64,000 nucleotides of DNA from Anaerococcus jeddahensis (GTDB taxonomy: Bacteria > Bacillota > Clostridia > Tissierellales > Peptoniphilaceae), in assembly GCF_001182725.1 (NCBI RefSeq), contig NZ_CWHU01000005.1, positions 806,001 through 870,000 of the forward strand, given 5' to 3'. Positions within the stretch are counted from its first letter, which is position 1, and every line of letters starts with the position of its first letter. The notes under the pieces are model-generated. The model was not told where the DNA came from and did no database searches. It was given only the letters and a program-made list of their open reading frames with translations. The position numbers were made by a program, and so were the translations under genes. Of the stretch, positions 1 to 64,000 are shown one piece after another.

Positions 1-103
1 ACTTTTTAAGCTCAAGTCTTTCTTGAGTGTTTTTTTTGTTTTTTGTAGTATCGTAATTTCTATTTTTGCAAACTGTGCATTCTAGTTTTACTTTATCTGC
101 CAT
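1..103 (-). CDS. rpmG: 50S ribosomal protein L33 (3' end cut by window edge)
   Basis: The visible 34 residues begin [17 protein letters not shown] and continue with a Lys/Asn-rich stretch containing TQERLELKK, typical of the short zinc-ribbon type L33, a large-subunit ribosomal protein. L33 is usually about 49 aa, so roughly 15 residues lie outside the window. Only the CxxC near the start is visible; the second Cys pair would be beyond the edge. A strong AGGAGGTG ribosome binding site sits 7-8 bases before the ATG at 103. In many Firmicutes rpmG is followed by secE and nusG, but that side is not in view. Confidence 0.9.
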
Positions 104-182
104 TAAAACACCTCCTAATTTATATGGATAGTCCCATACAAACATATATGTTACCATCAATTTTCTTTATTGTCAATATTTT

Positions 183-503
183 TTATTGACTATTCTCTAG
201 CATTTTATAAAGTTGTTTTCTTTTGTTCATTAAAAATTCTCGAAGGTCATCTAAGTCATGATTTGAAAAACATGTATCACTATAATCAAGAAGTATTTCT
301 TCTATATCTTCTAATTCATATATACCTTCATCATACATTTTTCCTAGAAAATTTTGATTTTTATCATAAAAAACTTTTGGTGGATAGCCTTCCAATTTTC
401 TTGTATCCATGCTTATATAAGAATTTTTTGAATAAATTTTATTTCCTACTACAAGTACAGCTTCTTTTATATTTATTTCTCTACCTGTAAGATAGTCTTT
501 CAT
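183..503 (-). CDS. Hypothetical 106-aa protein downstream of glmM
   Basis: I do not recognise this family. The product is short, soluble and acidic in its second half (DEGIYELEDIEEILLDY, then a Leu/Asp/Arg-rich helix ending KRKQLYKMLENSQ). No membrane segment or signal peptide is visible. It starts two bases after the glmM stop codon, so it is probably cotranscribed and translationally coupled with glmM; its own ribosome binding site is weak. The close coupling supports it being a real gene. The overlapping plus-strand ORF is the shadow. Confidence 0.65.
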   Translation of the reverse strand: MKDYLTGREINIKEAVLVVGNKIYSKNSYISMDTRKLEGYPPKVFYDKNQNFLGKMYDEGIYELEDIEEILLDYSDTCFSNHDLDDLREFLMNKRKQLYKMLENSQ

Positions 504-505
504 TT

Positions 506-1846
506 TTATAGTCCACTTTTTTCTATAGCTTCTACAATATCATCTACTTTTTCATTTGCTATTTCTTTTGTCTCAGCTTCTGCCATAACTCTAATCACTG
601 GTTCTGTTCCACTTTCTCTAACCAAAATTCTTCCAGAATCTTTTAAGTCTTGGCTTTGTTTTTCAATAATATTTTTTATAGACTCATCTGATAAAACTGC
701 ACTTTTGTCTTTTACTCTTACATTTTTTAAAACTTGTGGATAAATTTTTAAATCTCTTTTTAATTCGGATAAACTAGCTTTATTGTCAATCATTGCTTCC
801 ATTAATCTAAGTGAAGTTAAAATTCCATCACCTGTGTTTGCATATTTTGAAAAAATAATATGGCCTGATTGTTCTCCACCTAACTCATAACCATTTTCGC
901 TCATTTCTATATGAACATATTTGTCTCCAACTTGAGTCTTTGAATAATTAATTCCTAATTTATCCAAGGCTTTGTAAAGACCAATATTTGACATAATTGT
1001 TGTTACAATTGTATTTGATTCAAGATTTCCTTCTTCTTTCATGTGTTTTCCACATATATAAAGAATTGCATCTCCATCAACAACTTCTCCATTTTCATCA
1101 ACTGCTATACACCTATCAGCATCTCCATCATAGGCAAAACCACAATCAAGTTTATTTTCTTTTACAAATTTTTGTAAAACTTCAATATGAGTTGATCCAC
1201 AATCTACATTTATATTAAATCCATTTGGATTGTTGTTTATTACAAAAGTTTCAGCTCCAAGTGCATCATAAACGCTTTTAACTATTGATGAAGCTGCACC
1301 ATTTGCACAGTCAAGTCCAACTTTTTTTCCTTTAAATGATTTACTTACAGTTTGGATAAGAAAAGCAATATATCTATTTCTACCACCTATAAAATCGTGA
1401 GTTCTTCCAATTTCTTCACCAATTTTTAAATCAATATCTTTTATATCTGAATCTATATATGCTTCTAATTTTTCCAAAAATTCATCATCCATTTTTTCCC
1501 CATCAGAATTAATAATTTTAATTCCATTATCATGATAAGGATTATGGCTTGCTGTAATCATTACTCCACAATCAAAATCTTCGCTTCTTACTACATATGA
1601 TACTGAAGGTGTTGTTGTAACATGAAGTAAATAAGCATCTGATCCTGATGAAGTTATTCCAGCTGATAAAGCATCTTCAAACATATATGATGATCTTCTT
1701 GTATCTTTTCCTATTACTATCTTTCCAGTTCCGTTTTTATCTTTATTAAAATAATATCCTAAAAATCTTCCGATTTTAATTGCATGATAGAGCGTTAAGT
1801 CTTGGTTAGCTTCACCCCTAAATCCGTCTGTACCAAAATATTTCAT
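506..1846 (-). CDS. glmM: Phosphoglucosamine mutase GlmM
   Basis: Converts glucosamine-6-phosphate to glucosamine-1-phosphate, the step before UDP-GlcNAc, and so feeds peptidoglycan synthesis in the cytoplasm. At 446 aa it has the usual family length. All four alpha-D-phosphohexomutase landmarks are visible: the catalytic phosphoserine loop TASHNP (Ser100), the metal-binding DGDADR near residue 240, the sugar-binding GGEQSGH near 325 and the phosphate-binding RESGTEP near 410. The N-terminus KYFGTDGFRG is the classic GlmM start. AGGAGG lies 6 bases before the ATG. It probably forms a unit with the small gene at 183-503. Confidence 0.97.
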   Translation of the reverse strand: MKYFGTDGFRGEANQDLTLYHAIKIGRFLGYYFNKDKNGTGKIVIGKDTRRSSYMFEDALSAGITSSGSDAYLLHVTTTPSVSYVVRSEDFDCGVMITASHNPYHDNGIKIINSDGEKMDDEFLEKLEAYIDSDIKDIDLKIGEEIGRTHDFIGGRNRYIAFLIQTVSKSFKGKKVGLDCANGAASSIVKSVYDALGAETFVINNNPNGFNINVDCGSTHIEVLQKFVKENKLDCGFAYDGDADRCIAVDENGEVVDGDAILYICGKHMKEEGNLESNTIVTTIMSNIGLYKALDKLGINYSKTQVGDKYVHIEMSENGYELGGEQSGHIIFSKYANTGDGILTSLRLMEAMIDNKASLSELKRDLKIYPQVLKNVRVKDKSAVLSDESIKNIIEKQSQDLKDSGRILVRESGTEPVIRVMAEAETKEIANEKVDDIVEAIEKSGL

Positions 1847-1931
1847 AAATCCTCCTATTTTCTTATTTTATTATAAATTACTAAGCTTTTTGATTCAAGT
1901 TATTTATTTAAAAGAAGAAAATTAAATTATT

Positions 1932-1959
1932 TTGCTTAATTTTTTCATTAATATATAAT
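1932..1959 (+). promoter_or_regulatory. Sigma-A-type promoter for the trmN6-like gene, possibly giving a leaderless mRNA
   Basis: TTGCTT at 1932-1937, a 16-base spacer, then TATAAT at 1954-1959. The ATG of the next gene is at 1966, only seven bases after the -10 box, and no AGG-type ribosome binding site precedes it. Transcription would therefore begin at or next to the start codon. Confidence 0.6.
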
Positions 1960-1965
1960 TTAATT

Positions 1966-2667
1966 ATGGAAAAGTTAGATTATATACCAAAAACAAATTT
2001 ATATATGAAACACGTGGATAAATCCTACTCATTTGGAATTGATTCAATTCTTCTTGCAAATTTTGCAAAAATGAAAAAACATAAAACCTTAATTGATATT
2101 GGGGCTGGAAGTGGCATTTTATCTCTAGCATCTTTTTATTATTATAATTTAGACAAGGTTTATTCAATTGAAATTCAAAAAGAAAAAGCAAAACTTTTAA
2201 AAGAAAACTTAAAAATAAATTCTATTGATAAGATTGAAGTTATAAATGATGATTTGAATAATCTAAATTTTAAGGAAAATTTCATAGACTACATTATTAC
2301 AAACCCTCCTTATTATAAAAAGGGAGCCAATATTAAAAACAAGGATGAGGAATTTTTAATTTCAAGACAAGAAATAAAAATGAATCTTTCTGATATTTTT
2401 AAATTTTCAAATAAAGTTTTGAAAGATAAGGGAAAATTATTTATGATTCATAAGCCAGAAAGACTTGTTGATATTATTAAAGAAAGTGGAAATTTAAAAC
2501 TAAAAAGAATAAAGTTTGTTCAATCAAAAACTTTTGAAAAACCTGTATTTGTTCTTATGGAATTTGTTAAAAATGCAAATGATGGACTTAAATTTGAAAA
2601 TCCCCTCGTAATTTATGATGAAAATAACAAATATACTAAGGAGGTCAATGATATAAATGGACTATAG
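1966..2667 (+). CDS. tRNA1(Val) (adenine-N6)-methyltransferase-like protein (TrmN6 family)
   Basis: SAM-dependent N6-adenine methyltransferase of the COG4123 type; E. coli TrmN6 modifies A37 of tRNA1-Val, and the precise substrate here is inferred. The SAM-binding motif I reads LIDIGAGSGIL (about residues 40-50) and the amino-methyltransferase signature is NPPYY (about 109-113). The N-terminus (EKLDYIPKTNLYM, then SYSFGIDSILLANF) matches the normal family start, so the ATG at 1966 is kept although it has no ribosome binding site. It overlaps rsmI by 11 bases, making a two-gene RNA-modification operon. Confidence 0.85.
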   Translation: MEKLDYIPKTNLYMKHVDKSYSFGIDSILLANFAKMKKHKTLIDIGAGSGILSLASFYYYNLDKVYSIEIQKEKAKLLKENLKINSIDKIEVINDDLNNLNFKENFIDYIITNPPYYKKGANIKNKDEEFLISRQEIKMNLSDIFKFSNKVLKDKGKLFMIHKPERLVDIIKESGNLKLKRIKFVQSKTFEKPVFVLMEFVKNANDGLKFENPLVIYDENNKYTKEVNDINGL

Positions 2668-3475
2668 TATTTATTTTGTACCAACTCCAATTGGAAATTT
2701 GGAAGATATGACAATTAGGGCAATAAATGTCTTGAAAAATGTGGATATTATCGCTTGTGAAGATACAAGAGAAAGCAAAAAGCTTTTAAATTATTTTGAT
2801 ATTAATAAAAAGCTAACTTCCTACCACAAATTTAATGAAAAACAAAAATCTGAGGAAATTATAAAAAATGTAAAAGAAGGCATGACTTATGCTGTCATTA
2901 CTGACCAAGGAATGCCTGGGATTTCTGATCCAGGCCATATTTTGATTAAAGAATGTATTAAGGAAAATATTTCTTATACAATTTTACCTGGTCCATCTTC
3001 CATCCTTACAGCCTTAATTGCTAGTGGTTTTGATAATGATAAATTTTCTTTTTATGGTTTTATTCCGAAGAAAAATTCTGACAAGAAAAAATTATATGAT
3101 GAGTTAGAAAAAGAAAATAAGACTTGTATTTTATTTGACACTCCCCATGATTTAGAAAATACCATAAATGATTTTAAAAAAATATTTCCTCAAAGAAAAC
3201 TTGCCATTACAAGAGAGCTTAGCAAAAAATTTGAGCAATATCAGATTTTTAAAATTGAAGATATTGATATAGAAAATTTAACTTTGAAGGGAGAATTTGT
3301 TCTAATTTTAGAAAAAAATAATTTAGAAAAAAATTTAGATATTTCATCCTATAAAGATGAGGTTTTAAAAATGAAAAAAGAAGGTGAATCTACCAAAGAT
3401 ATTGTAAAATCTTTGAAAAAATCCACCCATTTTTCAAAAAATGAAATTTATGATTTTGTCATAAGTTTAGACTAA
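2657..3475 (+). CDS. rsmI: 16S rRNA 2'-O-ribose C1402 methyltransferase RsmI
   Basis: Methylates the ribose of C1402 in 16S rRNA. The 272-aa product carries family landmarks: YFVPTPIGNLEDMT at the start, ACEDTRES near residue 35, DQGMPGISDPG near 86 and the PGPSS motif near 110. AAGGAGG at 2638-2644 lies within the preceding gene, 12 bases before this ATG, giving coupled translation with the trmN6-like gene. Its 3' end overlaps the dhaM 3' end by 9 bases in a convergent arrangement, and no terminator hairpin is visible between them. Confidence 0.95.
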   Translation: MDYSIYFVPTPIGNLEDMTIRAINVLKNVDIIACEDTRESKKLLNYFDINKKLTSYHKFNEKQKSEEIIKNVKEGMTYAVITDQGMPGISDPGHILIKECIKENISYTILPGPSSILTALIASGFDNDKFSFYGFIPKKNSDKKKLYDELEKENKTCILFDTPHDLENTINDFKKIFPQRKLAITRELSKKFEQYQIFKIEDIDIENLTLKGEFVLILEKNNLEKNLDISSYKDEVLKMKKEGESTKDIVKSLKKSTHFSKNEIYDFVISLD

Positions 3476-3865
3476 ATTGTCCAATTTGTTTACTGGGTAA
3501 GTTTTTAAATAAGATGCTATTTCATCCAAACTTTGTCCTGCAGATGCGTTTACTGCTGTTTGAACACTTGTTTCAATTAAAGGTGTACCTGCAAGATAAA
3601 CTTTGGATTTTTGTTCGTCATCAAGCATATCTATAGCCATTTGACAATTAAGCATAGATGAACCCAAGTCAAAAAATACAACAAGTCCTTCATCTTTCGC
3701 GTATTTTCCAATAAGCTCATTTATTTCATCAAAATTCGATCCAATATTACCATCATTGTCGCCACCACTTGTAATAATTTCTACTCCTGGTGCCATTTGA
3801 ATAAGAATTTCTCTTAATCCTTCTGCTAATTTTTTGCTGTGACTTGCTAATAAAATATTAACCAT
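3467..3865 (-). CDS. dhaM: Dihydroxyacetone kinase phosphotransfer subunit DhaM (EIIA-Man-type domain)
   Basis: Relays phosphate from the PTS protein HPr to the ADP bound on DhaL. The 132-aa protein is a single EIIA-mannose-like domain without the HPr and EI domains fused in E. coli DhaM, which is the common Firmicute form. The active-site histidine is in ASHSKKLAEG (His9), and GGDNDGNIGSN and FFDLGSSMLNCQMA match the family. It is the last gene of dhaKLM; its start overlaps the dhaL end by 8 bases. Confidence 0.94.
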   Translation of the reverse strand: MVNILLASHSKKLAEGLREILIQMAPGVEIITSGGDNDGNIGSNFDEINELIGKYAKDEGLVVFFDLGSSMLNCQMAIDMLDDEQKSKVYLAGTPLIETSVQTAVNASAGQSLDEIASYLKTYPVNKLDNLV

Positions 3866-4457
3866 CTATTTCTCCTATTGCACTTTTTATACATAAAAAA
3901 GATGAATAAGCACCCGGATCAATATGTCCTACTGATCTTTCTCCAAGATATGCAGCCCTACCTTTTCGAGCCTTAATATCTTTGGTTGCTTCCATTTTTT
4001 CTTCTGCAAGTTTTAAAATCTGATCAAAACTCAAATTATTTTTCAAAGCTTCTGACACTGGTGAGAGTACATCAACCATAGTTTTATCTCCAACTTGAGC
4101 CTTACCTCTCATAATTACTCCATCAACTCCATCAGAAAAAGCTTTTGAAAAAGTATCCTTATTCAAACTTATTTCTCCATCCAAAGATTGGGCAAATTTC
4201 ATAAAAAATGTTCCATACAAAGGACCACTTGCTCCTCCAACATTTGAAATTAAAGTCATGGCAATTTTATTAAAGAGAGTTTTTAAATCCCTGTAATCTT
4301 CATTCATGGCATCTTTTACTTTTCTAAATCCTTTAGCCATATTATAACCATGATCACCATCACCAATTGCCCTGTCCAAATCTGTAAGATATTCTTCGTT
4401 TTCTATTATGGTGTTTGATAAATTTATTATCCTATTTTTTATTTTTTCTATATCCAT
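3858..4457 (-). CDS. dhaL: Dihydroxyacetone kinase ADP-binding subunit DhaL
   Basis: Carries a tightly bound ADP that is phosphorylated by DhaM and passes phosphate to dihydroxyacetone on DhaK. LDRAIGDGDHGYNM near residue 30 holds the Asp cluster that coordinates magnesium, and GGASGPLYGTFF near 75 is the nucleotide-binding loop. I start at the ATG at 4457 (MDIEKIKNR) because AGGGG sits 5 bases upstream; the longer frame would need a TTG five codons earlier. The start codon lies just after the dhaK stop, so translation is likely coupled. Confidence 0.94.
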   Translation of the reverse strand: MDIEKIKNRIINLSNTIIENEEYLTDLDRAIGDGDHGYNMAKGFRKVKDAMNEDYRDLKTLFNKIAMTLISNVGGASGPLYGTFFMKFAQSLDGEISLNKDTFSKAFSDGVDGVIMRGKAQVGDKTMVDVLSPVSEALKNNLSFDQILKLAEEKMEATKDIKARKGRAAYLGERSVGHIDPGAYSSFLCIKSAIGEIDG

Positions 4458-4458
4458 C

Positions 4459-5445
4459 TTATCCCCTAACAATATCTACATCTTCTTCTAATAATTTAAA
4501 AATTTCCTCATCAACCTTAAATAAGGTCAAAGAAAATCCAGCCATATCCATACTAGTCATAAAATTACCTAGGAAGGTTTTTTTGATATTTATATTTTTT
4601 TCTTTCAAATAATCATGACAGAAATTATTTACAACAAATAATTCCATTTCGGTTGTCTGACCCATGCCATTAACCATCAATACAAAATCTCCATCAAGAT
4701 TTTCAAAATCTTTTAAAATATAGTCTAAAAGTTCTTTTGAAATTTCATCAGCACTTTTTATTTTTTCTTGTTTTATACCAGGTTCACCATGAATTCCAAT
4801 TCCAATTTCCATATCTTCTTCAGATAATTCAAAACTTTCTTTACCAGAAATTGGATTAATGCAAGGTTTAATAGCCATGCCCATAGATTTTATATTTTTT
4901 ACAATTTTTTCTGCCATAGATTTCACTTCATCTAAGCTTTTTCCATCTCTTGCCATAGCGCCCAATACTTTGTGAACAAAAACAGTTCCAGCAATTCCTC
5001 TTCTTCCAGTTGTATAAGTAGAATCTTCAACTGCAACATCATCATTTACAATAATATAATCCACTTTGATACCTTCCATCTCTGCCATATCTTTTGCCAT
5101 TTCAAAATTCATGACATCGCCCGTATAATTTTTTACAACCATAAAGACACCTTCACCTGAATCAGCAAGTTTTATAGCTTCTAAAACTTGGTCAGGAGTT
5201 GGAGATGTAAAAATTTCTCCACAAATTGCACAATCGAGCATACCATCGCCAACATAGCCTGCGTGAGCTGGTTCGTGACCACTTCCACCACCTGAAATAA
5301 GTCCTACCTTTCCTTTTATTGGCAAATCTTTTCTGTAAACGATTTTTAAGTCTTCGTTTATTTTTACCTTGTCATAATTTGCTTTTTGAAGGCCTTTTAA
5401 CATTTGAGTTAAAATCTTGTCCTTATCATTAATTATTTTTTTCAT
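4459..5445 (-). CDS. dhaK: Dihydroxyacetone kinase substrate-binding subunit DhaK
   Basis: Binds dihydroxyacetone covalently through a histidine and receives phosphate from DhaL, yielding dihydroxyacetone phosphate for glycolysis. GGGSGHEPAHAGYVG (residues 52-66) and GEIFTSPTPDQV are the fold signatures; the substrate-binding histidine is in GIGIHGEPG (about His219). The 328-aa length is normal. I use the ATG at 5445, which has AAGGGTGG upstream, rather than the GTG three codons earlier. First gene of dhaKLM. No DhaR/DhaS-type regulator or glycerol dehydrogenase is adjacent. Confidence 0.96.
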   Translation of the reverse strand: MKKIINDKDKILTQMLKGLQKANYDKVKINEDLKIVYRKDLPIKGKVGLISGGGSGHEPAHAGYVGDGMLDCAICGEIFTSPTPDQVLEAIKLADSGEGVFMVVKNYTGDVMNFEMAKDMAEMEGIKVDYIIVNDDVAVEDSTYTTGRRGIAGTVFVHKVLGAMARDGKSLDEVKSMAEKIVKNIKSMGMAIKPCINPISGKESFELSEEDMEIGIGIHGEPGIKQEKIKSADEISKELLDYILKDFENLDGDFVLMVNGMGQTTEMELFVVNNFCHDYLKEKNINIKKTFLGNFMTSMDMAGFSLTLFKVDEEIFKLLEEDVDIVRG

Positions 5446-5509
5446 AAATACCACCCTTTCTTAATAAAAATATACCCAAATAAAAAAATAATATTTGCTG
5501 TTTTTACAA

Positions 5510-5545
5510 TAAGACTAGAATGAAAAATTTAATATAAGTCTAGAA
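5510..5545. promoter_or_regulatory. Near-perfect 11-bp direct repeat upstream of dhaK
   Basis: TAAGACTAGAA at 5510-5520 recurs as TAAGTCTAGAA at 5535-5545 with one mismatch, start to start 25 bases. It lies 65-100 bases upstream of dhaK in the 413-base spacer between the divergent dhaK and flavodoxin genes. The rest of that spacer (5546-5758) is A/T-rich filler in which I see no gene. A regulator binding the same DNA face twice is possible but unproven. Confidence 0.3.
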
Positions 5546-5758
5546 AAAATAAAAATTTTTTTACAAACTTTTAATCTAAAAACAAAACATTAAATTTTAA
5601 AATTAATAGAAAATATTTTAAAAATCAGATTCAAAATATTTTTTTATTATTAGAAAATTTTAATAAATGAATTGATGAATTTATTTTGAAAATTATCTTT
5701 GTAAATATTAAAATCTCAATATTTTTTTATAATATTATAAAAATAAATAAAATATTAC

Positions 5759-5787
5759 TTGACACAATAGGAAAAATAATTTATTAT
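5759..5787 (+). promoter_or_regulatory. Consensus sigma-A promoter for flavodoxin operon
   Basis: TTGACA at 5759-5764, a 17-base spacer, and TATTAT at 5782-5787. Predicted start of transcription is near 5794, giving a leader of about 65 bases that contains the Fur-box-like site at 5800-5814 and the AAAGGAG ribosome binding site. Confidence 0.75.
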
Positions 5788-5799
5788 TTGATTAGGTAT

Positions 5800-5814
5800 T
5801 GATATAGGTTATCA
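5800..5814. promoter_or_regulatory. Fur-box-like operator before flavodoxin
   Basis: TGATATAGGTTATCA at 5800-5814 is a 7-1-7 inverted repeat that matches the TGATAATnATTATCA Fur-family consensus at 11 of 14 positions by my count, and the hexamer series continues with GTATCA at 5815-5820. It sits just downstream of the predicted transcription start, a repression position. Iron-responsive control of flavodoxin is well known, so Fur is the likely ligand, but no fur gene is in the window. Confidence 0.5.
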
Positions 5815-5858
5815 GTATCAAAGAAATATTTTAATTCTAAAGGAGAAAATTTAAATTT

Positions 5859-6293
5859 ATGAAGAAAGTTGCAATCGTTTATTGGTCTGGCACTGGAAAC
5901 ACAGAAGCTATGGCTAATGAAATTTTTGAAGAACTTAAAAAAAATGATCTAGAAGTTGAAATGCTTGATTCAAATTCTTTTACAAAAGATTCAATTGATG
6001 ATTTTGATGGATTTGCTTTTGGATGTCCTGCTATGGGAAGCGAAGAATTAGAAGAAACAGAATTTGAACCAATGTTTGAAAGTGTTGAAAATTTTCTTTC
6101 AAATAAACCTGTTTTAATTTTTGGTTCTTACCAATGGGCTGACGGTGAATGGATGGATATTTGGCAAGATAGATGTAAAAATGATGGAATAAATTTAGTT
6201 CGTGACGGACTTATTGCCTACGATACTCCTGACGATGAAGCTTTGGAAGAATGTAGAAAGGCTGCAATAGATTTGTCAAAAGCTTTAGGTTAA
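5859..6293 (+). CDS. Flavodoxin
   Basis: Small FMN-binding electron carrier (144 aa) that can replace ferredoxin when iron is scarce. The phosphate-binding loop reads WSGTGNTEAM (residues 9-18) after a first beta strand KKVAIVY; the aromatic isoalloxazine contacts are plausibly W90 and W94 in SYQWADGEW. The acidic surface is typical of short-chain clostridial flavodoxins. It lies 4 bases upstream of a DUF3793 gene, with a consensus promoter and Fur-box-like site in front. Confidence 0.95.
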   Translation: MKKVAIVYWSGTGNTEAMANEIFEELKKNDLEVEMLDSNSFTKDSIDDFDGFAFGCPAMGSEELEETEFEPMFESVENFLSNKPVLIFGSYQWADGEWMDIWQDRCKNDGINLVRDGLIAYDTPDDEALEECRKAAIDLSKALG

Positions 6294-6297
6294 TATT

Positions 6298-6843
6298 ATG
6301 AACGAAGAATTGTTAATTGATTATGCATCGCAAACTTTGGCTAACAAGAAGCTAGCCAGTTTGTTTACTTTTAAAAATACTAAAAATATAGATATAGAAA
6401 AAATGGTTTTCGAGTGGAACGAAGTACTTAATGAAAAAAATGTCTACGTGGAAATACTTAATAACAATAAATCTTCTGCTCAAATTTATGCATACAGACC
6501 TCACAAGCTAAAATACGTATTAAATGAAACAAAAACAAAATCTCTCTTGGAGTCATTTGGTTACAAAACTAATGACCTCAACCAATGCATAAATCATTTG
6601 AAATTTAGATACAAAATCGAAGATTTTCCACACGAAATCGGAATTTTTCTTGGATATCCATTAGAAGATGTAATTGGTTTTATTGAAAATAAAGGAAATA
6701 AATTTCTTATAAATGGATATTGGAAAGTCTATGCCAACGAAGATCAAAAAATTAAAATTTTTAATAATTACAATAACATAAAAAAATCTTATAAAATCCT
6801 GTTTAAACGTTACAAAGATATAAGTAAGCTTTGCCTTAGTTAA
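6298..6843 (+). CDS. DUF3793 family protein
   Basis: The 181-aa product has the DUF3793 hallmarks FPHEIGIFLGYPLEDVIGFI (about residues 105-124) followed by a tyrosine/lysine-rich C-terminus. The family has no proven role; it is often found next to flavodoxin in clostridia, which suggests a function linked to iron limitation or flavodoxin. The gene begins 4 bases after the flavodoxin stop, so the two are one operon. No membrane segment is visible. It ends just before a hairpin terminator at 6860-6885. Confidence 0.8.
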   Translation: MNEELLIDYASQTLANKKLASLFTFKNTKNIDIEKMVFEWNEVLNEKNVYVEILNNNKSSAQIYAYRPHKLKYVLNETKTKSLLESFGYKTNDLNQCINHLKFRYKIEDFPHEIGIFLGYPLEDVIGFIENKGNKFLINGYWKVYANEDQKIKIFNNYNNIKKSYKILFKRYKDISKLCLS

Positions 6844-6859
6844 CAATTCGTATCAAAAA

Positions 6860-6885
6860 AGGCTTTGAGTTTTAACTCAAAGCCT
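6860..6885. terminator. Bidirectional intrinsic terminator
   Basis: AGGCTTTGAGT and ACTCAAAGCCT form an 11-bp stem with a 4-base loop. On the minus strand it is followed by six T residues, so it ends the riboflavin operon; on the plus strand it is followed by TTACTTTTA and probably also ends flavodoxin-DUF3793. The last codons of the HAD gene lie inside the stem. Confidence 0.85.
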
Positions 6886-7477
6886 TTACTTTTAATAAAT
6901 CACTTATTTTTTCAATCTTTATATCTGCAAGCTCTCCCTCTTTTTCTTCTCCGTAGCCGTATTTTGCAAAAATGGATATATTATTATTCAAAAAACCTGC
7001 TTTAACATCGGAGAGCCTATCGCCTACTATGACAAAATTATCAATTTTTTCTATTTTTATAATTTCAGCTTTTGATTTATAAGAGTAGTCTTCACCTACC
7101 AGATATTTTTCAAAATAAGAATCTAAATTATATATTTTTCTTGCACTATCTATATATTTTTTTGAGCAAGATGATAAAATTATCAGTTCGTGTTTATTTT
7201 TTAGGATATTTAATACTTTTTTTGTTTCATCATACAAACTACCAAATTCTTTCATATTTTCTATCATAAAATTTCCTGTTGTTTCAATCAATTTTTCTTT
7301 GTCATAGGAATCATCTAGAAAATCATCCCAAATTTTTCTTGGTGGATAACCAAGATATGATTTTGGATTAAGATTTGGTTTTTTTATTTTAAATTTTTTT
7401 AGGCAATCATAAAATGCTTTTTCATAAATTTCGTCACTTTTATGGATAGTTCCATCAAAGTCAAAAATTAATTTCAT
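6872..7477 (-). CDS. HAD-superfamily phosphatase in the riboflavin operon
   Basis: HAD subfamily IA hydrolase (201 aa): the nucleophile motif FDFDGTIH (Asp6, Asp8) opens the protein, motif II LSSCS is near residue 98 and motif [15 protein letters not shown] near 150. Its start overlaps the ribH stop by 4 bases (ATGA type), so it is translated with the riboflavin genes. Riboflavin synthesis needs a phosphatase for 5-amino-6-(5-phosphoribitylamino)uracil, and in Bacillus HAD enzymes do this. That role is therefore a reasonable inference for this gene; FMN or other sugar-phosphate substrates are alternatives. Confidence 0.8.
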
Positions 7478-7932
7478 ATAAGATCCATTAGATTTGCCAT
7501 TTCAATTGCAGATATAGCTGCATCACTTCCCTTATTTCCTGCTTTTGTACCTGCTCTTTGAACAGCTTGCTCGATTGTATCTGTTGTAACAACTCCAAAA
7601 ATAATTGGCTTGCCACTTTCAAGAGAAACATTTGCTATTCCTTTTGAAACTTCAGAGCAAACATAATCATAATGAGAAGTGTCCCCTCTTATAACTGCTC
7701 CCAAACAAATTACAGCATCATAATCCTTGTGGGCCAATTTTTTTGCAGCAAGAGGAATTTCAAAAGCACCTGGAACTCTTACAAGTTCTATTTCTTCATC
7801 TTTTACTTCATGTCTTTTTAGTGTATCAAGACATCCTTCTACGAGTCTATCTGTTATAAAATGATTAAATCTTGCAACTACAATTGCATATTTTTTTCCA
7901 TTTGATACTAAATTTGCGCTATATTCTTTCAT
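7474..7932 (-). CDS. ribH: 6,7-dimethyl-8-ribityllumazine synthase
   Basis: Condenses 5-amino-6-ribitylaminouracil with 3,4-dihydroxybutanone-4-phosphate to give lumazine. At 152 aa it has the standard length. [14 protein letters not shown] near residue 20 is the substrate loop, [14 protein letters not shown] near 55 and [14 protein letters not shown] near 78 carry the catalytic His. It starts one base after the ribBA stop and overlaps the HAD gene at its end. The ribH product normally assembles into a 60-mer or pentamer. Confidence 0.97.
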
Positions 7933-9147
7933 TTATCTCTCCTTAAATTCTTTTAAATCGTGACCCATTCTAATGGCCTTTGTTTTTAAATAAACCCTAT
8001 CAACATGGTTTGAGTGAATTTCTATTGGTACTCTTTTGTTAACTTTTATATTATATTTTTCAACTTGTTTAATTTTATCAGGATTATTTGTCATTAAATC
8101 AATTGATTTTACTCCCAATTCTTTTAACATTAAACATGCTATTTTATAATTTCTTAAATCTGGAGCAAAACCTAGTTTTAAATTTGCATCAACGGTATCG
8201 TAACCTTCTTCTTGTAGATGATAAGCTTTGATTTTATTAAATAAACCAATTCCTCTTCCCTCTTGTCTTAGGTAAAGAATTATTCCTGATCCATTTTTAT
8301 CAATCATTTCCATGGACTTGTGAAGTTGGTTTCCACAATCACACCTATTAGATGAAAAAACATCTCCAGTCAAACATTCAGAATGAATTCTTGTTAAAAT
8401 ATTTTCTCCATCAACTTTTCCCTTTATCAAAGCCAAGTGTTCTTTATTTTCAATTTTGTCATAAAAACTTATAGCCTTAAATTTTCCGTGGTCTGTTGGA
8501 AGATTGATAATATTTGTTTTTTCTAAAAAATCTTCTTCATTTTTTGAAAAATCTATCTTATTTTCTTTGATATATTTTTTTATCTCAGCAACGCTTGTCA
8601 TTTTCATTCCAAGTTTTTCAGCAAGTTCAACTACAGCTTTACCTCTTAACATATGACCATCATCGGCCATAATTTCACAACATAAGCCTATTTCTTTTAG
8701 ATTTGAGATTTTCATCAAATCTATTGTAGCTTCAGTGTGACCATCCCTTTCTAAAACTCCCCCATCTTTTGCAACAAGAGGAAATACATGACCAGGTCTT
8801 CTAAAATCACTTGCTTTTGTATTATCATCTGCAATGCCTCTTATTGTTTCAGCTCTTTCAAAAGCAGAAATTCCAGTTTTTGTGTTGACATGGTCAATTG
8901 AAACTGTGAAAGCTGTTTGGTGATTATCAGTGTTATTTTTAACCATCATATTAAGGTCAAATTGTTTAGCAATATTTTTTCCTATTGGAGTACAAATTAA
9001 ACCTCTAGCATATTTTGCCATAATATTTATCATTTCACCAGTTACATTTTCACCAGCACAAATCATATCAGCTTCATTTTCCCTATCTTCATCGTCAGTT
9101 ACTATAATTATTTCGTTATTTTGTAATGCTTTAATAATATCTTCCAT
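7933..9147 (-). CDS. ribBA: Bifunctional 3,4-dihydroxybutanone-4-phosphate synthase / GTP cyclohydrolase II
   Basis: Supplies both precursors of riboflavin. Residues about 1-200 are RibB, with the acidic metal-binding loop DDEDRENEADM near residue 19 and GHTEATIDLM near 135. Residues about 205-404 are RibA, with the zinc ligands in HSECLTGDVFSSNRCDCG and the catalytic stretch LRQEGRGIGL. Length 404 aa is usual for the fused enzyme. Located between ribE and ribH, 5 bases after ribE. Confidence 0.97.
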   Translation of the reverse strand: MEDIIKALQNNEIIIVTDDEDRENEADMICAGENVTGEMINIMAKYARGLICTPIGKNIAKQFDLNMMVKNNTDNHQTAFTVSIDHVNTKTGISAFERAETIRGIADDNTKASDFRRPGHVFPLVAKDGGVLERDGHTEATIDLMKISNLKEIGLCCEIMADDGHMLRGKAVVELAEKLGMKMTSVAEIKKYIKENKIDFSKNEEDFLEKTNIINLPTDHGKFKAISFYDKIENKEHLALIKGKVDGENILTRIHSECLTGDVFSSNRCDCGNQLHKSMEMIDKNGSGIILYLRQEGRGIGLFNKIKAYHLQEEGYDTVDANLKLGFAPDLRNYKIACLMLKELGVKSIDLMTNNPDKIKQVEKYNIKVNKRVPIEIHSNHVDRVYLKTKAIRMGHDLKEFKER

Positions 9148-9152
9148 AATTT

Positions 9153-9776
9153 TTAAAAACCATTTTCCAACAAAAAGTTTTTATCCAACCTTTCTTCTTT
9201 TTTATTTGCCATAGATTTTTGGATAAATCTATTTATAATATCAGTTTCAATATTTATTTCATCACCAATTTTTTTATATTTAAAATTAGTCCTTTCAAGT
9301 GTTTCAGGAATAAGTGATACCTCAAAACTTGTGTTCTTATCATCTGAAACAGTAAGAGAAATTCCATCAAGAGCAACAGAACCTTTTTTTAGAATTAAAG
9401 AGCAAATTTCATGGCTTGCTGAAATTGTAAAAACATTATCTCTTATATTTTTAATTTTCCCAACTCCATCAACGTGACCTTGAACTATATGACCATCGAG
9501 CCTATCAGAAAGTCTTAGGGCTCTTTCAAGATTAACTTTTTTATTTACATAAGAATTATCAAATTTGGTCATTCTTAAACTTTCATTCATAAGATCTGCC
9601 TTGTAAGTTTTATCATTAATTTCTGTTACAGTAAGACAAACCCCATCAGTCATTATTGAGTCCCCAAGTTTTGTACCTTCTAAAACAATATTTGCTTCAA
9701 CTTCTATTTGAACATGGTCACTTACCTTTTTAAAAGATAAAATTTTACCAATTTCTTCAGATATTCCAGTGAACAT
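9153..9776 (-). CDS. ribE: Riboflavin synthase, alpha subunit
   Basis: Dismutates two lumazine molecules to riboflavin. The start MFTGISEEIG is almost invariant in this family, so I use the ATG at 9776, which has GAGG upstream, not the frame's earlier codon. Two homologous lumazine-binding halves are visible: LGDSIMTDGVCLTV near residue 38 and VALDGISLTV near 133, each with a GHIVQGHVDG-type or equivalent segment. The start lies inside the ribD 3' end (20-base overlap). 207 aa is slightly short but normal. Confidence 0.96.
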   Translation of the reverse strand: MFTGISEEIGKILSFKKVSDHVQIEVEANIVLEGTKLGDSIMTDGVCLTVTEINDKTYKADLMNESLRMTKFDNSYVNKKVNLERALRLSDRLDGHIVQGHVDGVGKIKNIRDNVFTISASHEICSLILKKGSVALDGISLTVSDDKNTSFEVSLIPETLERTNFKYKKIGDEINIETDIINRFIQKSMANKKEERLDKNFLLENGF

Positions 9777-10836
9777 TTTTTGCCTCAATCATAATATTAT
9801 CGTCAAATCTTTTTACATCTTCTATTTCAAACTCATAGGAATCTTTGAACTTTTCAACTCCCTTTCCATAAAAAGGTGATTTTGAATTAAATCCTCCTAT
9901 GACTTTTGGTGAAATAAATTCATAAATTTTATCAACCAAACCCTCTTCTAAAAATCCATAATTTAGCTTTGATCCACCTTCAACTAGAATTGATCCAATG
10001 TTCATTTCATAAAGCTTATTTACCAAATCCTCAAGGTCAACATGATTATTTTTCATCTTGCATTTAATCAAATTTAAATCAGGATTATTACTATCTTTGC
10101 ATGTAGCTATATAAGTTTTTTTATCACTATCCAAACTAAAAATCTTGTAATCCTTGTAATTTTTTTCAATCTCTAGATTTGTATCAAGGATAATTCTTAC
10201 AGGATCAACTCCTTCTTCAATCCTTGAATTTAAGGAAGGATTATCGTGGATTAAGGTATTTTTTCCTACAATTATTGCATCATAATCATTTCTTAATTTA
10301 TGAACATATTCTCTAGAAAATTCATTTGAAATCCATTTTGAATCATTTGTACTTGAAGAAATTTTCCCGTCCAAAGTTTGGGCATATTTAAGCGCAATTA
10401 GCGGTCTATTGTATTTGATATTAAAGAAAAATTTCTCATTCAATTTTTTTCCTTCTTCTTCAAGTAAACCAGTTTGAACTTCAATACCATTTTCTCTTAA
10501 AACTTTTAAGCCATCAACTTTTGGATTTGTATCAATGTTTGAAATTATAACCTTTTTAATGTTTCTTTTTATAATTTCTAAAGTACAAGGTCCTTGCTTT
10601 CCATAATGAGAACATGGCTCTAAATTTACATACAAGAAAGCTCCATCTGGATTTTCTTTTAAATTATTAAAACAGTCAACTTCAGCATGGACTTTCCCAT
10701 ATTCATGGTGAAAGCCTGTTGATATAATTTTTTCATTTTTTACAAGAACTGCACCTACGAGTGGATTTCTTAAAGTTTTTCCACTTGCTTTTTTTGCAAG
10801 TTCAAAACATTTTCTCATATAATATTTATCATTCAT
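9757..10836 (-). CDS. ribD: Bifunctional riboflavin deaminase / reductase
   Basis: Deaminates then reduces the pyrimidine intermediate of riboflavin synthesis. The N-terminal deaminase has zinc ligands in HAEVDCFNN near residue 50 and the PCSHYGKQGPC cluster near 75. The C-terminal reductase (from about 145) has LKYAQTLDGKIS, DYDAIIVGKNTLIHDNPSLN and SILVEGGSKLNYGFLEEGLVDK-type segments. 359 aa matches the family. First gene of the rib operon, with an FMN riboswitch and terminator upstream. Confidence 0.97.
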   Translation of the reverse strand: MNDKYYMRKCFELAKKASGKTLRNPLVGAVLVKNEKIISTGFHHEYGKVHAEVDCFNNLKENPDGAFLYVNLEPCSHYGKQGPCTLEIIKRNIKKVIISNIDTNPKVDGLKVLRENGIEVQTGLLEEEGKKLNEKFFFNIKYNRPLIALKYAQTLDGKISSSTNDSKWISNEFSREYVHKLRNDYDAIIVGKNTLIHDNPSLNSRIEEGVDPVRIILDTNLEIEKNYKDYKIFSLDSDKKTYIATCKDSNNPDLNLIKCKMKNNHVDLEDLVNKLYEMNIGSILVEGGSKLNYGFLEEGLVDKIYEFISPKVIGGFNSKSPFYGKGVEKFKDSYEFEIEDVKRFDDNIMIEAKNVHWNI

Positions 10837-10868
10837 CTTGCCTCCTTCACAATTCTAGGCAAAAGAAA

Positions 10869-10887
10869 AGATCCCTTCCAGGGATCT
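10869..10887 (-). terminator. Riboswitch-controlled intrinsic terminator before ribD
   Basis: AGATCCC and GGGATCT form a 7-bp GC-rich stem with a 5-base loop, followed on the minus strand by TTTCTTTT. It lies between the FMN aptamer and ribD, the expected place for a switch that ends transcription when FMN is bound. Confidence 0.85.
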
Positions 10888-10913
10888 TGATTATTTCAAA
10901 AGAAAAATTAATA

Positions 10914-11025
10914 AATCTTCTCTCATCCAGACTATACTGTCGGTATAGGAATTTAACCTATTCAGCAAAAAGCTCGCGGACTTTACCGCCGGTGGGGAAT
11001 CACACCCCGCCCTGAAGAATTGTGT
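10914..11025 (-). promoter_or_regulatory. FMN riboswitch (RFN element)
   Basis: On the minus strand the conserved RFN blocks appear in order: TTCAGGGCGGGGTG, ATTCCCCACCGGCGGTAAA, GTCCGCGAGC, CCGACAGTATAGTCTGGATG and GAGAGAAGA. This is a class well known to sense flavin mononucleotide. It sits about 80 bases upstream of ribD with a terminator hairpin between, so the whole riboflavin operon should be shut off by FMN at the level of transcription. Confidence 0.96.
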
Positions 11026-11125
11026 TATTTTATTTACACTTTTATTATAATACAAATTTTAATTTTGTCAATCGTTTACATAGAATAAAATTATTTAAAG
11101 CTCATTCAAACCATTTAAATTTTCC

Positions 11126-11156
11126 AATAAAAAAAGACCCAAACGGGCCTTAAATT
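11126..11156 (-). terminator. Intrinsic terminator after rpsU
   Basis: On the minus strand GGCCC, a short loop and GGGTC form a small stem followed by seven T residues, directly after the rpsU stop codon. The stem is short but GC-rich. Confidence 0.55.
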
Positions 11157-11157
11157 A

Positions 11158-11337
11158 CTATTTTCTTCTTTTTTTTCTTTTTGCTGCCTCAGATTTCTTT
11201 TTTCTCTTTAGGCTTGGCTTTTCGTAGTGTTCTCTTTTTCTGTATTCTGTAAGAACACCGGATCTTGCGCATTGTCTTTTGAATCTTTTAATTGCACTAT
11301 CAATTGATTCGTTTTCTCCAACTCTGATCTCTGTCAT
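11158..11337 (-). CDS. rpsU: 30S ribosomal protein S21
   Basis: Small basic ribosomal protein (59 aa) of the small-subunit platform. [20 protein letters not shown] is the standard start and the tail [16 protein letters not shown] is the usual Lys/Arg extension. I use the ATG at 11337, which has AGGGGGG upstream; the longer frame adds eight residues that no S21 has. It lies downstream of the HIT gene in the same direction. Confidence 0.96.
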
Positions 11338-11374
11338 CTCTATCCCCCCTCTCGTACACACAATAAGTTTGAAA

Positions 11375-11716
11375 TCAACCTGGTGGCCATTGTAAGGACC
11401 TTTTTGCTAGAACATGAAAATGCATGTGCTTAACAGTTTGTCCTCCATCCTCGCCTGTATTGTTGACTATTCTGTAGCCGTCTTCTGCCACATTTAGATC
11501 TTCAGTTATTTTTTTAATAACCATAAAGATATGAGAAACTATATCTTTATCTTCTTCGTTTAATTTAGCCAAACTTTCTATGTGTTTTTTTGGTATAACA
11601 AGAAAATGGATAGGTGCTTGTGGATCTAGATCATTAAATGCAATTACTTTTTGATCTTCATAGATTATATCTGATGGTATCTCTCCATCAGCAATCTTGC
11701 AAAATACACAGTCCAT
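11375..11716 (-). CDS. HIT-family purine nucleotide phosphoramidase-like protein (HinT type)
   Basis: Histidine-triad nucleotide hydrolase, 113 aa. The triad appears as HMHFHVLA near residue 98, and the N-terminal [13 protein letters not shown] carries the Cys pair of the HinT branch. HinT enzymes cleave adenosine phosphoramidates; the cellular substrate is unknown. Neighbouring rpsU downstream is a common Firmicute arrangement. Confidence 0.93.
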
Positions 11717-11755
11717 ACTTCACCCCCATTGATAAATATAATATCATATTTTAAT

Positions 11756-11807
11756 AAAAAGGTAAAATTTTTTTATAATTTTTACAAATTTGTTTCTTTT
11801 ACCTTTT
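11756..11807 (-). terminator. Intrinsic terminator at the end of brnQ (first copy)
   Basis: AAAAAGGTAAAA at 11756-11767 pairs with TTTTACCTTTT at 11797-11807. On the minus strand the hairpin ends in a T-run, and its 5' arm overlaps the last codons of the gene at 11782. Confidence 0.65.
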
Positions 11808-13146
11808 CTTTTTTTATAAATATTATTATTAAAGCTAAAATAAATCCTACTACAGCTGGAACAAACCAACCAAACCCTAATTTAAAAGCTGGTAGATAAT
11901 CTTTTGCAAAAGCAAGAATTCTACTTATGGAATCTGTTTTTGAAATATTTTCTGGCAAAGCCTTTAAAAAATCAAATATAGAAAATATTGCTGTAAATAA
12001 AATTGTTAAGTTAAATATTTTTTTATTTTTTCCAATTATTGGATATGTCAAGGACAAAAATATCAAAACAATAGCAAGTGGATACAAGTACATCAAAACT
12101 GGTATTGATAAGCTGATTATTTTTTGAAGGCCTAAGTTTGCTATTAAAAAAGATATAACGGTAAAAATTATTGCGTAAGTTTTATATGAAAGTGAATTTG
12201 GATACATTTCCATAAAAATTTGAGAACAAGCAATAATTAAACCGATTGCTGTTTTTAAACATGCTACTATTACAATAGCTGCAAGCAAAATTTTACCAAA
12301 ATTTCCTAAATAATAAGAAGAAATATGAGATAAAATTCTTCCACCGTTATTGCCTAAATCCATAATATTTACAGATGATGAGGCCATAAAGGCGAGAGAA
12401 ACATAAACCGTACTCATAGCTATTAGACAAATAAGTCCGCTTTTTAAAGTTTCCTTGGCAACTTGATTTGAATCTGTTACTCCAAGATTTCTAATACTTG
12501 AAATTATAATTATTGCAAAAGCAAGACTTGCAAGAGCATCCATAGTGTTATAACCATCAAGAATTCCTTTAAACAATGGATTATTTTGATAAATTTTTAT
12601 CGGTTCATTTTGACCAAGAGCTCCCATTGGTTTAAAAATTGAAAATAAAACCAAAATTGATAAGAGAATCAAAAATGTAGGAGTCAAAATTTTTCCAATA
12701 TTGTCCATAATTTTTCCTGGCTTTAAAGCAAAGGCCAAAACTATAAGAAAAAATATCAATGAAAAAATAAATAAAAATAATTTTATTTTTTCTTCTGAAA
12801 TATTTGATGCAATACCTACTTCAAAGGCTACTGTTGATGTTCTTGGTATAGCAAAAAATGGCCCAATTGTTAAATACAAGGCAGTTGTAAAGAAATATGC
12901 AAATTTATTTCCTACAGTCTTTCCCATTTCAAATAAGCTGTCATTTTTCGAAATAGCACTTGCTACAACTCCCAAAAGTGGAAGTCCTACCCCACTTATT
13001 ATAAATCCTAAAACAACTTTATATAAGTTGAATCCTGAATTTTGTCCCAATTCGATTGGAAAAATTAAATTTCCTGCCCCAAAATAAAGACCAAATAATA
13101 AAGATCCAACCAATAAAGTCTGGTTGAAATTAAGTTTCTTTTTCAT
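11782..13146 (-). CDS. brnQ: Branched-chain amino acid:cation symporter (BrnQ/LIVCS), copy 1
   Basis: Integral membrane carrier for leucine, isoleucine and valine driven by Na+ or H+. The 454-aa product is almost wholly hydrophobic with about 12 membrane segments, and the N-terminal LLFGLYFGAGNLIFPIELGQ-type segment is the BrnQ signature. LDGYNTMDALASLAF near residue 200 is also conserved. AGGGG precedes the ATG. Unlike the second copy at 29845-31188 it has no T-box leader; the upstream region only shows A/T-rich DNA and the ClC terminator. Confidence 0.94.
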   Translation of the reverse strand: MKKKLNFNQTLLVGSLLFGLYFGAGNLIFPIELGQNSGFNLYKVVLGFIISGVGLPLLGVVASAISKNDSLFEMGKTVGNKFAYFFTTALYLTIGPFFAIPRTSTVAFEVGIASNISEEKIKLFLFIFSLIFFLIVLAFALKPGKIMDNIGKILTPTFLILLSILVLFSIFKPMGALGQNEPIKIYQNNPLFKGILDGYNTMDALASLAFAIIIISSIRNLGVTDSNQVAKETLKSGLICLIAMSTVYVSLAFMASSSVNIMDLGNNGGRILSHISSYYLGNFGKILLAAIVIVACLKTAIGLIIACSQIFMEMYPNSLSYKTYAIIFTVISFLIANLGLQKIISLSIPVLMYLYPLAIVLIFLSLTYPIIGKNKKIFNLTILFTAIFSIFDFLKALPENISKTDSISRILAFAKDYLPAFKLGFGWFVPAVVGFILALIIIFIKKEKVKETNL

Positions 13147-13285
13147 ATCATTCCCCTAAATAAAATTTATATTTATATAATTATTCCTAATTTTATACAA
13201 AATATATTTAAAAAAATTATAACACAAGTCCATCAAATTTAAAAATATATATATTAGAAAAATTTTACAGAATTTCATAAAAAAA

Positions 13286-13320
13286 AGACTAATTAAATTA
13301 GAATAAAATTTAATCAGTCT
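13286..13320 (-). terminator. Intrinsic terminator after the ClC gene
   Basis: An AGACT/AGTCT-closed, mostly A/T stem of about 14 bp with a short loop, followed on the minus strand by a run of T, immediately after the stop codon of the ClC gene. Confidence 0.7.
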
Positions 13321-13330
13321 CAAATTTTTA

Positions 13331-14602
13331 TTAAGAATTATTTTTAACCATTATATCAAGTAAAGATTCATATATTGGTTCATTATGAAAATTTTCTGTA
13401 ACAAGATAGGACACAAGACAAACTATTATTATAGGTAGGAAAAAATCAATTCTTCCTCCCGTCATCTCTATTATTAAAAACATACCAGTAAGTGGAGCCC
13501 TAACAATTGATGCAAAATGAGCAGCCATGGCAAGCATCGAAAAAATTATAATTTCATTTTGTCCAATTAAGTTTAAATCAAATAAAATCGACCCATAAAA
13601 ATTTCCTAATAAAGATCCCATAGCAAGCAAGGGAAAAAATATTCCTCCAGGAATTCCAGAGCAAAATGCAATTAATAAAAGCAATAATTTCATAAAATAA
13701 AAATAAAATAATGTAGCTAAGCCTACATTTTCTCCTTGGGCAAGGGCTATGAAATTTTCCCCACTTCCTAAAAGTCTAGAATCAAAAAGTAAAAATAAAC
13801 TTGTAATAAAAAATGGTAATATTGATTTTACTCTTTGTGAAATTGGTAATTTTTTATAAATTTTTTTCCCATACAAAATTCCCTTATTAAATAAAAGTGA
13901 AGAAAATCCAACTAAAATTCCAAGTAAAATTAGGTGAATCCAAAACTTCATTGGTAAATTTATATGACTATTTATTTTTATTACTGGATTATTTCCAATT
14001 ACAAGGCTTGTTACTATGCTTGATGAAATTATAGTTGATGTTATATAAATAAAATTTATTCTTGAAGTTTTTTTCATCAATTCTTCAAGAGCGAAGGCCA
14101 TGGAAGAAATTGGTGCTGTAAAGGCACTTGTAATACCAGATGCAGATGATCCAATTATCATTATTTTTGTATCTTCTTCATCCAATTTAAAAATATTAGC
14201 CATGACCTCTCCCAAAGATCCTCCAATTTGAACTGAAGGGCCTTCTCTACCCAAAGTTAGACCAGAACCAATTGCAAGAATTCCTCCAAAAATTTTATTT
14301 ATAAGGCAAGAAAGAGCACTATAATCCAATTTATTTAAAAGTTTTCCAGAAATTTGAGGAATCCCACTTCCTCCAATCATTGGCTCCTTTTCTACGGAAA
14401 TTGAAACCAAAAAACCAATAAAAATAAAAACACAGACAAAAATAAGAGAATTAATAAGATTTTTTTGACCAAATTTTATTATAGTTAAAATTAAAGCCAT
14501 TATTTTTGGAATTAAAATCCTAAATAAACTTACAACAAGACCTGCATAAAGACCTATTATAATTGAAATTAACAATAATTTATAAGATATTCTTTTTTTC
14601 AT
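13331..14602 (-). CDS. ClC-family chloride/proton transporter
   Basis: Membrane anion channel or antiporter, 423 aa. The three selectivity-filter motifs are present: GGSGIPQ near residue 78, GREGPSVQIG near 118 (with the gating Glu) and GGIFFPLLAMGS near 320. About 10-12 hydrophobic helices. There is no C-terminal CBS pair, so this is the short prokaryotic type, likely used in pH or ion homeostasis. The C39 peptidase gene lies 10 bases upstream and is probably cotranscribed. Confidence 0.94.
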   Translation of the reverse strand: MKKRISYKLLLISIIIGLYAGLVVSLFRILIPKIMALILTIIKFGQKNLINSLIFVCVFIFIGFLVSISVEKEPMIGGSGIPQISGKLLNKLDYSALSCLINKIFGGILAIGSGLTLGREGPSVQIGGSLGEVMANIFKLDEEDTKIMIIGSSASGITSAFTAPISSMAFALEELMKKTSRINFIYITSTIISSSIVTSLVIGNNPVIKINSHINLPMKFWIHLILLGILVGFSSLLFNKGILYGKKIYKKLPISQRVKSILPFFITSLFLLFDSRLLGSGENFIALAQGENVGLATLFYFYFMKLLLLLIAFCSGIPGGIFFPLLAMGSLLGNFYGSILFDLNLIGQNEIIIFSMLAMAAHFASIVRAPLTGMFLIIEMTGGRIDFFLPIIIVCLVSYLVTENFHNEPIYESLLDIMVKNNS

Positions 14603-14612
14603 CCTAACCTCT

Positions 14613-15419
14613 TTAATACACCAACCAAATATTTGCTATTTGATCTTCTAAAGTTCCGTACGACCAAGTTTTTTTTGAATTTTTTATAGAATTTGGATCA
14701 TTTATTACAAATCTTCCAAATTTATAAGAATCAATAACCAAAATATGACCAAATAAAGTAAAATTTCCTTTATTAACAGAAACAATAAGACTTCCCCTAT
14801 CAAGAGCGTCTACTATATCTTTTTTATTATTAGAAATTCTTTCAATATTGTGCCCATATTTGTGAGCTTCATCTTCAAAAAATTTCCATTCAATTCCATC
14901 TGGTCCCATATAAGAATTTGCATCTTGAGCAATATTTATGGGACTAATATCAGAATCTGGATTTAATCTTTTTAAAACCATGGCCATAGAAGTAGGACCA
15001 CAACCAGCAAAACCTATATTTGAATCTCCCAAAATATTATAAGCCCACCTATTATCCCATTGGAGAAAATATGGAGTTTTTCTATTAAAATTTTCACTTT
15101 CTCCAGGATAATATTCGAAATCCCAAATTTTATTTTCTAAATTATAAACAAATTCACTAGTATCTATATCATTACCAACAAGATAAATTTCCTTATCTGA
15201 AAGATTATCAAAATTTTCATATATCCAATTAGTTTTTTCGTTATCATTTTTATGTTTTTCTATATTTTTATATAACTTATCCATGTCATCAGTTTTTTCC
15301 TGGCTAAAAACAATACCAAGCAAATCATCAACTCCTCCCCCAGTTGAAAGTGATTTTACTGAAAGAAAAATTATAAAAAGAAAAATTAAAGTAAAAATAG
15401 TTTTCAAAAGTTTTTTCAT
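14613..15419 (-). CDS. C39-family-like secreted or membrane-anchored cysteine peptidase
   Basis: The 268-aa product begins with a hydrophobic anchor (LLKTIFTLIFLFIIFLSVK, residues 4-22), so the domain is outside the membrane. The peptidase_C39-like fold is indicated by GFAGCGPTSMAMVL near residue 137 (catalytic Cys), a histidine in FGHILVIDSY near 226 and the following Asn/Asp in FVINDPNS. Substrate unknown; such proteins are often cell-wall or peptide-processing enzymes. No adjacent ABC transporter, so it is not the bacteriocin-processing type. Confidence 0.8.
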   Translation of the reverse strand: MKKLLKTIFTLIFLFIIFLSVKSLSTGGGVDDLLGIVFSQEKTDDMDKLYKNIEKHKNDNEKTNWIYENFDNLSDKEIYLVGNDIDTSEFVYNLENKIWDFEYYPGESENFNRKTPYFLQWDNRWAYNILGDSNIGFAGCGPTSMAMVLKRLNPDSDISPINIAQDANSYMGPDGIEWKFFEDEAHKYGHNIERISNNKKDIVDALDRGSLIVSVNKGNFTLFGHILVIDSYKFGRFVINDPNSIKNSKKTWSYGTLEDQIANIWLVY

Positions 15420-15449
15420 AATAATATAATATCATAAATGCAAAAAATA

Positions 15450-15476
15450 AAAAAAGCCGCGTTAATCACGACTTTT
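15450..15476 (-). terminator. Intrinsic terminator after the lipid kinase gene
   Basis: On the minus strand AGTCGTG and CGCGGCT form a 7-bp stem (two G-U pairs) with a 5-base loop followed by TTTTTTT. It separates the lipid kinase gene from the downstream C39 peptidase gene. Confidence 0.75.
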
Positions 15477-15515
15477 CTTGTTTAAATTTGTTAAAATTAT
15501 TTTTCTATAAATATA

Positions 15516-16421
15516 TTATTGCATGTTCTTATTATTTGGTAGGTATATTTCAATATGTTTTTCTAAAATTTCAATATCACATGGAAGCTTTTCTTTTACT
15601 TCACCGTCCATATCAAGGTCAATTTCTTTTTCCTCTAAATTTTTAATAGAAAGTTTTTTACAAGTAAAAGTTTTTACATTTTCATTTTCATCAACTTTTC
15701 CAAACAACATATCTTTTGCAGCATTTACTTTTGATATAAGTCCCTCTTCAGTCATTATAAATACATTCAAATCACCATCGCTTAAACTTCCATCATCTTG
15801 AGAAAATTCCAAATTTCCAATTTTATTTACTGTCATTACATAAAGTAGAGAAGCATCGCACTCAAAAAACTTATCTTCATATTCAATTTCTATTTTTACT
15901 GTTTCATCATTTGGGATAGTTTTTAATATATTTTTGACATAGGCAAAACCACCCAATTTTTCTTTCTCTTCAGATTTTGTTGAAGTGGTTGCCTCAATTA
16001 ATTTTCCAAAACATACATAATAAGAAAAATATGTTTCATTACATTTTCCTATATCAACTTTTTTTGTTTTATCAAATGATAAATTTTCAATTGCTTCTTT
16101 TAAATCATTTGATCCACCAATTAACTGCATATAGGTGTTATTAGTTCCTCCTGGTAAAAGGCCGATTTTTGGTCTATACTCCATTTTTGAAACACCATTG
16201 ATAACTTCATTGAATGTTCCATCTCCTCCTACGACAAATATTGAATCAAATTTATCATCACAAGCTTTAATAGCAAAATTTTCACCGTCATCTTCTTTTT
16301 CAGTCTTTTTATCTACAACTTGGTCAAATTCTTTTTCTAATTTTTTCTTTAAAACTTCCATAAATTCATCATTCTTACCATCTCCAGAATTTGGATTTTC
16401 AATTAACATACATTTTTTCAT
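15516..16421 (-). CDS. Diacylglycerol kinase-like lipid kinase (DagK/YegS family)
   Basis: Cytoplasmic or membrane-peripheral kinase, 301 aa. The catalytic glycine-rich loop VVGGDGTFNEVINGV near residue 62 and LLPGGTNNTYMQ near 91 define the family; NPNSGDGKN opens the protein. A C-terminal beta domain with DLDMDGE near 272 supplies the third catalytic segment. The likely substrate is diacylglycerol, for recycling in phospholipid synthesis, but sphingosine- or other lipid-kinase activity cannot be excluded. Confidence 0.88.
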   Translation of the reverse strand: MKKCMLIENPNSGDGKNDEFMEVLKKKLEKEFDQVVDKKTEKEDDGENFAIKACDDKFDSIFVVGGDGTFNEVINGVSKMEYRPKIGLLPGGTNNTYMQLIGGSNDLKEAIENLSFDKTKKVDIGKCNETYFSYYVCFGKLIEATTSTKSEEKEKLGGFAYVKNILKTIPNDETVKIEIEYEDKFFECDASLLYVMTVNKIGNLEFSQDDGSLSDGDLNVFIMTEEGLISKVNAAKDMLFGKVDENENVKTFTCKKLSIKNLEEKEIDLDMDGEVKEKLPCDIEILEKHIEIYLPNNKNMQ

Positions 16422-16501
16422 AATATCTCCTTATATACTTATTAAATTTTTTATTCCTTATTTTAAAAATATACCCAATTTAAAATTCATATAAAAAAAA
16501 T

Positions 16502-16534
16502 AGAATATCTTTATTAAAATTTTAAAGATATTCT
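16502..16534 (-). terminator. Intrinsic terminator after exonuclease III gene
   Basis: AGAATATCTTT and AAAGATATTCT form an 11-bp stem; the minus strand continues with ATTTTTTT. Located ten bases after the stop codon at 16545. Confidence 0.85.
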
Positions 16535-16544
16535 GTAAAAATTT

Positions 16545-17372
16545 TTATATGTCTATTTTTAAATAAATTGGAGTATGGTCTTGCCTATCTCCTGAATCTA
16601 TCATATTAGATTCTTTTACTTTTTCCTTTATCCTATCTGAAACAATAAAATAATCTATTCTCCAGCCTGAATTGTTAATTTTGCTTGTCTTTACCCTTTG
16701 AGCCCACCAGGTATATTTTCCTTCAATATCACCATGTACATGTCTAAAGGTATCAACAAAACCTTTATTTAATAAATTTGTAAATCCTCGTCTTTCTTCA
16801 TCAGTAAATCCTGCTGATTCATGATTATTTTCTGGATGCTTTAGGTCAATTTCTTTATGAGCAACATTAAAATCTCCACAAGCTATTACCGGCTTTTCTT
16901 TGTCTAAATTTTCTAAATAATTTGCATATTTTTCATCCCAAACTTCTCTTAAAGCAAGTCTACTTAATCCGCTCCCAGCATTAGGTGTATATACTTGGCT
17001 TAGGTAAAAATCTTCAAATTCTAAAGTAACAATTCTTGCTTCTTGATCCATTGTATCTGGTGCATCTAAAATTGGAAAAGAAATTTCAGTCTTGTAATTT
17101 TTTTTGTAAAGAGTCATACAGCCCGCATAAGATTTCCTTGCAGGTTCTTGGGAGCTTACCCATGCGTAATCATAATCTGGAAAATACTCTTCTAAAATTT
17201 CCTTGTGTTTTTTACTTGGACCTTTTCTTGGTAATTTTGTTTCTTGCAAACAAATTACATCAGCATTTTCTTTAATAATTGTTTCTAAAACTTCTCTTGA
17301 CATTTTAGCCCTATTTGAATCGCTCGTAAGAGCTGCATTTAGGGAATCTATATTCCACGAAATAAACTTCAT
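16545..17372 (-). CDS. xth: Exodeoxyribonuclease III / AP endonuclease
   Basis: DNA repair enzyme that cuts at abasic sites and degrades 3' ends. The 275-aa protein has the endonuclease/exonuclease/phosphatase fold motifs: MKFISWNIDSLNA at the start, ICLQETKL near residue 39 (metal-binding Glu), GDFNVAHKEIDL near 165, and the closing GWRIDYFIVSD and DHTPIYL with the catalytic Asp-His. The length and motif order are standard. Confidence 0.95.
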   Translation of the reverse strand: MKFISWNIDSLNAALTSDSNRAKMSREVLETIIKENADVICLQETKLPRKGPSKKHKEILEEYFPDYDYAWVSSQEPARKSYAGCMTLYKKNYKTEISFPILDAPDTMDQEARIVTLEFEDFYLSQVYTPNAGSGLSRLALREVWDEKYANYLENLDKEKPVIACGDFNVAHKEIDLKHPENNHESAGFTDEERRGFTNLLNKGFVDTFRHVHGDIEGKYTWWAQRVKTSKINNSGWRIDYFIVSDRIKEKVKESNMIDSGDRQDHTPIYLKIDI

Positions 17373-17493
17373 TTATTCTCCTTTTATATCTCATTATTAC
17401 AAACATTTTACCAATACTTTAAAATATTACAATTTATAAATATCAAAACATATTTAGGGTATCATTTTATTAGAGAAAAAATTGGAGGTTAAT

Positions 17494-18354
17494 ATGAAAT
17501 GGAAAAATAGAAGAAAAAGTTCCAATGTAAATAGAGGTTCTGGTGCACCGGTTGTTTTTGGAGGTGGAATTGGAGGATTAATTTTAGTTTTAGTTCTTTA
17601 TTTTTTGGGTGCAGATCCATCTGTTATAAATAATCAAAATATAAATCAAGGACAAAATAGCAGGTATGAAGAAAAAATTTCTGAAGGACAAAAAGAATTA
17701 GAAGATTTTCTTTCAGTTGTTCTTGCTGATACGGAAGATATGTGGCATGAAAAATTTCAAGAATATAATTTGACTTATCATGAACCAAGTATGACTTTAT
17801 ACACTGGTTCTACAAAATCAGCTTGTGGGATAGCTCAATCTGGTATGGGACCATTTTATTGTCCTCTTGATCAGGCTGTATATATTGATGTATCTTTTTA
17901 TGATGAATTAAAAAATACTTTTGGAGCTGGAGGCGATTTTGCTTTTGCTTATGTGCTTGCCCACGAAGTTGGCCACCATGTTCAAAATGAATTGGGAATC
18001 TTAAATCAAACCCAACAACTTCAAAAGAAATTATCAGAAAGAGAATACAACAAATATTCTGTTGCTCAAGAATTGCAAGCAGATTATTTTGCAGGAGTAT
18101 ATGCTTACTATTCAAAAGAGAAAGGATATTTGGAAGCAGGAGATATAGAAGAAGCTATGAGAGCAGCCTCATCAATTGGTGATGATAAAATCCAAAAAAT
18201 GTCAGGATCAAATATAAATCCAGATAAATTTACCCATGGTTCAAGTAAAGATAGAAAAAATGCTTTTGATATGGGATATAAATATCATGATATTGAACAC
18301 TCAATGGACTTTTTTAAAAATTTAGATCATCAAATCCAAATAAATATAAGGTAA
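17494..18354 (+). CDS. Neutral zinc metallopeptidase (YpfJ family)
   Basis: Predicted membrane-anchored zinc peptidase. A single hydrophobic segment (residues about 18-38, GGIGGLILVLVLYFLG) follows a basic N-terminus and puts the catalytic domain outside. HEVGHH near residue 157 is the zinc-binding HExxH-like motif, and ELQADYFAGVYA near 192 supplies the third ligand. Function in bacteria is unknown. I start at the ATG at 17494, five bases after GGAGG; the earlier TTG lies in front of that site. Confidence 0.9.
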   Translation: MKWKNRRKSSNVNRGSGAPVVFGGGIGGLILVLVLYFLGADPSVINNQNINQGQNSRYEEKISEGQKELEDFLSVVLADTEDMWHEKFQEYNLTYHEPSMTLYTGSTKSACGIAQSGMGPFYCPLDQAVYIDVSFYDELKNTFGAGGDFAFAYVLAHEVGHHVQNELGILNQTQQLQKKLSEREYNKYSVAQELQADYFAGVYAYYSKEKGYLEAGDIEEAMRAASSIGDDKIQKMSGSNINPDKFTHGSSKDRKNAFDMGYKYHDIEHSMDFFKNLDHQIQINIR

Positions 18355-18360
18355 ATAAAA

Positions 18361-18407
18361 AAGAGTCTTTTAAAATTATGAAATATTTCATAATTTTAGA
18401 GGCTCTT
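18361..18407. terminator. Long bidirectional terminator
   Basis: AAGAG/CTCTT outer pairs and an inner TAAAATTATGAAA palindrome form a long hairpin, with eight T on the plus-strand side and TTTTTTATT on the minus-strand side. It separates the convergent peptidase and ArsR genes. Confidence 0.85.
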
Positions 18408-18412
18408 TTTTT

Positions 18413-18748
18413 TTAAAGATTTTTACTTTTTAAAATAATATTATACAAAAATTCACTCACCTTATTATCTTCTGCTTTATAAAACATTTCTTTACCTTCT
18501 CTTTTTGCTGAAATTAAACCTGCAAGTTTTAAAATTCTTAAATGATGGCTTACAGCAGGTGAAGACATATCCATAATTGCCGCAATATTTATTACACATT
18601 CTTTTCTGTGACACAAAAGCCAAAATATTTGAAGTCTTTTTGGATCTCCCAAATGTTTGAAAGCTCTCGAAATATTTTCTGTCATATCTTCTTCTAATAA
18701 AAAATCTATTTTATCGTCATCTTTATAATGTTTATGTGGTAATTTCAT
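18413..18748 (-). CDS. ArsR/SmtB-family metal-responsive repressor
   Basis: Winged-helix repressor, 111 aa. The recognition helix region reads MSSPAVSHHLRILKLAGLISAKREGKEMFY (positions about 70-99; quoted in parts: SSPAVSHHLRILK and GLISAKREGKEMFY). A Cys pair lies at the alpha-3 site (CHRKEC, about residues 46-51) and an N-terminal His-rich start (LPHKHYKDDD), both plausible metal ligands like those of CadC. It is divergent from the HMA/P1B-ATPase genes and most likely represses them until Zn, Cd or Pb binds. Confidence 0.9.
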   Translation of the reverse strand: MKLPHKHYKDDDKIDFLLEEDMTENISRAFKHLGDPKRLQIFWLLCHRKECVINIAAIMDMSSPAVSHHLRILKLAGLISAKREGKEMFYKAEDNKVSEFLYNIILKSKNL

Positions 18749-18808
18749 TTTTCTCTCCTTATTTATATTTTACCATAAAATTAAAACAATTAAATATTTG
18801 CTTAATAT

Positions 18809-18837
18809 TTGACTTTATATAAAAAATATTGTATCAT
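18809..18837 (+). promoter_or_regulatory. Promoter of the metal-efflux operon
   Basis: TTGACT at 18809-18814, 17-base spacer, TATCAT at 18832-18837. Expected transcription start near 18844, immediately before the palindromic operator at 18849-18870. Confidence 0.7.
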
Positions 18838-18848
18838 TATCTTAGAAA

Positions 18849-18870
18849 CGATTAAGCGATTGTTTAATCG
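18849..18870. promoter_or_regulatory. Palindromic operator for the ArsR-family repressor
   Basis: CGATTAA at 18849-18855 and TTAATCG at 18864-18870 form a 7-bp inverted repeat with an 8-base centre, overlapping the predicted transcription start. Position and design are those of ArsR/SmtB-family operators that block RNA polymerase. Binding by the adjacent repressor is inferred. Confidence 0.65.
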
Positions 18871-18894
18871 AAATTATTTTAAAAGGAGATTATT

Positions 18895-19113
18895 ATGAAA
18901 AAAACTTATAAAATTGAAGTAGACTGCCCTGCATGTGCAAATAAAATGGAAGTAGAAGCAAAAAATACTGACGGAGTAAAAGATTGCTCTATAAATTTTA
19001 TGATGCTTAAGATGAAAGTTACTTTTGAAGATGGTGCCGACCAAAATGAAGTTATGGAAAATGTTTTAAAAAATTGCAAAAAAATAGAAAAAGATTGTGA
19101 GATTTATTTTTAA
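18895..19113 (+). CDS. Stand-alone heavy-metal-associated (HMA) domain protein
   Basis: A 72-aa ferredoxin-fold metal-binding domain with the motif DCPACANKM (Cys13 and Cys16 by my count) near the N-terminus, and VKDCSINFMMLKMKVTF in the middle. It is 9 bases upstream of a P1B-ATPase that lacks its own N-terminal HMA domain, so it may be the metal-delivery or sensing domain of that pump supplied as a separate protein. A copper chaperone (CopZ-like) reading is less likely given the pump type. AAAGGAG precedes the ATG. Confidence 0.88.
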   Translation: MKKTYKIEVDCPACANKMEVEAKNTDGVKDCSINFMMLKMKVTFEDGADQNEVMENVLKNCKKIEKDCEIYF

Positions 19114-19122
19114 GGATTATTT

Positions 19123-21006
19123 ATGAGTAAAAAACAAAAGAAAAACTTAATTAGAATAATTTTATCTGCTTTGATTATGATTATTCTACATTTTGTTAAT
19201 TCTAATAATTTTTATACAATTGCTTTATATCTATTAGCCTATCTTTTAGTTGGCTATGATGTTTTATTAAATGCTTTTAATGGTATAAAAAACAAGCAAG
19301 CCTTTGATGAATCTTTGCTTATGGCCATTGCAACAATAGGCGCAATAATTCTTGCATTTTATACAAAAAGTGGAGATTTTGTTGAAGCTGTTGCTGTTAT
19401 GCTTTTTTATCAAATTGGAGAATTTTTCCAATCTTATGCTGTTGGAAAAAGCAGAAAATCTATAGCAGATCTTATGGATATAGCTCCAGATTATGCAAAT
19501 ATAGAAGGTGAAAATGGAAATATAGAAGAAGTTGATCCAGATGATGTAGAAATTGGATCAACCATAATAATAAAACCAGGAGAAAAAGTTCCTTTAGATG
19601 GAATTGTAATTGATGGAGTATCATCTCTTGATACAAAAGCTTTAACTGGCGAATCTGTTCCAAAAGATGTTAAAAAAGGCTCAAATATTTATTCTGGTTC
19701 AATAAATTTGAATGGATTATTAAAAGTTAAAACTACAAAAGAATTTGGTGAATCTACAGTAACAAAAGTTTTGGAATTAATTGAAGATGCATCTGAAAGA
19801 AAATCAAAATCTGAAGATTTTATTACAAAATTTGCAAGAGTTTATACACCAGTAGTTGTATATCTTGCCCTTGCCTTAGCATTTTTACCAGGAATATTTT
19901 CATATTTTATGGGAGAAAGCCCAAATTTTTCATCTTGGATTTATAGGGCTTTGATATTTTTAATTATATCTTGTCCTTGTGCTTTGGTTATTTCAATTCC
20001 ACTTTCATTTTTTGCAGGAATTGGATCAGCAAGTAAAAATGGAATCCTTGTAAAAGGATCAAATTATATGGAAGTTTTATCAAATGTTGACCAAGTTATT
20101 TTCGATAAAACTGGAACTTTAACCAAGGGAACTTTTGAAGTTACAGCGGTTCATCCAGAAAATTTATCAGAAACACAACTTCTTCATATAGCAAGCCATG
20201 TCGAAAGATATTCAACCCACCCAATTGCAGATTCTTTAAGAAAAGCCTATCCAAATGAAAAAGATAGTTGCGAAGTTAAGGATATAGAAGAAATTTCAGG
20301 CTATGGAGTAAGTGCAAAAGTAAATGGTGATTTGGTTTATCTTGGAAATTCAAAATTAATGGATAAATTTAATATTAAATGGAAAGCTTGTGAGAAAACT
20401 GGAACCATAATTCATCTTGCAATAAATAATGTTTACCAAGGTCACATTGTAATATCTGATACTATAAAAGAAAATTCCAAAAAAGCTATATCTGATTTGA
20501 AAAAAAATAATATAAGTAAAACAATAATGCTTACTGGAGATTCTAAAAGTGTTGGAGAAAATGTTGCAAAAGATTTATCTTTGGATGAATTTTATAGCGA
20601 ACTTCTTCCCCAAGATAAGGTTAAAATTCTTGAAGAAATTTTAAGTAAAAATAATGATGAAAATAAAAAAATTGCCTTTGTTGGTGATGGAATAAATGAT
20701 GCCCCTGCCCTAACAAGAGCAGATATAGGAATTGCCATGGGAGCTATGGGATCAGATGCAGCAATTGAGGCTGCCGATGTAATTTTAATGGATGATGATC
20801 CAGCAAAAATTCCTACAGCAATTAAAATTTCAAAAAAATGTCTAAGAATTGTAAAAGAAAATATATATTTTTCAATAGGAGTAAAAATATTAGTTTTAAT
20901 TCTTGGCGCTTTTGGCCTTGCATCTATGTGGGCTGCAATTTTTGCTGATGTAGGCGTTACAGTTATAGCAGTTTTAAATGCTATGAGATGTATGTATTTG
21001 AAGTAA
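19123..21006 (+). CDS. cadA: P1B-type Zn/Cd/Pb-exporting ATPase
   Basis: Membrane pump of 627 aa with the P-type landmarks: actuator TGES near residue 177, membrane CPC in SCPCALVISIPLSF near 285, phosphorylation DKTGTLTKG near 330, HP dipeptide (THPIAD) near 365 and hinge GDGINDAPAL near 525. CPC followed by ALVISIP, plus an Asp in the last helix region (FADVGVTVIAVLNAMR), indicates the divalent Zn/Cd/Pb class, not copper. No HMA domain precedes the first membrane helix; the preceding 72-aa gene encodes it separately. Confidence 0.93.
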   Translation: MSKKQKKNLIRIILSALIMIILHFVNSNNFYTIALYLLAYLLVGYDVLLNAFNGIKNKQAFDESLLMAIATIGAIILAFYTKSGDFVEAVAVMLFYQIGEFFQSYAVGKSRKSIADLMDIAPDYANIEGENGNIEEVDPDDVEIGSTIIIKPGEKVPLDGIVIDGVSSLDTKALTGESVPKDVKKGSNIYSGSINLNGLLKVKTTKEFGESTVTKVLELIEDASERKSKSEDFITKFARVYTPVVVYLALALAFLPGIFSYFMGESPNFSSWIYRALIFLIISCPCALVISIPLSFFAGIGSASKNGILVKGSNYMEVLSNVDQVIFDKTGTLTKGTFEVTAVHPENLSETQLLHIASHVERYSTHPIADSLRKAYPNEKDSCEVKDIEEISGYGVSAKVNGDLVYLGNSKLMDKFNIKWKACEKTGTIIHLAINNVYQGHIVISDTIKENSKKAISDLKKNNISKTIMLTGDSKSVGENVAKDLSLDEFYSELLPQDKVKILEEILSKNNDENKKIAFVGDGINDAPALTRADIGIAMGAMGSDAAIEAADVILMDDDPAKIPTAIKISKKCLRIVKENIYFSIGVKILVLILGAFGLASMWAAIFADVGVTVIAVLNAMRCMYLK

Positions 21007-21030
21007 ATTATTTAACTTAAAAATTTTTAA

Positions 21031-21062
21031 AAAAGTACAAAGTTTTTCTTTGTACTTTTTTT
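21031..21062 (+). terminator. Intrinsic terminator after the P1B-ATPase
   Basis: AAAAGTACAAAG and CTTTGTACTTTT form a 12-bp stem with a 5-base loop followed by TTT. Separates the ATPase from the HAD gene promoter. Confidence 0.85.
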
Positions 21063-21069
21063 GTGTAAT

Positions 21070-21098
21070 TTGACATAATTTTTTTTACGCTTTATACT
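21070..21098 (+). promoter_or_regulatory. Consensus promoter for the HAD hydrolase gene
   Basis: TTGACA at 21070-21075, exactly 17 bases, TATACT at 21093-21098. The expected start near 21105 leaves too short a leader for the ATG at 21115, supporting the ATG at 21139. Confidence 0.75.
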
Positions 21099-21138
21099 TT
21101 ACTAGATTATACAAATGAAAGGATTTCAAGTTATTAAT

Positions 21139-21810
21139 ATGATTAAAGCAGTTTTAATAGATATTGATGATACAATTTTTGATTTTGTAAAATGTTCTAA
21201 AAATGCCTTTAAAAAAACTTTAAAAAAACTAGATTTATCCTATGAAGAAAAAGATTTTTCATATTTCAATAAGGTAAATGATATTTTGTGGAGTAAGCAA
21301 AAATTGGGAGAGATAAATATTGAGAAAGTTTTTGAACATAGATCAATTATGATGAGTAAATATTTTGAACTTGATATAGAAAAAGAGATTTTTAACGATT
21401 TATTTGTAGAATTTCTATATGATGAAGTCGAGATGGTAGATGGAATTGAAGATTTATTATCTTACTTATCGAATAAATATCAAATTTATGCTGCAAGTAA
21501 TGGAGTATACGATATGCAGGTAAATAGGATAAAAAAATCAAATCTATCTAAATATTTCAAAGATATTTTTGTATCAGATAAAATCAGTTATGAAAAACCT
21601 GATAAAAGATTTTTTAAAAAAATAATGGATATTACAAAATATTCAAATGATGATTTAATAATGATTGGAGATAGCATAAAATCTGATATAATTGGTGCAA
21701 AAAATTCAAATATTAAATCTATTTATTTTAATAAAGAAAATAAAAAAATTTCAGATAAAAGTTTCACTTACCAAGTAAAAAATTTATCTGAAATTAAAAA
21801 AATATTGTAA
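21139..21810 (+). CDS. HAD-superfamily hydrolase (YjjG-like)
   Basis: Predicted nucleotide or sugar phosphatase. The nucleophile motif DIDDTIFDF (about residues 7-15) begins the domain, AASNGVYD carries motif II near 115 and MIGDSIKSDIIGAK motif III/IV near 174. An inserted helical cap makes it subfamily IA; DDTIFDF resembles the YjjG/YfnB dUMP phosphatase branch. I start at MIKAVLIDI (21139); AAAGGA lies 15 bases upstream, a long spacing, so the ATG at 21115 remains possible. Confidence 0.85.
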   Translation: MIKAVLIDIDDTIFDFVKCSKNAFKKTLKKLDLSYEEKDFSYFNKVNDILWSKQKLGEINIEKVFEHRSIMMSKYFELDIEKEIFNDLFVEFLYDEVEMVDGIEDLLSYLSNKYQIYAASNGVYDMQVNRIKKSNLSKYFKDIFVSDKISYEKPDKRFFKKIMDITKYSNDDLIMIGDSIKSDIIGAKNSNIKSIYFNKENKKISDKSFTYQVKNLSEIKKIL

Positions 21811-21839
21811 AAAGTGCGAAAATCAACTCGCACTTTTTT
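21810..21839. terminator. Bidirectional terminator between HAD gene and thiC
   Basis: AAAAGTGCGA and TCGCACTTTT make a 10-bp stem with T-runs on both strands, directly between two convergent genes. Confidence 0.85.
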
Positions 21840-21846
21840 AAAAATT

Positions 21847-23142
21847 CTATAATTTTATATCTTTTCCTTCAAGAATTAAATTCATATTTCTAGCTGAGCA
21901 CATTGCCCCACACATGGTACATGTTTCCTCTTCTTCCGGATTTGAAGAAGCTCTGTACTCTCTACATTTTTCAGGATCTATTGCAAGTTCAAACATTCCT
22001 TCCCAATCAAGTTTTTGTCTTCTCTTACTCATTTCAAGATCCCATTTTCTTGCATCTTTTAATTTTGCAATATCTCCTGCATGAGCAGCAATTTTTGCTG
22101 CAACAATTCCTTCTTTAACATCATTCACATCTGGAAGTTTTAAATGTTCTGCTGGAGTTACATAGCAAAGAAAATCTGCCCCATAACTTGCAGCAATCGC
22201 ACCTCCTATTGCACTTGTAATGTGGTCATAACCTGGAGCAATATCACAAACCAAAGGTCCCAAAACATAAAATGGTGCGTTGTGGCACAATTTTTTTTCA
22301 AGTTTCATATTCATTTCGATATCATTTATTGGAACGTGACCTGGTCCTTCAATAATAACTTGAACATCTTTCTCCCAAGCTCTTTTTGTAAGCTCTCCAA
22401 GCGTAATCAATTCTGCAATTTGAGCAGGATCTGTTGCATCGTGAATTCCACCTGGTCTTAAAGAATCTCCAAGTGATAAGGTAACATCATATTCTCTTAA
22501 AATATCTAATAGTTCATCATAATATTCGTAGAATGGATTTTCCCTATCATTCATCTTCATCCAACCAAATAAAAGTGAACCACCACGAGATACAATTTCA
22601 TTTACTCTTCTATTTCTCATGAAAATTTCTGCATTTGCCCTATTAATTCCACAGTGAATTGTAACAAAATCAACTCCATTTTCAGCGTGATTTCTTACTA
22701 CATCCAAAAATTCATGGGCTTTTATAAAACTTAGACCCTTATCCAAAAATCCAACAGCATCATACATAGGAACAGTCCCAATCATTGCAGTAGATTTTTC
22801 AATCAACCTTTTTCTAAATTCTTGAGTTTTGCCATAATTTGATAAATCCATAATTGATTCAGCTCCCATTTTTAGTGCCATATCAACTTTTTGCATCTCA
22901 AGATCAAGATCATTTAAGTCTTTTGAAATTCCTAAATTTACATTAATTTTTGTCTTTAATCCTGTTCCTATTCCTTCTGGAGAAATAGAATTGTGATTTT
23001 TGTTTCTAGGAATTACAATTTCACCTTTTGCAATTTTTTCTAAAAGAAATTCTTCACTAACATTTTCTTTTTTTGCAACAATTTTCATCTCTTCAGTTAC
23101 AAAACCATGTTTTGCAGCTTCCATCTGTGTCTTATACTTCAT
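21847..23142 (-). CDS. thiC: Phosphomethylpyrimidine synthase ThiC
   Basis: Radical-SAM-type enzyme that turns aminoimidazole ribotide into the thiamine pyrimidine. The 431-aa product has the C-terminal cluster motif [13 protein letters not shown] (CxxCxxxxC arrangement around residue 410), plus substrate segments [19 protein letters not shown] and [11 protein letters not shown]. It lacks the N-terminal extension of proteobacterial ThiC. It is alone here: no thiE, thiD or thiG neighbours. Controlled by the TPP riboswitch upstream. Confidence 0.97.
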
Positions 23143-23155
23143 AAATTAAAAAAAC

Positions 23156-23177
23156 CTCCTAAAATTACTTATAGGAG
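23156..23177 (-). promoter_or_regulatory. Hairpin that masks the thiC ribosome binding site
   Basis: CTCCTA and TAGGAG form a stem whose 3' arm contains the AGGAGG of thiC, followed by seven T. It is therefore both a possible SD-blocking hairpin and a weak terminator, located between the TPP aptamer and the start codon. Confidence 0.65.
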
Positions 23178-23184
23178 AATAAAT

Positions 23185-23266
23185 ATGCTTCATCCCTTGC
23201 AGGCATTATCCTGTCCGGTTTGATGGTCGAAGTCGAACTTCCTCTCAGCACATAGCTCCCATAGAT
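23185..23266 (-). promoter_or_regulatory. TPP riboswitch (THI element)
   Basis: On the minus strand the conserved blocks GGGAGC, GTGCTGAGAGGA, ACCGGACAGGATAATGCCTG and CAAGGGA occur in the proper order. This RNA binds thiamine pyrophosphate. It lies 43 bases upstream of thiC and should reduce thiC expression when TPP is abundant, through the hairpin at 23156-23177. Confidence 0.94.
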
Positions 23267-23346
23267 CATTAATTTACAATTATAATTATAGTAAAAAAAA
23301 GAGATTAAGTAAAATAAAGCTTAAATTTCAAAAAAAAAAAAAAAAT

Positions 23347-23368
23347 AGAGCCACAATAATATGGCCCT
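23347..23368 (-). terminator. Intrinsic terminator after the LDH operon
   Basis: On the minus strand AGGGCCA and TGGCTCT form a 7-bp stem (one G-U) followed by ATTTTTTTTTT. It ends the ldh/hypothetical unit. Confidence 0.75.
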
Positions 23369-23375
23369 ATCCTAA

Positions 23376-23708
23376 TTATTTATTTAAATAATTTTCTAAA
23401 TTTTTTATAGCTTTATTTATATTTTCTGCTTTAAATCCCTTATTTTCATTTCCAAGAAGAATTTTTATATCATCTTCATCCATTTTGCAAATATCTAATA
23501 ATTCTTTGAAATTTAAATTTGAATTTTTTGCTAAAGTCTTAAACCTATTTATACTTTTGTAAAAAGATTTTTCATAAATTGCCTTAGACATATTAGATAA
23601 AAATAATCCAAAAAGTCCAGCATAAATATTTATAGTTTTGTAAAGAAAAAAACAAATAATTATATCGCAAATTCCATAAAGAAAATACTTATAATATAAT
23701 TTATTCAT
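23376..23708 (-). CDS. Hypothetical small membrane protein downstream of ldh
   Basis: I do not recognise this 110-aa product. Two hydrophobic segments occupy residues about 8-25 and 27-43, followed by a soluble Lys/Asn-rich tail with a KMDEDDIKILLGNENK stretch. Its ATG overlaps the ldh stop codon (ATGAATAA), so it is translated together with ldh. A role in lactate metabolism or transport is not shown by the sequence. Confidence 0.65.
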   Translation of the reverse strand: MNKLYYKYFLYGICDIIICFFLYKTINIYAGLFGLFLSNMSKAIYEKSFYKSINRFKTLAKNSNLNFKELLDICKMDEDDIKILLGNENKGFKAENINKAIKNLENYLNK

Positions 23709-24657
23709 CCAAAACTTCCTTAGCTAGTTTATAATTTTCTTCAAGAGCTTTACATGATTTATCAAACATTTCTTGTTCTTTGTCAGAAATTTCCATTTCA
23801 AGAATTTTCTCGCAGCCATTTGCCCCAATAACTGCAGGAACTCCAGTATAAAGGCCCTTATTATTATATTCTCCATCAAGATAAGCTGAAGTCATAATAA
23901 TTCTTTTTTCATCAAGTAAAATTGCTCTTGTAAAATCAACCAAGCAGTTTGCAATTCCAAAATGAGTTGCACCTTTTCCCTTAATAATTTGAAAAGCCTT
24001 GTCCCTAATATTTTCAGAAACTTCTTCTTTAAATTTATCTTCATCTTCAATATCATCTAAAAATTTATCAATAGAAATTCCCTTAATCCTTGCATTTGAC
24101 CACAAAGCTACTGAAGAATTTCCGTGTTCACCTATTACATAAGCCTCAACATCTTTTGGATTACAAGTTACTTCTTTTGCTAAATATTGAATAAATCTTG
24201 CAGTATCAAGATTTGTTCCACTTCCAACAATTTTATTATGAGGAAGACCAGAAACTTTTTGTACTACTTTTGAAATAACATCAACAGGATTTGTTGCAAG
24301 CAAAATTATTCCATCATAACCATTTTCCATTACTTTTGGAATTGTATCAAGAACCATCCTAGTTGCAATTTTTATATCATCAAGTCTATTTGTAAGATTT
24401 TTTTGGCTATTTCCGTAGCATAAAACCACCAAATCAGCATCTTTACAATCTTCATAAACTCCTTCTTTAACCAAAGTTGGAGACCCAGTTTTGCAACTTG
24501 CATCCATCAAATCATTTACATCTGCAATTGCCTTCTCTTTTTCAATATCAATAATTGAAAGACTTGTAGCAAGGCCAGAATTTACCAAAGCATAAGCATA
24601 AGATGATCCTACATATCCACTTCCAATTAAAACAACTTTTCTACCTAACTTATTCAT
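23701..24657 (-). CDS. ldh: L-lactate dehydrogenase
   Basis: NAD-dependent reduction of pyruvate to L-lactate, regenerating NAD+ in fermentation. The Rossmann loop GSGYVGSSYAYAL begins near residue 12, ATNPVDV is near 122 and the active-site stretch VIGEHGNSSVALWS near 173 contains the catalytic His. 318 aa is normal. A malate dehydrogenase is unlikely given the substrate-loop region ending in SQKNLTNRLD. I start at the ATG at 24657, which follows GGAGG; the longer frame adds four residues before it. Confidence 0.95.
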   Translation of the reverse strand: MNKLGRKVVLIGSGYVGSSYAYALVNSGLATSLSIIDIEKEKAIADVNDLMDASCKTGSPTLVKEGVYEDCKDADLVVLCYGNSQKNLTNRLDDIKIATRMVLDTIPKVMENGYDGIILLATNPVDVISKVVQKVSGLPHNKIVGSGTNLDTARFIQYLAKEVTCNPKDVEAYVIGEHGNSSVALWSNARIKGISIDKFLDDIEDEDKFKEEVSENIRDKAFQIIKGKGATHFGIANCLVDFTRAILLDEKRIIMTSAYLDGEYNNKGLYTGVPAVIGANGCEKILEMEISDKEQEMFDKSCKALEENYKLAKEVLDE

Positions 24658-24748
24658 AAATACCTCCATGTATTATTTCTAAGCTTATTATACTTTTATT
24701 GTAGATAAATAAAAATAATAAATTATTTTAAGACTTTTCATATAAAAA

Positions 24749-24769
24749 AGCCCTAGATAAACTAGGACT
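24749..24769 (-). terminator. Intrinsic terminator after AGCS symporter 1
   Basis: CCTAG/CTAGG core stem extended by an AG/CT pair, with TTTTTTAT following on the minus strand, immediately after the stop codon at 24773. Confidence 0.75.
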
Positions 24770-24772
24770 AAA

Positions 24773-26185
24773 TTATATTTTAAAATTTTTATATTCACCC
24801 TCATCAAAATAAAGATCATTATCTTCTTTATTCCAAATAGGTTTTTTTCCTTCTTGTTTTTGTTCTTCGTAATCATCAAGAACTATCTTTACAGATTTAA
24901 ATAAAAATATTAAGGTGATTACGTTAATAAATACTAAAATTCCCACAAATACATCTATAAGTCCCCAAACAATTTCAAGAGACATTTTTGTAGAAACTAT
25001 AAACATTACTGCTGCAAAAAGTCTATAAATCCAAAGTGGTATTTTGTATTTATCTTTAAAAATGTGAATTATATTTGCTTCACCATAAAATAAATCAGCA
25101 ATTAAAGTTGTAAATCCAAAAAATGCCATAGCTAATGCAACAACCCATCTTCCTATATAACCAATTTCATTTGAAAAAGCATCTTGAACAAGATTTATTC
25201 CATCAGATCCATTTCCCAAAACTCCAGTTAATAAAATTGCAAAAGCTGTAAGGCTACAAATTATACAAGTTGTAACAAATGTTCCAAACATTCCCAAAAA
25301 TCCTTGTTCTGCAGGGTGATCGACATCAGCTGATGAATGCATAATTCCTGCAATACCATTACCAGCATCATTTGAGAACAAACCTCTTGCAACACCATTT
25401 CTAAAAGCATCCATTACACTATGACCAATTATTCCACCAACTGCTGCTTGTGGACTAAAGGCAGATTTAAAAATCAAAGCAAAAACTATAGGAATTTTTG
25501 TAATATTTGTTATTATAATAATAAAAACAACTATAACATAAAAAGCTGCCATTATTGGAACTAAAAATCCAGTAACTTTAGTAAGTCTTTTTACTCCACC
25601 AATTGTTATAATTCCAGCTAAAATTGTAACTATAACTCCTACAATTATTGGATTAAATTCAATTACTCCTTGAAAGCCTTTGGCGATTGAATTAGTTTGC
25701 ATAAAAGCTATACAAAGCCCAACGCCAATTATGTACAAAAACGCAGTTATAATTCCTAAAACTTTTTTTCCTAAACCATTTCTAATATAATAAGCAGGTC
25801 CACCTCTGTAGGTTCCGTCAGATAATTTCACCCTATAAACTTGACCCAAAACTGTTTCAGCAAAAGTAATTACCATTCCTAAAATTGAAGTTACCCACAT
25901 CCAAAAAATTGCACCTGGTCCACCGGCTACAAGAGCAGATGCTACTCCAACTAATGATCCTGTTCCAACTTGTCCACCAACAGCAGCTGCCAAGGCACCA
26001 AATCCTGAAACATTATCATCACTTTTCAAATTTTTCTTCAAAACATCTTTTATATCTTTTGCATATTTAATTTGTGGAAAACCTAATCTAATTGTATAAT
26101 ACAGCCCAACTCCCAACAAAACATAGCCGATAATATTACTCCATAAAAAATCAGCAATTCCAATTATGTTATCTAATAAAAACAT
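24773..26185 (-). CDS. Alanine/glycine:cation symporter (AGCS family), copy 1
   Basis: Na+-coupled amino-acid carrier of 470 aa with about 10-11 membrane helices. Diagnostic AGCS segments are present: GFGALAAAVGGQVGTGSLVG near residue 60, the GGPAYYIRNGLG motif near 130 and FSNDAGNGIAG near 268. The alanine or glycine preference cannot be read from sequence. It is the partner type of the gene at 28283-29695; the two are only moderately alike, so they are likely to differ in substrate. Confidence 0.93.
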   Translation of the reverse strand: MFLLDNIIGIADFLWSNIIGYVLLGVGLYYTIRLGFPQIKYAKDIKDVLKKNLKSDDNVSGFGALAAAVGGQVGTGSLVGVASALVAGGPGAIFWMWVTSILGMVITFAETVLGQVYRVKLSDGTYRGGPAYYIRNGLGKKVLGIITAFLYIIGVGLCIAFMQTNSIAKGFQGVIEFNPIIVGVIVTILAGIITIGGVKRLTKVTGFLVPIMAAFYVIVVFIIIITNITKIPIVFALIFKSAFSPQAAVGGIIGHSVMDAFRNGVARGLFSNDAGNGIAGIMHSSADVDHPAEQGFLGMFGTFVTTCIICSLTAFAILLTGVLGNGSDGINLVQDAFSNEIGYIGRWVVALAMAFFGFTTLIADLFYGEANIIHIFKDKYKIPLWIYRLFAAVMFIVSTKMSLEIVWGLIDVFVGILVFINVITLIFLFKSVKIVLDDYEEQKQEGKKPIWNKEDNDLYFDEGEYKNFKI

Positions 26186-26288
26186 AAATCCTCTCTTTCA
26201 TACAAATGTCTATTTTTTATCAATATTTTTTTAACAAGAACTTATTATACTAGATTAATTAAAATTGTAAATATTTTATTAATTAAAA

Positions 26289-26329
26289 AACCTCTTACAA
26301 AATTATTAATTTAAATTTGGTAAGAGGTT
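26289..26329 (-). terminator. Intrinsic terminator after the lysine-riboswitch-controlled NhaC gene
   Basis: AACCTCTTAC and GTAAGAGGTT form a 10-bp stem followed on the minus strand by TTTTTTAATT. Located just after the stop codon at 26342. Confidence 0.85.
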
Positions 26330-26341
26330 TATAAATATTTT

Positions 26342-27928
26342 TTATTTATTTTTCAAATAAATCATGAAGATTATTACTGCTGCAAATCCAAAAGCTAAAG
26401 AAATTAAAGCTGAATGAGTATAGCCTGCTATTATAAATGAAATTGTTGCAATGCTCGCAACTGTTATTCCATATGGTAATTGGGTTCTGACATGATCAAC
26501 ATGAAGACATCCTGCTCCAGCTGATGACATAATTGTTGTATCAGAAATTGGAGAAATATGATCTCCACAAACTGCACCTGAAAGGCAAGCAGAAATTCCT
26601 ATAAAAAATATCGGATCAGTTGGATCAAACATTGATGCTACAATCGGAATTAAAATTCCAAAAGTTCCCCAACTTGTACCAGTTGCAAAAGCCAATAAAA
26701 TTGCTACAACAAAAATTACTGCTGGTAAAAATGTACTTAATCCACTTGCAGCATTTGTCATTAGATTCCCAACAAATTTAGTTGAACCCAACAAATCATT
26801 TGAGATATTTTTAAGACTTGTTGCCATTGTTAAAATTAAAATTGCAGGAACCATCGATTGAAATCCTTCTGGAATTGCATCCATTGATTTTTCAAAACTT
26901 ATTACTTTTCTTACAAGAAAATAAATAATGGTTATAATCAAAGCAATAATAGCTCCCATTGGAAGAGCAACTGTTGAATCAGTATTTGCAAATGAATTTA
27001 CAAAATCCATATAAAATTCACTAGATTTATCAAAAAATCCACCAATGTGAATCAAGCATAGAACTGAAATAATAATTAGACTTAAAATTGGAAAAACTAA
27101 GTCCAAAACTTTTCCATCTGGATGTCCATCTTCAGCACTTACATTTGAGTCTACTATGTGACCTAAATCTCCATCATTTATTGCCTTATCTTCAAATTCT
27201 TTCATTGGACCATAATCATTTCCAAATAAAATTAAAGATATAACAAAACACAAAGTCAAAAGTGAATAAAAATTATAAGGAATCGCCCTTATAAATAATT
27301 CTATTCCTGAAAGACCAGTTCCTTGAGCATAACCAGAAACTGCCGCAGCCCATGATGAAATTGGTGCAATCATACAAATTGGTGCTGCTGTTGCATCAAT
27401 AAGATAAGCTAGCTTTGCCCTAGAAATTTTGTGTGAATCTGTAATTGGTTTCATAACAGAACCAGATGTTAGGCAATTAAAATAATCATCAATAAAAAGC
27501 ATTATACATAAAAAATATGTTGCAAGTTGTGATTGCTTTCTAGATTTTATTTTTTTTCCAGCCCACTGTCCAAAAGCTCTAGATCCTCCTGATTGATTTA
27601 TTAAAACTACGAGAATTCCTAAAACAATTAAGAAAATAAAAATTCCTGAAGTTTGAGAAATTGATTCTGTTAATCCTTTTACTACTACATTGTCTAAAAA
27701 TATAGCAAAAGAATTTTTTGATCCTAAAATCGCTCCAATTATTATCCCCAAAAAAAGTGAAGAATATACTTCCTTTGTTATAAGAGCCATAACTATAGCT
27801 ACAACTGGCGGAAGCAAAGCCCAAAAACTTGCATATGTTTCAATACCACTTCCTACAACAAATATCGAAACAATTATCGGTACTAAAGAAATTACCAAAA
27901 GCTGTGGTAATTTTCTTTCATTGTTCAT
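26342..27928 (-). CDS. NhaC-family carrier, probable lysine transporter (LysW-like)
   Basis: Membrane protein of 528 aa with about 12 helices and the NhaC-type repeats, for example LLFIDDYFNCLTSGSVM (split here) near residue 155 and GDHISPISDTTIMSS near 465. The family is annotated as Na+/H+ antiporters, but members under L-box control have been proposed as lysine transporters (LysW; Rodionov and colleagues). The lysine riboswitch directly upstream makes lysine the best guess for this one. AGGAG precedes the ATG. Confidence 0.85.
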   Translation of the reverse strand: MNNERKLPQLLVISLVPIIVSIFVVGSGIETYASFWALLPPVVAIVMALITKEVYSSLFLGIIIGAILGSKNSFAIFLDNVVVKGLTESISQTSGIFIFLIVLGILVVLINQSGGSRAFGQWAGKKIKSRKQSQLATYFLCIMLFIDDYFNCLTSGSVMKPITDSHKISRAKLAYLIDATAAPICMIAPISSWAAAVSGYAQGTGLSGIELFIRAIPYNFYSLLTLCFVISLILFGNDYGPMKEFEDKAINDGDLGHIVDSNVSAEDGHPDGKVLDLVFPILSLIIISVLCLIHIGGFFDKSSEFYMDFVNSFANTDSTVALPMGAIIALIITIIYFLVRKVISFEKSMDAIPEGFQSMVPAILILTMATSLKNISNDLLGSTKFVGNLMTNAASGLSTFLPAVIFVVAILLAFATGTSWGTFGILIPIVASMFDPTDPIFFIGISACLSGAVCGDHISPISDTTIMSSAGAGCLHVDHVRTQLPYGITVASIATISFIIAGYTHSALISLAFGFAAVIIFMIYLKNK

Positions 27929-27960
27929 TTTAAAACTCCTCTCGATTCAAATTGCAAAAA

Positions 27961-27984
27961 AAGTCATGACAAATGCCATGACTT
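27961..27984 (-). terminator. Riboswitch-controlled terminator before the NhaC/LysW-like gene
   Basis: AAGTCATG and CATGACTT form an 8-bp stem with an 8-base loop, followed on the minus strand by TTTTTTTGC. It lies between the lysine aptamer and the gene. Confidence 0.85.
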
Positions 27985-28021
27985 AAATATAAAATATAAA
28001 TATATAATAATTATAAACCAC

Positions 28022-28190
28022 GACAGCTCACCAAAAATTTGGCAGTCCGACAGATATTCTCCAATCGTCCCGGTAACCTTAAGCCTTGGGCAGACTTAAA
28101 ATCCCTTGGTGAATCACCCTTTCAAATATTTCCAATTCCCTCAAAAAATATTTTACTAATGTTTTCCGCACCTCTATCAAGCTTTTCAAT
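28022..28190 (-). promoter_or_regulatory. Lysine riboswitch (L box)
   Basis: Read on the minus strand the L-box blocks follow each other: GATAGAGGTGCG with a downstream AGTA, GAGGGAATTGGAAA, GAAAGGGTGA, TTCACCAAGG, CTGCCCAAGG, TTACCGGGAC and the closing GGTGAGCTGTC. P1 pairs GATAG with CTGTC. This class senses L-lysine. A terminator hairpin follows at 27961-27984, so lysine should switch off the downstream carrier gene. The boundaries are approximate. Confidence 0.88.
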
Positions 28191-28282
28191 TGCAATAAAA
28201 ATCCTACCATTATTCGCTTTTTTTGTCAAATTGCAACAAACTTTAATAAATTAGTGATTAAAAATTATTTATTTTTTTGTAA

Positions 28283-29695
28283 TTAATTCCAATAATCAAG
28301 TTTTTCATTCATTCCAATATTTTTTGATTTAAATACTGGATTTTTTCCTTGAGCTTTTTGTTTTTCGTAATCTTTTAAACAATTTATCGCCTTTTTAGAT
28401 AATAATAAAATTGAAGGTAAGTTTATTAATGCCATAAGTCCCATTAATAAATCTGATACATCCCAAGCAAGTTTAACCTCGCTCATTGCTCCCAACATTA
28501 TTACAACAACTGCAAATATTCTAAAAATTGTCATAAAAGTCTTTGATGGTGTTTTTTTGTTAATATAAGATAGATTACTATCTACATAAAATAAATTTCC
28601 AATTAAAGTAGTAAAAGTAAACAAGGCAAGAGAGAACGAAATAAAATAATTTCCGAACCCACCTAATAATGTTGAAAGGCTTTCTTGAACATATGGTGCC
28701 CCACTTAAAGCTTCGCTTGGTTCAATTCCTGAAGAAAGACACATGAAAGCTGTAGCTGAGCAAATCAAAAGTGTATCAATAAATACAGAAAGCATTTGAA
28801 CAAGTCCTTGTTTGACTGGGTGAGAAATATGAGCACTTGCAGCAGCGTTTGGTGCAGAACCAATACCAGCTTCGTTTGAATAAAGTCCTCTTTTAATACC
28901 ATACATCATAGATGATGAAGCAAGTCCTGCAAAAATAGCTTTAAAATTAAAAGCATCTTTAAAAATATTTAAAAAAACACTTGGTAAATATGAAAAATTT
29001 ACAACAATCATTGCAAGAGCAACTAGAATATAAACAATACCCATAAAAGGTACAAGTGTGGATGTAAATTTAATTATCCTATCTCCTCCACCAAAAATAC
29101 AAATTGCTGTAATTATTGCAAGAATTAATCCTATAATAAACGGAGTTTTGTTTGGATCATAAAATTCATAAGTCATGAAAGATGTTTGAAGATTAAAAGA
29201 TGCAAGCATATTAAAACCAATTGCATAAGTTAAAATTAAACTTATAGCAAAAACAATTCCTAATACTCTAGATTTTAAACCTTGTTCAATATAATAAGCA
29301 GGTCCACCATAAGATTTATTATTTTCATCTCTTTTTTTATAAATTTGTGCAAGAGTTGATTCAACAAAAGCACTAGCTCCCCCAATTATAGCAACAACCC
29401 ACATCCAAAAAACAGCTCCATATCCTCCAAGACAAATCGCTGTAGAAATTCCTACAATATTTCCAGAACCAACCCTAGATGCAGTTGAAACCATCAAAGC
29501 TTGAAAAGATGAAACCGATCCTTCTTCTTCAGGTTTTTCCATAACAACATTAATTGATTCTTTTAATAATCTAACTTGCAAGAATTTAGTTCTAAATGTA
29601 AAATAAATCCCAATTGCAAGAAGCAAAATTATTAAAATTGGATAATAAAGAACACTATTAATAGGTCCAATAAAATTACTAATTTTTTCTAACAT
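28283..29695 (-). CDS. Alanine/glycine:cation symporter (AGCS family), copy 2
   Basis: Na+-coupled amino-acid carrier of about 470 aa with 10-11 helices. The AGCS motifs FQALMVSTASRVGSGNIVG near residue 60, GGPAYYIEQGLK near 130 and YSNEAGIGSAPNAAASA near 275 are clear. I start at MLEKISNFIG (29695), which follows AAAGGAGAG; the longer frame adds 11 residues of non-conserved sequence. A perfect 8-bp palindromic operator lies at 29721-29738, just upstream. Confidence 0.93.
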   Translation of the reverse strand: MLEKISNFIGPINSVLYYPILIILLLAIGIYFTFRTKFLQVRLLKESINVVMEKPEEEGSVSSFQALMVSTASRVGSGNIVGISTAICLGGYGAVFWMWVVAIIGGASAFVESTLAQIYKKRDENNKSYGGPAYYIEQGLKSRVLGIVFAISLILTYAIGFNMLASFNLQTSFMTYEFYDPNKTPFIIGLILAIITAICIFGGGDRIIKFTSTLVPFMGIVYILVALAMIVVNFSYLPSVFLNIFKDAFNFKAIFAGLASSSMMYGIKRGLYSNEAGIGSAPNAAASAHISHPVKQGLVQMLSVFIDTLLICSATAFMCLSSGIEPSEALSGAPYVQESLSTLLGGFGNYFISFSLALFTFTTLIGNLFYVDSNLSYINKKTPSKTFMTIFRIFAVVVIMLGAMSEVKLAWDVSDLLMGLMALINLPSILLLSKKAINCLKDYEKQKAQGKNPVFKSKNIGMNEKLDYWN

Positions 29696-29720
29696 ATTCT
29701 CTCCTTTTAATTTAATACGA

Positions 29721-29738
29721 TAATACAAAGTTGTATTA
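29721..29738. promoter_or_regulatory. Perfect palindromic operator upstream of AGCS copy 2
   Basis: TAATACAA at 29721-29728 and TTGTATTA at 29731-29738 are exact reverse complements with AG between them, 26 bases upstream of the start codon and close to the ribosome binding site. A dimeric repressor of the GntR or TetR type would fit. No such regulator gene is adjacent. Confidence 0.6.
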
Positions 29739-29820
29739 AAGTTTCGATAATTTAGTAAAATTATATCATAAATTAAATTTTAAGTAAATTTTCTTTCAAA
29801 ATTAAAAATATATATAAAAA

Positions 29821-29842
29821 TAATCGAGTTTCCCCGACTATT
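29821..29842 (-). terminator. Intrinsic terminator after brnQ copy 2
   Basis: On the minus strand AGTCG and CGATT form a short stem (one G-U) followed by ATTTTTATA just after the stop codon at 29845. The short stem makes this moderate evidence. Confidence 0.45.
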
Positions 29843-29844
29843 TT

Positions 29845-31188
29845 TTAATATCTTTCTTTAACTTTTGCATCTTCATGAAATGTTTCTAAATATTTGAAAA
29901 CTGCTGTGCTTATAACTAGGACTAATAAACTTGGTAATAACCATGAAAGTCCTTCTTTATATAATGGTAAAGATTCTACTAAATTTGTTACAAACCATAA
30001 TTTTATTCCAAATGAGTTATTTAATACTTCTACAAATGGAAGGAAAACTGATAGACTTGCTGTAAATAGATAGGATTCTTTTGAATAATTTACAAAAACA
30101 TGGCTTATTCCCATTAATATTAATACCAAGGCAACTGGATATATTATTGTCAAAAGTGGAACTGAGAAAGCTAATAATTTATTTAATCCAAAATTTGCCA
30201 TCAAAAATGAAAATAATGTCCAAACTAAAACCCATTTTCTGTATGATAATTTGTAATTAAATAATGATTCAAAATATTCTCCACCACTTGTTATTAGTCC
30301 TATGCAAGTTGTAAGACATGCAAGAGTAAATATTGCTGCAAGTAAAACTAATCCAAAATTTCCAAAAACATTTTTAACTGCATAGGTTAATATTACAGCA
30401 CCATTTTCTGCCCCAACAAGTTTTGATGATCCTATCATTCCTACACTTGCAAGCATTGTGTAAACTAAAAATAAAACTGCTCCTGCTACAAGTCCTGCTT
30501 TTATTGTATAATTTGTAACTTCATTTTTATCTTTTATTCCAAATCTTTTTATGGATTGGGCTATTACAAAACCAAAATTTAAGGCAGCAACAGCATCCAT
30601 GGTGTTATATCCTTCCAAAAATCCCTTAACTAAAGGAGCATTTTTATATTCTCCAACAGGAGCTGCTATATTTTTTTCCATTGTTATAACTTTTAAAAAC
30701 ATAAAAACTATCATGACTAAAAGTGTAGGTGTTAAATATTTTCCAACTCTTTTTACTAATTTATTTGGTTTTAAACATACAAACAAGGCTATTGAGAAAA
30801 ATACCAAAGTGTATAAAAATCTAGCAAGATTCATATTAAATTCTTGTGGTATATAAGGCGCTATTGCCATTTCAAAAGGAACTGATCCAGCTCTTGGTAT
30901 TCCAAGTCCAGGTCCTATTGATAAATATATAGCTGTAGTAAAGACTACAGAAAACAAAGGAGAAACTCTGTTTGATAGATTTGTTAATCCTTCAGTTTTC
31001 CCAACAACTATTGCGCCCATAACAGGAAATATAATTGCAGTAACGCAAAATGCTAATAAAGAAATAAATGTTAAAGATCCTGCTTGGTTTCCTAAAAGTG
31101 GAGGGAAAATTAAATTTCCAGCTCCAAAAAATAAACCAAATAGCATTACACTAACTTGTAAAAATTGACTTCTTGATAATTTTTTCAT
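29845..31188 (-). CDS. brnQ: Branched-chain amino acid:cation symporter (BrnQ/LIVCS), copy 2
   Basis: Membrane carrier of 447 aa for Leu/Ile/Val. The N-terminal VMLFGLFFGAGNLIFPPLLG segment and LEGYNTMDAVAALNF near residue 195 are the family marks; about 12 membrane helices. I start at MKKLSRSQFLQ (31188), which follows GGAGG; the longer frame begins 12 codons upstream with MNKYCN. The T-box upstream ties its expression to the charging of a branched-chain tRNA, in contrast to copy 1. Confidence 0.94.
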   Translation of the reverse strand: MKKLSRSQFLQVSVMLFGLFFGAGNLIFPPLLGNQAGSLTFISLLAFCVTAIIFPVMGAIVVGKTEGLTNLSNRVSPLFSVVFTTAIYLSIGPGLGIPRAGSVPFEMAIAPYIPQEFNMNLARFLYTLVFFSIALFVCLKPNKLVKRVGKYLTPTLLVMIVFMFLKVITMEKNIAAPVGEYKNAPLVKGFLEGYNTMDAVAALNFGFVIAQSIKRFGIKDKNEVTNYTIKAGLVAGAVLFLVYTMLASVGMIGSSKLVGAENGAVILTYAVKNVFGNFGLVLLAAIFTLACLTTCIGLITSGGEYFESLFNYKLSYRKWVLVWTLFSFLMANFGLNKLLAFSVPLLTIIYPVALVLILMGISHVFVNYSKESYLFTASLSVFLPFVEVLNNSFGIKLWFVTNLVESLPLYKEGLSWLLPSLLVLVISTAVFKYLETFHEDAKVKERY

Positions 31189-31228
31189 TCTATCCTCCAA
31201 AAATTTATTACAATATTTATTCATTAAA

Positions 31229-31465
31229 AAAGTCCCTTGTCTAAAATTTAGACAAAGGACGAAAATTCCGCGTTACCACCTTTATTCTTATATAAAAATA
31301 AGCACTTCAAGCATCAAACAATGCCGGGTTTTGATAACGCCAACCATGGCGACATATCTTACTATAATTCAGACATGCAAAAGAAAAATGATTTTCGAAC
31401 TTATTTCAAAGGATGGATCTCACCAAACTCCAACTCTCTGTGCTTTTCCACAAGTCTACTCTTTT
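31229..31465 (-). promoter_or_regulatory. T-box leader with isoleucine-type specifier, controlling brnQ copy 2
   Basis: On the minus strand the stem I landmarks (AGTAGA, AGAGAGTTGG, GGTGAGATCC) are followed by a specifier-loop region CGAAAATCATT in which ATC (Ile) fits the frame after GAAA. Further 3' is the T-box core AAGGTGGTAACGCGG and a terminator. T-boxes sense the charged state of a specific tRNA; isoleucine is an inference from the specifier reading. The downstream branched-chain amino acid carrier is a sensible target. Confidence 0.88.
31231..31260 (-). terminator. T-box terminator of the brnQ leader
   Basis: On the minus strand GTCCTTTGTC and GACAAAGGGAC form a 10-bp stem followed by TTTTTT. 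It competes with the T-box antiterminator just upstream. Confidence 0.9.
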
Positions 31466-31584
31466 TTTCATAAATTTTTATAAATAAATTATTGTTGTGT
31501 TTATTATAAGACCTGTTTTTTATATTGTCAAATATTTTTTTATAAATTACCATTTTTTAGGATAAACATTATTTAATTGCCTTG

Positions 31585-32046
31585 TCAAACAATACTTTTT
31601 ACATAGATTTGGCAAGGATTATCTTTCGACCAAATCTCTTCAATCACTTCAAATTTTCTAAATCCTAAAGCTTGATAAAATTTATTTGTTTTATCATAGC
31701 CCTCATCTATTCCCTCTTTTAAAGTTTTTACTTGGACAAATTCATAATTATATTTTTTTAAAATTTCAATAGAATTTTCAAATAAATTTCTTCCTATATT
31801 TTTTCTATGGTAATTTTTCAAAACTCCCATTACAAATATTTCAATAGTATAATCCGAAGTTTTTTTATAAACTATAAAGCCAAGATTTTTTGTTTTTTCA
31901 CTTGCTTTGAAAAAATAATAATCTTTAGATTTTTCTATGTAATTTTTTACAGCATCCTCATCTTCAAACCATGATTTTAGATCATTTAATATGTAGGATG
32001 AAATTTTTTCTTTTTCTAATTTATTTTCAACTAAAGTAACTTTCAT
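31585..32046 (-). CDS. GNAT-family N-acetyltransferase
   Basis: Acetyl-CoA dependent acetyltransferase of unknown substrate (153 aa). The acetyl-CoA loop is seen as VLKNYHRKNIGRNLFENSIEIL near residue 75 (R/QxxGxG/A pattern as RKNIGR), followed by the beta strand VQVKTLKEG and the C-terminal YQALGFRKFEVI. No membrane segment. It stands alone between the T-box and the divergent FAD gene. Confidence 0.85.
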   Translation of the reverse strand: MKVTLVENKLEKEKISSYILNDLKSWFEDEDAVKNYIEKSKDYYFFKASEKTKNLGFIVYKKTSDYTIEIFVMGVLKNYHRKNIGRNLFENSIEILKKYNYEFVQVKTLKEGIDEGYDKTNKFYQALGFRKFEVIEEIWSKDNPCQIYVKSIV

Positions 32047-32127
32047 AAATTCCCCTTATTAATTATATAATATTTTAAATTTATTTAACATGGAAAATCT
32101 GATAAAATTAGTAAGAAAGGATGTCTT

Positions 32128-33675
32128 ATGTATATTATTAGAAATATTAAAATTCCATACGAAGTGGACAATAAAGATAATTTGAAGAAAGCTATTGAAG
32201 AAAAAATTAATAGAAAAATTGATTCTTTTAAAATTTATAAAAAATCAATTGATGCAAGGCGTGGTATTTTTTATGTTTATCAAGTTTTGCTTGATTGTGA
32301 AATTGATAAAAAAACCATAAAAAAATTAAAAAATGATATTGGTGAATTTGTTGAAGAAGATTTAAATTTAACAAATAAAAATAAAATAAAATCTGCTATA
32401 ATTGTTGGTTCTGGACCAGCTGGACTTTTTTGTGCCTATGCTCTTTGTAAAAATGGTGTTAAAGTTACTCTTATTGAAAGAGGAGAAAAAATTGAAGATA
32501 GGGTAAAAACTATCGATAATTTTATTAAAAATTTAAAATTAAATCCTGAGTCAAATATTCAATTTGGTGAAGGAGGCGCCGGTACTTTTTCTGATGGTAA
32601 ACTTACTTCAAGGTCAAAGGATAAAAGGTCTAGAGAAGTTTTTAGAATTTTGGTTGAAAATGGTGCCCCAGAAGATATTTTATATACCCAAATGCCCCAT
32701 GTTGGGACAGATCTTTTAAGAAAAGTCATAATAAATATTAGGAAAAAAATTATTGAAATGGGCGGAAATTTTCATTTTAATGAAATTTTTACGGATTTAA
32801 ATATTGAAAATGGAGAAATAAAATCTCTTATGACGAATAAAAATGAATACCAAGCAGATGAATATGTTCTTGCCTTGGGTAATTCTTCTCGTGATACTCT
32901 TATAATGCTAGATAAGTATGTTGATATAAGTCAAAAGAATTTTGCAGTTGGTTTTAGGATTGAACATTTGCAAAAAGATATTAATTTTAGCCAATATAAA
33001 ATCAATGACGATAGGCTTCCTCAAGCTTCCTATGCCCTTAAATATTTTGATAAAAGTAAAAATATTTCTGTTTATACTTTTTGTATGTGTCCTGGCGGCT
33101 ATGTTGTTCCTGCATCAAGTGAAGAAAATCGTCTTTGTGTAAATGGAATGAGCTATCATGATAGGGGTAATTATAATTCAAATTCTGCCATTGTTTGTGC
33201 TATTGGACCAGAAATTTTGGGAGATGATAATCTTGCTGGTATAAAATTTCAAAGAGAAATAGAAGAAAAAGCATACATTCTTGGTGGAGGAAATTATACA
33301 GCTCCTGTTCAAAAAGTTAGCGATTATATTAATGGTCTAGTATCAAAAGATTTGGGAGAAATTGAGCCAACTTATAAACCTTCTTATAAATTTGCAAATT
33401 TAAATGAGATTTATCCAGAAAAAATCAACAAAGCCATAAAACTTGCCCTAATTGATTTTTCCAAAAAATTGAAAGCTTTCTCTGATGACGATGCAATTTT
33501 AACAGGAGTTGAAACAAGAACTTCTTGTCCAATTAGAATTGAAAGAAATAAAAATTATTCTACATTAAAATTTAAAAATTTAAGACCGATTGGAGAAGGT
33601 GCAGGATATGCCGGTGGAATAATTTCATCAGCCCTTGATGGTTTAAAATGTGCTATTGAAATATTAGAAAATTAA
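32128..33675 (+). CDS. Uncharacterised FAD-dependent dehydrogenase (COG2509 type)
   Basis: Flavoprotein of 515 aa. An N-terminal alpha/beta domain (about residues 1-85) precedes the FAD/NAD-binding loop IIVGSGPAGLFCAYAL near residue 91. GEGGAGTFSDGKLTSR near 150 and the C-terminal RPIGEGAGYAGGIISSALDG near 489 are conserved in this family, which is widespread but has no assigned substrate. AAAGGATG precedes the ATG. A terminator hairpin follows at 33674. Confidence 0.85.
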   Translation: MYIIRNIKIPYEVDNKDNLKKAIEEKINRKIDSFKIYKKSIDARRGIFYVYQVLLDCEIDKKTIKKLKNDIGEFVEEDLNLTNKNKIKSAIIVGSGPAGLFCAYALCKNGVKVTLIERGEKIEDRVKTIDNFIKNLKLNPESNIQFGEGGAGTFSDGKLTSRSKDKRSREVFRILVENGAPEDILYTQMPHVGTDLLRKVIINIRKKIIEMGGNFHFNEIFTDLNIENGEIKSLMTNKNEYQADEYVLALGNSSRDTLIMLDKYVDISQKNFAVGFRIEHLQKDINFSQYKINDDRLPQASYALKYFDKSKNISVYTFCMCPGGYVVPASSEENRLCVNGMSYHDRGNYNSNSAIVCAIGPEILGDDNLAGIKFQREIEEKAYILGGGNYTAPVQKVSDYINGLVSKDLGEIEPTYKPSYKFANLNEIYPEKINKAIKLALIDFSKKLKAFSDDDAILTGVETRTSCPIRIERNKNYSTLKFKNLRPIGEGAGYAGGIISSALDGLKCAIEILEN

Positions 33676-33697
33676 GATGGTTCTTACCATCTTTTTT
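33674..33697 (+). terminator. Intrinsic terminator after the FAD gene
   Basis: AGATGG and CCATCT form a 6-bp stem with a short loop, then seven T residues. The T-run also forms the start of the -35 region of the next promoter. Confidence 0.8.
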
Positions 33698-33725
33698 TGA
33701 CTTCAATAAATTAAATTGCTAATAT
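33697..33725 (+). promoter_or_regulatory. Promoter for the leader ORF and ABC exporter pair
   Basis: TTGACT at 33697-33702, a 17-base spacer and TAATAT at 33720-33725. Predicted start near 33732 would give an RNA that begins about 24 bases before the leader ORF and includes the SD-masking hairpin. Confidence 0.65.
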
Positions 33726-33755
33726 TAAATTAGCTTTAAAGAAAGGAGAAGAAAA

Positions 33756-33800
33756 ATGAACAATAATATTAAGAATAAAGAGGAAATTAGTAACTTGTAA
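33756..33800 (+). CDS. 14-codon leader ORF upstream of the ABC exporter
   Basis: ATG at 33756 is followed by 13 codons (MNNNIKNKEEISNL) and TAA at 33798-33800. AAAGGAG at 33742-33748 gives an ideal spacing of seven bases. It sits between a consensus-type promoter and the ABC exporter, and its stop codon is 11 bases before a hairpin that hides the exporter's ribosome binding site. The peptide has no hydrophobic core, so export as a pheromone is unlikely; regulation by translating ribosomes is the better guess. Confidence 0.55.
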   Translation: MNNNIKNKEEISNL

Positions 33801-33811
33801 GTGAGGAAAAG

Positions 33812-33836
33812 CTCCTTGACTTACTACAACAAGGAG
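33812..33836 (+). promoter_or_regulatory. Hairpin masking the ribosome binding site of the ABC exporter
   Basis: CTCCTTG (33812-33818) pairs exactly with CAAGGAG (33830-33836), which is most of the AAGGAGG ribosome binding site of the gene starting at 33838. The loop is 11 bases. In addition GTAAGT (33797-33802), overlapping the leader stop codon, is perfectly complementary to ACTTAC (33819-33824) inside the loop, giving an alternative fold that would release the site. This is the layout of a translational attenuator. Confidence 0.6.
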
Positions 33837-33837
33837 G

Positions 33838-35598
33838 ATGCCGTTTAGGCTTTTTATGAAAGAATTAAAATATATTTTTAAATCAATGGCTAAGTATGAG
33901 CCAAGCATGTACTTATTAATCATACTTTACTCCATATTTATAGGCTTAAAACCATTTATATGGATTATTTCGCCTGCCTACATATTGAAAAATTATCAAA
34001 ATGGACTTGATTTTATGCTAGGCTTTTTTATTTTATTATTAGTCCTATCAACGATTATAAGTTTTTTTGAATCTTATATCATGGGTAATTACCGTATGAA
34101 AATGAATAATATTAGGTATAAATATATGAATATGGTAACAAAATACGCCCTCTATCTTCCCTATGAAGCAAAAATGAAAAAATCTGAATCCGAAAAAATA
34201 AATAGTGCCAATAAGGCTGTCGACAGTCCATTTTTAGGAGCAGGTGCTGTAATGATGACTTTGCCAGAATTTTTAGCATCCCTAACTTCTATTGCAGGAT
34301 TTTTGTGGATTTTTTTAAAAATTGGTGGAATTTTTTTGGCTTTGATAATAATTTTGACAATTATTTCAACCTTTATTGCAAATAAAATACCTAGAGAATT
34401 TTCTAAATTTTGGAATGACCAAAACGAAAACTACAATAAATTTACAAAATTAAACAATGAGCTAAGGTCTCCCTTATCAAAACAAGATATACTTATTTTT
34501 GATTTTATAAATGTCTTTAAAAGTTTTTATAAAAAAACCAACCAAGATAGGATAGCATACCTAGTTAGAACAGATAAAAAAACATATAAAATTTATAGCC
34601 TTGTAAGACTTATAAATTTTATTAGAGATGCTCTTATTATGTATTGGCTTATTACAAATTTGATGAGTGAAAAGCTTGACATTGGCGATTTTTATGTTTA
34701 TTTTACTGCAATTTTAGCCTTTGTAAATTTTAACAATTTGTTTATGTGGATTTTTAATGATTTTTTTGATAATCTTACAAGATTTAAACCGTTTTTTAAA
34801 ATCATAAATCCTTATCAAAAATCTTTTGAAAATAAAGATTTACCAAAAAATTTAAAAATCGATTTAGTAAATTTATCATTTAAATATCCAAACTCTGATA
34901 AATATGTCCTAAAAAATATAAATCTAACCATAAACAATAATGAATCAATAGCCTTAGTAGGAGAAAATGGAGCTGGAAAATCTACTCTCGCTCTTATTCT
35001 TGCAGGTTTTTATAAGTCATATGAAGGGGAAATTTTTATTAATGGTAAAAATTTCAAAAATCTGAATTATGATTATAATAGTTTGATTTCAGCTGTCTTC
35101 CAAGATTCTCAAATTCTTCCATTTTCTATTAAAGAGAATATTTTGTTAAACGATTCTAATAAAAATCTAGAAAAAACTTATGAGCTTACTCATTTGAGTA
35201 AAATTATAGAATCTTTTGACAAAAAAGATAATCAAACTTTGCTTAGAATTTTAGATGATGATGGAGTTGATCTTTCTGGTGGACAAAAGCAAAAATTATA
35301 TTTGGCAAGAAGTATTGAAAAAAATTCTTCAAAACTTTTAATTTTAGACGAACCCACCGCCCAACTTGACGCTCTTGCAGAAAGAGAATTATATACCTTG
35401 TATAATGATTTAACCAAGAACAAATCTTCAATTTTTATCTCTCATCGACTTGCATCGACAAAATTTTGCAACAGGATAGTCTATCTAAAAGATGGGGAAA
35501 TAAAATCTACAGGAAGCCATGAAGAACTTATGAGAAATGATTCTGATTACAAAGATTTATACAATCTTCAAGCAAAAAATTATAAGGAGGAAGTATGA
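33838..35598 (+). CDS. ABC exporter half-transporter 1 (permease-ATPase fusion)
   Basis: 586 aa: an N-terminal membrane domain with about six helices (to residue 300) and a C-terminal ATPase with Walker A GENGAGKST near residue 378, signature LSGGQKQK near 480 and Walker B LLILDEPT near 500. With the next gene it makes a heterodimeric exporter of the multidrug/peptide type; substrate unknown. The ATG at 33838 touches its AAGGAGG, and the next in-frame ATG (33856) is 18 bases away, so the true start is uncertain. The ribosome binding site is inside a hairpin. Confidence 0.88.
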   Translation: MPFRLFMKELKYIFKSMAKYEPSMYLLIILYSIFIGLKPFIWIISPAYILKNYQNGLDFMLGFFILLLVLSTIISFFESYIMGNYRMKMNNIRYKYMNMVTKYALYLPYEAKMKKSESEKINSANKAVDSPFLGAGAVMMTLPEFLASLTSIAGFLWIFLKIGGIFLALIIILTIISTFIANKIPREFSKFWNDQNENYNKFTKLNNELRSPLSKQDILIFDFINVFKSFYKKTNQDRIAYLVRTDKKTYKIYSLVRLINFIRDALIMYWLITNLMSEKLDIGDFYVYFTAILAFVNFNNLFMWIFNDFFDNLTRFKPFFKIINPYQKSFENKDLPKNLKIDLVNLSFKYPNSDKYVLKNINLTINNNESIALVGENGAGKSTLALILAGFYKSYEGEIFINGKNFKNLNYDYNSLISAVFQDSQILPFSIKENILLNDSNKNLEKTYELTHLSKIIESFDKKDNQTLLRILDDDGVDLSGGQKQKLYLARSIEKNSSKLLILDEPTAQLDALAERELYTLYNDLTKNKSSIFISHRLASTKFCNRIVYLKDGEIKSTGSHEELMRNDSDYKDLYNLQAKNYKEEV

Positions 35599-37355
35599 AA
35601 AATATTTTAAAATTATTAAAAAAAATAAATGAAATACACAAAAATTTCATCAAAAAATTTGTAGTATTTTCCCTTATTATGGGAATACTTCCTCTTTTTT
35701 CTATTATTGCACCAAAATTAATAATTGATGAAATATACGGACAAAAAAGATTAAAAATAATTTTTATAATTGCTTTTTTAGTTTTAATTTTTGATTTAAT
35801 AAGAGGATTAGTTAATAGGTTAAATGCTAATTTAATTACTGAAGCTTTTGAGTCATTTATTGAAATTTATACTTTTAAGTTAAGTGAAAAAGCAATTAAG
35901 CTTCCAATAGAAAAATCTGATAGCAAAAAAATTCAAGATGAAATGGAAAAATCTCATTTTGCAATTTTCGAAATTTATAAGGTAGTTGACACCTTTACAC
36001 TATCTTTGAATCTTGCTATAACCGGAATCTTTTCTTTAATAATTCTAATGAAATTATCAGTTTTGGTTGTACTTGTGGTACTTATTTTAATACTTTTAAA
36101 TAAAAAAATTGTAAAATTAATAAAGAAAAATGAATTAGACTATCAAAAAAATGATATACCAAAACTAAGGGCTTATAGATTTTTTGTAAATTTTTCTCAA
36201 GATCACAGGTATTTTAAAGATATAAAAATTTATAATGGAGAAGATTTTATTTTGAAAAAGTCTGAAATGTTCCATAAAAAATTAGTAAAAAATTCTAGTG
36301 CATATTATACAAAAAATGGAATTTATGTTGGGCTTATGAATGTATTTTCTAATTTTTCTATACTTGGATCTTTGTTTTTTCTTATAGTTAAGCTTATAGA
36401 AAAAGCCATAAGCCTTGCTGATTTTACTTTATATTTTAACTCATTAATAAGTTTAATAAATGCAAGCAAGGAAATACAAAAAAATTATGCCCAAGTAATT
36501 GCCTTTAATTCTCAACTTCAAAGCTTATTTGATTTTTTAAATCAAAAAGAAGAAAATTTTGATGAGGGAAAAATCAAAAAAATAAACACAGAAAACATCA
36601 CTATTAAATTTGATAATGTTAGCTTTAAATATCCAAAATCAAAGGAAAATATTTTGGAAAATTGCTCTTTTGAAATTAAAAATGGAGAAACCGTAGCTCT
36701 TGTAGGGAAAAATGGTGCTGGAAAATCTACAATTGTAAAACTTTTGTGCAAATTTTATAAACCCACAAAAGGAAATATTTATTTGAATGGGATTAATATA
36801 AATGATATTGATACAAAAACATATTACAAAATCCTATCCCCAACCTTTCAAGATTTTAGATTATTTCCTTTTAGAATTTCTGAAAATATTTCAGCAAATT
36901 TGTTGGGTGAGATTACAAATTATCAGAGAGAAAAAATGGAAGAATCTTTTTATCTTTTGAATTTGAAATCTTGGATAGACAAGCTAGTAAATAAAGAAGA
37001 TACATTCTTAACTTTCCTTTTTTCAAAAAATTCTGTCGAACCTTCTGGTGGAATTGGACAAAAACTAGCCCTATCAAGATCAATGGTCCATGAAGGGAAA
37101 TTTTTTATAATGGATGAGCCAACAAGTGCTCTTGATCCAAGAAGTGAACAAGAAATTTTTGAAAAAATGCTGGATATTTCAAAAGGACAAACTTCGCTTT
37201 TTATTTCTCACAGGCTTTCATCAACAAAATATGCTGATAGGATTATTGTTTGTGATAATAAAAAAATTACAGAAAATGGAAATCACGAAGAGCTCATGAA
37301 AGATGGTAGACTTTACAAAAAAATGTATTTAAGCCAAGCAAAACTTTATGATTAA
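35595..37355 (+). CDS. ABC exporter half-transporter 2 (permease-ATPase fusion)
   Basis: 586 aa with the same layout as half 1: about six membrane helices, then an ATPase with Walker A GKNGAGKST near residue 376, Walker B FIMDEPTSALDP near 506 and H-loop LFISHRLSSTKY near 538. Its signature motif reads PSGGIGQK instead of LSGGQ, a departure typical of the degenerate half of heterodimeric exporters. The start overlaps the stop of half 1 by four bases, so both halves are made together. Confidence 0.9.
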   Translation: MKNILKLLKKINEIHKNFIKKFVVFSLIMGILPLFSIIAPKLIIDEIYGQKRLKIIFIIAFLVLIFDLIRGLVNRLNANLITEAFESFIEIYTFKLSEKAIKLPIEKSDSKKIQDEMEKSHFAIFEIYKVVDTFTLSLNLAITGIFSLIILMKLSVLVVLVVLILILLNKKIVKLIKKNELDYQKNDIPKLRAYRFFVNFSQDHRYFKDIKIYNGEDFILKKSEMFHKKLVKNSSAYYTKNGIYVGLMNVFSNFSILGSLFFLIVKLIEKAISLADFTLYFNSLISLINASKEIQKNYAQVIAFNSQLQSLFDFLNQKEENFDEGKIKKINTENITIKFDNVSFKYPKSKENILENCSFEIKNGETVALVGKNGAGKSTIVKLLCKFYKPTKGNIYLNGININDIDTKTYYKILSPTFQDFRLFPFRISENISANLLGEITNYQREKMEESFYLLNLKSWIDKLVNKEDTFLTFLFSKNSVEPSGGIGQKLALSRSMVHEGKFFIMDEPTSALDPRSEQEIFEKMLDISKGQTSLFISHRLSSTKYADRIIVCDNKKITENGNHEELMKDGRLYKKMYLSQAKLYD

Positions 37356-37363
37356 TATAATTT

Positions 37364-37395
37364 ATTACAATAAAAGATTATTATAGTATTGTAAT
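37364..37395 (+). terminator. AT-rich hairpin after the ABC exporter pair
   Basis: ATTACAATA (37364-37372) and TATTGTAAT (37387-37395) form a 9-bp stem with a 14-base loop, followed by TTTGTTAATTT. It could be a weak terminator or a palindromic operator of the symporter gene downstream; the T-run is imperfect. Confidence 0.45.
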
Positions 37396-37447
37396 TTTGT
37401 TAATTTAATGTAGAATATTATTAAATTGAATGAAAGAGGTATAAAAA

Positions 37448-38638
37448 ATGAAAAAGAAAAGCTTTTTCAATTCATTAGTTTTCAAACTAGTGATGGGAAT
37501 TGTTGTTGGTATTTTTATTGGACAGATTGCAAATGAATCTGCGATTTTAGTTGTTAGTTCAATAAAAACTATTCTTGGCGATATGATAGGCTATATTGTT
37601 CCTTTAATTATTCTTGGTTTTGTAACGCCTGCAATTGTTTCACTTAAAGAAAATGCAGGAAAAATACTTACAGTAACCCTATTAATTTGCTATTTATCAT
37701 CAATAGGTGCAGGAACTTTTAGTTTTTTGGCAGGAAAAGCTATAATTCCACACTTAAATATTGCATCAAATGTTACAGGAGCTAAGGAAATTCCAGAATC
37801 AATTTTTAAATTATCAATTGATCCAATTATGCCAGTAATGACTGCCCTTGTTACATCAATAATTTTTGGAATTGCCGTAATTCTTACAAAATCACAAACT
37901 TGGGAAAATTTATTATTAGAGCTTAATAATATTGTTTTAAAAATTGTAGATGTTATTGTTATTAATATGCTTCCTTTTTATATAGCTTCAACTTTTGCAG
38001 TTTTAGCTTATGAAGGAGTAGTTTTACAAGAATTGCCAGTTTTTATAAAAATAATTTTAATTGTTATTGTAGGACACTTTGTTTGGATGACACTTTTATA
38101 TTCTTTGGGAGGACTTTTCTCAAAAACAAATCCAAAAGAAGTTTTCCGCCATTATTTGCCAGCTTATCTTACAGCTTTAGGAACAATGTCCTCAGCAGCA
38201 ACCCTTTCAGTTGCCCTTAAATGTGCTAGGAAATCAAAAACTTTAGATCCAAAAATCAGAGATTTTGTAATTCCACTTTGTTCAAACACCCACCTATGTG
38301 GTTCAGTCCTAACAGAAGTATTTTTTGTAATGACAGTTTCACAAATTCTAACAGGACAATTGCCAACAACTGCTAATATGATTGTATTTATTGCTCTTCT
38401 TGGAATTTTCGCAATAGCAGCTCCAGGAGTTCCAGGAGGAACTGTAGTTGCAAGTTTAGGATTAATTATTTCAGTCTTAGGCTTTAATGATACAGGAACA
38501 GCCCTAATGCTTTCTATATTTGCCCTTCAAGATTCATTTGGAACAGCTTGTAACGTTACAGGTGATGGAGCAATCGCTCTTATGGTTACAGGAATTTTTG
38601 ATAAGGTTCCAAAGGAAGCTAAAAAAATTAAAGAATAA
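37448..38638 (+). CDS. Dicarboxylate/amino acid:cation symporter (DAACS; SstT/GltP type)
   Basis: Na+- or H+-coupled carrier of 396 aa with about 8 helices and two re-entrant loops. Family marks are visible: the serine-rich loop GTMSSAATLSVAL near residue 258, and the second hairpin GGTVVASLGLI near 336 followed by the helix-8 segment TACNVTGDGAIAL. The substrate may be serine/threonine or glutamate/aspartate; SstT-like traits favour serine/threonine, with low certainty. AAAGAGGT precedes the ATG. Confidence 0.88.
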   Translation: MKKKSFFNSLVFKLVMGIVVGIFIGQIANESAILVVSSIKTILGDMIGYIVPLIILGFVTPAIVSLKENAGKILTVTLLICYLSSIGAGTFSFLAGKAIIPHLNIASNVTGAKEIPESIFKLSIDPIMPVMTALVTSIIFGIAVILTKSQTWENLLLELNNIVLKIVDVIVINMLPFYIASTFAVLAYEGVVLQELPVFIKIILIVIVGHFVWMTLLYSLGGLFSKTNPKEVFRHYLPAYLTALGTMSSAATLSVALKCARKSKTLDPKIRDFVIPLCSNTHLCGSVLTEVFFVMTVSQILTGQLPTTANMIVFIALLGIFAIAAPGVPGGTVVASLGLIISVLGFNDTGTALMLSIFALQDSFGTACNVTGDGAIALMVTGIFDKVPKEAKKIKE

Positions 38639-38640
38639 AA

Positions 38641-38678
38641 AATAATGCTATACTTTTTTGTATAGCATTATTTTTTTG
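38641..38678 (+). terminator. Intrinsic terminator after the DAACS gene
   Basis: AATAATGCTATAC and GTATAGCATTATT form a 13-bp stem with a six-base T loop, followed by TTTTTG. A perfect stem. Confidence 0.9.
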
Positions 38679-38709
38679 AAAGAAAATCTCCTTTTTTTAT
38701 TGGAGGATT

Positions 38710-40263
38710 TTATAATGAAATTTCAGGAGCTTTTCCTTCTTTTCTTAATTTATTTAATTGATTAATTGCATATTCTTCTACTTCTTTTGGAGCGTGCGCC
38801 CTCTTTTTCATTTTTGTTTTTCCAAAAACATTTGTGTAAGATCCATCTGCCCAGAATATATTTCTTTTTAAATATGCTGTTGTAAGAGCATAAATAGGGC
38901 TTAATAAGTTTACAAAAGCAAATGGGAAATAATAAAGTGGATTTACTCCTAAAGTTTTCATTTGATATGCCCCACAAGCTGTCCACGGAAACATTACTGC
39001 CCACAAGGTTCCTGCATCTTCCAAAGTTCTTGATAGGAAATTTCTTGAAAGACCCATCTCGTCATATTTATCTTCATATAAAGGAGCTGGAACACCAATT
39101 CCTAAAAATTGATCACACATGGTAGCATCGCAGAAAATTGAAGTTGCCATTGTAGTAAATACTAATCCGCCCACTGAATTTATTTTCTCTTTTAAGTGAG
39201 CAAATAATTTTTCAACAACTCCAGATTTTTCCAAAGCTCCACCAAAAGATACTGCAAGTAAAATTAAATTTACAGTCCACATTTGATTGCCCATACCACC
39301 CTTTACCAAAGCTGCATCAACAAAAGTATTTCCAGTTTCTATCTCCGGTCCATAGTGTAAAATCTCAAAAATTTCAGCCAAGGATTTAGTTTCTTGAAAT
39401 ATTTGTGAAAAAATAATTCCAACAACAACAGAAATCATTACTCCTGCAAGTCCCTCGATCCTTAATACACAGACTAAAACAATAATAAGAATTGGTAATA
39501 AAACCAAAGGATTTAAATTAAAATTACTTGCGAGGGAAGTTTTTATTCCTTCAGCAATTGTAGGGTCATAATTTACAACATTTGCCCTAAGTCCCAAAAT
39601 TGTGTATAAAATTAATGAAATTAAAAATACAGGACCAGTAGTAGAAATCATTGCTGTTACGTGATCAAATAAACCTGTTTTTGAAACTCCAGCAGCAAGA
39701 TTTGTTGTATCAGACAAGGGAGAAAATTTATCTCCAATATAGGCTCCAGAAATTACCATACCAGCAGTTATTGCAGGATTAATTCCAAGTCCTTGTCCAA
39801 TCGTCATAAAAGCAATACCAATCGTTGCAGTTGCAGTCCAAGATGACCCACAAGCAAGCCCTACAATAGCTGTAATAATACAACCTATCGGCAAAAATAA
39901 TTTTGGATTTAATAATTCTAGACCATAATAAATTAAAGCAGGAATTGTTCCACTCATCATAAATGAAGAAATTAATAAACCTACAGTAAGTAAAATTAAA
40001 ATTGCGTCCAAAGTTGTATTAATCCTATCAATCATTCCTGCTAGCATTTCTTTAAATGTATGTCCACAAATAATTCCTACAATGCATGCTACAATTATTC
40101 CACAAATAAGCGGCATATGAGCTCCGTCATAAATTGCTTCCATTTCCCCATCAACTTTTTCTTTCGCGAAAACAAAAACATAAATCATCAATGAAACCAT
40201 GGTAATAATTGGTAGAATTGCTTCAAAAAAGCTAGGTAATCGAACCGATTTTTTCTTTTCCAT
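38710..40263 (-). CDS. NhaC-family Na+/H+ antiporter, second copy
   Basis: Membrane protein of 517 aa with about 12 helices. NhaC signatures include CGSSWTATATIGIAFM near residue 138 and SGAYIGDKFSPLSDTTNLA near 171. Unlike the copy at 26342 it has no lysine riboswitch upstream, so its function may be ordinary Na+/H+ exchange or another amino-acid exchange such as malate/lactate. AGGAGG precedes the ATG. Confidence 0.9.
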   Translation of the reverse strand: MEKKKSVRLPSFFEAILPIITMVSLMIYVFVFAKEKVDGEMEAIYDGAHMPLICGIIVACIVGIICGHTFKEMLAGMIDRINTTLDAILILLTVGLLISSFMMSGTIPALIYYGLELLNPKLFLPIGCIITAIVGLACGSSWTATATIGIAFMTIGQGLGINPAITAGMVISGAYIGDKFSPLSDTTNLAAGVSKTGLFDHVTAMISTTGPVFLISLILYTILGLRANVVNYDPTIAEGIKTSLASNFNLNPLVLLPILIIVLVCVLRIEGLAGVMISVVVGIIFSQIFQETKSLAEIFEILHYGPEIETGNTFVDAALVKGGMGNQMWTVNLILLAVSFGGALEKSGVVEKLFAHLKEKINSVGGLVFTTMATSIFCDATMCDQFLGIGVPAPLYEDKYDEMGLSRNFLSRTLEDAGTLWAVMFPWTACGAYQMKTLGVNPLYYFPFAFVNLLSPIYALTTAYLKRNIFWADGSYTNVFGKTKMKKRAHAPKEVEEYAINQLNKLRKEGKAPEISL

Positions 40264-40407
40264 ATTATCCTCCTTTTTCTTGTTATCTAATTAAAATTAA
40301 ATGTTAATTTTTAATATAAGCTTATACTACAATATAAAAATTTCTTTGTCAATTTTAAATTCAATAATTTTATTTTACTACTAATGTAAAGTAAATTTAT
40401 TTTAAAA

Positions 40408-40438
40408 AACCATTTACAATTTTTCTTTGTAAATGGTT
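40408..40438 (-). terminator. Intrinsic terminator after the NERD-domain gene
   Basis: AACCATTTACAA and TTGTAAATGGTT form a 12-bp perfect stem, followed on the minus strand by TTTTAAAAT. Confidence 0.85.
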
Positions 40439-40450
40439 TTTGATTTATTA

Positions 40451-41212
40451 TTAATAATCACAAGTGAACCTACATTTTGGGAAATTTGTGCAAGCATAAA
40501 ATTTTCCATACTTGCCTTCTCTTAAAATAAGATTCCCACCGCATTTTGGACAGATTTTTTTATTTATCAGATCTTTTTCCGATTCTTTTCGCTCTTTAAT
40601 ATTTTTTACATGTTCTTTTATTGACCTATCCTTTAATTTTTCTTCCATTATCAAATTATATATTTTATTCACTTGATCATCATTTAAAACTTCTTCTTGA
40701 GATAAATCTTTAATTGTATCTACTATGTATGGAATTTTTATTATATTTGCTTTTTTAGCTTTTATATTTAATTTTGCTTCCTTTTCAAAAGCAATAATTG
40801 AAAATATTGGAATTTCACTAAAAGAATTTTCCACAAGCAAATTCTCTATAACTTTAATATGCCCATAATTTTGAAAAATTGGATTCATAAATTTATATTT
40901 TTTACCATAAATATTTTGAGTCCATTGTCTGGAATTTTCACCACCATAAATTAATCCCTTATAATTTTTTGTTTCTATACAAAAAATTCCATATTTAGAA
41001 ACCACTAAATGGTCTATTTGAGAACTTTTGTTATTTTCAAACTTATTTTCAAAAATTACATCATTAATAACTTTATATTTTTCTTTATCTAATTTATTTA
41101 ATAGAATCTTTACAGCAGTCTCTCCCATTTTGCCTTTGAGTTGAGGGATTTTTTTGTTTAGATAAATAAAGAAAATTAATAAAAAAATTATAATTATATA
41201 AAACTTGTTCAT
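40451..41212 (-). CDS. NERD nuclease-related domain protein with topoisomerase-type zinc ribbon
   Basis: 253 aa. An N-terminal hydrophobic anchor (about residues 3-19) precedes a NERD domain (about 24-150) whose putative nuclease core is GKMGETAVKILL (Glu), SSQIDHLVVS (Asp) and GIFCIETKNYKG (ExK). The C-terminus carries a zinc ribbon, CPKCGGNLILREGKYGKFYAC with a later CRF, as in topoisomerase I tails. The family's role is unknown; DNA or RNA processing at the membrane is a fair guess. Confidence 0.88.
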   Translation of the reverse strand: MNKFYIIIIFLLIFFIYLNKKIPQLKGKMGETAVKILLNKLDKEKYKVINDVIFENKFENNKSSQIDHLVVSKYGIFCIETKNYKGLIYGGENSRQWTQNIYGKKYKFMNPIFQNYGHIKVIENLLVENSFSEIPIFSIIAFEKEAKLNIKAKKANIIKIPYIVDTIKDLSQEEVLNDDQVNKIYNLIMEEKLKDRSIKEHVKNIKERKESEKDLINKKICPKCGGNLILREGKYGKFYACTNFPKCRFTCDY

Positions 41213-41280
41213 AAAACACCTCTTGTAATTGATTTATTAATAAATAATTACCCAATTTTTTGCTAATTTTCAAATAAAAA

Positions 41281-41310
41281 CCAACCCTAAAATTTAAAAC
41301 TTAGAGTTGG
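41281..41310 (-). terminator. Intrinsic terminator after the hotdog thioesterase gene
   Basis: CCAACCCTAA and TTAGAGTTGG form a 10-bp stem (one mismatch), followed on the minus strand by TTTTTATTTG. Confidence 0.8.
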
Positions 41311-41317
41311 TAAATTC

Positions 41318-41794
41318 TTACATATTATCTTTTACTTTAACAGCAATCATTTTCGCCTTAGCCCTTACTTCTCCTTTTACTTTCATTTCCATTTCAATTA
41401 TTGCTTTTCTTTCTCCAAGTTCAATTAGTTTTGCTGAAACTAAAATTTCTTCATTCATTGGAGTTGGCTTTTTAAAATCAACTTCAAGCCTTGCAGTGAT
41501 AAATCTTTCTATTACTGTATTTTTATTAAGGACCAAGCCTTTATTTTTATGTGAAAAATAAGCTGCAGAAGCTGTGCCATGGCAATCAAAAATCATTGCA
41601 ATCATGCCACCAAATAAATTTTGAGGAACTCCCCCTGTATACATTTTATCTGGAATAATTTTTGCTATAACACTTTTTCCATCTTCACTTGGATATGATT
41701 TTAAATGGAGTCCCATATCATTTTTCGGACCACAACCCCAACAATACTGAAATCTTTCTCCGTAGGTATCTTGAATACAAATATATTTTTCCAT
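41318..41794 (-). CDS. Hotdog-fold thioesterase (PaaI-like)
   Basis: Predicted acyl-CoA thioesterase, 158 aa. The opening (QYCWGCGPKNDMGLHL) and the catalytic helix NLFGGMIAMIFDCHGTASA near residue 59 are typical of PaaI-type thioesterases that act in phenylacetate or fatty-acyl metabolism. The acyl substrate cannot be read from sequence. A GTG/ATG cluster precedes the start and AGGAG is nearby. Confidence 0.8.
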   Translation of the reverse strand: MEKYICIQDTYGERFQYCWGCGPKNDMGLHLKSYPSEDGKSVIAKIIPDKMYTGGVPQNLFGGMIAMIFDCHGTASAAYFSHKNKGLVLNKNTVIERFITARLEVDFKKPTPMNEEILVSAKLIELGERKAIIEMEMKVKGEVRAKAKMIAVKVKDNM

Positions 41795-41889
41795 ACATTT
41801 CTCCTAATTTACAATAAAATTTTTCTTGTAAATTTTATACCCAATCTATAATAATTTATAAAAAATCACCTATTCTCCTAGGTGTAAAT

Positions 41890-42378
41890 TTATAATTCTA
41901 CAAGATTTATATCATATCCTATATTTTCAAGATATTTAAACAAATCTTTTGTTTTAATAAATAGAGTTTTTTCATTTGTATTTGGGTGGAAGGTCATTAT
42001 TTCCTCATCAACAATTTCCTTATCCATAAAAAATTTAACATCGTGATCTTCATTATTTAATAAACCAAATGGAGAAACAACTCCTGCTGGAAGCTTCATT
42101 TTTTCCATCAAAGACTTTTCTGATGCCATTTTTACTTTTTTCTCACCAACTAAGTCCTTAAAAAAATCCATATCTAATCTTTTACTTTCATCAAGAATAA
42201 CAAGATAAAAATTTCTTTTTTTCCTATCTGTTAAGAACATAGACTTTGTACGAACTCCCTCATGCCCTTCGATAAATTTGTCAGCTAGCTCTGTTGTGAA
42301 AGCAGGTGGATGATTAACTATTTTAAAATTAAGCCCTAATTTATTTAATTTATCTACAACCATTTCATATTGATTCAT
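41890..42378 (-). CDS. Prolyl-tRNA deacylase-like protein (YbaK/ProX family)
   Basis: Predicted trans-editing enzyme that removes alanine or cysteine from mischarged tRNA-Pro. 162 aa from MNQYEMVVDKL. HPPAFTTELADKF near residue 20, the strand YLVILDESKRLD near 69 and the active-site loop AGVVSPFGLLN near 104 (with GVVSPFG) match the family. I start at 42378, which follows AAGGGGG; the ORF could open 21 codons earlier without support. Confidence 0.87.
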   Translation of the reverse strand: MNQYEMVVDKLNKLGLNFKIVNHPPAFTTELADKFIEGHEGVRTKSMFLTDRKKRNFYLVILDESKRLDMDFFKDLVGEKKVKMASEKSLMEKMKLPAGVVSPFGLLNNEDHDVKFFMDKEIVDEEIMTFHPNTNEKTLFIKTKDLFKYLENIGYDINLVEL

Positions 42379-42445
42379 AAAATCCCCCTTATAATTCTTA
42401 GAAATACTATACCCATAAGAAAATAAGCTAAACTTTTCCAAATAA

Positions 42446-43075
42446 CTAAATTGAAAAAATTAAATAAAATTTATACAATGTAGATAAATATTTAAGATTA
42501 ATTAAAATTAATATGGTCAAACAAATTCCTAAAATAAGAGCTCTTTTACTTTTCTTTTTTGGATATTTACTTAGGAAATTCTTAAATTCATTAAAATTTC
42601 CAACTATAAATCCATTCTTTTTAAATGTAACTAAAATATCACCAGTAAAAATAAGAAAATAATAATTTTTACTTTCAAAATGATAATCAAGAAAAGATAA
42701 TAATATTTCATGACTCCTATCTTTAATGTTATTAGTAGTTATACAAAGATTGTCGTGAATTTCATTTTTAACTTCTCTAATATTTTTTCCTAAAATTTCA
42801 ATTCTTGACTTCATTGTATTAGTATATTTTTTTATATTAATTAGATAGCTTATTGATAACATAAGACTAACTATAATATCAGAAATTCCAATAAATATTA
42901 AGTCAGGACCAATTGAGTATTTTATAGGAACGATAATTAAGATTAGACCAAATATTATCAATAAAACACACAAAATCCTATTATAAAGATTAAAAATTTT
43001 ACGATTTAGCCAAGCTACTGCGTATTCTTTTATAAATTCATCACTAATTTCAAAAATATTTACAAAATCTTTCAT
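42446..43075 (-). CDS. YcxB-like family membrane protein
   Basis: 209 aa with three hydrophobic segments: about residues 34-52, 57-79 and 180-198. The segment between (YYFLIFTGDILVTFKKNGFI and FNEFKNFLSKY) resembles the YcxB-like domain found in Firmicute membrane proteins of unknown function. The frame is open, with a plausible ribosome binding site (AAGGAG-like) before the ATG. No operon partner is certain, though the genes at 43125 and 43808 lie upstream in the same direction. Confidence 0.6.
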   Translation of the reverse strand: MKDFVNIFEISDEFIKEYAVAWLNRKIFNLYNRILCVLLIIFGLILIIVPIKYSIGPDLIFIGISDIIVSLMLSISYLINIKKYTNTMKSRIEILGKNIREVKNEIHDNLCITTNNIKDRSHEILLSFLDYHFESKNYYFLIFTGDILVTFKKNGFIVGNFNEFKNFLSKYPKKKSKRALILGICLTILILINLKYLSTLYKFYLIFSI

Positions 43076-43124
43076 ATCGACTCCTTATAATTATTTTTAA
43101 TTATAAACTTTTAAAATTAATTAA

Positions 43125-43808
43125 TCAATTAAATAATATTTGAAGTCCCATGATAATCATCCAAATATAGGCGCAAGTTTTTGGAATCATTAGCATGCCA
43201 ATTTTCGGATATTTCTTACTAAATAAAGTTACTGGTAAATAACAAGCAAATGAGATAATAATTGCCCAGACCATCCTTGTCATATCATAATTGTAGGTAT
43301 TTCCAGAAAATTTATACAAAATTATTATTCCAATTCCTGTAATTGTAAAAACTGAATTTCTAATTATAGATAATTTCATATTTCCTTCATTTGTAATCCA
43401 ATTATTTTGTGGTAAAAAGCAAACGAAAATTCTAACAAGACCACTTATCCAAACAGTAATTTCAATTATAAGTGGAGCCTTTAATTCAGCAAAAGTTAAT
43501 TTCCAAATATAAAGAAGTAAAATATAAAAAATAGTCATGGTAATTGATGAAACTTGAAGACCAATTCCTAGTTCTCTACTTATTTTTTCATTACTCCCAT
43601 AAAGTGCCCTTTTCACTCTTGGGATTAAGTGAAAAGCATCTCCAAAACACAAGGTCAAAGTTAAAATTCCATACAAAATAAACAAGATATTTCCTTTTGA
43701 AGAAACATAAAATAAAATTCCTGCAATCAAATCAAAGATTAAATATCCAATATCAAAAACAACTTCAAACAAATCAAAAATTTTTGGACTATAAGTATCA
43801 CTTTTCAT
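43125..43808 (-). CDS. Hypothetical polytopic membrane protein in the MarR operon
   Basis: 227 aa with about seven hydrophobic helices and a conserved-looking GDAFHLIPRVKRALYG motif near residue 56 that I have no name for. Its start overlaps the stop of the 148-aa gene upstream, so it is part of the operon beginning with the MarR gene. No signal peptide and no transporter signature is visible. Confidence 0.6.
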   Translation of the reverse strand: MKSDTYSPKIFDLFEVVFDIGYLIFDLIAGILFYVSSKGNILFILYGILTLTLCFGDAFHLIPRVKRALYGSNEKISRELGIGLQVSSITMTIFYILLLYIWKLTFAELKAPLIIEITVWISGLVRIFVCFLPQNNWITNEGNMKLSIIRNSVFTITGIGIIILYKFSGNTYNYDMTRMVWAIIISFACYLPVTLFSKKYPKIGMLMIPKTCAYIWMIIMGLQILFN

Positions 43809-44248
43809 TACAAACTCTCCTTTTTTAATAATTTATTATATTTAAGAAAATTATATATAAAAATTAAACCAGAATAAGTCAAGGCTAATCCCAAACCAGT
43901 ATAGAAAAATCCTATAAAAATATTAGGAAAAATTTTCATAGCCCTAAATCCTATACCTCCACCCATCATAAAAATCATTATTAGATAAGCTTTTTTATCA
44001 AAAAAATTCCAAACAGCCTTATATTCTTCATATCCTAATATTCTTTTTGTGTGTTTTGTAGTCATTTTATAAAACATACTTACAAAAATCAGAAAAATAA
44101 TAAGAGAAAATAAGTACATGTACCACTTTCTATCAATAATTTTATAAGAAATAATTCCAAGCCTTGTTACATTAAAACCTGCAATTATCCATACAATTCC
44201 AGCAATAAGTAAAAGCTTTCGTTTTTTAACTTTAAACATTTTTTTCAT
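43808..44248 (-). CDS. Hypothetical membrane protein in the MarR operon
   Basis: 146 aa with four to five hydrophobic segments and a basic N-terminus (KKMFKVKKRKLLL). The start is within the end of the MarR gene; of GTG at 44254, ATG at 44248 and ATG at 44239 I prefer 44248, with weak ribosome binding sites for all. Overlap on both sides suggests a three-gene operon of regulator plus two membrane proteins, possibly linked to resistance or stress, but no direct evidence shows this. Confidence 0.6.
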   Translation of the reverse strand: MKKMFKVKKRKLLLIAGIVWIIAGFNVTRLGIISYKIIDRKWYMYLFSLIIFLIFVSMFYKMTTKHTKRILGYEEYKAVWNFFDKKAYLIMIFMMGGGIGFRAMKIFPNIFIGFFYTGLGLALTYSGLIFIYNFLKYNKLLKKESL

Positions 44249-44678
44249 TATCACTTTCTTTTAAAAAATTGTCAGCATTTTTACAAATTTTATCAAATAC
44301 ATCCTTAAAAATTTTCATCTCATTTTCTGAAATTCCTTCAAATATATCCCACATAAATTTTTTTTGTATGTCGATTCCGTCTTCTATAATTTCGTCAGAT
44401 TTTTTTAGAAGATAAATTTCAATACACTTTTTATCTTTAGTGTTTTGTTTTTTTTCGATAAGGCCTTTTTGTTCAAGAACTTTTAAGGATGTAGATACGT
44501 GAGATTTTGTAGATTTTCTTACTTTTACAATATCAGCGGCTGTATTAAATTGAGGATAAAAATGTAAAAACATCAAAATATCATATTCCAACTGTTTCAA
44601 ATCGTATTTATCACAAATTGATTTTGTTAATGCTTCATAATATAAGGTAATATTTTTATGTTGATCCCAAAAATGCAT
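44232..44678 (-). CDS. MarR-family transcriptional regulator
   Basis: Winged-helix regulator of 148 aa. MHFWDQHKNITLYYEAL opens the dimerisation helices, the recognition helix region is TAADIVKVRKSTKSHVSTSLKVLE near residue 53 and the wing is KKQNTKDKKCIEIYL. I start at 44678, six bases after AAAGGAGGG; the longer frame would begin with an unsupported 24-residue extension through the operator. It is first in an operon with two membrane proteins and is likely autoregulated at the two operators upstream. Confidence 0.88.
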   Translation of the reverse strand: MHFWDQHKNITLYYEALTKSICDKYDLKQLEYDILMFLHFYPQFNTAADIVKVRKSTKSHVSTSLKVLEQKGLIEKKQNTKDKKCIEIYLLKKSDEIIEDGIDIQKKFMWDIFEGISENEMKIFKDVFDKICKNADNFLKESDNEKNV

Positions 44679-44691
44679 AAGCCCTCCTTTA

Positions 44692-44720
44692 GTTCTATTT
44701 AGAACTGTTCTATTTAGAAT
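44692..44720. promoter_or_regulatory. Two tandem MarR-type palindromic operators
   Basis: GTTCTATTTAGAAC at 44692-44705 is a perfect 6-bp palindrome with a two-base centre, and GTTCTATTTAGAAT at 44707-44720 is a near copy. They are 15 bases apart, lie between the -10 box and the start of the MarR gene, and a partial third half-site (TTCTA, 44723-44727) overlaps the -10. The likely ligand is the MarR product itself. Confidence 0.7.
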
Positions 44721-44721
44721 T

Positions 44722-44750
44722 ATTCTACTTTCAAAAAATATTTTTGTCAA
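44722..44750 (-). promoter_or_regulatory. Promoter of the MarR operon
   Basis: On the minus strand TTGACA at 44745-44750, 17 bases, TAGAAT at 44722-44727. The operators follow directly. Confidence 0.65.
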
Positions 44751-44757
44751 AAAAATA

Positions 44758-44777
44758 GCGAAAGATTTCTCTTCCGC
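44758..44777 (-). terminator. Intrinsic terminator after the SIMPL gene
   Basis: On the minus strand GCGGAAGA and TCTTTCGC form an 8-bp stem (one G-U) with a GAAA loop, followed by ATTTTTTTG. It ends the gene at 44806. Confidence 0.8.
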
Positions 44778-44805
44778 CTTAATTAATATTTTTAATTTTT
44801 TAAAC

Positions 44806-45459
44806 TTATTGTATCTTCCAAACTATAGCCACTGTATCAGATAAATCTATATCATCAGCTTCTATATCAATATCTATTTTACTTTCAAAACTTTGAGATC
44901 CATTAATAGCAAAATCATCTATAGGATTTGAATAAATTTCTATTTCACCCCAAGAATAATCAATTGAAATTATTTCTCCAAGCAAAACCCCACTCGCTTT
45001 TGCAAGAATCTCTGCTTTTGTTTTTGAATCATCAACTGCTTTTGCAAGTAATTTATTTTTTGCTGATTCTGTATCTTTTACAGTATAATTAATTGAAAAT
45101 TCATAATCAGTTTTATTTTTTGAAAGCTCATATAAAACTTTTCCCAACAAATCATTATCATTTGGAAAATTTATATATAAGTTATGAATATATTTGTAAC
45201 CTTGAAATTCACGCTTATAAATATCGTTTTCATAGTAGGATTTATATTCTGTATCGACAGAAAATTCAGTAGTTTTTAAATCCTTAGGATTAAGTCCAGA
45301 GTTTTCTATAATTTTTCTTAGTTCCTTAATACTTTTTGAAGACTTATTTATACAATCTTCATATTTTTTTAAAACATCAGAAGCTTTAATATTTAATCTT
45401 ATTAGGTCAGGTTTAATGCTTATCTTACCCTTTCCAGTAACTCTGATTTTTCTTTCCAT
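44806..45459 (-). CDS. SIMPL-domain (DUF541) protein
   Basis: 217 aa with the SIMPL/DUF541 fold: IRVTGKGKISIKPDLIRLNI at the start, LKTTEFSVDTEYKSYYENDIY near residue 60 and KAEILAKASGVLLGEIISIDY near 140. These proteins are often surface or periplasmic and of unclear function; this one has no signal peptide, so it may be cytoplasmic. Predicted RBS GGAG is near. Confidence 0.82.
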   Translation of the reverse strand: MERKIRVTGKGKISIKPDLIRLNIKASDVLKKYEDCINKSSKSIKELRKIIENSGLNPKDLKTTEFSVDTEYKSYYENDIYKREFQGYKYIHNLYINFPNDNDLLGKVLYELSKNKTDYEFSINYTVKDTESAKNKLLAKAVDDSKTKAEILAKASGVLLGEIISIDYSWGEIEIYSNPIDDFAINGSQSFESKIDIDIEADDIDLSDTVAIVWKIQ

Positions 45460-45501
45460 AATTTTATCTCCATTAATTAATTTGGTTTTTATTGTAGAAA
45501 T

Positions 45502-45813
45502 TTATTTTATATTATGTTTTTCCATTTTTTCACGGAAAATGTCAGTAATAATTTTTCTTAATTCTTCACGCTCTTTTTCTGGTAGTTCTCCTTCTTTTTT
45601 TGTGAGAGCAAAAAGTTCAGGATAATCATTGGCAATTCTTTCTATTGTTTTTGTTGTTGAATGTTTTCTAACAAAAAATGGAATTTTTTTAATCCATCCA
45701 TCAGGAACAAGAGCTAAAATTTTATCCCCAGCTTCCTTGTCACTAATTTCTGCAGTAGAAAGTCCATCATTAATTTCTTTTTGTTCTTTATCTGTAAAAT
45801 CTTCTAGTTTCAT
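45502..45813 (-). CDS. Hypothetical acidic-helical 103-aa protein
   Basis: I do not recognise this product. It is soluble and mostly charged helices, with a conserved-looking DGWIKKIPFFVRKHSTT segment near residue 37 and a C-terminal Glu/Arg helix. AAGGAGG before the ATG supports expression. It precedes the SIMPL gene in the same direction. Confidence 0.55.
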   Translation of the reverse strand: MKLEDFTDKEQKEINDGLSTAEISDKEAGDKILALVPDGWIKKIPFFVRKHSTTKTIERIANDYPELFALTKKEGELPEKEREELRKIITDIFREKMEKHNIK

Positions 45814-45967
45814 ATTTTTCCTCCTTAAATTCTAATATATTTAACTATTTTCACTTAATTACTGTCTTTTTTATTAAATAATAACAATATTTTACAGCTT
45901 TTCTTTATAAAAACATCTATAAGCAATCTCATTTAAAATTATGATATCAAATACTAATTTATAATTT

Positions 45968-46424
45968 TTTATACCTTGATTTTTCTAAAATAAATAATCC
46001 ATCTTCATTTAAATTATCACTTGAATATTTCTCTTATAGCCCAATTTTAAATAAAAAGATTTGCAGTTATAGAATATGGAACTATAATTTTTTTCGACTT
46101 CTTAGTATATTCATCATATTCAAGAGTTCTAACAATCTTATTTCCAACTACCCTATCTTGATATTCTGGTAAAACAAAAATAGTATAAAAACAAGATACT
46201 TCTTTATCTTCATCATATCCAATAGATCCACAACCAATAATTTTCTCATCATTACATACCACATAAAAATGTATAAATTGAGATTTCTCTACTATATTTT
46301 CAGAATTTTATATTCTTACTCAATTTTCAATATAAGCGTTTGAATAATCTTTTATATTAGTTGTTCTTAAAATTTTTTTAATAAGATTAGAAACTTTTTT
46401 AGCAACTTTTTAGTTATTAACCTT
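45968..46424 (-). pseudogene. Degraded GNAT acetyltransferase, copy of the gene at 49060-49530
   Basis: A region that aligns along its length with the intact GNAT at 49060-49530. The central piece, 46047-46262, still reads DEKIIGCGSIGYDEDKEVSCFYTIFVLPEYQ, against CLDEKIIGCGSIGYDEEKEESCFYTIFVLPEYQ in the intact copy (compare parts), but small insertions, deletions and stops break the N- and C-terminal parts. It is a decaying paralogue that lies 3 kb from its intact relative. The 71-aa open piece should not be called a gene. Confidence 0.8.
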
Positions 46425-46844
46425 TTAAATAATGGTAACTTATCCAAATATGCATCCTGATTTTTCAAAAATATTGATGCCATTCCTTGACCCATCATAG
46501 GCATATTTTTATCTTCTTAACTGCGTCCCAACTTATTAAAGAATTTTTCATAGACAATATGCTTGAATTTTCATAAAATCCATCGTTTTCTAAAATCAAA
46601 ACAGGTTTGATTATAAAAATATTTCTAATGTAAAACAATGTTGCCGCTCCAAAAAAAATGTTCCAAACAGTCCAATAAAAATTGTGAATATATTATATAA
46701 AATACTGCCTCCACAAAGTCCAGCTAATAGCATAAATGCTGAAATTATTGTCATAAGGATACACAATAAACTCAAATTTATATTTTTTAATCTACTACTA
46801 CATATTTCTAATCTGCTATCTATTGTTCCTCTAACGCATTTCAA
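46425..46844 (-). pseudogene. Frameshifted STM3941-family membrane protein
   Basis: The 77-aa open frame at 46611-46844 (LEICSSRLKNINLSLL, then two membrane helices) is the N-terminal part of an STM3941-like protein. The same sequence continues in the next frame as FIIKPVLILENDGFYENSS with SWDAVKKIKI, and then in a third frame (MPMMGQGMASIFLKNQDAYL). At least two frameshifts therefore split a gene of about 140 codons. It abuts the GNAT pseudogene. Family assignment is from memory of the KPVLIL...DNSS...W-D-I pattern. Confidence 0.6.
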
Positions 46845-47062
46845 TGCTAAATATTATTAAATTTTTCTACAAGCAAATCTTTTTACTTCTTTACATTATT
46901 ATATCATCTTTATTGTTTGTAATAAGAACAAGCTAAGATTAAATTAATTTATTGTTATTTAAAAATACTATATGACACAATTTTATATTGATCTAATCCC
47001 TTTGTTTTTTCCTATTATATTATTTAAAACATTATTAAAAGTAAATTCAACCAAACCAAATT

Positions 47063-47764
47063 TTATTTATCCTCAAGTTTCAACAAATATTTGCAATAAA
47101 AAAATGCAATTATAATTGTCGCACCTATATAAATACTCTGAGAAAATGAACCTTCTACGCCAAATTTAGAAAAAGCATCTATCAATCCATGTGCAATAAT
47201 GCATGGAATTAAACTCTTACTTTTATAAAAAATAACTACCATTATAAAACCCCAAGCTATGGCGAAAAATACTTGAGCTAGCGTTTCTAGACTCGCTTGG
47301 CCAGCAAATAGATTAACAATATGACCAATGCCAAAAGTTATAGCTACAATTATGATAGACTTTTTTGCCCCATCTTTTTCTAGAATAGCCTTAAATAAAA
47401 AACCACGAAAAATTATCTCTTCTATGTATCCAATTAAAAGCATTGAAATAATAGACCATACCTGGGAAATCCCAGAATAAACAAGATTAAGCCCACCCCA
47501 TAAATTGCCAGTTACAAGAATCCATACTGGAATAAAGTACAAATATCTCTTGGAATTTTCTGGATACTTATCAAGACCATATTTTTCTTTAAGCTTATGA
47601 TTATTTATAAAAAAAGTAATAGAAAAAGCAATAAAGATTAGTCCGATGAGCATAAAGAAACTTTCATCCCCAAAATTTCCCCTAATAGAAGTAGTAATCA
47701 AACAGTAAATTACAATCCAAAAAATTGCAAAATTAAGTTCATTTTTTTGATAAAGTCGATACAT
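47063..47764 (-). CDS. CPBP (CAAX/Abi) family intramembrane metalloprotease
   Basis: 233 aa with about seven helices. The family catalytic motifs are clear: EEIIFRGFLFKAIL near residue 113 (EExxxR), FGIGHIVN near 146 (FxxxH) and a final HGLIDAF near 197 with the third histidine. Such proteins act in protein maturation, immunity to bacteriocins or stress. AAGGGG precedes the ATG. It is the only intact gene in the 46-49 kb decay zone. Confidence 0.85.
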   Translation of the reverse strand: MYRLYQKNELNFAIFWIVIYCLITTSIRGNFGDESFFMLIGLIFIAFSITFFINNHKLKEKYGLDKYPENSKRYLYFIPVWILVTGNLWGGLNLVYSGISQVWSIISMLLIGYIEEIIFRGFLFKAILEKDGAKKSIIIVAITFGIGHIVNLFAGQASLETLAQVFFAIAWGFIMVVIFYKSKSLIPCIIAHGLIDAFSKFGVEGSFSQSIYIGATIIIAFFYCKYLLKLEDK

Positions 47765-47869
47765 TTCTAACCCCTTTTAATTTTTCATTAATTTATACAA
47801 TAAAATTTCTGATTTTTTCTATATATTTACTATAATAAGATCAAATTTAAAAGCAAGTTTGTAAAAAAA

Positions 47870-48341
47870 ATTTTACTTTATCTATCTACTTACAAAATAT
47901 CTTAAGAAATATCCTATCAAAAACACCAAAGAAAAACACTGAAGAATTTAGAACTGATATCAAGGCACTATTTAAAATCCATGATATGGGCTTAGCAAGA
48001 AAAATGAAAGATGAGATCTTCTTAAAATACGAAACCGAAAATAAATATCAAAACTCTTTAAAAACCTTAGATGAAGGATTTGAAGATGCCTTTGTCTATT
48101 TAGCTAATGATATAATTCATAGCAAACTTAGGACAACTAATTGCTTAGAAAGACTAAACGAAGAAGTAAGAAGACGTGAAAAAGTAATTAGAATCTTTCC
48201 TAATGAAGATTCAGCTATCAGTATAATAGGACCAATCCTCATTGATATCAATGAGGATTGGATAACATCTTCTAAATTATATATTAAAATGAAATAGTAA
48301 ATATTGAGCTAGTAAATTTTATACAATATTATGGACTTGAC
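47870..48341 (+). mobile_element. IS256-family element remnant (3' end plus right terminal repeat)
   Basis: The open frame from about 47870 to 48297 is the C-terminal third of a mutator-type transposase: NILRNILSKTPKKNTEEF, ALFKIHDMGLARKM and RTTNCLERLNEEVRRREKVI lead to the catalytic end of the domain. The N-terminal two thirds, the left end and most of the catalytic acids are missing. ATTATGGACTTGAC at 48328-48341 is the terminal inverted repeat. It is inactive. Confidence 0.85.
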
Positions 48342-48380
48342 TTAATTTTTTAAAGGATTAAATAAAACTATTCTATAAAA

Positions 48381-48410
48381 ATAAGAGCTTAGCGATTACT
48401 AAGCTCTTAT
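48381..48410 (-). terminator. Intrinsic terminator of the orphan catalase-tail gene
   Basis: ATAAGAGCTTAG and CTAAGCTCTTAT form a perfect 12-bp stem with a 6-base loop, followed on the minus strand by TTTTTATAG. Confidence 0.85.
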
Positions 48411-48420
48411 CTATAAATGT

Positions 48421-49004
48421 TTAAATTGAACCTTCTCTGTTCCAAAATCTTTGTTTACCTAGATTTTCTATAAACTTACTTATATCTTTAGCATCTTTTG
48501 TAACCATAACTCCATCTTCTTTTTCTTGTTTTTTATCAAGAATATCAGAAGCATCTCCAATAATCCACAAAGGTTTGTAGTGGTTGAAAGTTTCATTTAC
48601 AAATTCATTTACATTTTTACTAAATTCTTTGGATGATTTTTTTGGAACAACTACAATCATTGCATATTCTAATACAGGATGAATAGTAGCATATCTGTGG
48701 CTAACCATTAGACCATCTTTTGTCTCACTTAAATTAGCTTGGATAATTTCAGCTTTTGCTTTTTTATCTTCTATTTTTTTAACCAAAGATTTAAAATTAA
48801 AATCATCATCGTCATCTAAATATATTCTAAATTTTAAAGTATCAACCTTAAATTTTGTAAATGCATTTTTCTTATTGTCAATTATATTTCTTTCTAAATC
48901 TTTAATCTTATCATTATCCTTAACAGGGTCAATCTTTTTAACTCCCTTTGTAGTCAATGGAGCCTTAAAGAAACTTTATTTGCTTTTATTTTTTTATTTA
49001 CCAT
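48421..49004 (-). pseudogene. Orphan catalase C-terminal (DJ-1-like) domain with a 5' frameshift
   Basis: The main frame (48421-48957) matches the C-terminal flavodoxin-like/DJ-1 domain of large-subunit catalases: FRIYLDDDDDFNFKSLV, the ATIHPVLEYAMIVVVPKK strand and the closing DGVMVT, FIENLGKQRFWNRE. The catalase heme domain is absent. A better start (ATG at 49004, with AAGAGG) opens MVNKKIKANKVSL, one base out of frame with the rest, so a frameshift near 48960 breaks it. Otherwise a TTG start at 48957 would be needed. It is either a decayed gene or a sequencing error. Confidence 0.6.
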
Positions 49005-49059
49005 CTTTACCTCTTAATAATTTTCTGTTTCATTCTATTACTACTCTTTTTAAAATAAT

Positions 49060-49530
49060 TCAAATATTTTTAGATTTTTCTAATATAAATAAGCCATCTT
49101 CATTTGGAATATCACTTGGATATTTTCTCTTATAGCCCAACTTTAAATAAAAAGATTTTGCAGTAATAGAAGAAGGAACGATAATTTTTTTTGACTTTAT
49201 AGCATATTCATCCCTTTCAAGACTTTCCAAAATTAACCTTCCTATTCCACTTCCTTGATATTCAGGCAAAACAAAAATAGTATAAAAACAAGACTCTTCC
49301 TTTTCTTCATCGTATCCTATAGATCCACAGCCAATAATTTTTTCATCAAGACAGACCACATAAAAATGTCTAGTTAGAGATTTTTCTATTATATTTTTAG
49401 CATTTAAAATCCTTACACCTTTTTCAATATAGGCTTTTGAATAATCTTTTATATTTGTTGTTCTTAAAGTTTTTATAATAAGTTTGGAAACCTCTTTAGC
49501 ATCCTTTTTTTCAAATCTTCTAACAAGCAT
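49060..49530 (-). CDS. GNAT-family N-acetyltransferase (intact copy)
   Basis: 156 aa. LVRRFEKKDAKEVSKLI opens the GNAT fold, the acetyl-CoA loop is YQGSGIGRLILESLE near residue 90 and a C-terminal FYLKLGYKRKYPSDIPNEDG is near 130. Substrate unknown. The same sequence occurs in degraded form at 45968-46424, showing recent duplication around this region. Confidence 0.88.
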   Translation of the reverse strand: MLVRRFEKKDAKEVSKLIIKTLRTTNIKDYSKAYIEKGVRILNAKNIIEKSLTRHFYVVCLDEKIIGCGSIGYDEEKEESCFYTIFVLPEYQGSGIGRLILESLERDEYAIKSKKIIVPSSITAKSFYLKLGYKRKYPSDIPNEDGLFILEKSKNI

Positions 49531-49616
49531 ACTTACTCCGTTTCTAGTTTATATTTTCATTATATAACTTAGCTAATTATATTAACAATATAAAATTACT
49601 AGAAAAGGATATTATT

Positions 49617-52049
49617 CTAAATTGTCCTAATCAAATCAATAGTTGGTCTATCTAATATTCTCTTTAAGGAGAAGTGATAGATGACTAGATTAATACCATA
49701 GACGACTAGTGAGAATCCTAGGAAGCTTTTGTAGTCATAATATTTTATTAAAGTACTCATTCTTAAATCAGGAGCAATTATCGATATTATAAAAATAACA
49801 CCTAAACTCACCATAATAGAAATTGTAAAGGACTTTATCTGTTCTCCAATAAATTCTTTTTGATAGATGTTCTTTAACTCATCTACATCCATTCCACAAG
49901 AGTAAAGACTTCCGATTTCTTTTTTTCTACTCATGAGACTTAAATTAATGGATGAGTAACCATTGGTGATATTTAGTACAAAGATGATTGATGCAATTCC
50001 TATTACAATTTTTATTAGACTTTTCAAATCATTATATTCATTTTTTGCGGTCTCCTCACCTGTTGTGATATTAAAGCGATCTTCTGGTGAGATTTTACTT
50101 CTAATCATGGCCTCTACATATTCTTTTACATCTTTGGTATCCGAATCTTTTATCTTCATATTTAATGTATAGGCATAATTTTTGTATTTCTCATCGCCTG
50201 CTTCTTCCATAAGTTTAAAATAAGTGTCAAAATCTGTATAAACTTTTACATCAAATGGTCTTGTTTTCGACTTATATTTTCCCAAATCTGTAATTGTCTT
50301 TGAAATTTCAATCGTCTTCTTATGATCATTTAAGTTAATATCTAAAGTCTGTGGGTTTTCAAAATATGGAATTCTCTTTGCCTTAGCTATTGGAATAGAA
50401 GAATCTTCTTGAATTGTATTGTAGAGGACAAATTCACCCTTCTTTCCTCCAAGTTCTTTTAAATCTTTTTCTTCCAAGGCGATGATAAATCCATCCATAC
50501 CTTCTGACTTATATTTTTCTATATTCTTTCTAGCTTCCTCGTCTAATCCAGCTGACTTTGCTTCTTTTGAGAATTCGTTATTGTTTTCTACTTTAACATA
50601 CTTATCTTTTGAAATATATGACTTCTCGTTAGGAATTTTATCTACAATTTCTTTTAATATTTTTGGGACTTGGTTGTTTTCACTAAAATAATCAACAGAG
50701 AAATTATAGCCATCATCGTAAAACGAAAAATCTCTGTAGTAACTTGAGATGCCTATGATGATTATAAACACTGAAATAATTATTATCCCTATGGCAGAAA
50801 TATATCTCTGTGATTTTATTGAAGCTAAGTTATTGAGTTTTAATTCCTTCCAAAAATCTTTTGCTCTTTTCTTCTTTGATTTGGAAAAATCTATATTCCC
50901 TCTTATACCGTCTATAATATCTATTTTAGAAATCCTTTTCGCAGGGGATTTAATGGCTAGTGCCACAATAATAAAAGAAACTAAAACTATTGCTAAACTT
51001 AATAAGGGATTAAAGTTTACTAGATTAAATTCACTTAATTGTTTGTCTATTTGAATGTTTTTGTACAGATAATATATAGAGAAAAAGCCTACAAGATGTC
51101 CTAAAAGTATTGGAATTCCAGATGTAAGAAGTCCTTCCTTTAGGAGCAAGAGATATATTTGTCCATTGGTAGATCCTATAGACTTGTAAATGGAAAGCTC
51201 TCGAATCTTCCTTAGCCCCCAAACCCAAAAGATGTTTTTTATAAAAAACACAAAGACCAATAGACATCCAAGAACTGATAGAACAAGAACAGCTGTGCTC
51301 ATTATATTTTGTAAGGGTTCGTTTTCTACTCCGTAATAGTTTATGAGACTTTCAGAAAATTCTAAAGTAACTCTTTTGCCCAAGGTCTGATTGATTTCTG
51401 CTTGAATTTTATCTCTATCTCTATATGCTTCTTCGAAAGAATGAAATTTTACAAAAGTCCTGAAGATGGTCATTTTATCTTGTAACCCTAAAGCAAAACT
51501 TTGTTTACTGTACTTGTTGTAGACATCTCCATAAACACCAACTAAAGTAAAACTCTTAGAACCTTGGCTCTCAAATTTTTCTCTGCCAGTATTTGCACTT
51601 GTGGCACCTATCTCTTCGCCATTTAGAAACCTTTTGCCTAAATCAAGTTCTACACGATCGCCTATTTTAAGTTTATTTTTCTCTACTAAGCTTTCAGATA
51701 GTACAATTTCGTCTTCCTTTTCAGCAAATCTGCCGCGGGTAAGTCTTGAATACTCCCTCATCTTATTGATTTCTTGGTCTTGGTAGTTTATAACTACTAA
51801 ATCGTCAGCAAGTTTTCCGTTGTCAGGATTAAGGGACATTTTCCCGACCAAATCTATATCTTCAATGGACTTTAACTTTTTAACATCTTCACTTGAGAGT
51901 TCTTCTTTAATCTCCCCATGATAAAAGCTTGAAGCCATATAATTACCATATTTGGATGTCAAGCTTCTATATCCAAAATAAAAAATAATGGTGAAAAATA
52001 GACTTACAATAAATAAGGAAATAAAAATGGGAAAATTCTTCTTATTCAT
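49617..52049 (-). CDS. FtsX-like ABC permease, copy B
   Basis: About 810 aa. An N-terminal helix (NFPIFISLFIVSLFFTIIFYFGY, residues 5-27) and a large external segment are followed by two FtsX cores, each with a helix set (about 255-370 and 680-800), giving the usual MacB-like long permease plan. It pairs with the ATPase gene at 52042. Substrate unknown; BceAB-type systems flush antimicrobial peptides. I start at 52049, where a TAGGAGA is 9 bases upstream, and the start lies within the end of the ATPase gene. Confidence 0.85.
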   Translation of the reverse strand: MNKKNFPIFISLFIVSLFFTIIFYFGYRSLTSKYGNYMASSFYHGEIKEELSSEDVKKLKSIEDIDLVGKMSLNPDNGKLADDLVVINYQDQEINKMREYSRLTRGRFAEKEDEIVLSESLVEKNKLKIGDRVELDLGKRFLNGEEIGATSANTGREKFESQGSKSFTLVGVYGDVYNKYSKQSFALGLQDKMTIFRTFVKFHSFEEAYRDRDKIQAEINQTLGKRVTLEFSESLINYYGVENEPLQNIMSTAVLVLSVLGCLLVFVFFIKNIFWVWGLRKIRELSIYKSIGSTNGQIYLLLLKEGLLTSGIPILLGHLVGFFSIYYLYKNIQIDKQLSEFNLVNFNPLLSLAIVLVSFIIVALAIKSPAKRISKIDIIDGIRGNIDFSKSKKKRAKDFWKELKLNNLASIKSQRYISAIGIIIISVFIIIIGISSYYRDFSFYDDGYNFSVDYFSENNQVPKILKEIVDKIPNEKSYISKDKYVKVENNNEFSKEAKSAGLDEEARKNIEKYKSEGMDGFIIALEEKDLKELGGKKGEFVLYNTIQEDSSIPIAKAKRIPYFENPQTLDINLNDHKKTIEISKTITDLGKYKSKTRPFDVKVYTDFDTYFKLMEEAGDEKYKNYAYTLNMKIKDSDTKDVKEYVEAMIRSKISPEDRFNITTGEETAKNEYNDLKSLIKIVIGIASIIFVLNITNGYSSINLSLMSRKKEIGSLYSCGMDVDELKNIYQKEFIGEQIKSFTISIMVSLGVIFIISIIAPDLRMSTLIKYYDYKSFLGFSLVVYGINLVIYHFSLKRILDRPTIDLIRTI

Positions 52050-52722
52050 TTCTTTCATCTCCTACGATTTTTCCATCGACTATTGTAATAATACGATTTG
52101 TTTGTAAGGCTATTTCTTCGTCATGGGTAATTAGGATAATCGTCTGTTTTAAGCTTCTATTGAAATATTTGAAGATTTCTATAATTTCCTTAGAATTTTT
52201 CCTATCCAAATTACCTGTTGGTTCATCTGCTAGTATGATAGATGGATTGTAGATAAGACTTCTGGCTATGGCAACTCTTTGTTGCTGACCTCCTGAAAGT
52301 TCACTAGGAAAAGAGTCAAGTTTACTTTCTATACCCAGTTTTTTTACTATATCCGAGAATTCATCTTGATTGATTTTCCTTTTATCAAGTTTTAATGGAA
52401 GTTCTATATTGTGACGAACTGTTAAGTTGGGAATCAAATTATAAAATTGATAAATTAGTCCGACTTTCCTTCTCCTAAAAAGTGCTAATTCTTTTGATGT
52501 ATATTTTGAAATGTCATTGCCGTCTATAAATATTTTTCCAGAACTTGGATTGTCAACTCCACCCAACAAGTGAAGTAGAGTTGACTTGCCTGATCCACTT
52601 GGTCCAACAATTGCAATAAATTCTCCTTTTTCTATTTTTAAATTAACATCATCAATTGCCCTTACAACATTTTCTCCACTTCCATAAGTTTTTGATAAGT
52701 TTTCAGTTCTAACAATTTCCAT
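52042..52722 (-). CDS. ABC transporter ATPase (MacB/LolD type), copy B
   Basis: 226-aa ATPase: Walker A GPSGSGKST near residue 38, Q-loop YQFYNLIPNL near 91, signature LSGGQQQR near 143, Walker B ILADEPT near 165 and H-loop THDEEIAL near 200. It is nearly identical in its centre to copy A at 55409 but differs at the N-terminus (SGENVVRAIDDVNL). It overlaps the permease start by 8 bases. Confidence 0.95.
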   Translation of the reverse strand: MEIVRTENLSKTYGSGENVVRAIDDVNLKIEKGEFIAIVGPSGSGKSTLLHLLGGVDNPSSGKIFIDGNDISKYTSKELALFRRRKVGLIYQFYNLIPNLTVRHNIELPLKLDKRKINQDEFSDIVKKLGIESKLDSFPSELSGGQQQRVAIARSLIYNPSIILADEPTGNLDRKNSKEIIEIFKYFNRSLKQTIILITHDEEIALQTNRIITIVDGKIVGDERNE

Positions 52723-52769
52723 ATGTACCTCCCTCTTTTTGTCTCAATAATAAAGGGTTAAAATGACTT

Positions 52770-52927
52770 TTAAGTGACATTGTAAAATTTAATTTTAAAA
52801 ATCGCACCATCTTTTCCATTTTTTACAGATATATCTCCATTGTTTGCCTCAACAATTGATTTTGCCATGGCAAGTCCTATGCCAAAGCCCTTGAAGTCAG
52901 GACTTTTGTAAAATCTTACTAATATTC
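52770..52927 (-). pseudogene. 3' remnant of a duplicated histidine kinase gene
   Basis: In frame to the stop at 52770 this reads VRFYKSPDFKGFGIGLAMAK, then SIVEANNGDIS and FKIKFYNVT: the same C-terminal ATPase end as the intact kinase at 56142-57002 (RFYKTPDSNGFGIGLAMAK and FEIKFYNVT). No upstream kinase sequence is left; a stop and the FtsX gene follow. It sits exactly where the intact kinase sits relative to the ATPase in the other copy, so it marks a tandem duplication of the cassette followed by loss. Confidence 0.85.
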
Positions 52928-52944
52928 TTACTCATAAGTCCCTC

Positions 52945-55416
52945 CTAGTCAAATCCTCTTATCAAATCAATGGGATCGATCTTTAAAATATTTTGTAAAG
53001 TTGTCTTGTAAATTAAAATATTTATACCATAAATCAAAATTCCAAAAGCAAGGAAATATTTATATTCAAAATAAGGCAACAAAATTTTCATATCCAATGT
53101 TGGAGATATTTTTGCAATTACAAATAAAGCAGCAAAACTTACTATTAAAACTATTGCCAGTGATTTAATTTCTTCTAATATAAAATCTCTTGTATATATA
53201 TGTTTTAGTTCTTCCTCATCTATTCCACAAGAAATTAAAGATCCAATTTCTTTTTTCCTTGCCATTAAACTCAAATTAATGGAAGAATATCCATTAGTTA
53301 TATTTAAAATGAAAATTATACTTGCAATAGAAATTATCATAAGGCCAAAAGTTTTTACATCTTTCATGCGATTTGCCTCTACATCTTTGCTTGTAGTTAA
53401 ATTATAAGTTTCATTGTAGGCAATGGAAGAATCTAATCTCTCTTTAACTTCATTCTTTATATCGTCTAACTTATTTTCATCAACTTGCATTGATAGTTCA
53501 TAGGTGTTTCTTCTCAATTCATTGTTGTTTTTTAAATAATATTTATTCCATTCATCTAATAATTTAAAATATGTTTCAAAATCAACGTATAAATCCACAT
53601 AAAAAGGTAGTCTTCTTTGCCTAAAGTCCTTTGTGTCATCGATTAATTTATCTACTTTGATTGAATAATTGTAATCTTTTTTCTCTTCTGTTATAGAGTA
53701 ATTTAAACTATTTATGTTTTTAAAATATTTTGTTGTTTCTGATCCATCAATAGGTGCATTTGGATTGACTTGGACCCTATTTAATAGCAAAGCCTCTCCC
53801 TTTTTGCCACCTATTTTTTCAAAAGTTTGATCATCTAAGGCCGTAATAATTCCATCGAGATAAAAATCTTCGCCATTATCATAATATTTGCGGATTGTTT
53901 CATCTAAATCAAGAGACCTAAACTCATCTGAATAATTTTGATCCTTACTAAGGGAAATATATTTTTCAGTTGAAAGGAAGGCTCTGTGATTTTCTGTAGT
54001 CTTCATTATATCCTTTAAGACATTTGGAACTTCAGCTTCATTTGAATCAATTAGTATATTAATATTCGTATTGTAAGTGTAAGTATTCTTCACCCTATTG
54101 TACTTTGCCATAGAGAAAACTATCAAAAAAATTGATACAATTATCATTCCAATTGCAGAAATATATCTCTGAGAAGAAATAGTTTTTAAATTATTTATCT
54201 TTAATTCCTTCCAAATATCTTTATTCCTTTTTAGTTTTATATTTTTGTCACTAAAGTTGCCCTTTATACCATCAATTATATTTATCTTTGCGATTTTTTT
54301 AGCTGGAGCAAATATTGATATGAAAATTATAAAAAAGCAAATTAATAGAACTACAAGTGAAAGGCTTGGCGAAAATTCTATATACTTGTACTTTTCCTCT
54401 ACCTCTACAATCCTTTGAATTCCAAGATTGAGGAGGTTGATTCCTCCATATCCGAAAATATGTCCCAAAACTATTGGTAAAAATGAAATTTTTAATCCAT
54501 CTTTTAAAAGCAATTTATAAATTTGATAATCTGTTGAACCAATTGATTTGTACATTGAAATTTCTCTTATCTTTCTTAGACCCCAAACTGTAAAAATATT
54601 TTTTACAAAAAATATAAAAATGAGGATTGTAGCAAATATTAAAATAGAGTCTACAATCACCTGCCTATTTTGTTGTAAAAGACTTCCATCAACATTATAG
54701 TAATCTTTCATTATCTCGCTAAATGCAAGTTCTACTTTATCTTTATTCAAGGCAGATGCTATTTCTTTTTCTAAATTATCTTTATTACTATAGGCTTTTC
54801 TAAAATTATCAAATCTTACAAAGCTATTGGTTTTTTGACCCTTTCCTATGACAGTAGAAGCATAAAAAACCTTCATATTTTCATTGTAAAGATTTCTTGT
54901 GAGACCACTTATTACATATTCTTTGCTATCTTTTCTTATAAATTCTTCATCCTTAGTAACACTTGAAACTGCTTTTATTTGTTTTCCATCAACCAATCTA
55001 TTTCCAAATTCTACTTTTATCTTATCGCCAATTTTTAAATTTTCTTTTTTTGCAAGACTTTTTGGTATGGTAATTTCATTATCTTTTGTAGCAAAACTCC
55101 CCTCTTTTAACATACTATCTTCTAACATCTTGTTAAAACCCTGGTCTATGTAATTTACCACTAAGACATTTTGAGATAGCTTGGCAGAATTATTTTCTAC
55201 TGCAACTTCTCCTACTTCTTTAATATTATTTATTTCTTTTAATTTACTTGATTCACCAAAAACTGTATCAGAAATAATTTTAGCATCATAAATTGATCTA
55301 TTCCTAAAATGTTCATAATCAAACTTATTATTTACATATCCAAAGTAAACACAAAATGTAAAGAAAATTGCAGTTATAAAAAGTGAAAGTGAGATTGAGA
55401 GATTCTTCTTATTCAT
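52945..55416 (-). CDS. FtsX-like ABC permease, copy A
   Basis: About 823 aa with the same plan as copy B: one N-terminal helix (SISLSLFITAIFFTFCVYF), a large extracellular region, one FtsX core near 260-390 and a second near 690-815. It diverges from copy B far more than the ATPases diverge from each other. The start at 55416 (MNKKNLSI) lies within the end of the ATPase gene. Stop at 52945 is followed by AGGAGGG and a short 12-codon open frame. Confidence 0.85.
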   Translation of the reverse strand: MNKKNLSISLSLFITAIFFTFCVYFGYVNNKFDYEHFRNRSIYDAKIISDTVFGESSKLKEINNIKEVGEVAVENNSAKLSQNVLVVNYIDQGFNKMLEDSMLKEGSFATKDNEITIPKSLAKKENLKIGDKIKVEFGNRLVDGKQIKAVSSVTKDEEFIRKDSKEYVISGLTRNLYNENMKVFYASTVIGKGQKTNSFVRFDNFRKAYSNKDNLEKEIASALNKDKVELAFSEIMKDYYNVDGSLLQQNRQVIVDSILIFATILIFIFFVKNIFTVWGLRKIREISMYKSIGSTDYQIYKLLLKDGLKISFLPIVLGHIFGYGGINLLNLGIQRIVEVEEKYKYIEFSPSLSLVVLLICFFIIFISIFAPAKKIAKINIIDGIKGNFSDKNIKLKRNKDIWKELKINNLKTISSQRYISAIGMIIVSIFLIVFSMAKYNRVKNTYTYNTNINILIDSNEAEVPNVLKDIMKTTENHRAFLSTEKYISLSKDQNYSDEFRSLDLDETIRKYYDNGEDFYLDGIITALDDQTFEKIGGKKGEALLLNRVQVNPNAPIDGSETTKYFKNINSLNYSITEEKKDYNYSIKVDKLIDDTKDFRQRRLPFYVDLYVDFETYFKLLDEWNKYYLKNNNELRRNTYELSMQVDENKLDDIKNEVKERLDSSIAYNETYNLTTSKDVEANRMKDVKTFGLMIISIASIIFILNITNGYSSINLSLMARKKEIGSLISCGIDEEELKHIYTRDFILEEIKSLAIVLIVSFAALFVIAKISPTLDMKILLPYFEYKYFLAFGILIYGINILIYKTTLQNILKIDPIDLIRGFD

Positions 55417-56089
55417 TATTCTCATCTCCCACTATTTTCCCATCGACAATTGTTATTACCCTTTCTGCCTCTAGGGCTATAGACTCATCATGGGTGATTA
55501 CTATAATTGTCTGTTTTAAAGTCCTGTTAAAATATTTTAAAATTTCAATTATTTCTCTTGAATTCTCCCTGTCTAGGTTTCCCGTTGGTTCATCAGCGAG
55601 TACAAGAGACGGAGAATAGATAAGACTCCTTGCTATGGCAACCCTTTGTTGCTGGCCTCCTGATAGTTCACTTGGAAAAGAGTTAAGTTTACTTTCTATA
55701 CCCAATTTTTTAACTATATCTGAAAATTCATCTTGATTTGTTTTTCCTTTATCTAGTTTTAGTGGAAGTTCTATATTATGACGAACTGTTAAATTTGGAA
55801 TCAAATTATAAAACTGGTAAATTAGTCCAACTTTTCTTCTTCTAAAGTAGGCTAATTCCTTGGAAGAATACTTTGATATGTCGTTACCATCTATATAAAC
55901 CTTGCCATCATCTGGACTATCCACTCCTCCTATGATATGTAAAAGTGTTGATTTGCCAGACCCACTTGGTCCAACAATGGCGACAAATTCACCTCTTTCA
56001 ATTTCAAGGTTGACACCGTCTAAGGCAATAACCTTAGAATTGCCCTCACCGTATTCTTTTCTTAAATTTTCAACTTTTAATATTTCCAT
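55409..56089 (-). CDS. ABC transporter ATPase (MacB/LolD type), copy A
   Basis: 226 aa with Walker A GPSGSGKST near residue 38, signature LSGGQQQR near 143, Walker B VLADEPT and the H-loop THDESIAL. The stretch from FRRRKVGLIYQFYNL to the signature is almost the same as in copy B. It overlaps the permease start by 8 bases and lies 52 bases after the kinase gene. AAGGAGG precedes the ATG. Confidence 0.95.
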   Translation of the reverse strand: MEILKVENLRKEYGEGNSKVIALDGVNLEIERGEFVAIVGPSGSGKSTLLHIIGGVDSPDDGKVYIDGNDISKYSSKELAYFRRRKVGLIYQFYNLIPNLTVRHNIELPLKLDKGKTNQDEFSDIVKKLGIESKLNSFPSELSGGQQQRVAIARSLIYSPSLVLADEPTGNLDRENSREIIEILKYFNRTLKQTIIVITHDESIALEAERVITIVDGKIVGDENNE

Positions 56090-56141
56090 ACTTGCCTCCT
56101 TTTTCTTATGTCAAGGTAAGCATATAAAAGTAAAGTGATTT

Positions 56142-57002
56142 TTAGGTGACATTGTAAAATTTAATTTCAAATCTTGCACCCTCTTTAGTATTTGAAACAG
56201 AAATTTCTCCCTTGTTTTTTTCGACAATTGTCTTAGCCATAGCAAGGCCAATTCCAAAACCATTTGAATCAGGGGTTTTATAAAATCGTTTAAAGATTTT
56301 TTTCATATTCTCTTTTTCTATTCCTCCGCCATTATCTTCAATGATTAAGCTTGTATAGAGGGGATTTTTGTATGATGAAACCACGATTTTATCACAAATT
56401 GGTCTATTATCAGCATTCTTTATAATATTGATAAAAGCTTCTGCTATCCAATAAAAATCTCCACAAATACTATTTTCCTTTAAACTCTCTTCTATTTCTA
56501 CATTGGTAAATTTTTTAAAATTCAAACTATCCAAAGAATAATCTACTAACTCACCTAAATTAACTTGTTCTTTTTTCATAAGATTTTTGTTAGCATCAAG
56601 GCTTGATAGTTTAAGTAAAATATCTGATAGAGAATTTAATCTGATAGTTTGCCTTTTTAAAATTCCTATATCTTCAATATCTGGAAAATCTGGCTCCAAA
56701 TTTTCTATGGAAAAAAGCATAGATGTAATGGGAGTTTTTATTTGATGAGCGATGTCTTCTAGGTATTCTATTTGCTTTTCACTATTTTTTGTGCTTATCT
56801 CTTTGGCTTCTACTATTTCTATAAAAAGTTTGTAAATCTTATCTTCTAAAATCGAAAAATCATCTTGCTTCATTGGGATTTTATAGTCCTGATTTTTCAT
56901 ATTTTCTATCAGATCTATAAGCTCATTTATCCTATTTTTCTTTCTTTTTTCTAAAAAATAATAAAGAAGTCCCAGACTTATTATCCAAAATACATATATC
57001 AT
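56142..57002 (-). CDS. Intramembrane-sensing histidine kinase (BceS-like)
   Basis: 286 aa. Only one N-terminal hydrophobic segment (IYVFWIISLGLLYYFLE, residues 2-18) and no external sensor domain, which fits kinases that sense through a partner ABC permease. The H-box is DIAHQIKTPITSM near residue 90, the N-box-like segment AFINIIKNADN near 185 and the G boxes DNGGGI and GFGIGLAMAK near 225-255. It overlaps the response-regulator stop codon (TAATG) and is followed by the ABC pair. Confidence 0.9.
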   Translation of the reverse strand: MIYVFWIISLGLLYYFLEKRKKNRINELIDLIENMKNQDYKIPMKQDDFSILEDKIYKLFIEIVEAKEISTKNSEKQIEYLEDIAHQIKTPITSMLFSIENLEPDFPDIEDIGILKRQTIRLNSLSDILLKLSSLDANKNLMKKEQVNLGELVDYSLDSLNFKKFTNVEIEESLKENSICGDFYWIAEAFINIIKNADNRPICDKIVVSSYKNPLYTSLIIEDNGGGIEKENMKKIFKRFYKTPDSNGFGIGLAMAKTIVEKNKGEISVSNTKEGARFEIKFYNVT

Positions 57003-57652
57003 TAGTCCATCCTATAGCCAATTCCTCTAACAGTAGTGATAACTTCCCTATCAAGTTTTTCTCTAATTCTCTTAATAGTTGATGTGAGAGTATTGTCATT
57101 TACAAACCTATCCCTATCTTCCCAGAACATTTCTAAAAGTTGACATCTGGTATAAACTCTATGGGGATTTTTTATAAATAAGACTAGGATTTCATATTCT
57201 AGCGAAGTTAAATCTACTAGATTTCCCTTAAAATAAACTTTTGACTGATTTAAATCTATTTTTATATCCTTATAAGATATACTTTTATCTTGTGATATAG
57301 GTATTGTCCTTAAAACCGCATCAATTCTTGCCCTTAATATTGCAAGGGAAAATGGTTTAGTTAAATAGTCGTCTGCTCCTTGATCTAGAGATTCAATTAT
57401 AAAATCTTCATCATTTTTTACTGTTGTTACAATAACTCTTATGTCCTTATCTTTTAATTTTTCTATCAAATGTTGACCTTCTTTATCTGGTAGATTTATA
57501 TCAAGTAGTGCCACATCTATATCTACATTCATCTTATAGCTTGCTTCATAAAAAGATGATGCAATCTCTACCTCATAACCATTATTAAGCAAATACTTTT
57601 CCATTTGTAAAGCTATTTCTTTATTATCTTCTATGATCAAAATATTTTTCAT
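57002..57652 (-). CDS. OmpR/PhoB-family response regulator
   Basis: 216 aa. The receiver domain has the acidic pair IIEDN and the phospho-acceptor in VALLDINLPDKEG (about Asp47), K near 99 (LTKPFSLAIL), and an OmpR-type winged helix to the C-terminus (DLTSLEYEIL, VTTVRGIGYRMD). I start at MKNILIIED (57652), 7 bases after AAGGGAT; the longer frame adds five residues. With the kinase it would turn on the downstream ABC genes. Confidence 0.93.
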   Translation of the reverse strand: MKNILIIEDNKEIALQMEKYLLNNGYEVEIASSFYEASYKMNVDIDVALLDINLPDKEGQHLIEKLKDKDIRVIVTTVKNDEDFIIESLDQGADDYLTKPFSLAILRARIDAVLRTIPISQDKSISYKDIKIDLNQSKVYFKGNLVDLTSLEYEILVLFIKNPHRVYTRCQLLEMFWEDRDRFVNDNTLTSTIKRIREKLDREVITTVRGIGYRMD

Positions 57653-57758
57653 TTCTAATCCCTTCATTTTTAATTTTCAAAAATAACATTACTTTAAGTA
57701 TAGCATTATATTCTAAATTAAAAGAAATATTTTGGGATTAGTAAATTCGCTAATAAAT

Positions 57759-58982
57759 TCAAATGATTTTATGAAATTTATTAACTGACGGCAATTTTCT
57801 TATATTTTCATTTAATGCCCAAAATATATCAACTATAAGTATAATTAAGCTTCCAATAAATATGGCTTTTGAACTCGATAAATATTCTCCAAGATAACCT
57901 CCTAATAAGGCACCTATCGGAGCCATAAAAGTAGAAATACCTACCATAGCTCCCATAGCAGAACCGATTTTTTCACTTGGAACTATTATTTGAACCATAG
58001 TTTGAGCATAAACATTTACAAGACCAACAACAAACCGTCCAATCCCATACAAAGATACTGCTATTTTTATATTATTTTCAAAATTAGAAAAAAGGATCCA
58101 AGCAAAAGCTACAATCATCATTCCATAAATATATAATTTTCCTAAAGATATTTCTTTTAATTTTGGAAATCCAGCAAACAAAGACCCAAGTAAAAGACCT
58201 GCTCCCATTCCTGCAAGCATTAAACTATAAAATATTTCATTTTGTGCAAAAGCAGGTAAAACTGCACTTATTGATGTAGCTGAAAAGTTAATGAAAACAA
58301 TTCCAAAAACTAGGGCAAAAATTCTTGAATCTTTAAATAAATTAAGTCCATCTTTGAGAGATTTGAAGTGATTTTTTATTATATTTCCTTCAAATTTATC
58401 TTCTATTTTATTGGAATGGCTAAGTTTTTTTGATAAAAAACAAAATAAAATCCCTGTCAAAATAAAACTTATGGAATCAGCATAAAAAGCTGACATAAAA
58501 CCAAATATTGATATAATAAAACCTGCAAAGGTATCAAAAATTGCATTTGATCCTTGATAAGCCATAGTCATCAAAGAATTTCCTGTAACAAGTTCTTTTT
58601 CAGAAAAAATTTTTGGAAGTAGAGATATTTGACCTGGATAAACAAGTTGATTAATCAATGAAATTATTGGCATTATAATCATTATGTGATAGACACTTAA
58701 TTTCCCAAATTTATATAAAAATGGAATAATTAAAATTAAAACTGCTTGAAAAAATTGAGATAAAATCAAAAATTTTTTCATATTAATTTTATCCAAAATT
58801 GGACTTAATAATAATTGAACTATTGCTGTTGATGAGGTAAGAAAAAGAGTAATACCCGAATAAATTGTAGATCCACTCATTTTATAAACTAGAAGAGTCG
58901 ATGCAATAGCATAAAGGCTATCTCCAAAATTTGTTATTAGTCGTCCTAAAAGCAGGACATAAAAATCTTTGTTTTTAATCAT
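57759..58982 (-). CDS. Major facilitator superfamily transporter
   Basis: 407 aa with about 12 helices. GRLITNFGDSLYAIAS near residue 14 and the GIxxxxxQ-type loops are of the DHA/MFS_1 group typically exporting drugs or small molecules. AAGGAGA sits upstream with ATG codons at 58991 (too close) and 58982 (ten bases away); I prefer 58982. A 12-bp motif 17-28 bases before this start is repeated in front of the regulator gene. The substrate is unknown. Confidence 0.85.
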   Translation of the reverse strand: MIKNKDFYVLLLGRLITNFGDSLYAIASTLLVYKMSGSTIYSGITLFLTSSTAIVQLLLSPILDKINMKKFLILSQFFQAVLILIIPFLYKFGKLSVYHIMIIMPIISLINQLVYPGQISLLPKIFSEKELVTGNSLMTMAYQGSNAIFDTFAGFIISIFGFMSAFYADSISFILTGILFCFLSKKLSHSNKIEDKFEGNIIKNHFKSLKDGLNLFKDSRIFALVFGIVFINFSATSISAVLPAFAQNEIFYSLMLAGMGAGLLLGSLFAGFPKLKEISLGKLYIYGMMIVAFAWILFSNFENNIKIAVSLYGIGRFVVGLVNVYAQTMVQIIVPSEKIGSAMGAMVGISTFMAPIGALLGGYLGEYLSSSKAIFIGSLIILIVDIFWALNENIRKLPSVNKFHKII

Positions 58983-58998
58983 TTTTAACATTCTCCTT

Positions 58999-59010
58999 AT
59001 ATTTAACGTT
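58999..59010. promoter_or_regulatory. 12-bp motif before the MFS gene (copy 1)
   Basis: ATATTTAACGTT at 58999-59010 is the exact reverse complement of AACGTTAAATAT at 59560-59571 before the ArsR-like regulator gene. It is a likely operator shared by regulator and transporter. Confidence 0.5.
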
Positions 59011-59065
59011 TTAATTAATTTGACAGTTGTGTATTTTTTTACCAGTAAGGATTAACTTACTGGTT

Positions 59066-59494
59066 TTAAGATAATTTATAAATTTGTACTTGAAAACTTT
59101 CTTCAATATCTTCATCTTCACTATATTTTTTTATCAAATCATTTAAGTCTTTTTCAAATGATTCATAGGATTTGCCAGAAATTTTAAAAGAAAATACCTT
59201 CTCTTCTAAATTTTTATTAAATATTTCACTATTAGGAATAAAAGCCTTGGCTACTGGCAAAAAATATTTTTGAGTGATGCCATTTATAAGTTCCGTATCA
59301 ACAACTTCTATAATTTTATTTTGTTCAAGAATTTTTAAGTGGTAGTGAATTTTTGACCTGCTAACCCCAAGAGCATCTGATAAATCTTGAGCATTTTTTG
59401 GACTAGTTCCCAAAGTCATAATTATTTTAAGCCTTATAGGATCGCTTACAATATTAATTTCTTCCAGTGAATTTAAAATATGAACCTCTTTCAA
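59066..59494 (-). CDS. ArsR-like winged-helix transcriptional regulator
   Basis: 142 aa. SLEEINIVSDPIRLKIIMTLG opens an ArsR-type fold; the recognition helix region is DALGVSRSKIHYHLKILEQNKII near residue 41. It belongs to the HTH_20/ArsR-like family that usually has an effector-binding C-terminal half. The start is TTG at 59494: GGAGGTG is six bases upstream, and no ATG is well placed. It is 75 bases upstream of the MFS gene and the probable regulator of it. Confidence 0.85.
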   Translation of the reverse strand: MKEVHILNSLEEINIVSDPIRLKIIMTLGTSPKNAQDLSDALGVSRSKIHYHLKILEQNKIIEVVDTELINGITQKYFLPVAKAFIPNSEIFNKNLEEKVFSFKISGKSYESFEKDLNDLIKKYSEDEDIEESFQVQIYKLS

Positions 59495-59559
59495 AATACA
59501 CCTCCATATCTTATTTTCTTTATTGTAACTTAAATTTACTATACCGTCAAATAATTTTG

Positions 59560-59571
59560 AACGTTAAATAT
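59560..59571. promoter_or_regulatory. 12-bp motif before the regulator gene (copy 2)
   Basis: AACGTTAAATAT, the inverse of the motif before the MFS gene, about 66 bases upstream of the regulator start. Confidence 0.5.
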
Positions 59572-59584
59572 TTATAATCAAAAA

Positions 59585-59612
59585 ACTCTCAAAATTTAAA
59601 AATCCTGAGAGT
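59585..59612 (-). terminator. Intrinsic terminator after the membrane protein gene
   Basis: ACTCTCA and TGAGAGT form a 7-bp stem with TTTTTTGATT on the minus strand. Confidence 0.8.
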
Positions 59613-59640
59613 GTATAATTAAAATCAAAGTGAATTTTTA

Positions 59641-60210
59641 TTATTCTTTTTCTTTATATGTTTTTAAATTCATCAACACTTCTGTATGAGGTAAATATTT
59701 TATGGAAGCTGATACATTATCATAATCATTCCACTTCTCTTCTTCCTTGTCATAAGTTTTGGAATCTATTTCAAAAATTTTAATCTCGTTTTTATCATTA
59801 TATCCAGAAATTCTATAAAATATTGAGTATTCATAATTCATATCTTCTTCAAAACTTACATAATTAATTTTTAAGGATTTAGGCGACTTTAAATATTTAA
59901 AATCTAAAATTGGAGCTTTCAATAAATAAAAAAATCCAATCCCAGATAGTATCGCACAAATCCACCATATAATAATATATTTTTTTCCTTCCTTAAAATA
60001 AAAAGCAAATGCTAAGATAAGAGTTATTACAATAACAATAAATAAACGAAAAACACAATCACAAATAAAACCCATAATTCCCTCTTGATAATACCCAAAA
60101 GCATGGCTTAGAATCAGATAGAAGGAAGTTATTGAAATTAGTGCAAAAACTAAAAGAACAAAATCAATAAAAACTTTCCATTTAAAAGAAATTTCAGCCC
60201 TATTTTCCAT
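59641..60210 (-). CDS. Hypothetical membrane protein
   Basis: 189 aa; no family recognised. About three hydrophobic helices (residues 12-32, 48-70 and 78-97), then a soluble tail with DFKYLKSPKSLKINYVSF and YEYSIFYRI. AGGAGG precedes the ATG. No neighbours in the same direction on the promoter side. Confidence 0.6.
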   Translation of the reverse strand: MENRAEISFKWKVFIDFVLLVFALISITSFYLILSHAFGYYQEGIMGFICDCVFRLFIVIVITLILAFAFYFKEGKKYIIIWWICAILSGIGFFYLLKAPILDFKYLKSPKSLKINYVSFEEDMNYEYSIFYRISGYNDKNEIKIFEIDSKTYDKEEEKWNDYDNVSASIKYLPHTEVLMNLKTYKEKE

Positions 60211-60302
60211 TTTCTCCTCCTATAGAATATAATTTCAAAATATTTTCAAATTTATATTAAAATTTTATTAATATTTTGTTAATTTTTTATTTTAATAAGA
60301 AA

Positions 60303-60355
60303 GTCAAGTCCATAATATTGTGCTAATAAATTTTACACAACATTATGGACTTGAC
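60303..60355. mobile_element. 53-bp palindrome built from two IS256-like terminal repeats
   Basis: GTCAAGTCCATAAT (60303-60316) and ATTATGGACTTGAC (60342-60355) are perfect 14-bp inverted repeats. The right half (with the inner ATAAATTTTACACAAC) matches 28 of 31 bases of the IS right end at 48311-48341. Nothing lies between them but 25 bases. It is a MITE-like relic or two fused ends of the same IS family. Confidence 0.7.
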
Positions 60356-60412
60356 ATAAACTTAGACCTCTAAAAAAATATGTATATATTTATCTAAGTT
60401 AATTAATACTTA

Positions 60413-60912
60413 CTAAAGTATTTTTTCTGCAAGTAAAATTGTTCCGCCTAATATTTCTACTTCTTTGATAAGCTTAAAGCCATTCTTTTTCCAAAAAGCT
60501 TTTGACTGAGGATTTCCCTTGTCAATACCTAGGCGAACTTTTGCTTTCCCTATTTTTTTAACATAAACTAGAACACTTTCATTAATTTCAGAGCCGATAC
60601 CTTGACCTTGGTATAAAATATTTACCATAAAAAATCCAATAAAACAGGTTTCTTCGTCTGGATAGTCATCTAATATATCTAAAATAGCAACTAAAACTTC
60701 ATCTTCGAAAAATCCTAAATAATATTTATTATCTTCATTTACTCCTTCAGGTTTTAGGTAAAGGTCGCTTAGAATTTGTTCTCTACTTATCTTTGCTTGA
60801 CGTAATGATAATATAGCTTATTGCCTTGGCACAAACTGTATATGGTTTCAATATCATTTTCTGTAAGTTTTTCAACTTTATAAGTTTTACTCAAGTTTTT
60901 TATGGTTAACAT
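60413..60912 (-). pseudogene. GNAT-family acetyltransferase split by one frameshift
   Basis: From ATG at 60912 the frame reads MLTIKNLSKTYKVEKL, then IYSLCQGNKLYYHY and stops after about 43 codons. One frame over, the sequence resumes AKISREQILSDLYL and continues through YYLGFFEDEVLVAIL, the acetyl-CoA loop YQGQGIGSEINESV and KAFWKKNGFKLIKE to the stop at 60413. Removing one base near 60800 would restore a normal GNAT of about 166 aa. The 71-aa piece at 60413-60628 is only its end. Confidence 0.8.
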
Positions 60913-61096
60913 TTTTGTCACCTTGAATTCTTCCTCTTTAAATATCAATTATCTTATTTTCTATTCCAACAAACTTTCCAAGTGGTTTGAGTGATCAGTA
61001 TTGATAAATTTTAATATTTTAAGTAAGCGTCGTATGTGGGAATATATCCATAAGTATATTTCTTATGTTTTAAATTATCTCTAAATCTAAATTTAC

Positions 61097-61246
61097 TTAT
61101 AATATATAATTATCATTTGTATAAACAAAATAGCACAAATATAGTAGACGAAATTTATTTATTATTTTTGGTTTTGCTAATACATAGTCTTTTGAGTGTT
61201 CTTCAAATAAAACTTCTTTTTTCTTATTCAGTTTTTCTATTCGCAT
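61097..61246 (-). CDS. Small hypothetical ORF (49 aa)
   Basis: ATG at 61246 is preceded by GAGG 6 bases upstream. The product is basic at first (MRIEKLNKKKEVLFEEHSKD) and hydrophobic at the end (LLYLCYFVY). Just upstream on the same strand is a short open stretch ending EARIVYDVENKCYFLACYI with a stop next to this start. Neither is recognised. The rest of 60930-61358 holds only A/T-rich sequence and no other feature. Confidence 0.3.
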   Translation of the reverse strand: MRIEKLNKKKEVLFEEHSKDYVLAKPKIINKFRLLYLCYFVYTNDNYIL

Positions 61247-61358
61247 AATTTACCTCATATATAACAGGCAAGAAAATAACACTTATTTTCAACATCATAC
61301 ACAATTCTTGCTTCTCACATTTCTTGGGACAGATAAGATAATTTTAAGTAAACAAAAA

Positions 61359-62120
<762 letters not shown>

Positions 62121-62153
62121 AATTTTCCCACCTTTCCTTTTAATATTAGTTAA

Positions 62154-62182
62154 AGTATACTAAAATAGTCGGATTTTGTCAA
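62154..62182 (-). promoter_or_regulatory. Consensus sigma-A promoter of cadD
   Basis: On the minus strand TTGACA (62177-62182), a 17-base spacer, TATACT (62154-62159). Transcription should start near 62147, upstream of the leader ORF. Confidence 0.8.
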
Positions 62183-62353
62183 TTATGCTGATAGATATCA
62201 ACACAAATTATGAAGACTAATAATTAACTTTCTATATGTTCGCATTCCTTACTTATAAAATCCGAATGCTTTAGTCACTAGGCACTATGCCATCAAATAT
62301 AAGTTTTATAAATAATAATTAATTGAACTCACGTATATAAGTGAAATAGAAAA

Positions 62354-62379
62354 TCGATAGATTTTTTAATTTCTATCGA
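62354..62379 (-). terminator. Hairpin downstream of the EVE-nuclease gene
   Basis: TCGATAGA and TCTATCGA form a perfect 8-bp stem with a 10-base loop, then TTTTC on the minus strand, 134 bases after the gene's stop. It may be its terminator. The remainder of 62183-62512 is A/T-rich with no gene seen; GCATTC...GAATGC at 62242-62269 is a weak inverted repeat. Confidence 0.5.
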
Positions 62380-62512
62380 CAACTTTGTATTTCTTTTATA
62401 TTTTTGAGAAACTCATTTTCCTGACTCTTTCATCTACACTCTCCTATCTAGGTATAATTAAAATATTTCCAATTTTTTAGTCAAATTAAATCTATTTATT
62501 AATTTGTAAAAT

Positions 62513-63985
62513 CTATAATTTATTTTTCCCTATATGTTTGTAAAGTTTGAAAAAATTATCTCCATTTTTCAATTGATCCCAAGAAAATTGAATTATATTA
62601 TCAGAATAATCATCGGTTATCGTTGTTAACCAAATTCCTTCTCTAGAGGCAACCATTGAATATTTGGTATTTAATATTTTCGCATATCCTCTTGCCTGGG
62701 TTTTAGATTTTTCTAATAACTTCTTTGTATATATCGAATATTTAGCTTCGACTATTAAATCTGCCTTTTGATGTCCCAATGATATTTCAGGATTTACTAC
62801 AAAATCAGGTATTAATAAATGATTATTATTTCCAACTCTTATATACAATTGTTTTATATAATCTTCTTCTGTATACCCCAATTTTTTTAATAATGGAATT
62901 ATAAGCTTCTTTTCTACATCCTTTTCGTTTGCAATTTCAGCATAATTATTATTTATTTCAAATTGAAATCTTTTCAGTGTAGAATTACTCAAATCAAGTA
63001 TTCTATTATATGATGATGGACTTAGCTCTACCCCATTAATTCCTTGCATATTTTTTCTGACGATTGGAAGTTTAGAAAATATATCATCCTCCTTTAATTT
63101 TTTTAAAGGAATCCTATCTAGGTTTATTGGTCTAGATATATAAGTACACCTATAATAATAGAAGAACGGATCATTAAATCCTACTGAAACACTTCTCCAT
63201 ATCGAATCAATAGCGCTTACCGGCGATGTTAAATACATAACTATAGCGTCCCCTACCTCTGTATCAGGATTACATTGCCATGGTATTATAATGTCGTCTT
63301 CTTTTGATAAAAATATATCATCTTTAGAGCTTCCAATAAAATAGGCACTGTTCGTATCTGGTATATCATTAACAATAAATGAATTAATACCACCAATATA
63401 TTTGGGAGCAAAGTCATATATAAATACATAGAGTTCGTATGGATTCATATTATAATTTATCCTAAAATCTTGGAATGTTTCGCAAATTGACATATAGTAA
63501 GCAAGTCTACCTATATAATCTTTTTTTGCAGGAATTTTAGGTAATTTTATGTCAAATTCATTAGATATAGTCTCTAGTACATTAAAATTACATTTAAAAT
63601 AATAAGGGATAAATAACTCAGGTAGTTCTATTGAAAAATATGTAGTGTAGTATTCCATCCAATATGAAAAATGCTCAAAGGCTTCTTTTCCATTATTATT
63701 AAAATCTCTCAGAAAGGTTTGCTGAATATAATTTGATACTTCTTTAAAATCATAGCTTTCTGACATAAAAAATCTTATATATTCATTTAAATCTATGAAA
63801 AGTTTATCTAGCTGAAATTGTATATCTTTACTAATTACTTCACTTGGACAGTATTCTTTATGAAGTTTATATATAAAATCTTTGTAATTATCTGTATAGG
63901 TATTCTGTAGATTTTCCTTGAAAATTTTTATAGCTTCCTTGCCTGGTCCATTCAAATAAAGTTGCCATATATAGTTGTTAAACAT
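62513..63985 (-). CDS. Predicted EVE-like domain / HsdR-N-type PD-(D/E)XK nuclease fusion
   Basis: 490 aa, complete. Residues 1-190 are helical and unrecognised. About 213-345 reads like an EVE (PUA-fold) domain: DIIIPWQCNPDTEVGDAIVMY, a pattern with the WxxNP opening and the GDAIVMYLTSP strand, then FYYYRCTYISRP and LSPSSYNRILDL. The C-terminus (about 375-440) is an HsdR-N-like nuclease: EKKLIIPLLKKLGYTEED, then PDFVV (Asp404) and IVEAKYS (Glu423, Lys425). EVE domains bind modified bases, so a modification-dependent restriction role is inferred. The ribosome binding site is weak (AGGTAAT). Upstream neighbours are outside the window. Confidence 0.6.
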   Translation of the reverse strand: MFNNYIWQLYLNGPGKEAIKIFKENLQNTYTDNYKDFIYKLHKEYCPSEVISKDIQFQLDKLFIDLNEYIRFFMSESYDFKEVSNYIQQTFLRDFNNNGKEAFEHFSYWMEYYTTYFSIELPELFIPYYFKCNFNVLETISNEFDIKLPKIPAKKDYIGRLAYYMSICETFQDFRINYNMNPYELYVFIYDFAPKYIGGINSFIVNDIPDTNSAYFIGSSKDDIFLSKEDDIIIPWQCNPDTEVGDAIVMYLTSPVSAIDSIWRSVSVGFNDPFFYYYRCTYISRPINLDRIPLKKLKEDDIFSKLPIVRKNMQGINGVELSPSSYNRILDLSNSTLKRFQFEINNNYAEIANEKDVEKKLIIPLLKKLGYTEEDYIKQLYIRVGNNNHLLIPDFVVNPEISLGHQKADLIVEAKYSIYTKKLLEKSKTQARGYAKILNTKYSMVASREGIWLTTITDDYSDNIIQFSWDQLKNGDNFFKLYKHIGKNKL

Positions 63986-64000
63986 TTTTATTACCTGTTA

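Follow-up and report, generated by a model that had tools for sequence, protein, structure and literature searches.

We propose that a 490-amino-acid protein of Anaerococcus jeddahensis, encoded at positions 62513-63985 of the minus strand of the window (the 64,000-nucleotide stretch analysed here, 806001-870000 of contig 5 in a 1.9-Mb host genome of five contigs), is a restriction endonuclease of type IV, dependent on DNA modification and working as a single chain without a motor; we give this reading a probability of about 0.7. A sequence-only reading of this DNA had named the protein a candidate modification-dependent restriction protein, and the suggestion gains weight from a predicted EVE fold, from nuclease residues kept in 19 of 19 aligned rows, and from defence genes near some of the relatives. 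In the mechanism that we envisage, the EVE domain would scan duplex DNA and dock the protein where it flips a modified base into an aromatic pocket, the base being most likely a derivative of cytosine carried by phage DNA; the HsdR_N-type PD-(D/E)xK domain (D394, E413 and K415, with Q430 and Y434) would then hydrolyse the DNA nearby, probably as a dimer, with neither an NTPase motor nor an obligatory partner gene. The helical N-terminal domain probably helps with DNA binding, oligomerisation or autoinhibition. If active, such proteins would form a compact one-gene family of modification-dependent nucleases in Clostridia and related Firmicutes, Desulfovibrio and Deinococcus, offering a testable EVE/PD-(D/E)xK enzyme to stand beside the characterised EVE-HNH one, and they might also be of use as reagents in the detection of modified DNA.

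An intact gene for a three-domain protein

The gene is an intact open reading frame with an ATG start, and in GC content (0.272) it differs little from the window as a whole (0.278). AlphaFold2, given our family alignment A1, returned a full-length model with a mean pLDDT of 85.3 and a pTM of 0.72, in which three domains are predicted: a helical domain at residues ~1-203 (63377-63985, minus strand, as are all features of the gene), an EVE domain of the PUA superfamily at residues ~209-341 (62963-63361), which would be the sensor of the modified base, and an HsdR_N-type PD-(D/E)xK nuclease at residues ~344-490 (62516-62956). No GTPase or helicase was matched anywhere in the 490-residue chain in profile searches. 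Neither PADLOC nor NCBIfam has a name for the window protein, and their matches to family members were weak and scattered (best 0.0011 and 0.0047, respectively); the family is likewise unnamed in Pfam, and it stands in the PHROG collection without a function, as PHROG 37753, which covers residues 2-483 of the window protein (E 2.5e-75). Matches of the full-length profile to cGAS (best E 0.08) were set aside as insignificant, covering only part of the helical region (profile positions 35-144).

A pattern scan of genome contigs gave 45 matching stretches, among which 20 relatives were confirmed, 40-58% identical over nearly their full length and far beyond chance; this count is a lower bound, since the scan needs exact short peptides. 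Their hosts are gut and rumen Clostridia known from metagenome-assembled genomes, Kallipyga, Pseudoramibacter, Ruminococcus and Desulfovibrio. One of them (L006) ends at residue 453, where its contig ends. Two further relatives, 25-26% identical, lie on Deinococcus plasmids (L026 and L027, two of 72,556 plasmid records), and a frameshift-split one (L041) was found with the N-terminal profile. As L007 and L008 encode an identical protein, these amount to 23 distinct loci, the window included. Alignment A1 holds the window protein and 16 of the 20 relatives; L008 was excluded as a duplicate, and L012, L017 and L018 because they are broken. The 19 rows referred to throughout are its 17 members plus the two Deinococcus proteins, aligned in A2.

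An EVE domain as putative sensor of modified bases

The earlier reading had suggested an EVE-like domain, and whether this part of the protein takes a PUA/EVE fold at all was put to structural alignment of the predicted model. When residues 209-340 were compared with 998 chains by VIA-align, EVE-type structures filled the top places (Z 12.3 to 9.8), above ASCH (from Z 8.5) and YTH (from Z 7.8). The first match was 1zce (Z 12.3, rmsd 2.7 over 123 residues), followed among others by 2gbs (Z 12.0), 2ar1 (Z 11.2) and 2g2x (Z 10.8). All four are titled structural-genomics or hypothetical proteins in the structure listing; we take them, together with 1wmm and DUF55, to be EVE proteins. The same region aligned with human THYN1 bound to 5mC DNA (5j3e, Z 10.6) and with the modification-dependent enzyme VcaM4I (6yex, Z 9.2), both of which are EVE proteins (PMC7897488). 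A Foldseek search of the full model listed the same kinds of structures, with a best E of 1.8e-3 and none at or below 1e-3 in the PDB, and when the sequences of solved structures were searched with profiles of the EVE domain and of the nuclease, nothing significant came up. The Pfam EVE model, PF01878, did not match the window protein and had no match in the host genome at E up to 10; it weakly matched the Deinococcus relative L026 (E 0.042) and was absent from L027 at E up to 0.1. EVE membership thus rests on predicted structure, beyond the reach of the Pfam model.

This domain is the best conserved of the three, with a mean column identity of 73%; the nuclease follows at 63% and the N-terminal domain at 54%. 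Ten of its residues (W236, Q237, D246, Y251, P273, F274, F275, Y277, Q314 and G315) are present in 19 of 19 rows, while W263, F270 and D272 are not kept in all of them. The last two of the ten fall in a conserved loop (residues 309-318, 63032-63061), of which residues 309-315 are the sole stretch of the full model with a pLDDT below 50. In VcaM4I, three residues (P24, W82 and Y130) hold the flipped base, whilst the intercalating Q128 fills the gap (PMC7897488). By analogy, we infer that the cluster of W236, Y251 and F274-Y277 may form the base pocket of our protein, with Q314 as a putative base-flipping wedge.

The N-terminal helical domain and the clostridial EVE-McrB proteins

The helical character proposed for the N-terminal domain is borne out by structure prediction: residues 1-208, folded alone by AlphaFold2, reached a mean pLDDT of 89.4. 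The domain has no Pfam name, and Foldseek returned nothing for it (best E 3.3). Four Ogg2 glycosylases came first when it was compared with 146 chains by VIA-align (Z 5.9, 5.5, 5.0 and 4.6, the next being 2.1), Z values that in this range are weak for helical domains. A stretch reading L-P-x-I-P-x-K154 does resemble the hairpin of HhH-GPD proteins, but no conserved Asp stands after it at the spacing of that motif. Profile comparison lends such a fold no support: the N-terminal profile met Nth and Ogg proteins with a probability of 0-0.2%, while Ogg and Nth, compared with each other as a positive control, reached 74.5%. We regard an HhH-GPD/Ogg2 glycosylase fold as unproven.

Another possible kinship is with type IV proteins of Clostridia in which an EVE domain is joined to McrB (L070-L072), and which share the EVE sensor with our family. 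PF01878 was matched in four of 196 genomes, in three of the four within long open reading frames, and two clostridial EVE-McrB proteins have a helical-looking N-terminal region of ~230 residues. Against single proteins, our N-terminal profile A3 gave low probabilities (L072 5.8%, L070 and L071 0.4% each, L069 0.1%); as the profiles of both sides were widened, the probability went from 5.5% (A3 against A6) to 21.6% (A7 against A6) and 33.3% (A7 against A8), dropping to 25.1% when A7 met the widest EVE-McrB profile (A9, 24 rows). The best of these, one result among comparisons with several families, has a pairwise E of 4.5e-4 and a score of 32.4; as controls, shuffling the columns 100 times yielded no score above 18.5, and reversing the profiles yielded 13.4 and 14.3. 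However, an unrelated pair, the McrB domain and Nth, scored 23.9 (3.2%), above all 100 shuffles, so that the shuffles understate the background. The likeness of the two N-terminal domains is, at the level of sequence profiles, suggestive only. The window protein differs in lacking an AAA/GTPase motor in its chain, and no McrC partner was seen beside the gene.

Could our family have arisen by taking the N-terminal helical domain and the EVE domain of McrB GTPase/McrC systems and joining them directly to an HsdR-type nuclease, as a McrB without its motor? We consider this idea doubtful; if true, the protein would be a one-gene type IV enzyme that achieves through simple recruitment what McrBC achieves with a motor, and that can travel within BREX loci as an additional module. 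As side observations, one clostridial EVE-McrB gene is followed by mcrC (L082), and the ~230-residue N-terminal domain recurs in further clostridial McrB-type proteins (L073-L077, L079, L080 and L085-L100) and on 16 IMG/VR contigs; two examples scanned had no Pfam family above the cut-off.

A predicted HsdR_N-type nuclease domain with a conserved motif

The C-terminal domain had been read as an HsdR-N-type fold, and here structure prediction and structural alignment agree, placing it at ~346-490. Residues 346-490 aligned with the HsdR fragment 3h1t (Z 9.7, rmsd 3.8 over 117 residues) and with the type IIG enzymes BpuSI (3s1s, Z 8.6) and DrdV (7lvv and 7lo5, Z 8.2). The Pfam family HSDR_N was matched by 11 of 17 members at E up to 1 (best member 2.5e-5), and in the window protein at 16.5 bits, below the gathering score of 25.1. 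A fold search of viral models (BFVD) with the model of the whole protein gave a single match with E below 1e-3, the 396-residue phage protein A0A6J5NY69 (E 9.8e-4); its annotation is a type I restriction R N-terminal domain.

The catalytic residues had earlier been placed at 403-404 and 423-425, which are in fact LG and LLE. The predicted motif instead comprises P393-D394 (D394 at 62804-62806), E413-A414-K415 (62741-62749) and Q430xxxY434 (62684-62698). At these corrected positions the claim that the PD...ExK residues are kept stands: all 19 rows carry D394, E413, K415, Q430 and Y434. The QxxxY motif is known in the HsdR subunit of EcoR124I and in RecB-like nucleases (PMC4454674).

It is at this point that we must consider a different substrate. 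EVE and YTH domains are thought elsewhere to read modified RNA (PMC7641849 and PMC11090510), and the protein might be an EVE-guided nuclease acting on modified tRNA or rRNA, or an abortive-infection protein, rather than one that cuts phage DNA. The nuclease domain, on the other hand, matches HsdR and type IIG enzymes, which cut DNA, and the QxxxY motif that it retains is the one known from HsdR and RecB-like nucleases; we regard both alternatives as improbable and favour modification-dependent cleavage of DNA.

Relation to described systems

The type IV principle behind this proposal has already been published, as a prediction: EVE-PD(D/E)xK proteins are described as putative type IV enzymes by Bell, Wolf and Koonin (2020), with the same pairing of domains and the same predicted function as here (PMC7641849). 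The arrangement, which the earlier reading did not know as a described system, is thus less unfamiliar than it seemed there: the core pairing was published, whereas no described system with the helical, EVE and HsdR_N domains together was found in the open-licence literature among the matches listed. What sets our family apart from that class, as described there, is the added conserved helical N-terminal domain of ~200 residues and the HsdR_N-type nuclease with QxxxY.

The characterised example of an EVE-guided enzyme is VcaM4I, an EVE-HNH protein that flips 5mC and 5hmC and restricts T4gt; it too is a single chain with no motor, but its nuclease is of the HNH type, its EVE domain is N-terminal (residues 1-147), and it has no helical N-terminal domain (PMC7897488). 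With HsdR N-terminal nucleases and type IIG enzymes (3h1t, BpuSI and DrdV), our protein shares the fold and the catalytic motif, QxxxY being as in EcoR124I HsdR; unlike them, its chain has no domain for helicase, methylase or specificity functions. The present analysis adds a subfamily that is defined and widely conserved, whose N-terminal domain has no name and whose nuclease is of the HsdR_N/QxxxY kind, with members inside BREX and near restriction-modification genes.

Defence neighbours and the question of a cognate methyltransferase

In its host, the gene occupies a slot of ~3.06 kb (62218-65277 in window numbering, running past the window end at 64000; 3218-6277 of the neighbouring stretch L002), which it shares with a gene pair for an HTH protein and a membrane protein. 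The slot is flanked by a cadmium-transporter gene on one side and a VWA/AAA operon on the other; in a genome of the same genus (G024), the segment is absent and the two flanks lie 172 bp apart (blastn of L002 against L029). The DNA of the HTH and membrane-protein pair is also matched, at 76-78%, in other genomes of the genus (L031-L033). Scans of the slot for promoters, terminators and repeats gave nothing above chance or of use. The surroundings had been described as decayed and mobile pieces, and this holds in part: the ~3-kb slot is variable and, downstream of the gene, a 71-residue fragment of a GNAT acetyltransferase (60413-60628) covers only the C-terminal part of its Pfam profile, but no transposase or integrase was recognised by eye in the ORF lists of window positions 56000-64000 and of L002, chosen ORFs of which were scanned with Pfam. 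The DNA beyond 63985, which is the upstream side of this minus-strand gene, was read in L002, and no BREX genes were recognised by eye around the gene.

BREX or restriction-modification genes are found at five of the 23 distinct loci, as a plain count. In Deinococcus sp. QL22 (L026), the gene lies within a BREX locus: pglZ and brxL flank it on one side, and genes for a DarT-like ADP-ribosyltransferase, PglX and BrxC on the other; PADLOC confirmed PglZ, BrxL and PglX, though not the DarT-like protein. This placement recalls BrxU, a type IV enzyme of the GmrSD family that is encoded in a BREX locus between brxC and pglX, and that belongs to another protein family (DUF262/DUF1524; PMC8565348). 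In L026 (8869-12257), the next two genes after the family gene carry GTPase annotations and also lie within the BREX locus. The second Deinococcus relative (L027) has an MmeI-like type IIG enzyme ~2.4 kb downstream, L005 has an Eco57I-type methyltransferase and a ResIII helicase upstream, with ORFs alike in size and start by eye in L006, and L017 has a type II DNA methyltransferase near the gene. At the remaining 18 loci, no restriction or BREX gene was recognised in flanks of differing lengths, of which chosen neighbours were profile-scanned; several of these genes look like lone genes, sitting by eye among housekeeping genes.

Perhaps, then, the protein works with a cognate methyltransferase, following the classic logic of restriction-modification, with the EVE domain recognising self so that modified DNA is spared. 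DNA methyltransferase genes near four of the relatives (L005, L017, L026 and L027) would suit such a scheme, as would the host genome, in which PF01555 is matched five times at E up to 0.01 (three of them over the cut-off) and one C5-cytosine methyltransferase is encoded. However, the methyltransferases near those relatives are of differing types, and no DNA methyltransferase was seen by eye in the 20 kb of L002, where one ORF resembles an RNA methyltransferase. On balance, sparing of modified DNA has poor odds, and we retain restriction that depends on modification as the preferred reading.

The host's C5-cytosine methyltransferase nevertheless limits what a modification-dependent enzyme could do. 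Apparently intact, it is encoded ~129 kb from the gene (L101 1471-2436; contig 5, 999162-1000085), and our enzyme therefore cannot simply cut every 5mC; we infer that it must be tied to a sequence context, or else favour a modification bulkier than 5mC, for instance 5hmC or sugar-bearing 5hmC. The methyltransferase gene adjoins a topoisomerase-like gene, in what by eye is a mobile-element-like setting.

A further feature of the neighbourhoods concerns three Clostridia loci. In L017, an HTH gene with a GIY-YIG match just below the Pfam cut-off, encoding one fused protein, directly precedes the gene (7374-7985), and in L004 (6422-7994) and L012 (6421-7993), separate GIY-YIG-like and HTH genes lie directly upstream, as judged by eye, the HTH gene of L004 having also been scanned. 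These genes could possibly be a regulatory or accessory module.

A patchily distributed gene, with purifying selection in close pairs

The gene is present in one of 31 genomes of the genus and in one of 398 sampled genomes of the phylum, in both cases the host's own, and in three of 130 genomes of the family, where the other two share an exact 500-base stretch with L005 and L006. Searching 245 genomes with the N-terminal profile left two credible matches, the host included, once two others had been dropped: G564 (E 2.7e-5), where the match lies in a 732-residue ORF that is membrane-protein-like by eye, and G641 (E 1.4e-4), where it lies in a 67-residue frame with two stops. This patchiness, together with some broken copies, would fit a horizontally moving defence gene.

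Full-gene dN/dS in three close pairs of intact copies is 0.135, 0.183 and 0.166, and these copies are thus under purifying selection; domain by domain, the values range from 0.04 to 0.41, the highest being that of the EVE part of the L010/L016 pair, which has very few changes. That the gene is decayed or non-functional cargo is very improbable: frameshifts or truncations have broken the gene at four of the 23 distinct loci (L012, L017, L018 and L041), but the window copy is an intact ORF, selection acts on the close pairs as described, and the catalytic residues stand in every one of the 19 rows. The breaks in the four copies are at different places, and assembly error, decay or switching are all possible sources.

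As to viruses, tblastn against 50,697 phage records gave no relative, nor was one confirmed in IMG/VR, which was scanned three times using the whole protein or parts of it. PHROG 37753 matches all 17 members of A1 as well as both Deinococcus proteins, and viral or prophage members of the family therefore exist in the PHROG library.
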